41,177 nt of DNA from Bacteroidota bacterium (GTDB taxonomy: Bacteria > Bacteroidota > Rhodothermia > Rhodothermales > UBA10348). The stretch's first letter is position 1; each line of letters begins with the position of its first letter. Location: the NCBI GenBank assembly GCA_022571255.1, contig JACZYD010000010.1, forward strand, positions 1-41,177. Reading direction: 5' to 3'. Made by a program: the position numbers and the translations under genes. Shown here piece by piece: positions 1-41,177 of the stretch. The notes under the pieces are model-generated. The model was not told where the DNA came from. It made no database searches and worked only from the letters and a program-made list of their open reading frames with translations.

Positions 1-1137
1 GGTCAGTTCCACGGAGTACGTGAGGCTCTGTGTAACCGTAAAATGTGCCGTGGCCACGGTCCCCGAGACCCGGAGAGGGATTCTTGTTCCATCTGAAAAC
101 AGGAGAGCTGCCGTGTCAACGTCTGCGCCGCCCAGAGTCAGTTCGATGGAGACCTCCGTACCAGCGATGGCAACCACATCGCCGATATTAGGCTCAAGCT
201 GTTGACGGGACAGGTGCGTGTACTCAGGGAATACCAGCTCGACATCGAGGCGCTGAATCACGGGACGTCCTGTGACGCGAATATGGAACCAGTCACTCTC
301 GACACCGCGCGAAATGACCCGATAGGAAAGAGTATTTCTGATATCCAGAAAGCGGTGTGAAAAGAGCTTGTTTTCGCCGGATACCATGCCTCTTTGTGTG
401 ACTCGAATTTCTCCCTCGAAAGAGTATTCGATGTCGACTTTGCCCGGAATCTGATCTCCACGGACACTCACTCTCACCTCCACCGAGTCTCCGCGAATAA
501 TTTCGGTATTACCGGGCCGCACAAAAAACGAAAACGCAGCAGGCGGCGTAAACGATTCGGCAGGAGAGAGCATCCTTCGTGAGGCATCGGAAAAAGTGGA
601 CGGACTGGCTCCGATAAAAATAGAAAGTGCGACTGCCGGGATGATCGCCCAGAGGCCGTATCGTCGAATTCGATCTGTTCGAGCCACGTTTTCAAACGTT
701 ATGGGGAAAATGGTTTCTCCGAGCGATCTCGCAGCCCGATCCACGTAGGCGTCTGGTGCGTCACTGTGTGCTCCGTCAGATAACTGAATCATGTTCACCA
801 GTCGGTCTTGTATTTCCGGATACTCCCGGCCGACTGTTCGGGCCATATTCATTTCATCGAACCCGCCTATCCACCCCATATGGAGAGCCACAGGCATTCC
901 GAGCTGATGAATCAAAACACCTGCGATCCCGATACACACCACGCCCAGAATGGCTGACCGATATAAAGGCGCAAGCCACAGTCCGGCTTCCAGGCTTACC
1001 GCAAAAAACCACAATGAAGCGGCGACGATGAAACTGAAAATCAGACCCGACAGTATCGCGTTTCGCGTCACACGCACACGCGTTTTCGAAAGTCTGTTTC
1101 GAATAGACTGGATCAGGTTTCGAGTTTTCTCGCTCAT
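1..1137 (-). CDS. DUF4175 family membrane protein, N-terminal part (3' end beyond window)
   Basis: The frame is open from an ATG at 1137 to the left edge, giving 379 residues without a stop; the carboxyl end lies outside the window. Hydrophobic segments at about residues 27-47 and 61-77 form a hairpin. A third at about 160-178 (beginning YGLWAIIPAVALS) precedes a long extracytoplasmic region of beta-sandwich character rich in Val, Glu and Arg. This architecture, with PEYTHLSRQQLEPNIGD-type text after the third membrane span, matches the DUF4175 proteins of Bacteroidota, which are usually around 1,000 residues or longer and have no established function. I infer an inner-membrane protein with a large periplasmic part. 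It is divergent from the lipoprotein gene at 1285, with 147 bp between them. Family assignment is from overall pattern, not a domain search. Confidence 0.75.
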   Translation of the reverse strand, partial: MSEKTRNLIQSIRNRLSKTRVRVTRNAILSGLIFSFIVAASLWFFAVSLEAGLWLAPLYRSAILGVVCIGIAGVLIHQLGMPVALHMGWIGGFDEMNMARTVGREYPEIQDRLVNMIQLSDGAHSDAPDAYVDRAARSLGETIFPITFENVARTDRIRRYGLWAIIPAVALSIFIGASPSTFSDASRRMLSPAESFTPPAAFSFFVRPGNTEIIRGDSVEVRVSVRGDQIPGKVDIEYSFEGEIRVTQRGMVSGENKLFSHRFLDIRNTLSYRVISRGVESDWFHIRVTGRPVIQRLDVELVFPEYTHLSRQQLEPNIGDVVAIAGTEVSIELTLGGADVDTAALLFSDGTRIPLRVSGTVATAHFTVTQSLTYSVELT

Positions 1138-1284
1138 GGTATACTTTGTCGGACAGAAGGCAGTCTACCGGTCTGACCGTGAAACTGTTTCGAGGAACGA
1201 AACGAATCGCAGAGAAGGATGTACTCTTGCAGGCATTTTTCAATCCGGTGCCTCGGATGATCGAAATATGATACGTGAGAAACA

Positions 1285-1833
1285 ATGATGGAAAAACACA
1301 GATGCGCCTGCCCGGTATTATCAATTTTGTTTCTCCTTTCCTTCATCCTCGTCCAGGGGTGTACTTTTTACGGACAGCAGGATGCCATCCGTCTGACGCG
1401 TGTCCAACTGGATCTCCTTGACGAGCAGGTGCAGCATTCCTACGTGCGTTCTCATGCGACGCTGGGAAGGTTGGAGAATGCCGCTGGAAACAAGGAAGAG
1501 TTAAGGCCACTCGTCGACCGGTACAGACACGTTTTGACCGTTCACGGTGCCCTCGTGAACAGTATTGAACAACGCCGGAAAGGACTTGCCGAATCCATGG
1601 ACTACCGTCTTCTCAGCCGCTCCTTGAGAGCGGGGTTATCCGGGCGCGAACTTGTCAATAGCGCGTACGAGTCCATCGCTGTCGAACTCATGAAACTGTC
1701 CGGTGATTACCAGCCGTCCAATCCGTTTGCGTCTGATGCAGAGTCGATTCTCATTCCTCCTTATTACCGTGCCAGGCAATCGTCTATTGACAGACATACG
1801 GTTGTAGATGGACTCAGGATTCTCAACTATTAG
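1285..1833 (+). CDS. Small putative outer-membrane lipoprotein of unknown function
   Basis: 182 residues. A hydrophobic signal ends in a convincing lipobox (LVQGC, Cys26), so the mature protein should be lipid-anchored at Cys26 and probably exported to the outer membrane. After the anchor the protein is hydrophilic and predicted mainly helical, with segments such as LTRVQLDLLDEQVQHS and a middle section rich in Arg, Glu and Leu. I recognise no catalytic motif. Two adjacent ATG codons (1285 and 1288) are possible starts, and the signal works with either. The gene ends 26 bp before the preferred start of the TonB-dependent receptor, so the two are probably cotranscribed. The lipoprotein could be an accessory of that receptor, but it has no SusD-like length or motifs. 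Function unknown. Confidence 0.7.
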   Translation: MMEKHRCACPVLSILFLLSFILVQGCTFYGQQDAIRLTRVQLDLLDEQVQHSYVRSHATLGRLENAAGNKEELRPLVDRYRHVLTVHGALVNSIEQRRKGLAESMDYRLLSRSLRAGLSGRELVNSAYESIAVELMKLSGDYQPSNPFASDAESILIPPYYRARQSSIDRHTVVDGLRILNY

Positions 1834-1858
1834 GCAAGCATTGACAGGTCTCGGTGCC

Positions 1859-3865
1859 ATGCGGGGTGTATTGCTGATTGTCTGCTGTTGCGGACCGATT
1901 GTTTCATTTGCTCAGTCGGGCTCTACAAAGCCAGACTCCCTTCTTTCGTTCGAGTTGTCCGAAATCGTCATAGGTTCGGGTGAAAAAGAGCGGTACCGCC
2001 AAACCGAGGTGCGACGCATCACACTGGCCGATCTGATTCAACAGGATGCACTGTCGGCGGCCGATCTGGTGCGATTGATTCCGTCGGCGTATCTGCAGAC
2101 GAATTCGAGAGGAGAGTCACTCATCTATCTGCGAAACGCAGGTGAGCGCCAGGTCGCACTGTTTCTCGACGGAGCTGCGCTGAATATTCCGTGGGACAAT
2201 CGTATGGATCTGAGTATGATTCCGAGTGGGGTTGTCGGAGAAATCGAGGTATCCCGCGGCGCACCTTCTGTGCTCTACGGCACGAATGTGATCGGAGGTG
2301 CGGTGAATTTGCATTCGCGCAGTCTCGATCAAACGGGATCACTCTTTGAAGTCCAGGGTCAATCCGGTACGCAGAGAAATCGAGGTATGCAGGGCGCGGT
2401 GCTCTACAGGAGCGCAGTCGCGACGGCATTTCTGGCAGGAAATATTTCGTCATCAGACGGGCTGCCCATATCGAGCAATGCAAACTTTGCGTTCAGTCAA
2501 TCCGAAAGCTCTGTTCGGACCAACACAGATCGAAAGCTTGCCAGTGGTTATTTCCGATATACACGGTCACTATCGGATGTCACGAAACTCGGAATATCGT
2601 TTTTACATACCGATGCAAGAAAAGGAATTGCACCGGAAAGCCATCTGGACCCGACCACCCAGAAAGTCCGATTCTGGAGATACCCCACCTGGCTGAACAC
2701 CATGCTCATCCTGAGTGCCGAATCCCACATGGGCGCTGCTACTGAAATCAGGGTTACCGCCTGGTTTGGTGAGTTCAAGCAGACGATCGATCAGTATAAT
2801 TCGGCGCTCTACCAGGTGAGAAGTAAAACAGAGGAAGGGCGTGATCGGAGCGCGGGTGTGCGGGTCGTATCCGCTTCTGGTTTAAAGGACGGAACCCTTC
2901 GGCTCGCCTTGAATTTTTCCACCTCCCGCCATCGAGAGATTATTACCACGTACTCACAGTCGAAATCGGTATCCGAACCCTCGCAAAATTTTTATCGTCA
3001 GCATCTTTATTCCGTGGGTACCGAATATCGGAGATCTCTGTCGTCGAAGACTTCTGTACTGGCTGGAATCAGTTTCGACGGTGCTCTTACTCCCGAGACA
3101 GGGGATAAGCCGTCGCGTTCGGGAATGACGGCAGCCGGACTGAATGGCAGTCTGGTGGGTGAACTTGGTCACGATTTTGTCCTACATACATCTATCGGGC
3201 GAAAAGTAAGATTTCCGACGATGCGGGAATTATTTGGTGATGCATTGGACACGTTTCAGATCAACGAAGATCTGAAACCCGAAAGTGCATATATGGTGGA
3301 TATTGGATTCGAGAAAATGTCGGATGCGGTCAGCGGTGGGGTCACATTTTTTGCAAGGCGTACATTTGATACAATTGACCGAATCAATATCGTTGTTGAT
3401 GGCGATAAGAAACGACGTAGAGTGAATCTCGACGGAAGCCGGGTGTGGGGTGTGGAATTGACAGGAAGTGCAAGGCTCGCAGAGCTGATCACGCTGGACG
3501 GTCATTTGATCTGGTCGAGCCCCGTTGCATTCGTTGATGATGGGCGACGCCCGATGAACGAAAAGCCACAACTGCTGTCGACGCTTTCCATTCAGGCCAG
3601 ATCGCGATGGGGTGGAACGATCCGTATAACGTCGATAATGACCGGGCGAGCCTACAGTTTGCAGCCCGACAACACACAGTCCCGACTGGCCGAATCGCTG
3701 GTTATTAATATCCGTGGGGCGCTGCGAAAATATTTCAGTCCCAGCAGAATATTCGTCGAGGCATTTGCGGGCATAAATAATATTACGGACCAGCTGACGC
3801 TTCCACAGCTCGGACTTCCCGGTCCCGGGCGCGAAATTCACTTCGGGATCAGTTTGTCACGCTGA
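1859..3865 (+). CDS. TonB-dependent outer-membrane receptor
   Basis: About 668 residues from the start I prefer. A frame is open from an ATG at 1808, but that start overlaps the lipoprotein gene. The ATG at 1859 gives a compact signal peptide (MRGVLLIVCCCGPIVSFAQ). A plug domain follows at about residues 30-150, with typical features: a segment resembling a TonB box region (LSEIVIGSGEKER), LIPSAYLQTNSRGES, and the RGAPSVLYGTNVIGGAVNL signature. The remainder alternates short polar and aromatic stretches expected of a 22-strand barrel and ends FGISLSR. There is no CarboxypepD_reg-like N-terminal domain, so it is not a SusC type. It would import a siderophore, cobalamin or another large ligand using TonB energy. 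The substrate cannot be read from the sequence and no riboswitch was seen upstream. Confidence 0.9.
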   Translation: MRGVLLIVCCCGPIVSFAQSGSTKPDSLLSFELSEIVIGSGEKERYRQTEVRRITLADLIQQDALSAADLVRLIPSAYLQTNSRGESLIYLRNAGERQVALFLDGAALNIPWDNRMDLSMIPSGVVGEIEVSRGAPSVLYGTNVIGGAVNLHSRSLDQTGSLFEVQGQSGTQRNRGMQGAVLYRSAVATAFLAGNISSSDGLPISSNANFAFSQSESSVRTNTDRKLASGYFRYTRSLSDVTKLGISFLHTDARKGIAPESHLDPTTQKVRFWRYPTWLNTMLILSAESHMGAATEIRVTAWFGEFKQTIDQYNSALYQVRSKTEEGRDRSAGVRVVSASGLKDGTLRLALNFSTSRHREIITTYSQSKSVSEPSQNFYRQHLYSVGTEYRRSLSSKTSVLAGISFDGALTPETGDKPSRSGMTAAGLNGSLVGELGHDFVLHTSIGRKVRFPTMRELFGDALDTFQINEDLKPESAYMVDIGFEKMSDAVSGGVTFFARRTFDTIDRINIVVDGDKKRRRVNLDGSRVWGVELTGSARLAELITLDGHLIWSSPVAFVDDGRRPMNEKPQLLSTLSIQARSRWGGTIRITSIMTGRAYSLQPDNTQSRLAESLVINIRGALRKYFSPSRIFVEAFAGINNITDQLTLPQLGLPGPGREIHFGISLSR

Positions 3866-3870
3866 GGCCT

Positions 3871-4158
3871 TCACCGAATCGACTCGTGGCTCCAGGCTTG
3901 TGGAGGCGCAGCAAACCACTTTTTCGTTTTCTTCCAAGTCGTCAGAAATAATTGGCTCGAACGGTAATTGTTGAGGCATTCTTCAGAATCCCAAAGACTG
4001 TATGTACTCAGGATGTTCGGATACCTGCTATCCTGCAGTAATTTCAGAGAGCGACACCCTGGAGCAGACCGGATTTTTTCTGCGCTCTCATCGAAAAGCT
4101 CCAGAAATGCAGCTACCTTGTCAGGGTGAAAAGTCATTCGTACAAGCCGCACGGTCAT
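3871..4158 (-). CDS. Antibiotic-biosynthesis-monooxygenase (ABM) fold protein
   Basis: 95 residues, the usual size of a single ABM/dimeric alpha-beta barrel domain. The pattern fits the family: an N-terminal strand (TVRLVRMTFHPDK), a helix with FLELFDESAEKIRSAPGC, a second strand LKLLQDSRYPNILSTYSLW, then DSEECLNNYRSS and a final helix. Family members range from heme-degrading or quinol monooxygenases to proteins of unknown activity, so no substrate should be assumed. Its ATG overlaps the pyrF stop codon by four bases (ATGA), so it is likely translationally coupled to pyrF. It ends six bases from the convergent TonB receptor gene. The link to pyrimidine synthesis is positional only. Confidence 0.7.
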   Translation of the reverse strand: MTVRLVRMTFHPDKVAAFLELFDESAEKIRSAPGCRSLKLLQDSRYPNILSTYSLWDSEECLNNYRSSQLFLTTWKKTKKWFAAPPQAWSHESIR

Positions 4159-4970
4159 CGGTAGGCTACCTCCGAACGCATCACATCGGTGGCAGACGCT
4201 GCAGCCTCTGCGAAATCTTTCCCGGAAGAGGCGAAGATGATTTTCCGGCTGCTGTTGATAAGAACAGGTCCCGAGCCGGCGACTCGCATCACGTCTTCAG
4301 CGCTTGCGCCCTGGGCTCCTGTACCAGGAATAAGGAATGGAGTTTCGGGGCAAATATGCCTGAGTTCGGCCAGGCTGTGTAGATCCGACGCACCGGCGAC
4401 AAGACCAACGGTTCCGCGTGAAGCGGCATCCCAATCGAGGCTGGCGATGGCGATCCGCTGATAAAGAGGAATACCTTTTGTTTGCAACAGTTGAAAATCG
4501 TCACCTCCCGGATTAGACGTCCGGGCCAGGATGAACGCAGCCTTTTCGGGGTGTTGCAGGAAAGGAAGCACGGAGTCTGATCCCATGTAAGGAGAAATAG
4601 TAACCGCATCGAAAGAAAGATCTTCCAGGAGCGCTTTTGCATAGAACCGGGCCGAATTCCCGATATCGCCTCGTTTGGCATCGGCTATCGTGATAACGTC
4701 CCGAGGAATCTGCTTCAGAACATCTTCGACTACACTCCATCCGTTTCTTCCAATGGCTTCAAAAAAAGCCAGATTCAGCTTGAAGGCAACCACTTTTTCG
4801 GCCGTCGCTTCGATGATCTGACAGCAGAATTCCCTTATGGCATCTTCGATAGAACTCTTTTCTGTCAGTGCCTTGGGAATTCGGGCCGGATCCGGATCCA
4901 GTCCGACACAGACGACCGAATGGCTTGTTTCACAGCGGGACCGCAATTTTGAGGCGAATGGCAAACTCAT
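4155..4970 (-). CDS. pyrF: Orotidine 5'-phosphate decarboxylase (type 2)
   Basis: 271 residues, the length of the longer type-2 subfamily rather than the roughly 230-residue E. coli form. It decarboxylates OMP to UMP in the last step of de novo pyrimidine synthesis, in the cytoplasm. The beta-1 motif VVCVGLDPDPARIP contains the first substrate Asp. AFKLNLAFFE carries Lys64. The catalytic D-x-K-x-x-D signature is in IADAKRGDIGNSARFYA (Asp97, Lys99, Asp102). ISPYMGSDSVLPFL and the C-terminal PGTGAQGASAEDVMR phosphate-binding region are also present. The ATG at 4970 gives the standard N-terminus. The downstream ABM-fold gene overlaps its stop codon. A 243 bp divergent gap separates it from the acyl-CoA dehydrogenase, so its promoter is probably there, though I could not define one. 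Confidence 0.96.
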   Translation of the reverse strand: MSLPFASKLRSRCETSHSVVCVGLDPDPARIPKALTEKSSIEDAIREFCCQIIEATAEKVVAFKLNLAFFEAIGRNGWSVVEDVLKQIPRDVITIADAKRGDIGNSARFYAKALLEDLSFDAVTISPYMGSDSVLPFLQHPEKAAFILARTSNPGGDDFQLLQTKGIPLYQRIAIASLDWDAASRGTVGLVAGASDLHSLAELRHICPETPFLIPGTGAQGASAEDVMRVAGSGPVLINSSRKIIFASSGKDFAEAAASATDVMRSEVAYR

Positions 4971-5213
4971 GAATCCGTTAAAGCACTGATGACTGCTCCA
5001 GGCAGGCCGAATATAATAACGGCTGAAACCTGATTCTTGAACATGTTGGAATCCGGTCCTGAAATATCACTGACAACGGCCATATTACGGGTATCTTGAC
5101 AAACATTCAGAGAGTGTGATCGTGCAACAACGCTATTCTTTTGCATATATATACACACGTGCAGCAGTTCAGGGCTTGGGAAAGCCATCGTTTATTTAAT
5201 CCGGTAGAAAATT

Positions 5214-7247
5214 ATGGGGCTGGGAAAGCTTAAACTGAAAAACATCTCGGACCGGGATCAGAAAATGATCGCGGATATCGATATAATGATGGGGCCGGAA
5301 CCGGCTTCCATGGGATTTGCGAAAAACCTGTTCTGGGGAAGGTTTCAGGAAAAAACGGTGTTACCATATCCGTCCGTGAGTTCCGAGGAGAAAATCAAGT
5401 GTGACGCTCTTCTCGAGAAGCTGGAAGATTATCTCAAAAATGAACACCCGAGTATTCAGATTGATCAGGAAGAAAGAATTCCGAAGTGGTGCATCGACCG
5501 CCTTTTTTCTCTCGGCGTAATGGGCATGACGGTTCCCGAAGAGTACGGAGGGCTGGGCCTGGGAATTACATGTTATAACCAGGCGCTGGAGATGCTGGGG
5601 AGATATTGTGGATCCAGCGCAGTTATGGTTTCCGCTCACCAGTCCATCGGCTGCAAGGCGATCATGCTTTTTGGCACTGAAAAACAGAAAAAGGAATTTC
5701 TTCCCGGGGTTGCCCGAAAATACCTGTCCGCTTTCTGCCTGTCTGAGCCGAACGTGGGTTCCGATGCCGCAGGTCAGGAAACACGCTGTGTGCTGAGTGA
5801 TGATGGGACACATTTTATTCTGAATGGGGAAAAGAAATGGAGCACTTCCGGCGCAATCAGTGGTCTGTTCACCATAATGGCAAAGCAGTCCATCGTAGAT
5901 GCCACTACCGGAATTGAAAAAGAGGCGGTAACAGCGCTCATCTGTACGCCTGATCTCGAAGGAATTGAGATATTTGAGTCCAATCGCAGTAAAGCCGGTA
6001 TCCGTGGTACGTGGCAGGCCAGAATTCGATTTACCAATGTGAAGGTGCCCAGGGAAAACGTGCTTCATAAAGAAGGGAGGGGCCTTCAGGTTGCTCTGAC
6101 GTGTCTGAACTTCGGGCGCTGCACACTTTCCGCCGGTGTAATGGGCGGTGCAAAACGAGCGATGGACCAGAGTATCAAGTGGGTTCAGACGAGATACCAG
6201 TTCGACCGGCCTCTCGCTGATTTTGAACTTGTACAGATGCGTATTGCTCGAATGGCGGCTTATACATTTGCCATGGACGCGATGCTTTACCTCATGACCG
6301 GGATTCTGGATCGCGAGGATACCGATATCATGGTTGAAACCGCTATCACGAAAGTATTCTGTTCGGAATTCGGATGGCAGGTGATAGACGACGCACTCGA
6401 GATCATGGGTGGTGAAGGATACGTCGCAGAAAACGAGTTGGAACGCATCTGGCGTGATAATCGCATTCATCGAATCGTTGAGGGTTCTAACGAGGTGATG
6501 TTGCCCTTCATATTCGCATACGGTGGAAAACAGCTGGCCGAGCAGATGTTCGGAATTCAGGAGGCCGTAAGCTGGAATCTGGAGACTGACGTGTCGTCGA
6601 ACGTGAAGCGAATTGCAACCAATCTGGCCGATCCGCGACTGTTGAAAAGAGCCATTCCGCTTGCTGCGCAATTGTTCGCCGGATACCGCCCGGGGGCTCC
6701 GCAAATCAAGTCTGTACACGATTCGCTGCGCGACCAGACAAATCGTCTTTCGAATCTGATTCAACACCACTCGCATTCTTTCAAGATGGCGAGCAAGTGG
6801 TTCAGAGAAGACATCGTCACGAGGCAAGCTGTGCAGGCTCGTCTGGCGAACAGCGCGATGTATCTTTTTGCGCTTTCTGCGAGCCTCTCAAAAATGGATT
6901 CACTGATCCGAAACAAAGATCGATCCGTGGACTACGAGCGAGACGCGGCTGCCTTTGAGCATGTTTTTGATCTTCTGGAAAAAATGATCCGGGATGATCT
7001 CGGAGACATCAGGACGTCGTCGGACAAAAGCATGTTGAAAGCCGCCAGTGCTGCGAGGCGACAAAACGATTTACTGCCGAACGAAGACTTTTATATTCAC
7101 GAGGCGTCCCCCATTGCTGCGGGTACCGGAAAACCTGTCCGACCAGAATTGTTCAAGCGATTCAGTTTGGACCACCAGACCGAGACGGGTGGAGACGGTT
7201 ATGTCGACGAGGCCGGCTTATCCAGGCAGGGTCACCTACCTGTTTAG
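5214..7247 (+). CDS. Acyl-CoA dehydrogenase, long VLCAD/ACAD9-like form
   Basis: 677 residues, longer than the roughly 380-400 of a simple acyl-CoA dehydrogenase and a little longer than the roughly 600-residue forms common in Bacteroidota. It should oxidise acyl-CoA to trans-2-enoyl-CoA with FAD, passing electrons to an electron-transfer flavoprotein. An N-terminal leader is followed by the helical domain with MTVPEEYGGLGLG, then the flavin-binding middle domain with AFCLSEPNVGSDAA and GEKKWSTSG. The C-terminal helical domain has IMGGEGYVAENELERIWRD and the catalytic-base loop IVEGSNEV, with Glu423 in the expected place. Residues from about 440 form the extra helical domain of VLCAD/ACAD9-type enzymes. 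The final forty residues are Gly- and polar-rich and less typical. It is a single-gene unit convergent with serS. Chain-length preference cannot be told. Confidence 0.92.
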   Translation: MGLGKLKLKNISDRDQKMIADIDIMMGPEPASMGFAKNLFWGRFQEKTVLPYPSVSSEEKIKCDALLEKLEDYLKNEHPSIQIDQEERIPKWCIDRLFSLGVMGMTVPEEYGGLGLGITCYNQALEMLGRYCGSSAVMVSAHQSIGCKAIMLFGTEKQKKEFLPGVARKYLSAFCLSEPNVGSDAAGQETRCVLSDDGTHFILNGEKKWSTSGAISGLFTIMAKQSIVDATTGIEKEAVTALICTPDLEGIEIFESNRSKAGIRGTWQARIRFTNVKVPRENVLHKEGRGLQVALTCLNFGRCTLSAGVMGGAKRAMDQSIKWVQTRYQFDRPLADFELVQMRIARMAAYTFAMDAMLYLMTGILDREDTDIMVETAITKVFCSEFGWQVIDDALEIMGGEGYVAENELERIWRDNRIHRIVEGSNEVMLPFIFAYGGKQLAEQMFGIQEAVSWNLETDVSSNVKRIATNLADPRLLKRAIPLAAQLFAGYRPGAPQIKSVHDSLRDQTNRLSNLIQHHSHSFKMASKWFREDIVTRQAVQARLANSAMYLFALSASLSKMDSLIRNKDRSVDYERDAAAFEHVFDLLEKMIRDDLGDIRTSSDKSMLKAASAARRQNDLLPNEDFYIHEASPIAAGTGKPVRPELFKRFSLDHQTETGGDGYVDEAGLSRQGHLPV

Positions 7248-7314
7248 GGGCTTTTTCCATCAGGAAGTGTTAGCAGGCCCTGGTTGTTGACAGGCCGTAG
7301 AGCGGGCACGTGTA

Positions 7315-8595
7315 TCACCCGATCGTATCAAATCCTGTATACGGACGGAGGACGTCGGGAATGGCAACCGTACCGTCTGCATGCTGGTTGTTTTCCAGCA
7401 ATGCGGCCACCACTCGCGGAATCGCAAGCGCACTTCCATTGAGTGTGTGCAGGATCTGCAATTTCGATCCATCCGACGGTCGGTAGCGGATCTGCATTCT
7501 TCGGGCCTGGAATGCCTCGAAGTTTGATATTGACGAGACTTCCAACCAGCGTTTCTGCGCGGCACTCCACACTTCCAGATCGTACTTTTTTGACTGCGTA
7601 AAACCCATATCTCCAGTACACATCAGAAGTCGCCGATACGGCAATTCCAGCTTTTTCAGTATCGACTCTGCGTCTTCTCGCAGCGACTCCAGAGCCTCAT
7701 AACTTTTTTCAGGATGGACGAACTGGACCAGCTCGACTTTATCAAACTGATGTATCCGGTTCAAACCGCGAACGGTTTTGCCGTGAGAGCCCGCTTCCCG
7801 TCGAAAACACGGCGTATACGCACAAAACTTGATCGGGAGATCAGATTCCGGGATGATGTCATCCCGAAAAAAATTGGTAACCGGAATCTCGGCTGTGGGT
7901 ATCAGGAACAGGCCGTCCCGCTTGATCTCGTACATCATATCCTCTTTATCCGGAAGTTGACCGGTCCCGGTCGCCGATGCATTGTTCACGACAAGAGGCG
8001 CCTGTATCTCAATATATCCTCCTTCCTCTACAGCAACATCCAGGAAAAAATTTATCAGCGCTCGCTGAAGGCGCGCGCCCTTCCCCGTATAGAAAGGAAA
8101 TCCGGCACCGGCGACTTTACTGCCCCTGTCAAAATCAGCGAGGTCGTATTTCTCAAGAATCTCCCAGTGCAGCAGCGGATCAAAATCCAGTTCGGGACGA
8201 AGCCCGTATTCTTTCACCACACGGTTATCTTCCGGGCTTTTTCCAATCGGGACCGATGTATGAGGAATATTGGGTACGACGAGAAGCAAAATATTCAATA
8301 TGGCCTCCGTCTCCCGGACAAGCTCTTCCACTTCTTTTGCACGCGACTTCAGCTTGCCTGCGTTCGCCATGGCGACGCGAGCAGCTTTCTGCTCGCCGTC
8401 TCGCATAAGCCGGCCAATTTTTTTGGCTTCGTCATTGGCTTCGGTGCGAATATCCTGCAATTCCGTGACGGCTGCCCGGTGACGCTCATCGGCCTCGAGA
8501 ATGGAACTGACCACGGAAACCTCTTCCGTGCCTTTCTGCGCGATGGCTCGTCGTACAAGATCGGGGTGTTCGCGAATAAATTGTGCGTCTAACAT
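7315..8595 (-). CDS. serS: Seryl-tRNA synthetase
   Basis: 426 residues, the standard size. It charges tRNA-Ser (and tRNA-Sec where present) with serine in the cytoplasm. The N-terminal region (about 1-110) is the two-helix antiparallel coiled-coil arm that contacts the tRNA long variable arm, here Lys-, Glu- and Ala-rich. The class II catalytic core follows: IPTAEIPVTNF serine-binding loop, motif 2 with CFRREAGSHGKTVRGLNR (around residues 263-282), and motif 3 in GSALAIPRVVAALLENNQ (around 386). The end, IPDVLRPYTGFDTIG, is the usual C-terminus. The ATG at 8595 gives the canonical start MLDAQFIREHPDLVRRA. It lies 35 bp downstream of the RfbD-like gene and probably shares transcription with it. 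Confidence 0.97.
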   Translation of the reverse strand: MLDAQFIREHPDLVRRAIAQKGTEEVSVVSSILEADERHRAAVTELQDIRTEANDEAKKIGRLMRDGEQKAARVAMANAGKLKSRAKEVEELVRETEAILNILLLVVPNIPHTSVPIGKSPEDNRVVKEYGLRPELDFDPLLHWEILEKYDLADFDRGSKVAGAGFPFYTGKGARLQRALINFFLDVAVEEGGYIEIQAPLVVNNASATGTGQLPDKEDMMYEIKRDGLFLIPTAEIPVTNFFRDDIIPESDLPIKFCAYTPCFRREAGSHGKTVRGLNRIHQFDKVELVQFVHPEKSYEALESLREDAESILKKLELPYRRLLMCTGDMGFTQSKKYDLEVWSAAQKRWLEVSSISNFEAFQARRMQIRYRPSDGSKLQILHTLNGSALAIPRVVAALLENNQHADGTVAIPDVLRPYTGFDTIG

Positions 8596-8630
8596 GATTT
8601 ACCAGTAAGGGTCGGTCGATAAAGAGCCAT

Positions 8631-9557
8631 TTACAACCGATCCGATGTTTGAAGCTTGAGGCGTCTCGACAGATCGGCGAGCGCATCTTTAAGGGAATGC
8701 GGCTTGTACCCGAGTTCGGTTTCCGCTTTCAGAATCAGGAATCCCGTGCGCGGCGGCCGAAGTGCACGTTGTTTAAACTGCATACTGTCCGTGCGTTCGA
8801 TCAGCGATTTATCGAGTCCAAATACGTCTGCAGTCTGGATTGCAATATCATACACCGAAAGTGTTTCTCTCCCTGATATGTGATAGATGCCGTTTTTTTT
8901 GAAACGTACAAGTCGCTCGATACCATTCGCAAGGTCAGGAGCGTATGTCGGTGATCGGAATTGATCCGTTACCACGCGAATGGTCTCCCCTTTAGAAAGG
9001 GCGTCAACCACCCACAGAACGAAATTCGATCGGGAAAGATTTTCTCCCGTTCCGAATACGAGTACCGTTCTTGCGATAGCCCACTGATCGGGTCCGGCCT
9101 GCCTGGCCCCATTTTCACCGGCCAGTTTGGAACGGCCATAATACGAAAGTGGATTGGGTCTGTCCTGTTCTTTGTATGGTCCGGTGAGCCCGTCAAAAAT
9201 AAAATCAGTTGAAACCTGAATGAGATGAGTACCCGTCTTGTGACACAGTCGACCAAGGTTTTCTACCGCTTTGGCATTAATCTGCCAGCATATGTCCCGA
9301 TCGGTTTCGCAGGCGTCGACCTCTGTCATGGCGGCACAGTTAATGACGGTATCGGGCGAAAAATCTTGAAATGCTGCAGAAACGGCTTTCATGTCACCGA
9401 TATCCATCGGTAAATATCCGCACGATCCACCGTCAAACAACGGTGCGTTCTGTCGGGACGTAGCCAGAATATCGTATGTCGGAATTCGGCCCATCTGTCG
9501 GACCAGTTCCTGACCCAGCATACCGTTTGCTCCTGTGATGAGTACTCGACGATACAT
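8631..9557 (-). CDS. SDR-family dTDP-4-dehydrorhamnose reductase-like protein
   Basis: 308 residues. An extended short-chain dehydrogenase with the RmlD/RfbD substrate-binding pattern. The NAD(P) Rossmann signature is GANGMLG at residues 9-15. A later segment has VINCAAMTEVDACE. STDFIFDG supplies the catalytic Ser/Thr at about 116-118. The Y-x-x-x-K pair is Tyr140 and Lys144 in SYYGRSKLAGE. A typical RmlD would reduce dTDP-4-keto-L-rhamnose to dTDP-L-rhamnose for cell-surface glycan. No rmlA, rmlB or rmlC lies nearby, so the actual sugar nucleotide is uncertain and the protein may be another sugar-nucleotide reductase. It follows the thioesterase gene by 34 bp and precedes serS by 35 bp on the same strand. 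Confidence 0.82.
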   Translation of the reverse strand: MYRRVLITGANGMLGQELVRQMGRIPTYDILATSRQNAPLFDGGSCGYLPMDIGDMKAVSAAFQDFSPDTVINCAAMTEVDACETDRDICWQINAKAVENLGRLCHKTGTHLIQVSTDFIFDGLTGPYKEQDRPNPLSYYGRSKLAGENGARQAGPDQWAIARTVLVFGTGENLSRSNFVLWVVDALSKGETIRVVTDQFRSPTYAPDLANGIERLVRFKKNGIYHISGRETLSVYDIAIQTADVFGLDKSLIERTDSMQFKQRALRPPRTGFLILKAETELGYKPHSLKDALADLSRRLKLQTSDRL

Positions 9558-9591
9558 GATTCAAAGCAGCTTTTTCCGGCGATGACGTGTC

Positions 9592-10122
9592 TCAGGAATT
9601 ACGAATGGTATCCAGATAGGCCTGCAAATGCGGAGCGGCATCCGGCAATATGCGCTCGGATAACAGCAATCGAAAATCACGTCGAACACCGGCGTCTGCA
9701 AATCGTTTTTTTTCCTCATCACTTTCGGGAATCAGTTCCGGTACGGTAACGGGTTTTCCGTCTCGTCCCAGGGCGACGAATGTAAAATAGGCACGATTAC
9801 ATTTTCTTTGGGACCCTGTAGCCGTATTCTCTGCCCAGACATTGATTTCGATCTCCATGGAAGTTCGAAATGCCCGGTTGATGTGGCTGTTCAGAATGAC
9901 TATCTCTCCCTCGCGAATGGGGGACTGAAAATCGACGTTGTCAATTCCGGCGGTCACACACACCATGCCTGCGTGTCGCCTCGACGATATCGACGCGCAA
10001 ATATCCATCCAGTGAAGCAGACGCCCTCCCATCAGGTTTCCGAGGCCGTTTCCGTCATTCGGGAGGACGATTTCACTCATTACGCAGGAAGACTCTTCCA
10101 CGCTTTTTTGCAAACGCTCCAT
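9592..10122 (-). CDS. Acyl-CoA thioesterase, hotdog fold
   Basis: 176 residues, one HotDog domain of the YciA/BFIT (ACOT) type. It would hydrolyse acyl-CoA to free fatty acid and CoA. The signature runs through NGLGNLMGGRLLHWMD, where the family has N-x-x-G-x-x-x-GG-x-L followed by a catalytic Asp (Asp40 here). It continues with VTAGIDNVDFQSPIREGE and IEINVWAENTATGSQRKCNRAYFTFVA split over the following strands. The enzyme acts in the cytoplasm and is usually hexameric. Its stop lies 34 bp before the RfbD-like gene and its start is 8 bp after the end of the secreted amidotransferase-like gene, so it sits in a minus-strand run of six genes. Chain-length preference cannot be inferred. Confidence 0.9.
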   Translation of the reverse strand: MERLQKSVEESSCVMSEIVLPNDGNGLGNLMGGRLLHWMDICASISSRRHAGMVCVTAGIDNVDFQSPIREGEIVILNSHINRAFRTSMEIEINVWAENTATGSQRKCNRAYFTFVALGRDGKPVTVPELIPESDEEKKRFADAGVRRDFRLLLSERILPDAAPHLQAYLDTIRNS

Positions 10123-10130
10123 AATCGGTA

Positions 10131-11435
10131 TCAGGTTTTCTGCTTTTTCTTTTTGGCTGCCGGAAACAGGATGTTGTTCAAAATCAACCTGTAACCCGGC
10201 GAATGTTTGTGAAGGCTGAGATCCGTGGGTGGATCGTAGACAAAATGCTGATAGTCCTCCGGATCATGGCCGGCGTAAAACGTAAAGGTACCCTGCCCGA
10301 ACGAGCCATGCAGGTATCGAACTTCATCTCGACCCGGGGCCTCCGCCAGAATGATCACATTTGGTTTAATCGTGGACTTTCTGAAACTGGTAGTCTGACC
10401 AACAAATCCTTTGACGGTAGCGACATGATTCTGTGTCAACATGGTCGGAACCGGATCCCATTTGGCACTGAATTCGAACAGCGTAAAAAAGTCGACTGCA
10501 GGATTGCGTAATTGCGCAGGTGGGGGGCCCGTATCGATGTTTGAATGTTCGTATTCGCGGGCATTGAAGGAGGGTCTGAAATTTTCAAAAGCGAACGTTC
10601 TTGAGAAATCGAGTGCAGCGAGTGCACCAGGATCAACCGAATCCCCATCGTACTCGGATGGAACGATGTCTATGTTAAAAGCTGCCTGTGCAATATCAAA
10701 CGTGTCGGTTCCTGAACACATGGCGAACAGGAATCCTCCTGATCCCACATACATTCTGATTTCTTCGACCACGGCCGATTTCAGTTCACTGACCTTTCGA
10801 TATCCTCTGGCACGTGCGGTTCGTTCGGCCTGTCGTTGCTGCTCGATATACCACTGGGAAGAGCGGTAGTTGAAAAATTTGCCATACTGACCGGTAAAAT
10901 CTTCATGATGAAGATGAATCCAGTCGAATTCAGCCAACCGCCCGTCAAGTACGTCATCATCATATATCATTTCATAGGGTACTTCTGCATACGTCAGTGC
11001 CAGAAGGACCGCATCGTCCCAGGGTAACGTCTGATCCGGGGCATAGACAGCGATTTTGGGCGGTTTCTCAAGACGGATTACGCTGGTGTTATTGGCTTCG
11101 GCTTCAATCTCTGCTATTATGAAGGCCGTCTGAGATCCGGAAATGGATTGAAAAGACACACCACGAATCTGCAGTTCAGATACCAGGACGGGTTGGTAGG
11201 TCATCAGAAACGAGCCGCCCCTGTAATTCAGAAGCCAGTCTACGTCGACCTCGCGCTCGAGAGCCCAGAAAATGAGTCCATACGCTTTTAAATGATCCGC
11301 CTGGCTTTCATCCATGGGAACCAGTATATCCTGACCGAGAACCGGCACCGAACACGCGGTGACCAGACTCATGAGGAGGAAAAAACGTTTTGCCATAAAA
11401 TATCCCGATCGATTCCTTATCAAAGACCCGCTCAT
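10131..11435 (-). CDS. Secreted protein with a class-I glutamine-amidotransferase-like region ('asparagine synthetase B' of databases)
   Basis: 434 residues from the ATG that overlaps the upstream stop codon (ATGA), or 421 from a second ATG at 11396, which starts directly with a signal peptide (MAKRFFLLMSLVTACSVPVLGQ). In Bacteroidota such proteins are often named 'asparagine synthetase B', from recollection of the LVPMDESQADHLKAYGL-type N-terminus. I see no N-terminal catalytic Cys and no ATP-pyrophosphatase domain, so that name is not supported. From about residue 126 a Rossmann-like part begins (KIAVYAPDQTLPWDDAVLLA). GGFLFAMCSGTD puts Cys240 in a nucleophile-elbow-like turn, and YAGHDPEDYQH offers His390 and Glu393 as possible partners; this catalytic reading is inference. 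The tail is Lys-rich. It is coupled to the TPR gene. True activity unknown; periplasmic or surface location likely. Confidence 0.75.
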   Translation of the reverse strand: MSGSLIRNRSGYFMAKRFFLLMSLVTACSVPVLGQDILVPMDESQADHLKAYGLIFWALEREVDVDWLLNYRGGSFLMTYQPVLVSELQIRGVSFQSISGSQTAFIIAEIEAEANNTSVIRLEKPPKIAVYAPDQTLPWDDAVLLALTYAEVPYEMIYDDDVLDGRLAEFDWIHLHHEDFTGQYGKFFNYRSSQWYIEQQRQAERTARARGYRKVSELKSAVVEEIRMYVGSGGFLFAMCSGTDTFDIAQAAFNIDIVPSEYDGDSVDPGALAALDFSRTFAFENFRPSFNAREYEHSNIDTGPPPAQLRNPAVDFFTLFEFSAKWDPVPTMLTQNHVATVKGFVGQTTSFRKSTIKPNVIILAEAPGRDEVRYLHGSFGQGTFTFYAGHDPEDYQHFVYDPPTDLSLHKHSPGYRLILNNILFPAAKKKKQKT

Positions 11436-13315
11436 GCGCCATCGCCCCGAAGGTTCCGAATTCGTGCACGGGCTTCCGAAACCAGAAGAGATCCGGGATA
11501 GTCGGTAAGCAGTGTGGAAAGAGTCTGAATGGCCCCGGCAGGATCATCAAGTTTATCGGACTGAAGACGCGCCGCAGACATCAAGCTTCGATCTGAGAGT
11601 AAACTTCCAGGGTAGACGAGGGGAATCTCGGCGAACGCCTGATAACTGTCTTCCGTTCGTCCGATCATCTCCAGCAATTCGGCGCGCTGAAACATCGCGT
11701 CGTCCATCAGCGCATGTTCGCCGGTTTCTTCTATCAATTTTTCCAGTACAGCGAGGGCGCTTTCCTGTTTCCTTTGTCGCCTGAGCAGAAGGGCCCGGGA
11801 ATACATGGTCAACGGCGTATCGAGAGAGTCCGGCCCTTTATTTTCAATCAGTGAAAGTTTGAGTTCAATAGCGTCGTTTGCCACATCCGCCGAAGTGTTT
11901 TCCTGGAGTGCCGTCGTCAGAGTGAGTGCGGATTCAAATTGTCCGCGATAAAAGTACAAGAGAGCCAATTCGAAACGACCCTCATCCGCCAGATCGCCGG
12001 TGCGGAGCCGTGCGATCAGCCGTGAATATTGAATTTCTGATTGTACAAAATCATTCTTCATCAGATATAATTTTCCCAGACCCAGAGCAGCTTCGTCGGC
12101 TGCAACCGTATGAGAATACTTGGCAATTACCTCGATCAGCGTTTTTTCGGCAGACTCAAGGTCGAAAAATATATTCTGTTGAAGGTGGCCGATTCGTCGT
12201 AATACATCGGCGTACAACCGATGACGCGGATATTGATCCAGAAAAAGACGGTACGTGTCAAGCGCGTCACGATACTTTGCTCCCGGGGCATCAATTTCGA
12301 CCCTGCCACCAATGCGAGCGGCATCAACCTCAGCCCATTGCTCGGTCATCATGGCGAGGCCGCGGAGTGCTTCCGGTGATGAAACGGCCAAAGGATATCG
12401 CTCCAGGATTTCGCCGTAAGCCTGTGCTGCAACCTCGTAGGCACCCGCTTCGGCTGCAAGCTGAGCAAAGCCGAAAAGTACCCGGCCGTCTTCACTCTCC
12501 AGTCGATCGATCGCCCGATTGATGGTGAATGCGTCGCTGAATCGCCCGTCTTCAATGTACAGCCAAGCCAGCAGTTCGCGGAAGGAGCGGTTCAAGGGAG
12601 TGGAAGCAACGGCTGCTTCAACGGCTGCGATGCTTTGCCTTAAGGCTCCATCATTTGCGATGAACTGATTCAGTCGACTTCTTACAAAATTGAGCTGATT
12701 CTCGTTTTGAGAGAGCAGAGAGATGTATTCGTTGATCGCTTTTTCGTGCTCGGAATTGAGCCCGTAGAGATACGCGAGATCCGTTTGAAAAAGGAGATTG
12801 TTATCGAGCGCACGTCGGCCCATCTCAAGAAAAGAGATCGCATGATCGAATAACCTGACCTGCATGAGAGAACGGTACACCAGCAGATAAACACCCGGTG
12901 ACTTTGGATTGATCTCGATGGCCCTGTGCCACGTCTCAAGGGCGAGCGTGTCGCGTCCAGCCAGATACTGCAGCCTGGCTTTTTCGGCGATGTAGAGTGA
13001 CGGCTTTGGTTCTATCTCAATTTTTCGTTCAACCAGGACGATCGCATCGTCGAACCGCTTGACGTTTTCGTACGCCGTTCTGAGCCGTTCGTAGAACACG
13101 TTTGTCTCCGGGGAGCGTTCATTCAGATCCTCAAGCAGTGAAATCGCCTGCTGAAATCGACCTGCTCTCAGAAACGATTCTGCCAGTTGAAATCGGGCAA
13201 CGAGTGAACTGTCAGCCTGCTGGGCCAAAGTGTCAGGAGCCTGAAGTCCGAAGAGCAGGAATAGAAACAGAAGAGCAGTAACGCCTTTCATTCCTCGGGT
13301 GGGGGATACGGACAT
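11432..13315 (-). CDS. Secreted tetratricopeptide-repeat protein
   Basis: 627 residues. A signal peptide (hydrophobic core ALLFLFLLFGLQ, cleavage probably near ALAQQ-like text LAQQAD) precedes a chain of helix-turn-helix repeats over most of the length. Repeats are visible in FQLAESFLRAGRFQQAISLL, LQYLAGRDTLALETWHRAIE, and later pairs such as ADVLRRIGHLQQNIFFDL and YSRLIARLRTGDLADEGRFE. The spacing of about 34 residues and the Ala/Gly/Leu/Tyr pattern are those of TPRs; the end resembles YbgF/BamD-type repeats (FAEIPLVYPGSLLSDRSL). TPR proteins act as scaffolds, here presumably in the periplasm. Its stop overlaps the start of the next gene by four bases, suggesting the two secreted products act together. 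A 101 bp gap separates it from divergent dxr. Confidence 0.88.
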   Translation of the reverse strand: MSVSPTRGMKGVTALLFLFLLFGLQAPDTLAQQADSSLVARFQLAESFLRAGRFQQAISLLEDLNERSPETNVFYERLRTAYENVKRFDDAIVLVERKIEIEPKPSLYIAEKARLQYLAGRDTLALETWHRAIEINPKSPGVYLLVYRSLMQVRLFDHAISFLEMGRRALDNNLLFQTDLAYLYGLNSEHEKAINEYISLLSQNENQLNFVRSRLNQFIANDGALRQSIAAVEAAVASTPLNRSFRELLAWLYIEDGRFSDAFTINRAIDRLESEDGRVLFGFAQLAAEAGAYEVAAQAYGEILERYPLAVSSPEALRGLAMMTEQWAEVDAARIGGRVEIDAPGAKYRDALDTYRLFLDQYPRHRLYADVLRRIGHLQQNIFFDLESAEKTLIEVIAKYSHTVAADEAALGLGKLYLMKNDFVQSEIQYSRLIARLRTGDLADEGRFELALLYFYRGQFESALTLTTALQENTSADVANDAIELKLSLIENKGPDSLDTPLTMYSRALLLRRQRKQESALAVLEKLIEETGEHALMDDAMFQRAELLEMIGRTEDSYQAFAEIPLVYPGSLLSDRSLMSAARLQSDKLDDPAGAIQTLSTLLTDYPGSLLVSEARARIRNLRGDGA

Positions 13316-13416
13316 GGTTCGGGAAGCAGGTCTACGGAAAATGACGCTTTAATATCGAACAGCAGGCACGTATGTTTCAGACATCAAAGCAATAAGGGTA
13401 ATAATGTAGTACAGTA

Positions 13417-14577
13417 ATGCGAAATGTCGCCTTGCTCGGGTCAACAGGTTCCATCGGAAAACAGGCACTCGAAATTGCCAGAAAATTTTCGGACAAGGTC
13501 AGCATACGTACGCTCTCGGCGTCTGTGAACGCCGATCTTCTGATCCGTCAGGCTCTCGAGTTTTCTCCCGATTGTGTTGTGATCGTGAATGAGGATCTCC
13601 TTCATAAAGTTCAAAGCGGTCTGAGCGGAACGGATATCACGGTTCTTACGTCCGCGAAGGGTCTTGTCGAGGCTGCGAGATGGCCCGGTGTTGATACGCT
13701 GATTTCGGCCATCGTCGGCTCTGCGGGCGTCCGGCCGACGATTGCCGCCATGGAGTGCGGGAGCAGGATCGCCTTGGCCAATAAAGAGACGCTGGTTGTC
13801 GCCGGAGAAATCATCATGCCGCTCGCCGAGCGATATGGAGCGGAGATCATCCCGATTGACAGTGAGCACTCTGCAATTTTTCAATGTCTGCAGGGCGAAA
13901 TGAGTTCCGCTGTAGACCACCTTGTTCTTACGGCTTCAGGCGGGCCGTTCCGGGACAGGGATCGCGCATCTTTTTCCGAAATCACGCGCGAGGAGACGCT
14001 GAAACATCCGAATTGGGACATGGGCGATAAAATCACCGTCGATTCAGCGACGCTCATGAACAAAGGACTCGAAGTCATTGAGGCACGCTGGCTTTTTGAT
14101 CTGCCAGCTGATAAAATCCGTGTCATCCTGCATCCTCAATCGATTATTCACTCCATGGTAACATTTTGTGACGGTTCCGTTAAGGCGCAACTGGGGATGC
14201 CTGACATGAAATTGCCGATTCAGTATGCTCTCAGCTACCCCGACAGGTGGGAGGGGGCTTTCACTGCAGTACCGTGGACTTTGATCGATTCGCTGGAGTT
14301 TGAAGAACCGGATACGAAGACTTTTCCCTGTTTGAACCATGCGTACGAGGCTCTCAGGGCTGGAGGACACGCTCCTGCGATATTGAACGCTGCAAATGAA
14401 GTTGCCGTTGATCTGTTTCTGAGGGGGAAGATCCCTTTTACGGAGATTCCCGTTCTTATCGAACAGGTATCCATGGAAGACTCCGGATCTGGAAGTGTAA
14501 ACATCGAAAGCCTGGCAGAATCGGATGCGTGGGCCAGGCGCCGGACAACGGAACTCTCGAAGGTAGGCAGTCATTAG
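13417..14577 (+). CDS. dxr: 1-deoxy-D-xylulose 5-phosphate reductoisomerase
   Basis: 386 residues, typical length. It converts DXP to 2-C-methyl-D-erythritol 4-phosphate using NADPH, the committed step of the MEP isoprenoid pathway. The NADPH motif is LLGSTGSIGKQ (residues 8-14). SAIVGSAGVRP and ANKETLVVAGE follow. The divalent-metal ligands are Asp148 and Glu150 in IPIDSEHSAIFQ, with Glu219 in LMNKGLEVIEARWLF. LTASGGPFRDR and HPNWDMGDKITVDSA are the flexible-loop and substrate regions. It opens a plus-strand run dxr-rseP-uppS-bamA-skp-skp, which parallels the E. coli dxr-uppS-cdsA-rseP-bamA-skp order except that uppS and rseP are exchanged and cdsA is absent. It provides isoprenoid precursors for the undecaprenyl carrier made two genes later. 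Confidence 0.97.
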   Translation: MRNVALLGSTGSIGKQALEIARKFSDKVSIRTLSASVNADLLIRQALEFSPDCVVIVNEDLLHKVQSGLSGTDITVLTSAKGLVEAARWPGVDTLISAIVGSAGVRPTIAAMECGSRIALANKETLVVAGEIIMPLAERYGAEIIPIDSEHSAIFQCLQGEMSSAVDHLVLTASGGPFRDRDRASFSEITREETLKHPNWDMGDKITVDSATLMNKGLEVIEARWLFDLPADKIRVILHPQSIIHSMVTFCDGSVKAQLGMPDMKLPIQYALSYPDRWEGAFTAVPWTLIDSLEFEEPDTKTFPCLNHAYEALRAGGHAPAILNAANEVAVDLFLRGKIPFTEIPVLIEQVSMEDSGSGSVNIESLAESDAWARRRTTELSKVGSH

Positions 14578-14637
14578 AGCGCTTCTATTCACCCCTGAGA
14601 TTTTTTTACTGAGCAGAAACGCTCCCTGACGCGACAG

Positions 14638-16014
14638 ATGGAACAAGTACTCAATATTTTTTCGTATTTCGGCTGGGTCATTCTGGCAATAATGATACTC
14701 GTTTTCGTCCACGAGTCAGGACATTTCCTGTTTGCGAAGTTATTCAAGATGCGTGTCGATAAGTTTTCGGTGGGTTTTCCGCCGAAAATCATCGGGACCA
14801 CAGTGGGCGAAACTGAATATGTCATCGGTCTTACTCCGCTCGGGGGTTATGTGAAAATCGCAGGGATGGTTGATGAGAGTATGGATACGGAAGCGTTGGC
14901 GTCCGAACCCAAGCCTTGGGAATTCAGGTCTAAACCCGTCTGGCAACGAATCGTCGTCATCACGGCCGGCGTATTCTTCAATATGATACTGGCGGCCGTC
15001 ATTTTTATTGTCCTGAAAGCTGCTTACGGGAGTGTTTTCGTACCACCATTGGGCGGAGTTGTCATAGCGGAAGAATCGATTGCATATGACATGGGGCTTC
15101 GCACGGGCGACACGATCGTGCGGATTAACGGTCGATTGATCGAGCCGGACGCTCCCATTGGATCCATTTCAGACCTTCTGGATGAGGAAGGATTCCGGGT
15201 TGGCGTGATAAGAGATGGCGAAAGCCTGACATTTACCGGTCCCGACGATATCATGACGAGGCTGAATCGAACAGACGGTAAGCTGGGCATTCGAGCGGAT
15301 CCTCCGGTTGTGGGTTTGATATCACCCGGCTCGGCGGCCGACGATGCGGGACTTCGGCGAGGAGACCGGATCGTCGCGATCGGCGAAACTCCGATAGCCT
15401 TTTTTGACGATCTGCGAAAAATCGTCTCGGCTTCTGATGGCTCGGAGTTGACCGTCCGATGGGAAAGACCGGATTCGCTGGCCTCCATCGTTCCGACGGG
15501 CGCCATTCGAGTATCCGACGTTGCGTCTGAGAGCATTACATATCAAGCTCAGATCGCTCCGCGGGATGTCGGCGGGAGACTGATTCTGGGCATTAATTCC
15601 ATAATTTATTACGAAGACTTCACGTTTGCCGAATCGATACCGGCCGGTATCAAGCAGGTATTTTCGACCACATACGTCATTTTCATAAGTTTAAAAAGAA
15701 TCTTTACGGGCCGCGAAAGTTTTCGTGAGAATGTGGGCGGACCTATCATGATTGCGAAGGCCACAAAGGAGGCCGCGGATCAGGGTGCATTCTTTTTCTG
15801 GAATATCGTGGCGATGTTATCAATAACACTGGCTATTATCAATATTCTCCCGATTCCGGCGCTGGATGGTGGGCACCTGGTTTTTCTGTTGTATGAGGGC
15901 ATTGTGAGAAAAGAGCCCTCGCTGAAGATAAGAATGGCAATGCAGCAGGTTGGAATGGTTGTGCTGCTCGCATTTATGGCTTTTGTTATTTTTAATGACA
16001 TTCTGAAATTGTAG
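14638..16014 (+). CDS. rseP: RseP/S2P-family site-2 intramembrane zinc metalloprotease
   Basis: 458 residues. A polytopic inner-membrane protease that cuts transmembrane substrates such as anti-sigma factors and remnant signal peptides. The first membrane helix carries the zinc motif H-E-x-x-H in VFVHESGHFLFAKL (His25, Glu26, His29). A GFPPKI loop and LGGYVKIAGM follow. Two PDZ-like domains are visible, the first around GVVIAEESIAYDMGLRTGD and the second around LISPGSAADDAGLRRGD (roughly residues 220-270). The third zinc ligand, Asp410, sits in ILPIPALDGGHLVF in the C-terminal membrane region. The start at 14638 gives the standard N-terminus. In E. coli the protein activates sigma-E; the substrate here is unknown. 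It lies between dxr (60 bp) and uppS (51 bp). Confidence 0.95.
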   Translation: MEQVLNIFSYFGWVILAIMILVFVHESGHFLFAKLFKMRVDKFSVGFPPKIIGTTVGETEYVIGLTPLGGYVKIAGMVDESMDTEALASEPKPWEFRSKPVWQRIVVITAGVFFNMILAAVIFIVLKAAYGSVFVPPLGGVVIAEESIAYDMGLRTGDTIVRINGRLIEPDAPIGSISDLLDEEGFRVGVIRDGESLTFTGPDDIMTRLNRTDGKLGIRADPPVVGLISPGSAADDAGLRRGDRIVAIGETPIAFFDDLRKIVSASDGSELTVRWERPDSLASIVPTGAIRVSDVASESITYQAQIAPRDVGGRLILGINSIIYYEDFTFAESIPAGIKQVFSTTYVIFISLKRIFTGRESFRENVGGPIMIAKATKEAADQGAFFFWNIVAMLSITLAIINILPIPALDGGHLVFLLYEGIVRKEPSLKIRMAMQQVGMVVLLAFMAFVIFNDILKL

Positions 16015-16065
16015 TCGGCAAATCGTCTTCGCGGCTCTCATTGCGCATGTTTATCTCTCAGGCAC

Positions 16066-16830
16066 ATGTCTCGATTCGAAGATGCTGATTCAAAGGCCCA
16101 GGAAAGGCTGAAGTCTAACGGACAAATCCCCGGACATATCGCCATAATCATGGATGGTAACGGCCGTTGGGCGCGTCAAAGGAAACTGAGACGTTTCAGA
16201 GGGCATCGAGAGGGCGTTCGGTCTGTTCGGGATATCGTGGAGGCCAGCGCGAAGTTGGGAGTAAATAATCTGACGTTGTATACGTTCAGTACAGAAAATT
16301 GGAATCGAAGCGATACGGAAGTGAACGCACTCATGAAGTTGCTTATCCGGACGCTTCGAAGGGAACTGGAGACGTTTACGCGCAACGGAATCCGTTTGCG
16401 TGCTATTGGAGACAGAAATAAGCTCCCAAAAGATGCTCGTATCGAGCTCCAGGAGACCATAGATGCGTGCAGCCGCAACACCGGTATGACGCTGGTTCTG
16501 GCCTTGTCGTACAGCGGTCGCTGGGAGCTTACAGAGACTGTTCGGAAGCTGGCCGTGAGGGTTAAAAATGGAATACTCCACCCTGATCAGATAGATGAAG
16601 AGATGATTTCCAACGCTCTCGATACCGCAGGAATTCCCGATCCGGATTTATTGATCCGCACGGGTAGCGAAGTTCGCATATCCAATTTTTTATTATGGCA
16701 GATAGCCTATACAGAGCTTTACTTTACGGAAACGTATTGGCCGGATTTCAGGCGAGGCCACCTGTATGAAGCGGTCAGAAGTTACCAGGATCGAGAACGC
16801 CGTTTCGGTCAGATTCCGGACCCTTCATAA
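16066..16830 (+). CDS. uppS: Isoprenyl transferase (undecaprenyl diphosphate synthase)
   Basis: 254 residues, normal size for a cis-prenyltransferase. It elongates farnesyl diphosphate with isopentenyl diphosphate to make the C55 lipid carrier for peptidoglycan and surface glycans. The magnesium/diphosphate motif IIMDGNGRWARQR contains the essential Asp30. GHREGVRSVRDIVEAS, TLYTFSTENWNRS and the C-terminal signature PDLLIRTGSEVRISNFLLWQ (with the adjoining YTELYFTETYWPDF) are all conserved. It consumes product derived from the pathway begun by dxr two genes upstream. Downstream is a 298 bp gap containing two families of short direct repeats before the start I choose for bamA. Confidence 0.96.
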   Translation: MSRFEDADSKAQERLKSNGQIPGHIAIIMDGNGRWARQRKLRRFRGHREGVRSVRDIVEASAKLGVNNLTLYTFSTENWNRSDTEVNALMKLLIRTLRRELETFTRNGIRLRAIGDRNKLPKDARIELQETIDACSRNTGMTLVLALSYSGRWELTETVRKLAVRVKNGILHPDQIDEEMISNALDTAGIPDPDLLIRTGSEVRISNFLLWQIAYTELYFTETYWPDFRRGHLYEAVRSYQDRERRFGQIPDPS

Positions 16831-16860
16831 ACGGTTTCAATGAGGGCGGGGACAATAACA

Positions 16861-16914
16861 GCGAGACTTGCATCGTTTTGAATGGCGAGACTTGCATCGA
16901 CGAGACTTGAATCG
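16861..16914. repeat. 15-bp direct repeats in the uppS-bamA gap
   Basis: Two exact copies of GCGAGACTTGCATCG at 16861-16875 and 16885-16899, then a third, altered copy CGAGACTTGAATCG at 16901-16914. Spacing is 24 and then about 15 bp. It lies 30 bp after the uppS stop. The role is unknown; it could be replication slippage, or a binding site array for the downstream bamA-skp-skp genes. I see no dyad in the unit. Confidence 0.85.
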
Positions 16915-17003
16915 ATTTGTCAGGGACGCCGAATGGTACCAATATTATCGAAACCATCACCCGGTAATTGCCGTTCATACTGCGTATCCTTCAAACCGAT
17001 CGC

Positions 17004-17091
17004 CAACTGCGGCCAATAACAACTGCGGACCGATAAAGCCAGCTGCGGCCAAAAACAGCTGTCGCCAAAAACACCAACTGCAGACCAAAAA
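17004..17091. repeat. Degenerate tandem repeat upstream of bamA, about five units
   Basis: Five tandem, imperfect copies of a 16-20 bp unit, consensus CARCTGCGGCCAAWAA, beginning at 17004, 17020, 17040, 17056 and 17075. They end 37 bp before the bamA start I use. This is distinct from the 15-bp repeat family 100 bp upstream. The frame is open through the array in line with bamA, but the encoded Asn/Lys/Gln-rich stretch is not protein-like and lies before an obvious signal peptide, so I read it as noncoding leader. Confidence 0.8.
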
Positions 17092-17128
17092 GGATTCAAA
17101 CCCAGAAATCCGTTCTTATCCAGCCAGA

Positions 17129-19609
17129 ATGACACAGAAAAAATCAATACTGTTTCGGCTCGTTCTCATGTGCAGCGTAGTGTTCATCGTGCTGCCGAGT
17201 CGAGTCGGCGTGGCTCAGACAAGCCTTGCTACGAATGGATTTGTATCTCCGGAAGCCGTAAATGTACTGGGTATTTCCGTTGAAGGCGCGAGTGACGAGT
17301 ATACGCGCGGGTTCGTTCTGCAAACCAGCGGAATCACCATCGGACAGAGACTCACGATTCCGGGTGATCCGGCTCTCGGTGATGCGATCAGGGCCATATA
17401 TCGGCTTCGAACATACGAGGACGTGCAGCTGGCCATCGAGCGCAGGGTCGGAAGTGGAGTTTATCTTGTGATTCGAGTCAAGGAAGTTGCAAAACTGCGC
17501 GAGTATTCGTTTTCCGGAATAAAAGGTGGAGACAAAAAGGACCTGAAAAAGAAAGTCCCTATGATTCTTCGCAGCGCACTGAGCGAGGCCGGTATTGCAA
17601 GATCAGAACAAATCATCAAGGAATTCTTCGCTGAAAAAGGCCGCCCCCTGACAAGCGTGGAGGTCCGACGCACGGATCATGACGACAATACGGTCAGCGT
17701 GGAATTTGTGGTAGATCGCGGGCCGACAATCTCCGTTAAGGAAGTCATCATTCACGGTAATGAGCAACTTTCCGATAATGAGGTCAAGAGTGGATTCAAG
17801 ACCCGACCGCGTGTCTGGTGGAAGTTCTGGAGCCGGCCATCTTTCAAGCAGGAGGAGCTGGACAATGATATTCAAAAAATAACCCGGACTTATAACGAAA
17901 AAGGTTTTTTTAATTCCAGAGTGTTGGCCGACACATCGTACATGTCGACACCGGGCGGCGGTGATCCAAAGATGATTGTGGAGATCACGATCGAAGAGGG
18001 AGCCGAATATTTCATCCGCAATATTCAGTGGGAGGGAAACACACTTTATTCCGACGCTGCACTGACCAGGGCGCTCGGATTGCTTCCCGGAGAGTCTTTC
18101 AATACAAAAAAGATGGAAGATAACCTGTTCGGAATCGGAAAAAACACGGATGTTACGAGCCTTTATTACAATACGGGATACATGCGTTTCAGCGTAAATC
18201 CGAAGATAGTGGTAGTTTCCAAAGACTCTCTCGATCTGGAATTTGATTTGTTTGAGGGAGACATATATACGTACGGTGTTGTTGATGTGGGGGGCAACAC
18301 AAAAACGAGGGAACACGTTGTTCGCCGTGAGTTGACGACCATTCCCGGTAATACGTTTAATCGCGATCAGATCCAGGAATCAGTCAGAAGGCTGATTCAG
18401 CTCAATTATTTCACCCAGGAATCCCTTGCCGGCGGACCATCCATCAATATCAACCCGGACAAAAAAACGGTTGATCTTAAATACGACCTGGTAGAGCAGG
18501 GCTCTGATCAGTTAGAGCTCTCCGGTACGTGGGGGCAGTTTGGTCTTGTTTTACAGCTTCGATTCACCTTCAATAATTTTTCGGCCCGGAATCTGTTTAA
18601 AAAAGGAGCCTGGAAACCACTCCCATCGGGCGACGGACAAAAACTGTCGCTGGGTCTTCAGACAAATGGAAGTCAGTACCAGCAGTATTCCATCTCGTTT
18701 ACTGAACCGTGGTTCAGAGGGAAACCAACTCCGCTCGGTGGTTCGATCTCATTCTCCCAGCTTAAAGGCTCTACTTCGTTCGGATTCTCGTCGGGCGGGT
18801 TGAATACGTTCGCTGTCAGGACATTTTATGAGCAGAGACTGAAATGGCCTGATATATTTTTCAGGACCTCTACGACCATTGGTTACCAGTTTTACGACAA
18901 TAGAAATTATGTGTCAACGTTGCCGACAGGTGTCAGTCGGGAGATCACGTTCAAACAGTCGATCACCAGAAACTCTACGAATCATCCGCTATTTCCCAGT
19001 TCAGGATCAAAATTCATGTTTTCGGTGGAGATCGCACCGCCCATCCCGAATTTCATCCAATACCACAAATGGCGCTCCACAATGAACTGGTATATGCCTC
19101 TTTCGAATTCCTTTTCGATTTCGATGGGTATGAACTGGGGTTATATCGGATCGCTTAACGGCGATAGCGTTGACTTTGAACGATTTGTTGTGGGTGGGTC
19201 TCCTTTTGATTCGCAGGGATTCCGAAATTTCTTTGGTAAAGAAGTAATTTATATGCGAGGGTATCCGCTCGGCTCGATTGGTCCTCGATTGAATAATGAT
19301 CCGTTTGGTGGCAGAATCCTGAACAAATTTACATCCGAGTTATTGTGGATGGCTATTAAGTCACCAGCCCTTCAAGCGGCACCATATTTGTTCCTGGATG
19401 CAGCGAACACATGGGACGGCGTTTACGCCTATAATCCTTCGGACATGTTCCGCAGCGCAGGATTCGGTACAAGACTGTTCTTACCGATCCTGGGTATGGT
19501 TGAATTGACCTATGGATACAATTTTGATAGCTTTCTTCCGATTAACGGGAAAGCAGGATTCAATGATTGGACATTTCAGTTCAGCCTCGGCCAGGGATTT
19601 GGACAGTAG
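17129..19609 (+). CDS. bamA: Outer-membrane protein assembly factor BamA
   Basis: 826 residues from ATG 17129. The frame extends upstream to 16868, but those 87 codons run through two repeat arrays, whereas 17129 starts a clear signal peptide (MTQKKSILFRLVLMCSVVFI). The mature part begins with POTRA domains (for example NVLGISVEGASDEYTRGF, REYSFSGIKGGDKKDLK, ISVKEVIIHGNEQLSDNEV, YFIRNIQWEGNTLYSDAAL, YTYGVVDVGGNTKTREHVV), five by my reading. A 16-strand Omp85 barrel follows from about residue 465. The barrel carries the family's conserved loop region near VVGGSPFDSQGFRNFF and MRGYPLGSIG (an R-G-x-x-like substrate loop). It inserts beta-barrel proteins into the outer membrane. It is followed by two skp genes whose products ferry its clients. 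Confidence 0.95.
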   Translation: MTQKKSILFRLVLMCSVVFIVLPSRVGVAQTSLATNGFVSPEAVNVLGISVEGASDEYTRGFVLQTSGITIGQRLTIPGDPALGDAIRAIYRLRTYEDVQLAIERRVGSGVYLVIRVKEVAKLREYSFSGIKGGDKKDLKKKVPMILRSALSEAGIARSEQIIKEFFAEKGRPLTSVEVRRTDHDDNTVSVEFVVDRGPTISVKEVIIHGNEQLSDNEVKSGFKTRPRVWWKFWSRPSFKQEELDNDIQKITRTYNEKGFFNSRVLADTSYMSTPGGGDPKMIVEITIEEGAEYFIRNIQWEGNTLYSDAALTRALGLLPGESFNTKKMEDNLFGIGKNTDVTSLYYNTGYMRFSVNPKIVVVSKDSLDLEFDLFEGDIYTYGVVDVGGNTKTREHVVRRELTTIPGNTFNRDQIQESVRRLIQLNYFTQESLAGGPSININPDKKTVDLKYDLVEQGSDQLELSGTWGQFGLVLQLRFTFNNFSARNLFKKGAWKPLPSGDGQKLSLGLQTNGSQYQQYSISFTEPWFRGKPTPLGGSISFSQLKGSTSFGFSSGGLNTFAVRTFYEQRLKWPDIFFRTSTTIGYQFYDNRNYVSTLPTGVSREITFKQSITRNSTNHPLFPSSGSKFMFSVEIAPPIPNFIQYHKWRSTMNWYMPLSNSFSISMGMNWGYIGSLNGDSVDFERFVVGGSPFDSQGFRNFFGKEVIYMRGYPLGSIGPRLNNDPFGGRILNKFTSELLWMAIKSPALQAAPYLFLDAANTWDGVYAYNPSDMFRSAGFGTRLFLPILGMVELTYGYNFDSFLPINGKAGFNDWTFQFSLGQGFGQ

Positions 19610-19644
19610 GCCTCCTGTTCATCCACAAAAGCATACACTATCAC

Positions 19645-19661
19645 GCCCGTCAGGGACGGGC
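19645..19661 (+). promoter_or_regulatory. Perfect 7-bp hairpin just before the first skp gene
   Basis: GCCCGTC and GACGGGC flank a three-base AGG loop in the 66 bp between bamA and the first skp gene. No U-run follows, so it is not a standard terminator. It ends 14 bases before the ATG at 19676, close to an AAGGA-like ribosome site. It could stabilise the 3' end of bamA mRNA or tune translation of skp. Confidence 0.4.
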
Positions 19662-19675
19662 TTGAGGCAAGGAAA

Positions 19676-20251
19676 ATGATTTTAATCAGGATTCGTTCGT
19701 TGTTTGTATTCCTGGCTGTTTCGGGATTGGTGATCATCGTAGCGGCCCCCGCCAGCGCCCAGCAGAAGATAGGTTACGTTGATTCAGAGTATATTCTGTC
19801 CTTGACACCGGAGTATGGGTCGGTTCAACAGCAACTTGACAGAACGGCTGTAGAATGGAACAAGGAACTGGAAGAGACGGGCAGGGAGATTGAACAGAGA
19901 TTTAAAGATTATCAAGCTCGCGAACTCTTATATACCAATGATGAGCGTCGGTCCCGAAGAAATGATATCATGCAGGCAGAAGCCGACCTGGAGCAGCAAC
20001 GCGCAAGATATTTTGGGCCCGAGGGCGAAATATTTTCTCAACAGGAACTAATGATGCGCCCCATCCAGGAGAGAATATTGACGGCGATCGAGGAAGTTGC
20101 TACGCAGGAAGGATTCGATTTTATTTTTGATAAGTCAGGAGACTTTTTGTTCTTGTACGCTCAGAACAGATGGGATGTAAGTAACCGCGTGTTGGAAGAA
20201 CTGGGTATTGATGTCACCTCTGCTGCACAACGAGGACGGATCAGAAACTGA
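19676..20251 (+). CDS. OmpH/Skp-family periplasmic chaperone, first copy
   Basis: 191 residues. A signal peptide (hydrophobic core LFVFLAVSGLVIIVAA, cleavage after ASA at APASAQQK) is followed by the short beta segment KIGYVDSEYILSLTPEYGSV. Then comes a long Glu/Gln/Arg-rich helical hairpin (about residues 55-140), the prong of a Skp trimer. The strand IEEVATQEGFDFIFDKSG closes the body domain. Skp holds unfolded outer-membrane proteins in the periplasm and delivers them to BamA, encoded immediately upstream. The predicted tail, VTSAAQRGRIRN, is basic. An AAGGA-like ribosome site precedes the ATG. A second paralog follows after 41 bp. Confidence 0.9.
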   Translation: MILIRIRSLFVFLAVSGLVIIVAAPASAQQKIGYVDSEYILSLTPEYGSVQQQLDRTAVEWNKELEETGREIEQRFKDYQARELLYTNDERRSRRNDIMQAEADLEQQRARYFGPEGEIFSQQELMMRPIQERILTAIEEVATQEGFDFIFDKSGDFLFLYAQNRWDVSNRVLEELGIDVTSAAQRGRIRN

Positions 20252-20292
20252 GGATTGACCTGGTACCCACAAAGAACGACGTATTAAACACA

Positions 20293-20847
20293 ATGAAAAA
20301 AATGCGATTCGCAAAATCAATAATTGGCACCTTACTGCTGGCCGGCTCTATTACACCCGTGATTCAGGCCCAGAATCTTGTCATCGGATACGCTGATCCT
20401 GAGGTAATCATTACGTATATGCCGGAGTATCAGACCATCCAGCAACAGATGGCTGCGGAATATCAGACCAGTCAAGAAGCGCTGCAGGCTCTGGCCGAAG
20501 ATTTTCAGGAGAGAGTAGCCAAGTATCAGAAGCAGCAGCCGCTTTTGACCGCTGAGCGTCAGGCAGAGCGTGAGGCTGATCTGGCGAAATATCAGCAGGA
20601 AATCCAGCAATCAGCAGCGGATAAGGATCAGGAACTGGCAAAAAAGCAGGAGGACCTCATGAAACCATTGCTGGAGAAGGTGCAAACTGTTATCGACGCC
20701 CTTGCCGCAGAGTTGGGGCTTGATCTCGTGATCCGATCTCCGGCCTTGCTGTTCGTAAACGAAGACAAAATCAAGAATATCAATCTTGACATAGCCCGTA
20801 AACTCGGAGTTGAAATCGACGAAGAGGCGGAAACGGCACAGAATTAA
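20293..20847 (+). CDS. OmpH/Skp-family periplasmic chaperone, second copy
   Basis: 184 residues. The signal peptide (IIGTLLLAGSITPVIQAQ) is followed by LVIGYADPEVIITYMPEYQ, matching the start of the preceding paralog. A long helical hairpin unusually rich in Gln, Ala and Glu follows (residues roughly 45-125, for example YQTSQEALQALAEDFQERV and QQEIQQSAADKDQELA). The C-terminal strand region is ALAAELGLDLVIRSPALLFV. The two copies are clearly related but diverged, mostly in charge: the first has many more Arg. A tandem pair of Skp proteins behind bamA is frequent in Bacteroidota. The run ends at the strong terminator 32 bp downstream. Confidence 0.9.
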   Translation: MKKMRFAKSIIGTLLLAGSITPVIQAQNLVIGYADPEVIITYMPEYQTIQQQMAAEYQTSQEALQALAEDFQERVAKYQKQQPLLTAERQAEREADLAKYQQEIQQSAADKDQELAKKQEDLMKPLLEKVQTVIDALAAELGLDLVIRSPALLFVNEDKIKNINLDIARKLGVEIDEEAETAQN

Positions 20848-20878
20848 GGTCTTTCGACCTTCCATCAAACGGGAATAC

Positions 20879-20915
20879 GGCGGGTATCCGAAACAGCAGG
20901 ATACCCGCCATTTTT
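20879..20915 (+). terminator. Rho-independent terminator after the second skp gene
   Basis: A perfect 11-bp stem, GGCGGGTATCC (20879-20889) with GGATACCCGCC (20899-20909), has a nine-base loop and is followed by a five-T run at 20911-20915. It begins 32 bp after the skp stop and closes the dxr-to-skp run. It separates that run from panB. Confidence 0.88.
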
Positions 20916-21016
20916 ATGGCGCGACATCGGGAATTATACAGGCCTCTTATTCGTAGCCCTGCTTGCCGGCGTGATCGTTATATTCGGTCGATACCAACCT
21001 CTGACACCACAACATT

Positions 21017-21850
21017 ATGAGCACTCCACTCAGGGAAGTCTCTGTAACCGAAGTGAAACGCGTTACAACGCAGACGCTTCAAGAGATGAAAAGAGATGGG
21101 ATTCCTGTAAGTATGCTGACAGCCTACGATTTTACGTCCGCAAGAATCATTGACTCGGCGGGTATCGACGTGATTCTGGTTGGTGATTCGGCATCAAACG
21201 TGATGGCGGGTCATGAGACGACGCTGCCCATTACGTTGGATCACATGATTTATCACGCACAGTGCGTAGAACGCGGCGTACAAAGGGCGTTGGTGATTGT
21301 AGACCTTCCATTCGGCTCTTTCCAGGGCGATTCCAGGAAAGCACTCTCCTCTGCCATTCGTGTCATGAAAGAGGCGGGTGTTCACGGGGTAAAGCTTGAA
21401 GGCGGGTCGGCAATCGAGATGTCTGTGTCACGAATACTTGAGGCGGGAATTCCTGTGATGGGTCACCTTGGCCTGACACCGCAGAGTATTTATCGTTTCG
21501 GGACGTATCGGGTAAGGGCCCGGGACGCCGATGAAGCGGAAACACTGATGCAAGACGCGGTAAAATTGCAAGAGCTGGGTTGTTTTTCCATCGTACTCGA
21601 GAAAATTCCTGCTTCACTGGCAAAAAAAGTATCCGAAAAGCTGGAGATACCGACCATCGGTATTGGAGCAGGCTCGGGGTGTGACGGTCAGGTGCTTGTC
21701 ACTCATGACGCTCTCGGACTTACGACCGATTTTCATCCTCGATTCGTGCGGCGATACGCACACCTGGATGAAATCATGCGCGAGGCCGTGCAGCAGTACA
21801 TCGCGGATGTACGGTCTCGATCTTTTCCTGCGGACGAGGAGAGTTATTGA
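21017..21850 (+). CDS. panB: 3-methyl-2-oxobutanoate hydroxymethyltransferase
   Basis: 277 residues, slightly longer than the common 260-265 because of an N-terminal extension. It transfers a hydroxymethyl group from methylene-tetrahydrofolate to alpha-ketoisovalerate, giving ketopantoate, the first step of pantothenate and CoA synthesis. Family motifs are [20 protein letters not shown], the metal-binding [19 protein letters not shown] (Asp57), the second metal Asp in [26 protein letters not shown] and [20 protein letters not shown]. FolD, which recycles the folate cofactor, lies four kilobases away but in a separate unit. panB is followed by surE after 4 bp, so the two are cotranscribed and possibly coupled (GAGGAGAG ribosome site inside the panB end). 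Confidence 0.96.
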
Positions 21851-21854
21851 TTGT

Positions 21855-22649
21855 ATGTCAACACCGAGCGGCGGACCGCGACCTCTGATTCTGGTCAGCA
21901 ATGATGATGGGATTTCCGCTCACGGAATTCTGGCTCTCGCATCCGCGCTGGATGGACTCGGGGACATCGTTGTGGTAGCACCGCAGACTGAACAAAGTGC
22001 CGTCGGGCATTCGATTACGATCAGAGATCCTGTCCGGGCGGTAGCCTATCCTTTTCGAATTCCGTCCGGCAGCATACTATCGTGGGCGGTCGAAGGCACC
22101 CCGGCCGACTGTGTCAAACTGGCAATCGATAAACTGCTTCCCCGCATACCGGATCTTGTGGTAAGCGGCATCAATCAGGGTCCCAATGCTGCGGTGAATA
22201 TCATTTATTCCGGCACTGTTTCGGCTGCAACAGAGGCTACCATTCTCGGGATTCCGGCAATTGCTTTCTCGTATTGTCGATGGAACGGCGGCGATTTTGA
22301 AGCGTCCGGTCGAATTGCGCGGATTGTTTCTGTCCGGGTTCTGGAACAGGGCCTTAAAGCCGATATATTGCTGAATGTAAATATTCCGGATCTTCCGTAT
22401 AGCGAGCTGAAAGGCATTCGGGTCACCAGGCAAGCGCGATCGAAATGGGAAGAAAGTTTCACCGAACGCAAGGATCCATTCGGTCGGTCATATTACTGGT
22501 TGTCAGGCACGTTCGTAAATCTTGACACCGGTGATGATACGGATCTGGGCGCGATCGAAGAAGGTTATGTCTCCGTAACCCCTGTGCACCATGATCTTAC
22601 AGCCCATGGTTTTCTGGATGAAATGCAGTCGTGGGACTTGGAGCACTAA
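21855..22649 (+). CDS. surE: 5'/3'-nucleotidase SurE
   Basis: 264 residues from ATG 21855. A longer frame extends back into panB, but ATG 21855 puts the metal-binding motif in the usual place near the N-terminus. SurE hydrolyses nucleoside 5' and 3' monophosphates and short polyphosphates in the cytoplasm. Key motifs are [15 protein letters not shown] (metal ligands Asp17 and Asp18), [30 protein letters not shown] and the glycine- and asparagine-rich [20 protein letters not shown]. The C-terminal [11 protein letters not shown]-like segment ([14 protein letters not shown]) is also conserved. It follows panB by four bases and precedes the OsmC gene by 18. Confidence 0.95.
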
Positions 22650-22667
22650 GAACAACCAATTACGTTC

Positions 22668-23123
22668 ATGAACACGATAAAAGTCACTGTAGCCCAACAG
22701 GAAAACTCATTCCATTTTCGCGGCGTAAACGCAGTCGGTCACACGGTTGATACAGACAATTATACCGGATACCAGTCAGGTATCGGATCGGGTGTAACTC
22801 CTATGGAATTGTTGATAATCGCCATCGGGGCCTGTTCGGGTATCGATATCGTCGATATACTCAGAAAAGGAAAGCAGGAAATCACTCATTTTGACATGGA
22901 CGTTGTCGGCAAGAAACCGAAAGGTGTCGCCCCATCGTTGTTCAATTCTATTCATATCACGTATCGATTCAGCGGTGATACCACCGAAAAACGTGTACGA
23001 CGGGCCATCGAACTGAGCCTCGGAAAATATTGCTCTGTCGCAAAAACGCTTGAGAAAACCGCTGGTATTTCTTACGACTATTTCCTGAACGGAGAACATT
23101 TCGATGGATCGCCCCTGGCGTAA
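22668..23123 (+). CDS. OsmC-family peroxiredoxin-like protein
   Basis: 151 residues. The OsmC/Ohr fold is indicated by GVTPMELLIIAIGACSGIDIV, carrying Cys56 at the start of the long central helix, and by LSLGKYCSVAKTLEK, carrying Cys122. These two cysteines are in the positions used by OsmC/Ohr enzymes to reduce organic hydroperoxides. The N-terminal domain-swapped strands (TIKVTVAQQENSFHF) and the C-terminal SYDYFL strand also match. It belongs to the YhfA-like OsmC branch rather than Ohr, judging by the ITHFDMDVVGKK middle part, so the substrate is uncertain. It ends the panB-surE-osmC run and is convergent with the surface-protein fragment on the minus strand. Confidence 0.9.
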   Translation: MNTIKVTVAQQENSFHFRGVNAVGHTVDTDNYTGYQSGIGSGVTPMELLIIAIGACSGIDIVDILRKGKQEITHFDMDVVGKKPKGVAPSLFNSIHITYRFSGDTTEKRVRRAIELSLGKYCSVAKTLEKTAGISYDYFLNGEHFDGSPLA

Positions 23124-23159
23124 AACAGGATCTGTCTGAGGATGGATTTCTGTCCGGCC

Positions 23160-24215
23160 TCACTTTGAAGGGGAGCGTCGGAGTGGAAGAGAGGTAGCGG
23201 AGGTGCGTCTCTCCTGGGAATGCGCCGACTTTCGTTTGGTAGAATTCGAACCTGATTCTTTACCGCCTGCTGCCGACTCGCTTTTCTCCGGTACGTTTTT
23301 CTCCGACGTCGGGCTGATGCGGTCCGTCTGAACGCTATTTGCATGTTGACTGATTCCGAAATCCGTACTCTCCAGCATCCGAATCGTACGCTTGGTGGGG
23401 ACGACGCGTAAATGTTGTTCAATGTGATCGCCCGGACCCAGAACCAACGTTGTCGAATCTGACTCAAACGAGTGATTGGGTGGGAACGCACCAGACAGGT
23501 ATTTAACCTGATACGTTCCGGCCTGAATATTTCGGAAGGAAAATATACCCGCTCGATCTGACTTCACCCGATACAGATTTCTATCGGATTTGAGTTCGAG
23601 TAAAACACCTCGAATCGGTGCCACTTTCTCAAGGGGCTCGTTTTGTCTTCCGAGCAGGCCGGTACCACCGGGCCTGGACCAGAGCGAGACGGTACCCGAG
23701 AAGGTTGAGGATCGCACTACCGGTATTTCAATCAGAAACCCGGTATCCGTATTGGCATCTATCCGGATAGGCATGTCCATGTAGGGAACACGGCCAAATC
23801 CAATGCTTCTCTGGTCCATTCGCAGGTATTCGATTCCAAATCTTGGTCGAGGAATCTTGAAAACGCCGTCTTTTCCCGAAACAGTAACAGTATCTCCGAG
23901 AAAAAATAGTACGCCCTCGATGCTGATTCCTGTCTCTGCGTCATAAACGCGGCCGTTGATTGAAAGAATGGCATTTTTCGTTCTGGGGTCTGGTACGCCG
24001 AAAGGCACCGCATAAGTAATACGATAATCCGTTGCCTGACTTCCGCGAATTCCTCTGATTTCAGATTGCTGAATCATAATGGTGAGTTCATGACCCATGG
24101 AAAGCCGATGCTTGAGATTAGCGTGTAAAGATCGATATCGGGTATGAATGTTCGCATCATAATCTGATACAAATACACCTCCGGATATTTCAGTGGCTCG
24201 ATTGAACCTCCACAT
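23160..24215 (-). CDS. Carboxypeptidase-regulatory-like surface protein, apparently lacking its N-terminal region
   Basis: 351 residues from the first ATG, with no signal peptide. The opening text (MWRFNRATEISGGVFVSDYD) reads like the interior of a larger extracellular or barrel-type protein with amphipathic strands. Two Ig-like domains follow: one with LSINGRVYDAETGISIEGVL and DGVFKIPRPRFG (about residues 85-145), and one with RGVLLELKSDRNLYRVKSD, AGIFSFRNIQAGTYQVKYL (about 195-245). The pattern G-V-x-L...T-D...G-x-F...P-G-x-Y is that of the carboxypeptidase regulatory-like (SdrD B-like) family. The last 80 residues are Ser/Lys/Arg-rich and low in complexity. The absent signal suggests that the original 5' end is missing or lies in another frame, since the next gene upstream overlaps it by 26 bp in a different frame. 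Confidence 0.55.
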   Translation of the reverse strand: MWRFNRATEISGGVFVSDYDANIHTRYRSLHANLKHRLSMGHELTIMIQQSEIRGIRGSQATDYRITYAVPFGVPDPRTKNAILSINGRVYDAETGISIEGVLFFLGDTVTVSGKDGVFKIPRPRFGIEYLRMDQRSIGFGRVPYMDMPIRIDANTDTGFLIEIPVVRSSTFSGTVSLWSRPGGTGLLGRQNEPLEKVAPIRGVLLELKSDRNLYRVKSDRAGIFSFRNIQAGTYQVKYLSGAFPPNHSFESDSTTLVLGPGDHIEQHLRVVPTKRTIRMLESTDFGISQHANSVQTDRISPTSEKNVPEKSESAAGGKESGSNSTKRKSAHSQERRTSATSLPLRRSPSK

Positions 24216-24711
24216 CAGTCGCGCTCGTCACGGCTGTTGAACCCGTTAACAGGACCAGGTTTTCTCCTGCAAGCTGAATGGCGCCGTCGTGCGTGAGATC
24301 CAATCCGGGGCCGTTTACGAGCCGGATGCGTTTGGTCACTTTCAGGAGGGCACCAGCCTTAACAACGAGTTCGTCGAGATTGAAACACTTATTGACAGTG
24401 ACGGTGTGTCGGTTACGAATGGTGATTACCCCGTCAGCAGCATCTGGAACGGGCTGGTTGTTTGTCCACGCAGTGCCGTTATAACGCTGCCAGGTACCGG
24501 AATTATTCCAGTTTCCCGTATTTCTCGAGCGATAATCGTCAACGCTCTGAGACAGACTCGCGGACGTCGTTGAGAGAAGCAGAACGGCAATTGTGAGGAC
24601 ACGACGGAAAATGTCGTTCCACCATTCTGACTTGCTGCGGGAAGGCCGTCGCGAGAATGATCTCTTGCGATGCGGCCGGACAGCGAAGGGCCTCAGCGTA
24701 AAGGACGTCAT
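24190..24711 (-). CDS. Truncated N-terminal fragment of a secreted surface protein
   Basis: 173 residues. A long Arg/Ser-rich leader precedes a hydrophobic stretch (RVLTIAVLLLSTTSASLSQ) that looks like a signal peptide, if one accepts the long basic n-region. The mature part (SVDDYRSRNTGNWNNSGTW, then NNQPVPDAADGVITIRNRHT and NLDELVVKAGALLKV) is the beginning of a beta-helix-like domain frequently found at the N-terminus of very large secreted proteins of Bacteroidota. The fragment stops after TSATDVEVQSSH, only 173 residues in. Such proteins normally run to many hundreds of residues. The end overlaps, in another frame, the start of the carboxypeptidase-regulatory-like fragment, so the pair may be remnants of one or two once larger genes after a deletion or frameshift. 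Confidence 0.5.
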   Translation of the reverse strand: MTSFTLRPFAVRPHRKRSFSRRPSRSKSEWWNDIFRRVLTIAVLLLSTTSASLSQSVDDYRSRNTGNWNNSGTWQRYNGTAWTNNQPVPDAADGVITIRNRHTVTVNKCFNLDELVVKAGALLKVTKRIRLVNGPGLDLTHDGAIQLAGENLVLLTGSTAVTSATDVEVQSSH

Positions 24712-24831
24712 GTCGGATTGACCTCGGGTTAATCAAGAAAGCTGGTTTGCCGTGCCGTGTGCGCTCGATCGCACAACATCATCCAAGCTGCAGCGGCCCC
24801 GCCTTCGTTGATCGTCAGTCCAATCGGCTTC

Positions 24832-25728
24832 TTAACCGGATTCTTGCTCTTGAAATCGCGCGGCAATCAGTGTATTCTTGAGCATTAACGCGATCGTCAT
24901 CGGACCGACACCACCGGGCACGGGTGTGATATACGATGCAATACCGGATACTTCGTCGAATGCCACGTCACCGGTAAGTCGATATCCTCTTTCCCGCGAG
25001 GCATCTTCGACACGGTTTATTCCGACGTCGATGACAGCAGCTCCCGGCTTCACCATGTCCGCCGTAATAAAATCGGCCTTGCCGATCGCCGCCACCAGAA
25101 TGTCTGCCTGCCGTGTTATTTCGGCCAGGTTTGCCGTTCGACTATGGCAGACGGTTACGGTAGCATCCACACCCTTCTGCATCAGCATATTTGCCAATGG
25201 TTTGCCGACGATATTTGATCGTCCCACGATGACGGCGTGTTTCCCGGATGTCTCTATTCCGGATCGCTTAAGCAATTCCAGAATGCCGGCCGGGGTTGCG
25301 GGCTTAAGACCAGGTAAACCCAGCATCAGTCGGCCTACGTTTTCCGGGTGGAAACAGTCGACATCTTTAGCAGGAGACAGCGCACTGATTATTTTCTGGT
25401 CGTCAATGTGGGAAGGGAGGGGGAGTTGGACAAGGATTCCGTCGATCTCCGGGTCTCGATTCAATCGATCTATTACGGCGAGCAATTCTTCTTCCGAGAC
25501 CGTTTCGGGAAATGCCAGATTATCAGTTTTGATGCCCACCTCACTGGCCGCCCGGTGTTTGCCGCGTACGTAGGAGGCCGAACCCGGATCCTCTCCTATG
25601 AGCACTACGCTCAGGAACGGGGCACGCTTGCCTGCTGCAAGACGGGCCTCTACATCTGATTTTATAGACGCACGAACGTCCGCGGCGATTGCTTTTCCAT
25701 CGATCAAGGTGGCTGTTTCAGTTGTCAT
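24832..25728 (-). CDS. folD: Bifunctional methylenetetrahydrofolate dehydrogenase / cyclohydrolase
   Basis: 298 residues. It interconverts 5,10-methylene-THF and 10-formyl-THF, supplying one-carbon units to purine synthesis (PurN and PurH, encoded at the right end of this window) and to PanB. The catalytic Y-x-x-x-K is Tyr53 and Lys57 in SASYVRGKHRA. GILVQLPLPSHID, PAKDVDCFHPENVG, PATPAGILELL and the NADP-binding GRSNIVGKPLANMLM are conserved, as is PGGVGPMTIALML at the C-terminus. A divergent 161 bp gap separates its start from asd. Downstream on the same strand is the damaged surface-protein region. No terminator was found between them. Confidence 0.97.
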   Translation of the reverse strand: MTTETATLIDGKAIAADVRASIKSDVEARLAAGKRAPFLSVVLIGEDPGSASYVRGKHRAASEVGIKTDNLAFPETVSEEELLAVIDRLNRDPEIDGILVQLPLPSHIDDQKIISALSPAKDVDCFHPENVGRLMLGLPGLKPATPAGILELLKRSGIETSGKHAVIVGRSNIVGKPLANMLMQKGVDATVTVCHSRTANLAEITRQADILVAAIGKADFITADMVKPGAAVIDVGINRVEDASRERGYRLTGDVAFDEVSGIASYITPVPGGVGPMTIALMLKNTLIAARFQEQESG

Positions 25729-25889
25729 GGTAGTGATCAGATAGGTGCGGATCGGGAACGGAAATGAAGGTAAAATTGACGAGTGAAAATTACATACTGA
25801 GCGTGAGATATTCGGTTAAGATGAGACGGAGACGCAGAGCTGACGTAAGTTAACGTCAGTGTCCAGAACACATGATCAAGTAGAGCAGG

Positions 25890-26939
25890 ATGAAGACCAG
25901 ATTTCGTGTAGGCATACTCGGGGCGACGGGTGCAGTCGGTCAAAAATTCGTACACCTGATGGCGGCACACCCCTGGTTTGAGATTACGGCGTTACTGGCA
26001 TCAGAGCGATCTGCCGGGAAAACATACAGTGAAGCGACGACTTGGTTTTCGGCAGACCCGATGCCCGAACGGGTTCGGAAAATCCGTGTCGGAAACGCTC
26101 GCGAGTCTGCGGACGTCGATTTTGTGTTCTCCGGTCTGGACGCTTCCGTAGCGGGTGAAATCGAAGCGGAATATGCTGCACGGGGGATCCCTGTCATTTC
26201 GAATGCTCGGAATCATCGCATGGAAGACGATGTGCCGCTGCTGATTCCCGAAGTAAATCCAGACCATGTATCGCTCATAGACAGACAGAATTATTCGGGC
26301 AGAGGCTTTATAGTTACCAACCCGAACTGCTCGACGGTGGGAGTGGTGTGCGCACTGAAACCTCTTCACGACGCATTCGGCCTGGAAGCCGTCCATGTGA
26401 CGACCCTTCAGGCGTTATCGGGTGCCGGTTATCCGGGTGTTTCCTCTCTGGATATACTCGGAAACGTTGTTCCATTTATTTCAGGGGAGGAACATAAAAT
26501 TGCGACGGAGCCGCTTAAACTTCTGGGAAAACTGACCGGTAACGGTGTTGAATTTCTGGATATCCCCATCGCTGTCCAGTGCAACCGTGTTCCCGTAGTG
26601 GATGGTCATACAATCAGTATGTCTGTTCGGTTGTCCGGAAATCCCGATATCGAAACCGTCCGAGAGGCAATCAGGGGCTTCAAGTCGCCTCTTGAGGGAT
26701 TGGATCTTCCTGGCTCGCCAGATCGATTCGTACAATATTTGGACGAACCCGACGCACCGCAGCCGGTGCGCCACGTATTGGCCGGAAAAGGGATGACCGT
26801 GTCGATCGGCCGACTGCAGCCGTGTCCGATCCTGGGAATCAGAATGGTGGCTCTGGTGCACAACACGATAAGGGGGGCCGCAGGCGGAGCGCTGCTTAAT
26901 GCCGAATATCTTGTTCACAGGGGTTATCTTACCCTTTGA
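25890..26939 (+). CDS. asd: Aspartate-semialdehyde dehydrogenase, archaeal/fungal-type branch
   Basis: 349 residues. It reduces beta-aspartyl phosphate to aspartate semialdehyde with NADPH, the branch point to lysine/diaminopimelate, threonine and methionine. The nucleotide motif GILGATGAVGQKF is at the N-terminus. The catalytic Cys147 is in VTNPNCSTVGVVCALKPL. SGAGYPGVSSLDI and the catalytic-base region with His240 (VPVVDGHTISMSVRL) follow, as does the C-terminal GRLQPCPILGIRMVALVHNT. The length and the TNPNCST form place it in the branch shared by archaea, fungi and many Bacteroidota rather than the E. coli type. A good AGCAGG ribosome site precedes the ATG. It is followed by tRNA-Gly after 104 bp. 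Confidence 0.96.
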   Translation: MKTRFRVGILGATGAVGQKFVHLMAAHPWFEITALLASERSAGKTYSEATTWFSADPMPERVRKIRVGNARESADVDFVFSGLDASVAGEIEAEYAARGIPVISNARNHRMEDDVPLLIPEVNPDHVSLIDRQNYSGRGFIVTNPNCSTVGVVCALKPLHDAFGLEAVHVTTLQALSGAGYPGVSSLDILGNVVPFISGEEHKIATEPLKLLGKLTGNGVEFLDIPIAVQCNRVPVVDGHTISMSVRLSGNPDIETVREAIRGFKSPLEGLDLPGSPDRFVQYLDEPDAPQPVRHVLAGKGMTVSIGRLQPCPILGIRMVALVHNTIRGAAGGALLNAEYLVHRGYLTL

Positions 26940-26978
26940 AGATCGTTACCATACAGGGGCAGACCGATCTTGAGCTTC

Positions 26979-27008
26979 TTGCAAAGCCAGATTCCAGGCT
27001 TGTATAGA
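26979..27008 (+). promoter_or_regulatory. Possible sigma-70-like promoter for tRNA-Gly
   Basis: TTGCAA at 26979-26984 and TATAGA at 27003-27008 are separated by 18 bp, placing a start about 28-30 bp before the mature tRNA. This is a match to the general consensus by eye only, and a second TATATC at 27021 is an alternative -10. Low confidence. Confidence 0.25.
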
Positions 27009-27043
27009 GCCAGGATTGTTTATATCATTGCGTCCTTATCCAA

Positions 27044-27115
27044 GCGGGTGTAGCTCAGTGGTAGAGCATCACGTTGCCAACGTGAGGGTCGTGAGTTCGA
27101 ATCTCATCACCCGCT
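27044..27115 (+). tRNA. tRNA-Gly (anticodon GCC)
   Basis: 72 nt. The acceptor stem GCGGGTG pairs with CACCCGC (27108-27114), with discriminator T at 27115. The D arm is GCTC-AGTGGTA-GAGC. The anticodon arm TCACG-TTGCCAA-CGTGA gives anticodon GCC. The T arm GTGAG-TTCGAAT-CTCAT contains the TTCGA signature and a G-T first pair. No CCA is encoded. It reads GGC and GGU glycine codons. Confidence 0.97.
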
Positions 27116-27170
27116 CAGGAATCAGTAAAACGAAGATTCTCGGTGAGCCGATAACAGTTGCCATCAATCG

Positions 27171-27219
27171 GTGGCGCCTGTTCATGGGTGCCTGTTTCGT
27201 GGCGCCTGTTCAGGGGCGC
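27171..27219. repeat. 14-bp tandem repeat after tRNA-Gly
   Basis: Units start at 27171 (GTGGCGCCTGTTCA), 27185 (TGGGTGCCTGTTTC), 27199 (exact repeat of the first), and a partial fourth at 27213. The array overlaps the last codon and stop of the minus-strand phosphatase-like gene. GGCGCC within the unit is palindromic. It could be a slippage product; no terminator-like T-run is present. Confidence 0.8.
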
Positions 27220-28088
27220 ATCAATTCCAGATCAACCACAACAGGCAGGTGATCGGATGGATACCTGCCATCTCGGTCTTCATCCAGAACGACGTGTGAG
27301 CGCAGGATAATACCCGGTGTCACGAAGATGTAGTCGATTCGGACGGGCGTCGCCCCTCCTGCTTCGAAGCCGCGAAATGTCTGCAGCGCTCGCGTCGTGT
27401 CGGCGATTACAACCGTGTCGATTACGTCGGGCAGTTCACCCAGAAGCGCAGCGTAGGGAGGATCCGAAGAAAGCGTGTTGAAATCCCCCATCATAACCAC
27501 TGGAAATGACTCTGATCGGTTTCGTACCCATCGATTCAAGAGCCGGGCGCTTTCAAGTCGGGCCCGTTTGCCTCTATGATCAAAATGCGTATTGACGGCA
27601 AGGAATTGTGTATTGGTGTCACGTATCCGAAACCGGGCCCACGTGGCTATGCGGGGTAAAGCCGCATCCCAGCCGACGCTGCCTGTATCCTGCGGAGTGG
27701 AAGAAAGCCAGAATGTGCCATTTTCCTCCATGTCGAGAAGATCCGGTCGGTAAAAGAGAGGCGAAAATTCTCCCGAATTCTTGCCGTCGTTTCTGGCGCG
27801 TCCAATCCAGCGGTAGGCCGGAAGAAAAGATGATAACGTATCGATCTGATGTCTGAGTGCTTCCTGCAGGCCAATTACATGTGCTTCGGACCCGCCAATT
27901 ATTTCTCCGACCCAGTCCTTTCGATTGCTCCAGATGAAATCGCCGTCATCAGGATTGGCATATCGGATATTGAAAGTCATGATTCGCAGAAATTCGCCTT
28001 CCTCAGGTTCATTTCGGCAACCGGAGAAGATGGACGAAGCGGCGATCGTCAATGTCAGAAAAACAAAATGTACTGATTTGAAGTTCAC
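27210..28088 (-). CDS. Endonuclease/exonuclease/phosphatase-fold lipoprotein
   Basis: 292 residues, starting with GTG at 28088 whose last bases overlap the flippase stop (GTGA). The signal peptide ends in a lipobox (SSIFSGC, Cys24), so the enzyme is probably anchored to a membrane outside the cytoplasm. EEP-fold motifs are clear: IMTFNIRYANPDDGD (Asn40), IGLQEALRHQ (metal Glu76), NTHFDHRG, MMGDFNTLSSDP and the C-terminal SDHLPVVVDL. Metal-dependent members of this superfamily hydrolyse phosphodiesters or phosphomonoesters of nucleic acids, inositides or sphingomyelin. The real substrate is not evident, but the location argues against intracellular DNA repair. It is the last gene of the hslV-to-phosphatase run and ends in the 14-bp repeat. 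Confidence 0.88.
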   Translation of the reverse strand: MNFKSVHFVFLTLTIAASSIFSGCRNEPEEGEFLRIMTFNIRYANPDDGDFIWSNRKDWVGEIIGGSEAHVIGLQEALRHQIDTLSSFLPAYRWIGRARNDGKNSGEFSPLFYRPDLLDMEENGTFWLSSTPQDTGSVGWDAALPRIATWARFRIRDTNTQFLAVNTHFDHRGKRARLESARLLNRWVRNRSESFPVVMMGDFNTLSSDPPYAALLGELPDVIDTVVIADTTRALQTFRGFEAGGATPVRIDYIFVTPGIILRSHVVLDEDRDGRYPSDHLPVVVDLELMRP

Positions 28089-29572
28089 TCGTCTGTGAAA
28101 TAATTATCCCGAATGATCACGGTTGCCAGATAACCCGCACCCGCGATGATGCTGCAGAGCGTGGTAAGGAAGGGTGAGAACCAGGCCGATGCGACACCGA
28201 CAATAACCAGCCAGGGAAGGCAGAAGAATCCGTATCGAAGATATGGCCACACGATCTGCGCCAGATCCACATCGGCGAGGCGCAGAATGATGGTCAACTG
28301 AATAAAACGAACCACAGCACCTCCGATGCCAAGCATCAGAAGGGTGGTCGTTAAACTTTGTGTGGCACCGCCAATAATCAAGGCAGCTGCAAGAACGCCG
28401 AAAATAATCAGATTCAAAATTAATTCCAGACTTTGTCGCTCCATCACATCAAACAAACGGGTCAGGGGAGACGATACAGAGGTCAGGAAAATCCAAGGCG
28501 CCAGGTAGCGGATCATTTCACCCGAGGCTCTCCAGTCTTCTCCAAGAAGGAATGCAAATATCCCCGGGCCTCCGACCATCATTACGGCGGCAGGTAATAT
28601 CGCAAGCATTACCATGCGTTCATGGATCGTGGCGGAGATGTCATAGAGTCGATGGTGACGGTGAGCCTGGACGGCCCGTACAAAGAAGACCTGTCCGATC
28701 GCCACACCGACAAAGCTGAGCGGAACGAACAAAAGGTTTACCGCCCGGCCATATTCACCCACGGTCTCCAGAGAGAAATAGATAGCCAGCACGAGGATCG
28801 GCAATCGGGTTCCAAGAGCCGAAATCATTGCCGCGGGCGCCGTATACGCAGGAAATCTCCTGTAACGGATGGCGGTATCTCTTAATATTTTGAATGATAA
28901 GCCATCACCAAGGGCGTCGGCGAGGCTGTTTCCCACTCGTTTACCAAAAACCATGATCGAGGCGATCCAGCCGATTGCATACCCCGATATCAATCCGGCC
29001 GGGCCCGAGCCGAGAAGTCCGTACCCGATTCTGGTAACAACCATCGTGCTCATTTGAGTTATCTGTCCGATGGGTACACGATCAAAATCCTCCAGTCGAA
29101 TCAGCCACAATTCTGCTATTTTAGAGATGCGAAATATGACCAGTAAAACAGGCACTACCCAGAGCCACTCGGTAACCTGTGGAATTTTTGTGAGCGCACC
29201 CACCGACTCGGCGATCGGAAGAAGTATCCACAAAAGTGTCGAAATAATGATGGTCGAAAAACATGCCAGGAAAAAAGCATGCGATGCGTTCCGCTTGTCT
29301 TCAGCAAGCATCAAGGCATCTTCATAACGAAGGGAAACCAGTGGTCCGAAGACACCCACCAGTGAGATGATATAATCATTGACCGCCCAGGACTCTTTCG
29401 GATACAATCGTACCAGTACCAGCATCCCGAGATATCCTGCAAGGGAAGCGTAACCGGTCCCGGACAATAATTTCAGGATCGGTCCACGAAGGCCTGTGTT
29501 GCTTTTGAAATTATTGAGGAAGGATCGAAGTGCGTTCACGACGTCGCTCTTTCTACCCGGTAGAGATGCCAT
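28085..29572 (-). CDS. Polysaccharide flippase-like membrane protein (MOP/Wzx-type)
   Basis: 495 residues from ATG 29572. A GTG at 29539 gives 484 residues and would overlap the upstream stop by four bases, the same junction style as elsewhere in this run, so it may be the true start. There are about 12-14 hydrophobic spans, beginning with GTGYASLAGYLGMLVLVRLY and ending GAGYLATVIIR. The pattern YPKESWAVNDYIISLVGVFGPLVSLRYEDALMLA is typical of O-antigen or polysaccharide-unit flippases. Such proteins move undecaprenyl-linked sugar units across the inner membrane, using the lipid made by UppS. No glycosyltransferases flank it except perhaps the neighbouring polytopic protein, so the exported glycan is unknown. 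Confidence 0.85.
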   Translation of the reverse strand: MASLPGRKSDVVNALRSFLNNFKSNTGLRGPILKLLSGTGYASLAGYLGMLVLVRLYPKESWAVNDYIISLVGVFGPLVSLRYEDALMLAEDKRNASHAFFLACFSTIIISTLLWILLPIAESVGALTKIPQVTEWLWVVPVLLVIFRISKIAELWLIRLEDFDRVPIGQITQMSTMVVTRIGYGLLGSGPAGLISGYAIGWIASIMVFGKRVGNSLADALGDGLSFKILRDTAIRYRRFPAYTAPAAMISALGTRLPILVLAIYFSLETVGEYGRAVNLLFVPLSFVGVAIGQVFFVRAVQAHRHHRLYDISATIHERMVMLAILPAAVMMVGGPGIFAFLLGEDWRASGEMIRYLAPWIFLTSVSSPLTRLFDVMERQSLELILNLIIFGVLAAALIIGGATQSLTTTLLMLGIGGAVVRFIQLTIILRLADVDLAQIVWPYLRYGFFCLPWLVIVGVASAWFSPFLTTLCSIIAGAGYLATVIIRDNYFTDE

Positions 29573-31296
29573 TGCCGGTTTTGAAAAACAACGTGGATAA
29601 GATCGGGTGTCTCAGGAGGATCGATCGGCGTACGTCGGAGGATATATTGTACTTCCTCTTTGCTTGCGAATTCGTACAAAATAAAATTATTTGCAGACTC
29701 ATATGATTCAACTGATTTCTTCAGTCCCGACATGCCTCGCGAATCCGGCAGCGTAATGCCAGACTCCGAAAATGAAGCACCAGACAGAGGCGTCTGAGTC
29801 AGGATTCGTCGGTACCACTCTTGAATGTCTTTTTCGTGATACGGAAACGCTTTGAAGTTAACATACCGGGCCCTTTTTGCATAGTACGTGAAACCGGAAT
29901 GATCCGGTGGAACAGCAAAAATCGCCTCAGGTGACGTGTGCTCTCTGATCCAGGCATACAGTTCAGCCTCGGGCGAGGACGCCCTTGATACTGCGGGCAG
30001 ATTTCTTGCCGTCAGAGGGGCGTACGTCCAGGCACCCGTTAGCAGGAGCAGAACGGCAGCTGCCGTGCTTCTCCACACGAGGGGACGTGTCAGCCAGGAA
30101 GACAGTTTTTCAGTGAATCGCTCCGCGACAAGCCATGAAAATATCACCTCAGAAATAACCATGACCAGAAGCAGCTTTCCGATGACCGATATCTTGAACA
30201 GCTGCAGCTGCGTAAGAGTGGCAATATGCAGATATGAGGCATTCAGGTAAGCGGTGATCAGAAGCAGCGAAATGATTGACAGCGCTGTGAACAGGATTCT
30301 GCTTGTCCTCTCGCTCGTGCGATGGGTCCTCCGGGGTTCGTGTGGATCCGATGCGGCATGGTTCGTGGCAGTCTGATCCGACGCGGTCTTCACCTCAGCA
30401 TTACCGGACCGAACAATCCAGAACAGCGCCGCAATTCCTGTCAGGGCAAGTGCAAAAAACCTCCACATCATGATCTGGTTGAAGGCAGCAGGGATAAAAT
30501 GGTGTGGTGCACGGAATAATGTGTATATAAATAAAGATTCCACCGAAAGAGGATTTTTTATCTGAGCCAGAAACACGGGAAGTAATACGGGAGTGCCAAC
30601 TACAAGGGCAATAACCGGAATCTTCACGGCCGACCAGAGTACTTTGCAGACTGCCGTCCACGTCGTTCTTCCGAGGTCCAGATTTGCACGTTCACCGACC
30701 AACTCTGTCAGCACGATAACCGAGCACAGAAGCGTCATGTGGATTCCAACAAGAGGTTGAAAAAGGATGGCAATACCACACCAGACGCCCGAGAGGCCGA
30801 ACTGTTTGCGAGTCGCTGCCAGGAGCGCCCAGAGTGCACACGCCCACGCAACCATGCTGGGTACAAGCATGGTTGTGAGCACGTCGTTTCCTCCCAGTGT
30901 CCACAGCTTGGTAATGCCCAGCCCGGTTACGGTGGCGATGACTGCCACGAGATTACTCTGAAAAAGCATTCGAGCGAGCAGATGTGTTGCTGTGACGGCA
31001 AGAACGAACGCACATATATACACGATAAACACGGCTGAGGACGGACTGAAAAGAGATGCGAGTGGTTCAAGTACAATAACCAGGGGCAGTCGAATACTGA
31101 AACTCTCAAGCTGTGTGTTTACGAACCAATCGCCACCGAGGACGGTGGCGTCAAGAAGATGAATGAGCAGGGGCATGAACTCGTCCTGGTCACCCGTGCC
31201 GACATCGTATCCAAATCGTCCAAAAAAGACGAACGCGGTCGCGAAGATCGAGACGAGGAGCGCACAACGATCGGCGTTCGCATCCTCAGCGATCAT
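29536..31296 (-). CDS. Polytopic membrane protein, possibly a GT-C-type glycosyltransferase (DUF6798-like)
   Basis: 586 residues. About ten or more hydrophobic helices (for example SIFATAFVFFGRFGYDV, VLWSAVKIPVIALVVGTPVL, FFALALTGIAALFWIV, and a long central loop with basic segments) are followed by a soluble C-terminal domain of about 150 residues. That domain contains LYAWIREHTSPEAIFAVPPD and RYVNFKAFPYHEKDIQEW. The layout, with YDVGTGDQDEFMPLLIHLLD near the start, resembles membrane-embedded GT-C glycosyltransferases or DUF6798 proteins, but I see no unambiguous catalytic motif. The first loop has Asp residues (DVGTGDQDEF) that could be the GT-C acidic motif; this is inference. It overlaps the flippase start by up to 37 bp and begins 65 bp after the acyltransferase gene, so all three are probably cotranscribed and may act on one surface glycan. 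Confidence 0.65.
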   Translation of the reverse strand: MIAEDANADRCALLVSIFATAFVFFGRFGYDVGTGDQDEFMPLLIHLLDATVLGGDWFVNTQLESFSIRLPLVIVLEPLASLFSPSSAVFIVYICAFVLAVTATHLLARMLFQSNLVAVIATVTGLGITKLWTLGGNDVLTTMLVPSMVAWACALWALLAATRKQFGLSGVWCGIAILFQPLVGIHMTLLCSVIVLTELVGERANLDLGRTTWTAVCKVLWSAVKIPVIALVVGTPVLLPVFLAQIKNPLSVESLFIYTLFRAPHHFIPAAFNQIMMWRFFALALTGIAALFWIVRSGNAEVKTASDQTATNHAASDPHEPRRTHRTSERTSRILFTALSIISLLLITAYLNASYLHIATLTQLQLFKISVIGKLLLVMVISEVIFSWLVAERFTEKLSSWLTRPLVWRSTAAAVLLLLTGAWTYAPLTARNLPAVSRASSPEAELYAWIREHTSPEAIFAVPPDHSGFTYYAKRARYVNFKAFPYHEKDIQEWYRRILTQTPLSGASFSESGITLPDSRGMSGLKKSVESYESANNFILYEFASKEEVQYILRRTPIDPPETPDLIHVVFQNRQWHLYRVERATS

Positions 31297-31360
31297 ATCT
31301 CGTATTTTTACCGGAACGTTGATTGTGGCAAAGGGAGTGTGTACCCGTGCAAACGCTATC

Positions 31361-32344
31361 CTATCCGCGGAGAACGCGAACCGCAGACTGCAATATTTTC
31401 AGTATACCACTCCGAGTGTGACGGACACGAAAATACTGCGTCAATTCCGGACTGAACCGACGTTTGAATTCTGCAATCGCCGGCGTATTCGCTCCGACAA
31501 AATCCAGGACCGAAGCACCTTCTTTGTTCAATTCGGAAACAAGAAGGCCAATCAATACGGTCATGCCGGGGCCCGGCCGGCTGCCGGCTATCCAGTATAC
31601 TGCCGTTTTTTCATGCCTGAGCAGTACAATCCCCGCCGAAATGCCATTCGAACCCATTTCTGAAATCGACCAGCACTGGGCCTTACCCGATTCACTCAAT
31701 AATTCGGCGAATCTGATCATCTGTTCGTTCGAAAGCGGGGCGTTTTTGTGATGTCTTTCATACCCCGCTCGACACAGGCTCACGATTTCGGCGATATCTT
31801 TATGATCAGAACGAAGGACGAACTTTTCCCTGTGTTTTCTGAACAGACGCGAAGTACTCTCGGACCAGCCGGACCGGATTGACTCCTCGTCTGATATGAG
31901 TAACTGATAGGTATAGAGGGGAGAGGCGGACCAACCGAGCCACTGCAGTGCCCGCACGTCCAGAAATACGGGTGGAAGCATCAGATCGACCGTAGAATAC
32001 CGGCTGATCAGTGCTTCTGACAGAGTGTCCAACCACGACGAATGTGCATGTACATCTGCAGGAGTGGGCAGGGCCTCGGCGGCGAAGGCGCTGAAAGCCG
32101 TCAACGGAGAAGGAAGGAGTCTGTTCAGCGGTCCGGATCTTGTTCGGAGTGAAACCAGCCCCGCAATATCTCTGCCGTCGTTCAACAGGAATGTGATTTC
32201 GCCTGGGAGGCCGGTTACTTCAACGAGAGCGGACAGATAAGCCTCCGTTGAAAAGGCAGTAGACACAACACTCTGGCTGTTCAGCGAGGTCCATCGACTG
32301 CGCTCGACCGAACCACTGAATGGAACGGTTTCGGCGGTAATCAC
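31361..32344 (-). CDS. FemAB/BioF2-like GNAT-superfamily acyltransferase
   Basis: 327 residues. The start is GTG at 32344, overlapping the hslU stop codon (GTGA). The two-domain GNAT arrangement of the FemAB and BioF2-like group is suggested by the N-terminal [19 protein letters not shown], the middle [19 protein letters not shown] and the second GNAT unit with [19 protein letters not shown], followed by [23 protein letters not shown]. The region RLFRKHREK-x(n)[11 protein letters not shown] is the usual link between the domains. FemAB enzymes transfer amino acids from tRNA to peptidoglycan, and BioF2-like relatives often occur with exopolysaccharide genes. The flippase two genes downstream supports a surface-glycan role, but donor and acceptor are unknown. 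Confidence 0.72.
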
Positions 32345-33771
32345 AGGATGTACTGGCTCAGGTCCCGGTTCATGACAATGTCACTCAGCTGGGAATCTAC
32401 CATGGCATGATCAACGAGAATATGTGAGTCAATATTTCCGTCGGGCACGTCGAATAAAATATTTTCGAGGAGAGTCGTAAGAATGGTGTGCAGCCGCCGA
32501 GCTCCGATATTTTCGACGTCGTTGTTTACTTCGGCGGCAATGCGGGCAATATCGTGAACCGCCTCGTCAGTAAATTCTATTTTAACGTCTTCCGATTCCA
32601 GGAGAGCCGTGTACTGCTTCAACAACGCATTTTTGGGAACGGTCAGTATTTTGTAGAAATCATCTTCGTCGAGGCTCGAGAGTTCCACCCGAATCGGAAA
32701 ACGACCCTGAAGCTCCGGGATTAAATCACTTGGTTTGACAGAGTGGAACGCACCGCTGGCGATGAACAGGATGTGGTCGGTTTTGACCATTCCATATTTT
32801 GTCATTACAACCGAGCCTTCAACGATGGGTAAGAGATCTCTCTGTACACCTTCCCTGGAGACATCTGGTCCGCCTTTTGCTCCCTGGGTTCCGCCGACTA
32901 CTTTATCAATCTCGTCTATGAAAACGATGCCCGACTGCTGGACCCGATCGATCGCCTCTTTCGTGACTTTGTCCATGTCAATCAATTTTTGCGCTTCTTC
33001 CTGCGACAAAACTTCTCGGGCGTCAGCAACGCTCATCCGCCGTTTTTTTCGTTTTTTGCCCCCCAGACTTCCGAAGAGATCTTGCATGTTAACGCCCATC
33101 TCTTCCATTCCCATGGGCCCGAAAACCTGCAGCATGGGTGAACCTTCAGCGGCTACTTCCACTTCAACCTCCCGATCATCGAGGTCGCCATTTCGAAGTT
33201 TAATTCGGAATTTTTCTCGTGTCCGTTCGCGTAATTCAACATCTGAAGGAGCCTCGGCGGCCTTCGAATGGTCTTGCATAACGAATCCCGGTCCGGTAAT
33301 TGTGCCGGTCGGATTCGCCGGAGCACTCTGCAGCGGGGTTGCCCGTGAAGGTGCAGGAGGAATCAACAGGTCCAAAATGCGGTCTTCCGCGAGGCTCTCC
33401 GCTCGCTCTGTAACACGGGCTGAATGTTCTTCGCGTACCATGTTGATCGATATATCAACGAGATCGCGAATCATGCTTTCGACGTCCCGTCCCACATATC
33501 CGACTTCCGTAAACTTTGTTGCCTCGACTTTCATGAACGGGGCACCTGCCAGACGTGCCAGTCTACGGGCGATTTCAGTTTTCCCTACTCCCGTAGGGCC
33601 GATCATGATAATATTGTTGGGCATGATCTCATCGCGCATTTCGGCGGTGGCATTCATGCGCCTCCAACGATTCCGAAGTGCTATCGCGACGCTTCTTTTC
33701 GCGTTATGCTGGCCGATGATGTATTTATCCAGCTCGGCGACGATCTCATGCGGGGTAAGCTCCTTATGCAT
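32341..33771 (-). CDS. hslU: HslU ATPase/unfoldase subunit of the HslUV protease
   Basis: 476 residues. The AAA+ unfoldase that feeds proteins into the HslV chamber. Walker A is GPTGVGKT at residues 58-65. The pore loop is GYVGRD at 91-96. The intermediate (I) domain spans about 110-245, here with a Pro/Ala/Thr-rich linker around 139-165 and a basic stretch [11 protein letters not shown] at 237-247. Walker B is VFIDEIDK at 283-290. Sensor-1 region is LFIASGAF (335-342) and the Arg-finger region [11 protein letters not shown] (354-364). The C-terminal RDLSQYIL is the peptide that docks into HslV. The gene is separated from hslV by a NYN-domain gene rather than being adjacent, and its stop overlaps the next gene by four bases. 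Confidence 0.97.
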
Positions 33772-33825
33772 TACAGCGGGTTAAAGACAGGGTGAAGAAC
33801 ATAAAATCAAGGCCTAACTCACCAC

Positions 33826-34800
33826 TTATCGGACTATCTGTTCCGGCTGCACCAAATCTTTCTGTGGCTGATTTTCATATTCATCTAAAAAACCACTGCC
33901 TTTATCGGCGTACGACCGCTTGATTTCAAGTACGTCTGGATGCTCGTCATTTACGAGAAGGACGGTAAAGTTATGCGGGAAACCACGTCGTTTCTCGAGC
34001 CATACGGCACCGCAATCTTCCAGGTAATTGATAGTTGCTTTCGGTTCCTCATCCGTATCGGTGAGTTCCGTCAGACGACGAAGAAGCGGTGTTAAATACA
34101 CCTCTTCGTATTGACCGAAGTACTGTTCGATGATCTCAAGAGTTTCACGTCCGATCGAATCCTCGACTCGCACCATGTGTTCAGGGCGCTGGGAAGTGAC
34201 AGTTTCCTGCTGTATGGACACACCCTCTTCGAAGGGAAGAGCTACTCCGTTTGCGTTTGCCCGACCGGCCCGTTCGAACAATGCTCGCGCGTTGAAATAA
34301 GCATCTCGAAGATCAGTCGCGATGAGACCCTCTGTTTCTGGAGCGTCCAGCGAGGCGACAAGAACGAATTTGCCTGCTGACCGAATGCTTCGAACGAGGG
34401 GCACGTACCATTGGTCCCCCGTCAGGATTATTACGGAATCGACTCGTTTTTCATCTGAAACGGCCTTTGTCGCTTCAATTCCAAGATCGATGGAGGCTTC
34501 GCTATGCCCGGCCGGCAGCATATGAACACGCGCTTCGATTCCGTTGGCAATCCACGCGGCAGTGGCCCGATGCGGTCGCGGTTCTTCCGAGGTGATCGAA
34601 TCAAAGGCGATCGTCTGTACCACATTCAGGTTCAGGAAATCCGTCGCGTACTCACGAATTTCAGCGATCATCCGAATCGCCAGTTCGTCCGAATCGTGGT
34701 CTGGCCCTATAAGATCAGAAATAATAGAACACACATTGGCGTAGTCGACCAGTACGATGGCCGGGGTCATCAGACCCTGGGAAATGTTGCTTTTTCTCAT
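33826..34800 (-). CDS. NYN-domain (PIN-like nuclease fold) protein with C-terminal helical domain
   Basis: 324 residues from ATG 34800; a second ATG at codon 11 begins the domain directly (MTPAIVLVDYANVC). The N-terminal NYN/LabA-like fold (about 12-170) has the acidic positions Asp19 (VLVDYANV), Asp105 (ASIDLGIEAT) and Asp129 (ILTGDQWYVPLVRSIRSAGK). NYN proteins are metal-dependent RNases or nucleic-acid binders. The usual second Asp of the GDxDF motif is replaced by Trp131, so activity is not assured. After a linker, residues 215-285 (ETLEIIEQYFGQYEEVYLTP, then RRLTELTDTDEEPKATINYL) look like a winged-helix or OST-HTH-like domain ending FTVLLVNDEHPDV. The gene lies 49 bp after hslV and 54 bp before hslU. 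Partner and substrate are unknown; coexpression with the protease is the main clue. Confidence 0.75.
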   Translation of the reverse strand: MRKSNISQGLMTPAIVLVDYANVCSIISDLIGPDHDSDELAIRMIAEIREYATDFLNLNVVQTIAFDSITSEEPRPHRATAAWIANGIEARVHMLPAGHSEASIDLGIEATKAVSDEKRVDSVIILTGDQWYVPLVRSIRSAGKFVLVASLDAPETEGLIATDLRDAYFNARALFERAGRANANGVALPFEEGVSIQQETVTSQRPEHMVRVEDSIGRETLEIIEQYFGQYEEVYLTPLLRRLTELTDTDEEPKATINYLEDCGAVWLEKRRGFPHNFTVLLVNDEHPDVLEIKRSYADKGSGFLDEYENQPQKDLVQPEQIVR

Positions 34801-34849
34801 GATGAAAAATCAAGGATGTTGATGTCAGCCGGGCAGACGCTGGCTATTT

Positions 34850-35413
34850 TCATTTCGCAGCGTCAATCTCAAGCAAAGTGATATTCTCGTTCGTGTAGAT
34901 GCAAATTCCAGCAGCAATTCGAAGGGATTCCGTTACCATGTCCTTCGCCGATAAATCCGGGGCATGAATTTTCATGGCCCGCGCAGCGGCGAGGGCAAAA
35001 GATCCGCCTGATCCGATCGCAAGGATATCATCATCGGGTTCGATGACGTCACCGGTTCCGCTGATCAGCAATATCCTGTCCTCCGACGCCACAGCGAGAA
35101 GGGCTTCCAGCCTGCGCAGGTACCGATCGGTACGCCAGTCTTTCGCAAGTTCAACGGCCGACCGCGTAAGTTGTCCTCTGTATTGCTCCAGTTTCTCTTC
35201 GAAACGTTCAAACAGGGTAAAGGCGTCGGCGGTTGATCCGGCGAATCCGGAGAGAATTTTTCCATTGAACAACATGCGCACTTTATTCGCATGATGTTTC
35301 ATGATGGTATTTCCGATGGTGGCTTGACCGTCAGAGCCCAGCACGACACGTCCGTTGTGGCGAATGGCGACGACCGTAGTACTTCGGATCAGAGGGGAAG
35401 GTGCGTTGTTCAA
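34850..35413 (-). CDS. hslV: HslV peptidase subunit of the HslUV protease
   Basis: 187 residues. The N-terminal-nucleophile threonine peptidase that forms the double-hexamer chamber closed by HslU. The active-site Thr is the first of the [12 protein letters not shown] pair (Thr12), expected to be exposed after removal of the leader. [24 protein letters not shown] (Lys of the active site), [21 protein letters not shown] and [16 protein letters not shown] follow. No ATG lies in frame before the Thr pair: the frame begins with TTG at 35413, which would leave an 11-residue leader. A CTG at codon 8 would give a more typical MIRSTTV-like start. The upstream stop is at 35456-35458. Upstream A/T tracts probably belong to the promoter of this run. 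Confidence 0.93.
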
Positions 35414-35429
35414 ACCCGTAAGGTATAAG

Positions 35430-35456
35430 TAAAAAAATCGACCGGAATAAAAAAAT
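35430..35456 (-). promoter_or_regulatory. Paired A/T tracts upstream of hslV
   Basis: Two exact copies of TAAAAAAAT at 35430-35438 and 35448-35456 are 18 bp apart, read on the minus strand as ATTTTTTTA. They lie 17-43 bp before the TTG start of hslV. Spaced A/T tracts are common in promoter regions, but I find no convincing -35/-10 pair. Confidence 0.4.
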
Positions 35457-35582
35457 TAGCACGGCCCATGCTGAACGGAGTCAACCGAGACTCCACATAT
35501 TATTGAGTACCAATATCGGAAATAATCAGGGCCGAGGCTATACGTAAAAACCCCCATACGGATGAAATAACACCGTTATCGA

Positions 35583-37166
35583 CTATTTGCGGTATGTCGC
35601 AAGGAGTTCCACAATCGCATCCTGAGCACGACGCACGGACGAGGCAGGTACCGTGTATTGATTACACATCAGGACAAACGAAATCGGGCTTCCGCCATGT
35701 GATGGCACATACCCCGAGAGGCTGCTGACACCGGTCAAGGTACCGGTCTTGGCGCGCACAACGCCAGTGGCTGGACCGGTTCTGAATCGGAATTTCAGTG
35801 TTCCGTCAAGACCGCCAATGGGTAATGATTCAAGAAAGGCCGAGCGCGTACGCTCGTCGGGATGCGACCACATGTAAGATAGGACACTCGATGTCATCTC
35901 AGCGGTGATATAATTCATCCGGGAAAGTCCGGAACCATCCCTGAGGTGCATCCGGCTCGTATCGGCGCCCGCAGCCGCGAACGTATCCATGGCTCGTGCG
36001 ATTCCCATGGCGGCAGATCCAGGATCAAGATCGTTCCGGGATCCTCCATTTTTGTTTGGAACGGGATTCGCGCTCCCCAAGGTTTTAAGCAGCATCTCTG
36101 CATACAAATTATGACTTCGCTTGTTCAGCACGTAGACGATGTCTTCCAAAGGCCTCGACGTGTGTGTGGCAAATTGTCGGACTCCGGCAGCGGAATAGTC
36201 AACGGAATCAGATCTTGAGTCCATATCAACGGGCCGGCCCTCGACAGAAAGACCAGATTGAATCAGTGTTTCCCGCAATACGTGTACAAAAAACAGGGTT
36301 GGATTAAATACACTGAGGGAGATCTGATACGTTTTGCCCTCCGGAATCACGCCGTCGATTTCAAATTGGTTTGTGCCCCGCCTGCGCCCGTAATGCAAAG
36401 AACGGGACGAGTCTGCGTGTACGGTTTGAGTATGATTGGTCATGGAGGCGTAAGTTGTCTGGGCGGGACTCCAGACTATTCTTGCAGGCTCACCTTGCTG
36501 CCGGCCGGTGATTGTAAAGTCGATACTGTTGTCATTCAAGGAGAGGGCGCTGATTTCAGCTGAGTACCAGAAGGGTTCGTCGTCCCAGCTCCATGCCATT
36601 CCCAGTGGTTGATCATCAAAAAAATTATCGTCCCCGATGATGTCACCACGGATTCGGGTGATGCCGAGCGAAGCGAGGGAATCGGCCCACTCCCTGAAAA
36701 GCTCCATCACGTCTCCATCGTTGAACCGACCACCGATGACGGGATCGCCTGCACCGCGGATAATGATATCTCCCTGGAGAATACCGTTTTCAATATCACC
36801 CGTGAGATACGCGCGTGTCGTGTACACATAATCCGGACCGAGTTGATCCAACCCGGCTGCCGTGGTGAAAATTTTTGCATTCGATGCCGGAAGAAAGCTT
36901 TTGTTGGCATTTCTTTGGTACAATATTTCTTGAGTGTCCATGTTCGTGATAAGAACAGCCCAGTTGGCATTGACAAAGGCTGAATCTGCGAGCACACGGT
37001 TTATCTCGGCGGTAAGTTCTTGGATGTTTTCAGGGGCATCATGCAGTCCCGCCCGGCGCGAGGATGCACAACCGAACACGAGGGAAGTTGAGGCCAGCAG
37101 CAGCGCAAGAATGTGGCAACCGGCTGGCTGAACGGGTGGTCTGTGCGGCGAGGAGGCGATAAACAT
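35583..37166 (-). CDS. dacB: D-alanyl-D-alanine carboxypeptidase/endopeptidase (PBP4/DacB family) lipoprotein
   Basis: 527 residues. The signal ends in a lipobox (SLVFGC, Cys33), so the enzyme is membrane-anchored in the periplasm. The three penicillin-binding-protein motifs are present: S-x-x-K in FLPASNAKIFTTAAGL (Ser95, Lys98), S-x-N in NKRSHNLYAEML (Ser351, Asn353) and K-T-G in VRAKTGTLTGVSS (Lys473). The long gap between the first two is the mark of the PBP4 (class C1) type. It cuts D-Ala-D-Ala and cross-links, remodelling peptidoglycan. It begins 18 bp after mreC, so wall elongation and trimming functions are cotranscribed. The last part is a regular SLSGYVPSHGGSPISFVLMC strand region. 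Confidence 0.95.
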   Translation of the reverse strand: MFIASSPHRPPVQPAGCHILALLLASTSLVFGCASSRRAGLHDAPENIQELTAEINRVLADSAFVNANWAVLITNMDTQEILYQRNANKSFLPASNAKIFTTAAGLDQLGPDYVYTTRAYLTGDIENGILQGDIIIRGAGDPVIGGRFNDGDVMELFREWADSLASLGITRIRGDIIGDDNFFDDQPLGMAWSWDDEPFWYSAEISALSLNDNSIDFTITGRQQGEPARIVWSPAQTTYASMTNHTQTVHADSSRSLHYGRRRGTNQFEIDGVIPEGKTYQISLSVFNPTLFFVHVLRETLIQSGLSVEGRPVDMDSRSDSVDYSAAGVRQFATHTSRPLEDIVYVLNKRSHNLYAEMLLKTLGSANPVPNKNGGSRNDLDPGSAAMGIARAMDTFAAAGADTSRMHLRDGSGLSRMNYITAEMTSSVLSYMWSHPDERTRSAFLESLPIGGLDGTLKFRFRTGPATGVVRAKTGTLTGVSSLSGYVPSHGGSPISFVLMCNQYTVPASSVRRAQDAIVELLATYRK

Positions 37167-37184
37167 GTCTGTGAATCCTCTTTT

Positions 37185-37997
37185 CTAATAATCCATGTTC
37201 ATTCGCTCGGGATCGGGGATTGTCCGGATCACAAAAACATGAGTCGCATCGTCAAGTGCGGCAAACGGACGAACGTGAATCTGCCAGGTGATCTTGCCGG
37301 GCAGTTCCACGCGGTTCGTGATCTCGCCAATCGGATATCCGGGCTGGAAAATTCCGGAATAGCCGGATGTGACAACCATTTCTCCATCCTCTACCTCTTG
37401 GGATATGGGTACGAGATCGACGATGAGCCGATCGAACCTCTCGCCGTCCCAACGAATAATACCGTCGCTGTTGGAGCCCGACAATTTTACAGGAATCGAG
37501 AAGTCGCTGTTGAGGTACGTCATTACCTTACTGAATCGTTTTCCGACCAGGACCGTCTTGCCCAGAATACCGCGTGCGTCGACAACGGCCATGTTCTCTC
37601 GAATACCATCCTCGGATCCGACGTCGATACCCATGAAATTACGCTCGTTCGTGATGTCCTTCGAAATGATGGTTGCGGGAACAACATCGACATCCAGGGA
37701 AGCTCTCAGTCCCAGCAACAGGCGCAGTTCGGCATTTACCGCCGTTGCTTCGCGAGCTCGGGCGAGTTCGCTCGAAAGACGATGGTTTTCATCCCGGAGG
37801 GCCTCATTTTCTTCAGCCGCGCGAAAGTAGTTTCCGAGCCAGGTAAACCAGCTTTCCACTGAACTGGTTGTTTCCAGGGCCCGTGCCCGTAATCCGCGAA
37901 CCATGGGATCATTTACAGACAGCAGAATAGAGACAGAGATAAACAGAAGTACAAGCAACAGTACCCAGTCTCGAATTTTGTCCCACAGTCGGATCAT
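37185..37997 (-). CDS. mreC: Rod-shape-determining protein MreC
   Basis: 270 residues. One N-terminal membrane helix (DWVLLLVLLFISVSILLSV) is followed by a heptad-rich coiled coil (AAEENEALRDENHRLSSEL, about residues 58-92) and two six-stranded beta-barrel domains. Typical text includes ATIISKDITNERNFMGIDVG, EDGIRENMAVVDARGILGK, FSKVMTYLNSDFSIPVKL and EMVVTSGYSGIFQPGYPIG. MreC assembles in the periplasm and bridges the cytoskeleton to the wall-elongation synthases. In most Bacteroidota mreB lies between purH and mreC and mreD follows. Here purH is 84 bp upstream and dacB 18 bp downstream, with neither mreB nor mreD in the window. Confidence 0.93.
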   Translation of the reverse strand: MIRLWDKIRDWVLLLVLLFISVSILLSVNDPMVRGLRARALETTSSVESWFTWLGNYFRAAEENEALRDENHRLSSELARAREATAVNAELRLLLGLRASLDVDVVPATIISKDITNERNFMGIDVGSEDGIRENMAVVDARGILGKTVLVGKRFSKVMTYLNSDFSIPVKLSGSNSDGIIRWDGERFDRLIVDLVPISQEVEDGEMVVTSGYSGIFQPGYPIGEITNRVELPGKITWQIHVRPFAALDDATHVFVIRTIPDPERMNMDY

Positions 37998-38081
37998 TCT
38001 GGTGCCGGAAGCCTGTTACTGCTTAATAGTTACGGAAATATCTGGACCTGTGAACTCTTCCCGGAAACGCTTTGTCTTATT

Positions 38082-39821
38082 CTAATGACGGAAGTGGCGG
38101 TTCCCGGTGAAGACCATGGCGACCTGGTTTTCGTCGGCTGCACCGATTACTTCATCGTCCCGAATCGATCCTCCGGGTTGAATGGCTGCTCGCGCTCCGT
38201 TTTTTACGGCCTCAAGCAGGCCGTCTGCGAACGGGAAAAACGCATCGGAAGCAATTACACAGCCGTCGAATGAGAGCCCCGCTTTATGGCCCTTGTGGAC
38301 GGCGACTTCAGAGGCATCAATTCTGCTCATCTGACCTGCCCCGACACCGATAGTGTGGCTGTTCTTCGCGTAAACGATGGCATTACTCTTGACATGTTTC
38401 GCCACGCGCCACGCAAAATCCAGATCCGCCCATTCCTCGTCTTCAGGCGCTCTCGATGTAACCACCGTGCAACGGTCCTTCATGGTGGATGCGTCCGGAA
38501 GTACGCGATCACGATCCTGCACCAGAAAGCCCCCGACAACGGATCTGAAATCCTTCGCCGTATGCTGCCGAGCGTCCACTTTTTGGCGAATCAAGCGACG
38601 GTTTTTCTTCTGCATCAGAAACTCAAGGACACCGTCCTCAAAATCTGGTGCAATAATGAGTTCTGTAAAGATGGCATTGATCGCCCTCGCGGTTTCCAGG
38701 TCCAGTGGACGGTTCACAATGACGATGCCGCCGAATGCAGACTGGGTGTCGGTCGAAAATGCACGGTCGTAGGCGAGCGGTAACGAGTCTGCAACTGCGA
38801 CGCCGCACGGGTTGGTATGTTTGAGGATGGCGCAGCAGGGCCCATGATCCCGAAACTCGTCGATCAGCGAGAGGGCGGCGCTCAGATCGAGAAGATTGTT
38901 GAACGAAAGTTCTTTTCCGTGCAATTTCTCGATGTACCGAGCGATGTCGCCATATAGAGCTGCCGTCTGATGTGGATTCTCACCATATCGGAGTTCGCGG
39001 ATGAACGGAGCATCGATCCGCAGCGCTTCACCGCCGCCGACAGGGGTGCGGTCTGAATCAGTATCTGGAGTTTCGCTCGCCTGCGCCTGCTGCCCTTGCG
39101 CCTGCTCCGCCTGCTGCCCCTGCGCCGCCTGTTGTGCCTCTGCCTGTACCTGCTCCGCCTGCTGCCCTTGCGCCTGCTCTGCCTGCGACAGTACTGATTT
39201 CCGGGCGAAATACGAATCAATGGCCGCGTCATAAGACGCCGTGTGTCGAAATGCTCGATGTGCCAGTTCACGCCTCGTATTCATGCCGATTGAACCCGAA
39301 TTATTCTCCATCTCGTCTATGATGCGATCATAGTCTGAAGGAGACGTGATCACAGCGGTGAAGAAGAAATTCTTTGCAGCCGCTCTGATCATCGTGGGTC
39401 CGCCGATATCGATATTTTCGATTGCGGTTGCGTCGACCGTAGTCGGATCAGCGGTGGCCTCAGAAAATGGATACAAATTGACTACAACCAGGTCGATGGT
39501 TGCGCTGCCATGCTCTTTCAGCTGGGCGAGATCATCCGGGTCGGTTTTGCGCGCCAGAAGACCCGCATGAATCTTGGGGTGCAATGTCTTGACGCGTCCA
39601 TCCAGTATTTCCGGATACCCGGTAAGTGACGATACCGAGATTACAGGCAGCCCCGCCTCGCTCAGGGCGCGCTTTGTGCCGCCCGTCGAAATCAACTCCA
39701 CACCTTGATTATGAAGAACCCGGCCAAGTTTTACGACATCAGTTTTGTCGAACACAGAAAGCAATGCACGTTTGATCGGGTAAAAGTCGTCAGGTACAGG
39801 AAGGTTTTTGGTTTCTATCAT
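38082..39821 (-). CDS. purH: Bifunctional AICAR transformylase / IMP cyclohydrolase with Gln/Ala-rich linker insert
   Basis: 579 residues against about 510-530 in most bacteria. It does the last two steps of IMP synthesis. The MGS-like IMP cyclohydrolase domain (about 12-205) shows RALLSVFDKTD, STGGTKRAL, VKTLHPKIHAGLLAR, NLYPF and NIDIGGPTMIRAAAKN. The transformylase domain (about 265-579) shows RYGENPHQTAALY, the catalytic Lys334-His335 in ILKHTNPCG, and a C-terminal FPFADGLLEA with QPGGSIRDDEVI. Residues about 211-265 are an extra segment between the domains. Most of it (213-249) is Gln, Ala and Glu, encoded by a tandem DNA repeat; it ends in an Asp/Thr/Gly stretch. The enzyme domains appear intact. 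It is 37 bp from purN and 84 bp from mreC. Confidence 0.96.
   Translation of the reverse strand: MIETKNLPVPDDFYPIKRALLSVFDKTDVVKLGRVLHNQGVELISTGGTKRALSEAGLPVISVSSLTGYPEILDGRVKTLHPKIHAGLLARKTDPDDLAQLKEHGSATIDLVVVNLYPFSEATADPTTVDATAIENIDIGGPTMIRAAAKNFFFTAVITSPSDYDRIIDEMENNSGSIGMNTRRELAHRAFRHTASYDAAIDSYFARKSVLSQAEQAQGQQAEQVQAEAQQAAQGQQAEQAQGQQAQASETPDTDSDRTPVGGGEALRIDAPFIRELRYGENPHQTAALYGDIARYIEKLHGKELSFNNLLDLSAALSLIDEFRDHGPCCAILKHTNPCGVAVADSLPLAYDRAFSTDTQSAFGGIVIVNRPLDLETARAINAIFTELIIAPDFEDGVLEFLMQKKNRRLIRQKVDARQHTAKDFRSVVGGFLVQDRDRVLPDASTMKDRCTVVTSRAPEDEEWADLDFAWRVAKHVKSNAIVYAKNSHTIGVGAGQMSRIDASEVAVHKGHKAGLSFDGCVIASDAFFPFADGLLEAVKNGARAAIQPGGSIRDDEVIGAADENQVAMVFTGNRHFRH
39078..39189. repeat. 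In-frame tandem repeat inside purH
   Basis: A degenerate 24-bp repeat, coding on the minus strand for variants of the eight residues AQGQQAEQ, spans PurH residues 212-248. The clearest copies on the plus strand share CTGCTCCGCCTGCTGCCC (39151-39168 and again near 39104). Some units are shortened (V and AE changes). Slippage at this array would alter only the interdomain linker. Confidence 0.85.
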
Positions 39822-39858
39822 CCGAATGAGATTGAGTGGAGATGGTTGTTGATCGTTT

Positions 39859-40449
39859 TCAAGAGTCGACCGTGCGTTGTTCCAGCAGTTTTATCGCTGC
39901 CGGATACAGCTCATGTTCAATTTCAAGAACACGAGCGGCCAGTGTTTCCGGCGTGTCCGTTCTGAGGACTGGGATGCGTCGTTGTAAGAGGACAGAGCCG
40001 GTATCATACCCCTCATCAACAAAATGAACAGTAGCACCTGAACAATTAGTGCCACTTAGAATTACGGCATTATGAACATGCATTCCGTACATCCCTTTTC
40101 CGCCAAAATCGGGTAGAAGAGCCGGGTGCATGTTCAGAATGCGATTCGGGTATGCTTGAATCAATCGGGAAGGGATTTTTTTCATATACCCGGCAAGTGC
40201 GATCAGATCAATCTCGTATTCGGCAAGGCAAGAGAGCAGGGCGAGAGAGAACTCGCCGTTCTTCTCGAATTGCTCTGATCGGATCACAATGGAATCGATA
40301 TTTTCCTTCCTCGCTCGCTCGAGCACACCAGCTTGCTCGCAATTCGATATACACAGTACGACCCTGGAATCAATAATTCCGCTTTTACGGGCATCAACAA
40401 TCGCTTGAAAATTGGACCCGCCACCTGAGGCGAATACGGCCGTTCGCAT
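39859..40449 (-). CDS. purN: Phosphoribosylglycinamide formyltransferase 1
   Basis: 196 residues, typical length. It transfers a formyl group from 10-formyl-THF to GAR, the third step of purine synthesis. The phosphate-binding loop is ASGGGSNFQAIVDA (GGGSN at 9-13). LIALAGYMKKIP precedes the active-site motif ILNMHPALLPDFGGKGMYG, with Asn106 and His108. ATVHFVDEGYDTGSVLLQ carries the catalytic Asp, probably Asp149, with one extra residue compared with the E. coli spacing; Asp145 is an alternative. It precedes purH by 37 bp and the pair is clearly one operon. The folate donor is produced by FolD, encoded 15 kb to the left. Confidence 0.96.
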   Translation of the reverse strand: MRTAVFASGGGSNFQAIVDARKSGIIDSRVVLCISNCEQAGVLERARKENIDSIVIRSEQFEKNGEFSLALLSCLAEYEIDLIALAGYMKKIPSRLIQAYPNRILNMHPALLPDFGGKGMYGMHVHNAVILSGTNCSGATVHFVDEGYDTGSVLLQRRIPVLRTDTPETLAARVLEIEHELYPAAIKLLEQRTVDS

Positions 40450-40510
40450 ATACGTCAGATTTGAAAAAAGGAGAAGACGAAACTTACTGACACGAGCCGG
40501 AAGGATCCTT

Positions 40511-40933
40511 CTAAGACGCGGTGAAATCTGCGTTTGTGGTGGACTCGATCATCCGAAGGTGAGCGTCTGATTCTGTGACGACGAGTCGGGCCAGGACTCC
40601 GAATGGTATGCTCGTTTTTACCGGAATATGGCCATATTTCAGCCCGGTCGCTACAGGGTAGGGTACATGGTTGAAATAGTCGGTGAACACCTCGTCCAGG
40701 GTCAGGGAAGGTTGGTTGGCTGGCGGTTGGCAATCCGAGAATTCGCCCAGGACAATCCCCCCGACATTATCCAGCACCCCGGCAAGTCGCAACTGCGCAA
40801 ACATGGCATCCACACGATAGGGGGGTTCGCCGGTTTCTTCCAGAAAAGCCTGTCGCGCGATTTGCATGGAGGCGAGCCGCGCATCCAAGGTGCAATTGCT
40901 GCGGATCGCTGCTCGATCGATGCCGACCGCCAC
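40511..40933 (-). pseudogene. C-terminal fragment of an LD-carboxypeptidase (peptidase S66, LdcA-like)
   Basis: The open frame gives up to 140 residues from a GTG, but only about residues 30-140 resemble the family: FLEETGEPPYRVDAMFAQLR, AGVLDNVGGIVLGEFSDC, LTLDEVFTDYF, YPVATGLKYGH and SIPFGVLARL. These are the C-terminal third of S66 peptidases, which release the terminal D-Ala from muramoyl tetrapeptides in wall recycling. The N-terminal two thirds, with the nucleophile Ser in the GYSD motif, should lie to the right, at 40860 and beyond. None of the three minus frames there contains it, and stop codons occur within 75 codons. The resemblance stops abruptly at about 40846-40860, where plus-strand coding begins. 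It is therefore a headless, non-functional gene remnant next to purN. Confidence 0.72.
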
Positions 40934-41121
40934 GGCAGCAGCACCAACCGAAGCGCCGGAAAACTGACTCCGGCGACTATAGGTTGCGTTTTGGGCGGCA
41001 CCGACTCAAACCTCTTCGCCGTGTGCCAATTGATTATTTGTCCTGGGTAGTTCGCACCGTGACGGGCCGGCCAAAGGACGTGAAGGCTATTCGAGACTAC
41101 CTGCGCGCAACGTCGCGCTGA
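40866..41121 (+). pseudogene. DUF3820-like gene, apparently 5'-truncated and with a possible frameshift
   Basis: The last 50 codons in one frame read GDYRLRFGRHRLKPLRRVP then IDYLSWVVRTVTGRPKD, and end LRATSR followed by TGA at 41119. The F-G-R-H-x-x-K-P-L...V-P-x-D-Y-L-x-W pattern matches DUF3820 (a small domain of unknown function found alone or at the C-terminus of exonuclease-like proteins). The frame before it has no ATG. A neighbouring frame from ATG 40866 gives an Ala/Pro/Thr-rich linker (TATAAAPTEAPEN) ending at a TGA at 40965-40967. A single extra base near 40965 would join this linker to the DUF3820 part. Both the missing N-terminus and the join are inference. It overlaps the LdcA-like fragment on the other strand only outside that gene's recognisable part. 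Confidence 0.42.
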
Positions 41122-41139
41122 ATTGGGAGACGAAATCAA

Positions 41140-41177
41140 ATGGCAACATCGACGAAAAAACGCCTTAGCAAGCGGAA
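41140..41177 (+). CDS. Start of an unidentified gene cut by the right edge
   Basis: ATG at 41140 follows a good ribosome site (GGGAGA at 41125-41130, nine bases of spacing). Twelve codons read MATSTKKRLSKR, a Lys/Arg-rich opening. It begins 18 bp after the DUF3820-like stop on the same strand. The product cannot be identified. The clear Shine-Dalgarno contrasts with the weak ones of many genes in the window, in keeping with a different origin for this end. Confidence 0.35.
   Translation, partial: MATSTKKRLSKR

Follow-up and report, generated by a model that had tools for sequence, protein, structure and literature searches.

An ldcA fragment at the end of a draft Rhodothermales contig: a probable assembly gap and chimeric tail

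The terminal genes of the contig

The DNA considered here (the window, 41,177 bp) is the whole of contig C195 of a draft Rhodothermales genome (G000), and its base 41177 is the end of that contig. The assembly comprises 3,291,313 bases in 205 contigs, with an estimated completeness of 99.24% and a contamination of 1.78%. The finding as a whole concerns the final 667 bases of the contig, and the anomaly is confined to the last 331 of them. The features are the following.

39859..40449, minus strand: purN, intact gene for phosphoribosylglycinamide formyltransferase (PF00551, 177.9 bits; 67% identity to a relative of the same genus)
40511..40846, minus strand: C-terminal domain of LdcA (Peptidase S66), native, with the 5' two thirds of the gene missing
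40846..40847: junction, where the homology of ldcA to the relatives stops, within about one codon
40847..41177: 331-bp tail that reaches the end of the contig, probably added wrongly in assembly
40972..41121, plus strand: sub-threshold DUF3820-like (PF12843, QSregVF_b) frame, with a possible TTG start at 40984

The minus-strand fragment was confirmed as LdcA: the open reading frame 40511-40933 scores 80 bits with PF17676 (E 2.7e-22; cut-off 23.7), and the fragment matches solved murein tetrapeptide carboxypeptidase chains, the best of them being 5z03 (E 2.6e-9). Within the C-terminal domain it shares 45-60% identity with LdcA of eight relatives. However, about 111 residues of the protein are left, compared with open reading frames of 312-369 codons in six relatives, and the PF17676 match spans only residues 30-117, that is, positions 31-120 of the 120 in the profile. 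In contrast to LdcA, the fragment is devoid of the entire N-domain and of the serine motif, which reads GYSD in the five relatives aligned. The serine of the S66 peptidase motif is the catalytic one; as judged from its sequence, the fragment as read should be non-working.

The fragment also matches phrog_6292 (46.6 bits), a family of unknown function. This match was rejected as a sign of a prophage, since the locus is otherwise collinear with that of the relatives, and phrog_6292 is taken to be a phage family related to LdcA.

The break in homology

When this DNA was first read by eye from its letters alone (hereinafter, the sequence-only reading), a junction was placed at about 40846-40866 and DNA foreign to the locus was suggested to begin there and to run off the right edge. 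Both suggestions hold: the break lies at 40846/40847, at the left edge of the proposed range, and between the end of the homology at base 40846 and the end of the contig at 41177 there is nothing that belongs to the locus as known from the relatives. A comparison with relatives that carry an intact ldcA before purN, which the same reading had advised, was the source of the precise position. Fourteen relative loci were fetched (L003-L016), and 13 of these align to the LdcA fragment; in all 13, the main tblastn alignment begins at residue 30, which corresponds to base 40846. The fourteenth (L006, from contig C308 of genome G005) begins 78 bases before purN and yields no LdcA alignment. In one more relative, G003, the alignment begins at residue 31. 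Leftwards from base 40846, the window is collinear with contig C66 of the same-genus genome G001 for about 11 kb, through ldcA, purN and purH and on to the hslV/hslU region (the latter names come from translations read by eye, not from a family search).

Could nothing be broken here at all, with a naturally short LdcA simply lying beside an unrelated small gene? Formally, the fragment has a GTG start and an open frame of 140 codons, as such a gene would. However, none of the 13 relative loci aligns with its first 29 residues, and the match to the conserved domain begins only at profile position 31. Short forms in other genomes, which the sequence-only reading had named as the observation that would overturn it, were sought among the best 80 of 568 homologues, and none of the 80 is short: 79 of them have the motif G[YFW]SD in the same open frame, at a distance of 91-120 residues on the upstream side, and the remaining one runs off its contig. 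The closest of these best 80 of 568 are metagenome-assembled genomes titled Bacteroidetes, Rhodothermus or Rhodothermales, and five of the 80 are contigs that are already among the relatives used elsewhere in this analysis. Similarly, 11 of the 13 aligned loci continue the open frame upstream of the break by at least 207 codons, and the other two (L005 and L014) run off their contigs. A natural short form is therefore hardly credible, the least probable of the explanations considered here.

No RNA gene was found at the junction either: the stretch 40400-41177 has no Rfam match at E up to 1, and the sole tRNA of the window is located at 27044.

The missing part of the locus

The break removes more than a part of ldcA. 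The surroundings of this gene were read in seven relatives (G001, G002, G003, G007, G008, G013 and G024), where purN lies downstream of it, and in six of the seven a wbqC-like gene adjoins it on the other side (in G024, this gene is recognized only by the resemblance of its translation); in G008, wbqC is found at a distance of about 4 kb. Of the resulting neighbourhood wbqC-ldcA-purN-purH, which is to be regarded as a local feature and not as a defining trait of LdcA, the window retains the order of purN and purH. No WbqC was found anywhere in G000, whereas the family is present in 27 of 31 genomes and in 23 of the 25 high-quality ones, the two exceptions being G000 and G034.

The same holds for the N-terminal half of LdcA. 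The sequence-only reading had proposed that it be looked for beyond the window; PF02016, the profile of the LdcA N-domain, has no match in G000. Of 60 genomes including G000, 56 have this domain, and among the 44 genomes with a completeness of at least 90% and a contamination of at most 5%, it is lacking in a single one, which is G000.

In three of the seven relatives read (G002, G007 and G013), the row extends further, to php-wbqC-ldcA. Here, php stands for a PHP-like label given from the look of the N-terminal sequence; the C-terminal half that exists in G000 gave no Pfam match. In G001, the gene after wbqC encodes a sulfatase and no php was found, and in G003 and G008 php is located on a different contig from ldcA. 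A php match was obtained in 9 of 13 genomes. In the G000 homologue, only residues 185-417 of the query are matched (E up to 1e-10), and the 5' part of the gene was not found in G000 at the same limit.

These absences bear on the event that the sequence-only reading had put first, namely, recombination or insertion. An insertion would leave the N-terminal half of LdcA elsewhere in the genome, and none is found there, nor is wbqC or the 5' part of php, while another contig of G000, C51, ends inside php; an event of this kind is thus less likely than had been supposed. In its most specific form, such an explanation would have a mobile element inserted in ldcA and the contig breaking inside the element as a repeat. 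Draft contigs do often end in repeats, and the composition of the tail is atypical (see below), as this version would have it; but the split-off half with its PF02016 domain is missing, and the tail is a single-copy sequence in the assembly, without a match to phage families or to phage or plasmid DNA. We consider such an insertion very improbable, if slightly less so than a natural short gene.

The terminal 331 bases

The tail differs from the rest of the window in composition. Its GC content is 58.0%, as compared with a mean of 51.3% (SD 3.2) over 122 equal-sized blocks of the window, of which one is as high; its score under an order-3 Markov model, -1.383, is matched or undercut in two of the 122 blocks. 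The native ldcA piece is likewise low (Markov score -1.377, GC 55.4%). The composition of the tail is, then, only moderately unusual, which is supportive of a chimera and not decisive.

Searches with the DNA of the tail did not lead to a source. It occurs in one copy in its own genome (the last 27 bases were also checked alone), and it has no 13-mer in common with the window bases before 40830. Across 60 genomes, the sole match consists of 28 bases in G046 (93% identity, E 4.7e-4), which we take to be due to chance. In 395 genomes drawn from the phylum, only the window itself was matched at E 1e-6, and nothing in the 394 besides G000, among the matches listed, with two candidates scored per genome; blastn against plasmids and phages gave no match.

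At the protein level, the sequence-only reading had seen in the tail a second headless gene, similar to DUF3820, that would meet the headless ldcA. For LdcA, this description is correct, the N-domain being gone; for the plus-strand frame the case is weak, and this frame is either headless or starts at the TTG at 40984. Its scores with PF12843 were 14.9, 14.3 and 12.3 bits (the last from a whole-genome search, E 0.5), all below the cut-off of 22, and the match is limited to positions 13-37 of the 66 in the profile. The same frame scores 18 bits (E 0.0017; cut-off 245) with the C-terminal end of NF004963, a model of the epsilon subunit of DNA polymerase III. DUF3820 (QSregVF_b) also occurs at the C-terminus of some DnaQ-like exonucleases. 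The frame resembles this family in matching both a short part of PF12843 and the C-terminal end of the NF004963 model; it differs from accepted members in that it stays under the curated cut-offs, only about 25-31 residues align, and the relatives are weak or unconfirmed. A DUF3820 fold for 40972-41121 appears plausible from the sequence. The openness of the frames in the tail is no evidence of a gene, since the longest of them (109 codons) is equalled in 112 of 1000 base shuffles.

Wider protein searches yielded similarly faint signals. Something was matched at E up to 1 in 30 of 60 genomes, G000 included, and the best match elsewhere (G045, E 0.011) is unconvincing. Pattern matches were obtained in viral contigs (38) and in genome contigs (404), and none of either set was confirmed at E 1e-3. 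By tblastn, 17 phage records were retrieved, all of them weak (best E 0.5) and mostly exonucleases or polymerase III subunits, along with two weak plasmid records (best E 0.4), both DUF3820 proteins. These matches would fit a DUF3820 fold and do not place the tail DNA. The three tail frames compared match no PHROG family. Altogether, these searches found no phage or plasmid gene families or DNA in the tail, and no second half of LdcA that would mark the far side of a mobile element or a prophage was found in G000.

A probable assembly gap between two contig ends

The gene fragment at the end of C51 indicates where the missing block may belong. This contig of G000 (7,249 bp) ends inside php: the gene occupies positions 6546-7247 of locus L040, on the minus strand, and runs off the contig end. 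In addition, C51 carries a DUF3047 gene (PF11249) with 76% identity, over 214 residues, to a gene on contig C173 of G001, which begins inside ldcA and holds the 5' end of ldcA together with wbqC. As php and DUF3047 point the same way and come from different relatives, C51, in reversed orientation, is indicated as the right-hand neighbour of C195. Judged from the gene order in the relatives, C51 is likely to be the true neighbour of the right end of the window; this adjacency is likely rather than proven because the gene order varies, php lying next to wbqC in only three of the seven relatives read.

The size of the missing block can be read from the three relatives with the row php-wbqC-ldcA, as the distance from one break point to the other: it amounts to 1,992 bp in G002 (L041), 1,848 bp in G013 (L032) and 2,054 bp in G007 (L030). 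The smallest of the 62 G000 contigs sized, out of 205, is 2,875 bp long. At 1.85-2.05 kb, the block is shorter than this and may therefore lie under the size limit of the assembly.

Our preferred explanation for the cut-off genes, to which we assign a probability of about 0.85, is an assembly artefact: the draft genome would have a gap next to C195, and the contig would carry a chimeric tail. The organism itself would most likely have an intact ldcA, preceded by a divergent wbqC and then by the PHP-like gene. A contig of about 2 kb, with the 5' two thirds of ldcA, wbqC and the 5' half of php, would have been left unassembled or discarded, and the assembler would have lengthened C195 by 331 bases taken from some other place or organism; such a wrong extension would bring two unrelated gene pieces into contact. 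Under an assembly gap, the missing block is expected to be contiguous, to lie between two contig ends and to be shorter than the contigs kept, and the data agree with this expectation. Chimeric or mis-extended contig ends are a known class of error in draft genomes assembled from metagenomes. The end of C195 resembles them in that homology stops abruptly within a few hundred bases of it, in a missing block that is smaller than the contigs sized and presumably bounded by a second contig end (that of C51), and in the shift of composition; it differs in that the searches found no parent sequence for the tail. A point against this explanation is the length of the tail: the usual short read is shorter than 331 bp. 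We infer from the context that the tail is probably a chimera, its source not having been found in the searches.

The sequence-only reading had rightly remarked that a genuine rearrangement and a chimeric join made in assembly would be indistinguishable by eye, and the main rival is indeed of this kind. A true deletion with replacement, in which foreign DNA was swapped for the 5' part of ldcA, wbqC and the 5' part of php in this lineage or in a part of its population, is capable of yielding much the same assembly; ldcA would then be a dead remnant without its catalytic serine. That the missing pieces are not found in a genome with an estimated completeness of 99.24%, and that the tail differs in composition and possibly has a DUF3820-like frame aboard, is in favour of such a replacement. 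Nevertheless, the presumed block is flanked by contig ends on both sides instead of being replaced by one continuous junction, the tail matches neither a phage family, in a search with three of its frames, nor plasmid or phage DNA, and the N-domain of LdcA is present in all 43 other high-quality genomes examined. We regard a replacement as unlikely, although clearly less so than an insertion or a natural short gene. If true, it would mean that this lineage in particular has lost a common cell-wall gene.

With the assembly gap preferred over replacement, the best reading of the locus is that the observation is real and its cause ordinary. In practical terms, G000 should not be listed as having lost or shortened its ldcA; the gene is probably there, assembled only in part. 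Annotation of the contig should begin by trimming or flagging its last 331 bases, which are suspect. The completeness estimate of about 99% failed to reveal the missing block.

Additional observations

Contig ends around ldcA are seen in two further draft assemblies of the same family, too. In G001, contigs C66 and C173 (L029 and L028) both begin inside ldcA, and in G005 contig C308 (L006) begins between ldcA and purN. As each genome consists of hundreds of contigs, this may be a coincidence, or the stretch may be hard to assemble.

Further to the left in the window, the product of purH (38082-39821, minus strand) is 579 residues long, compared with 523-541 residues in five relatives read, and carries a repetitive insert rich in Q, A and E (QAEQAQGQQAEQVQ...) at residues of about 213-260, between conserved parts. 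A gene that is NYN-like by its translation (not by family search) lies beside the hslV-like gene at about 33832-34800 of the window, and the same pair is found in three relatives (L029, 6235-7206; L030, 1-432; L034, 10754-11779).
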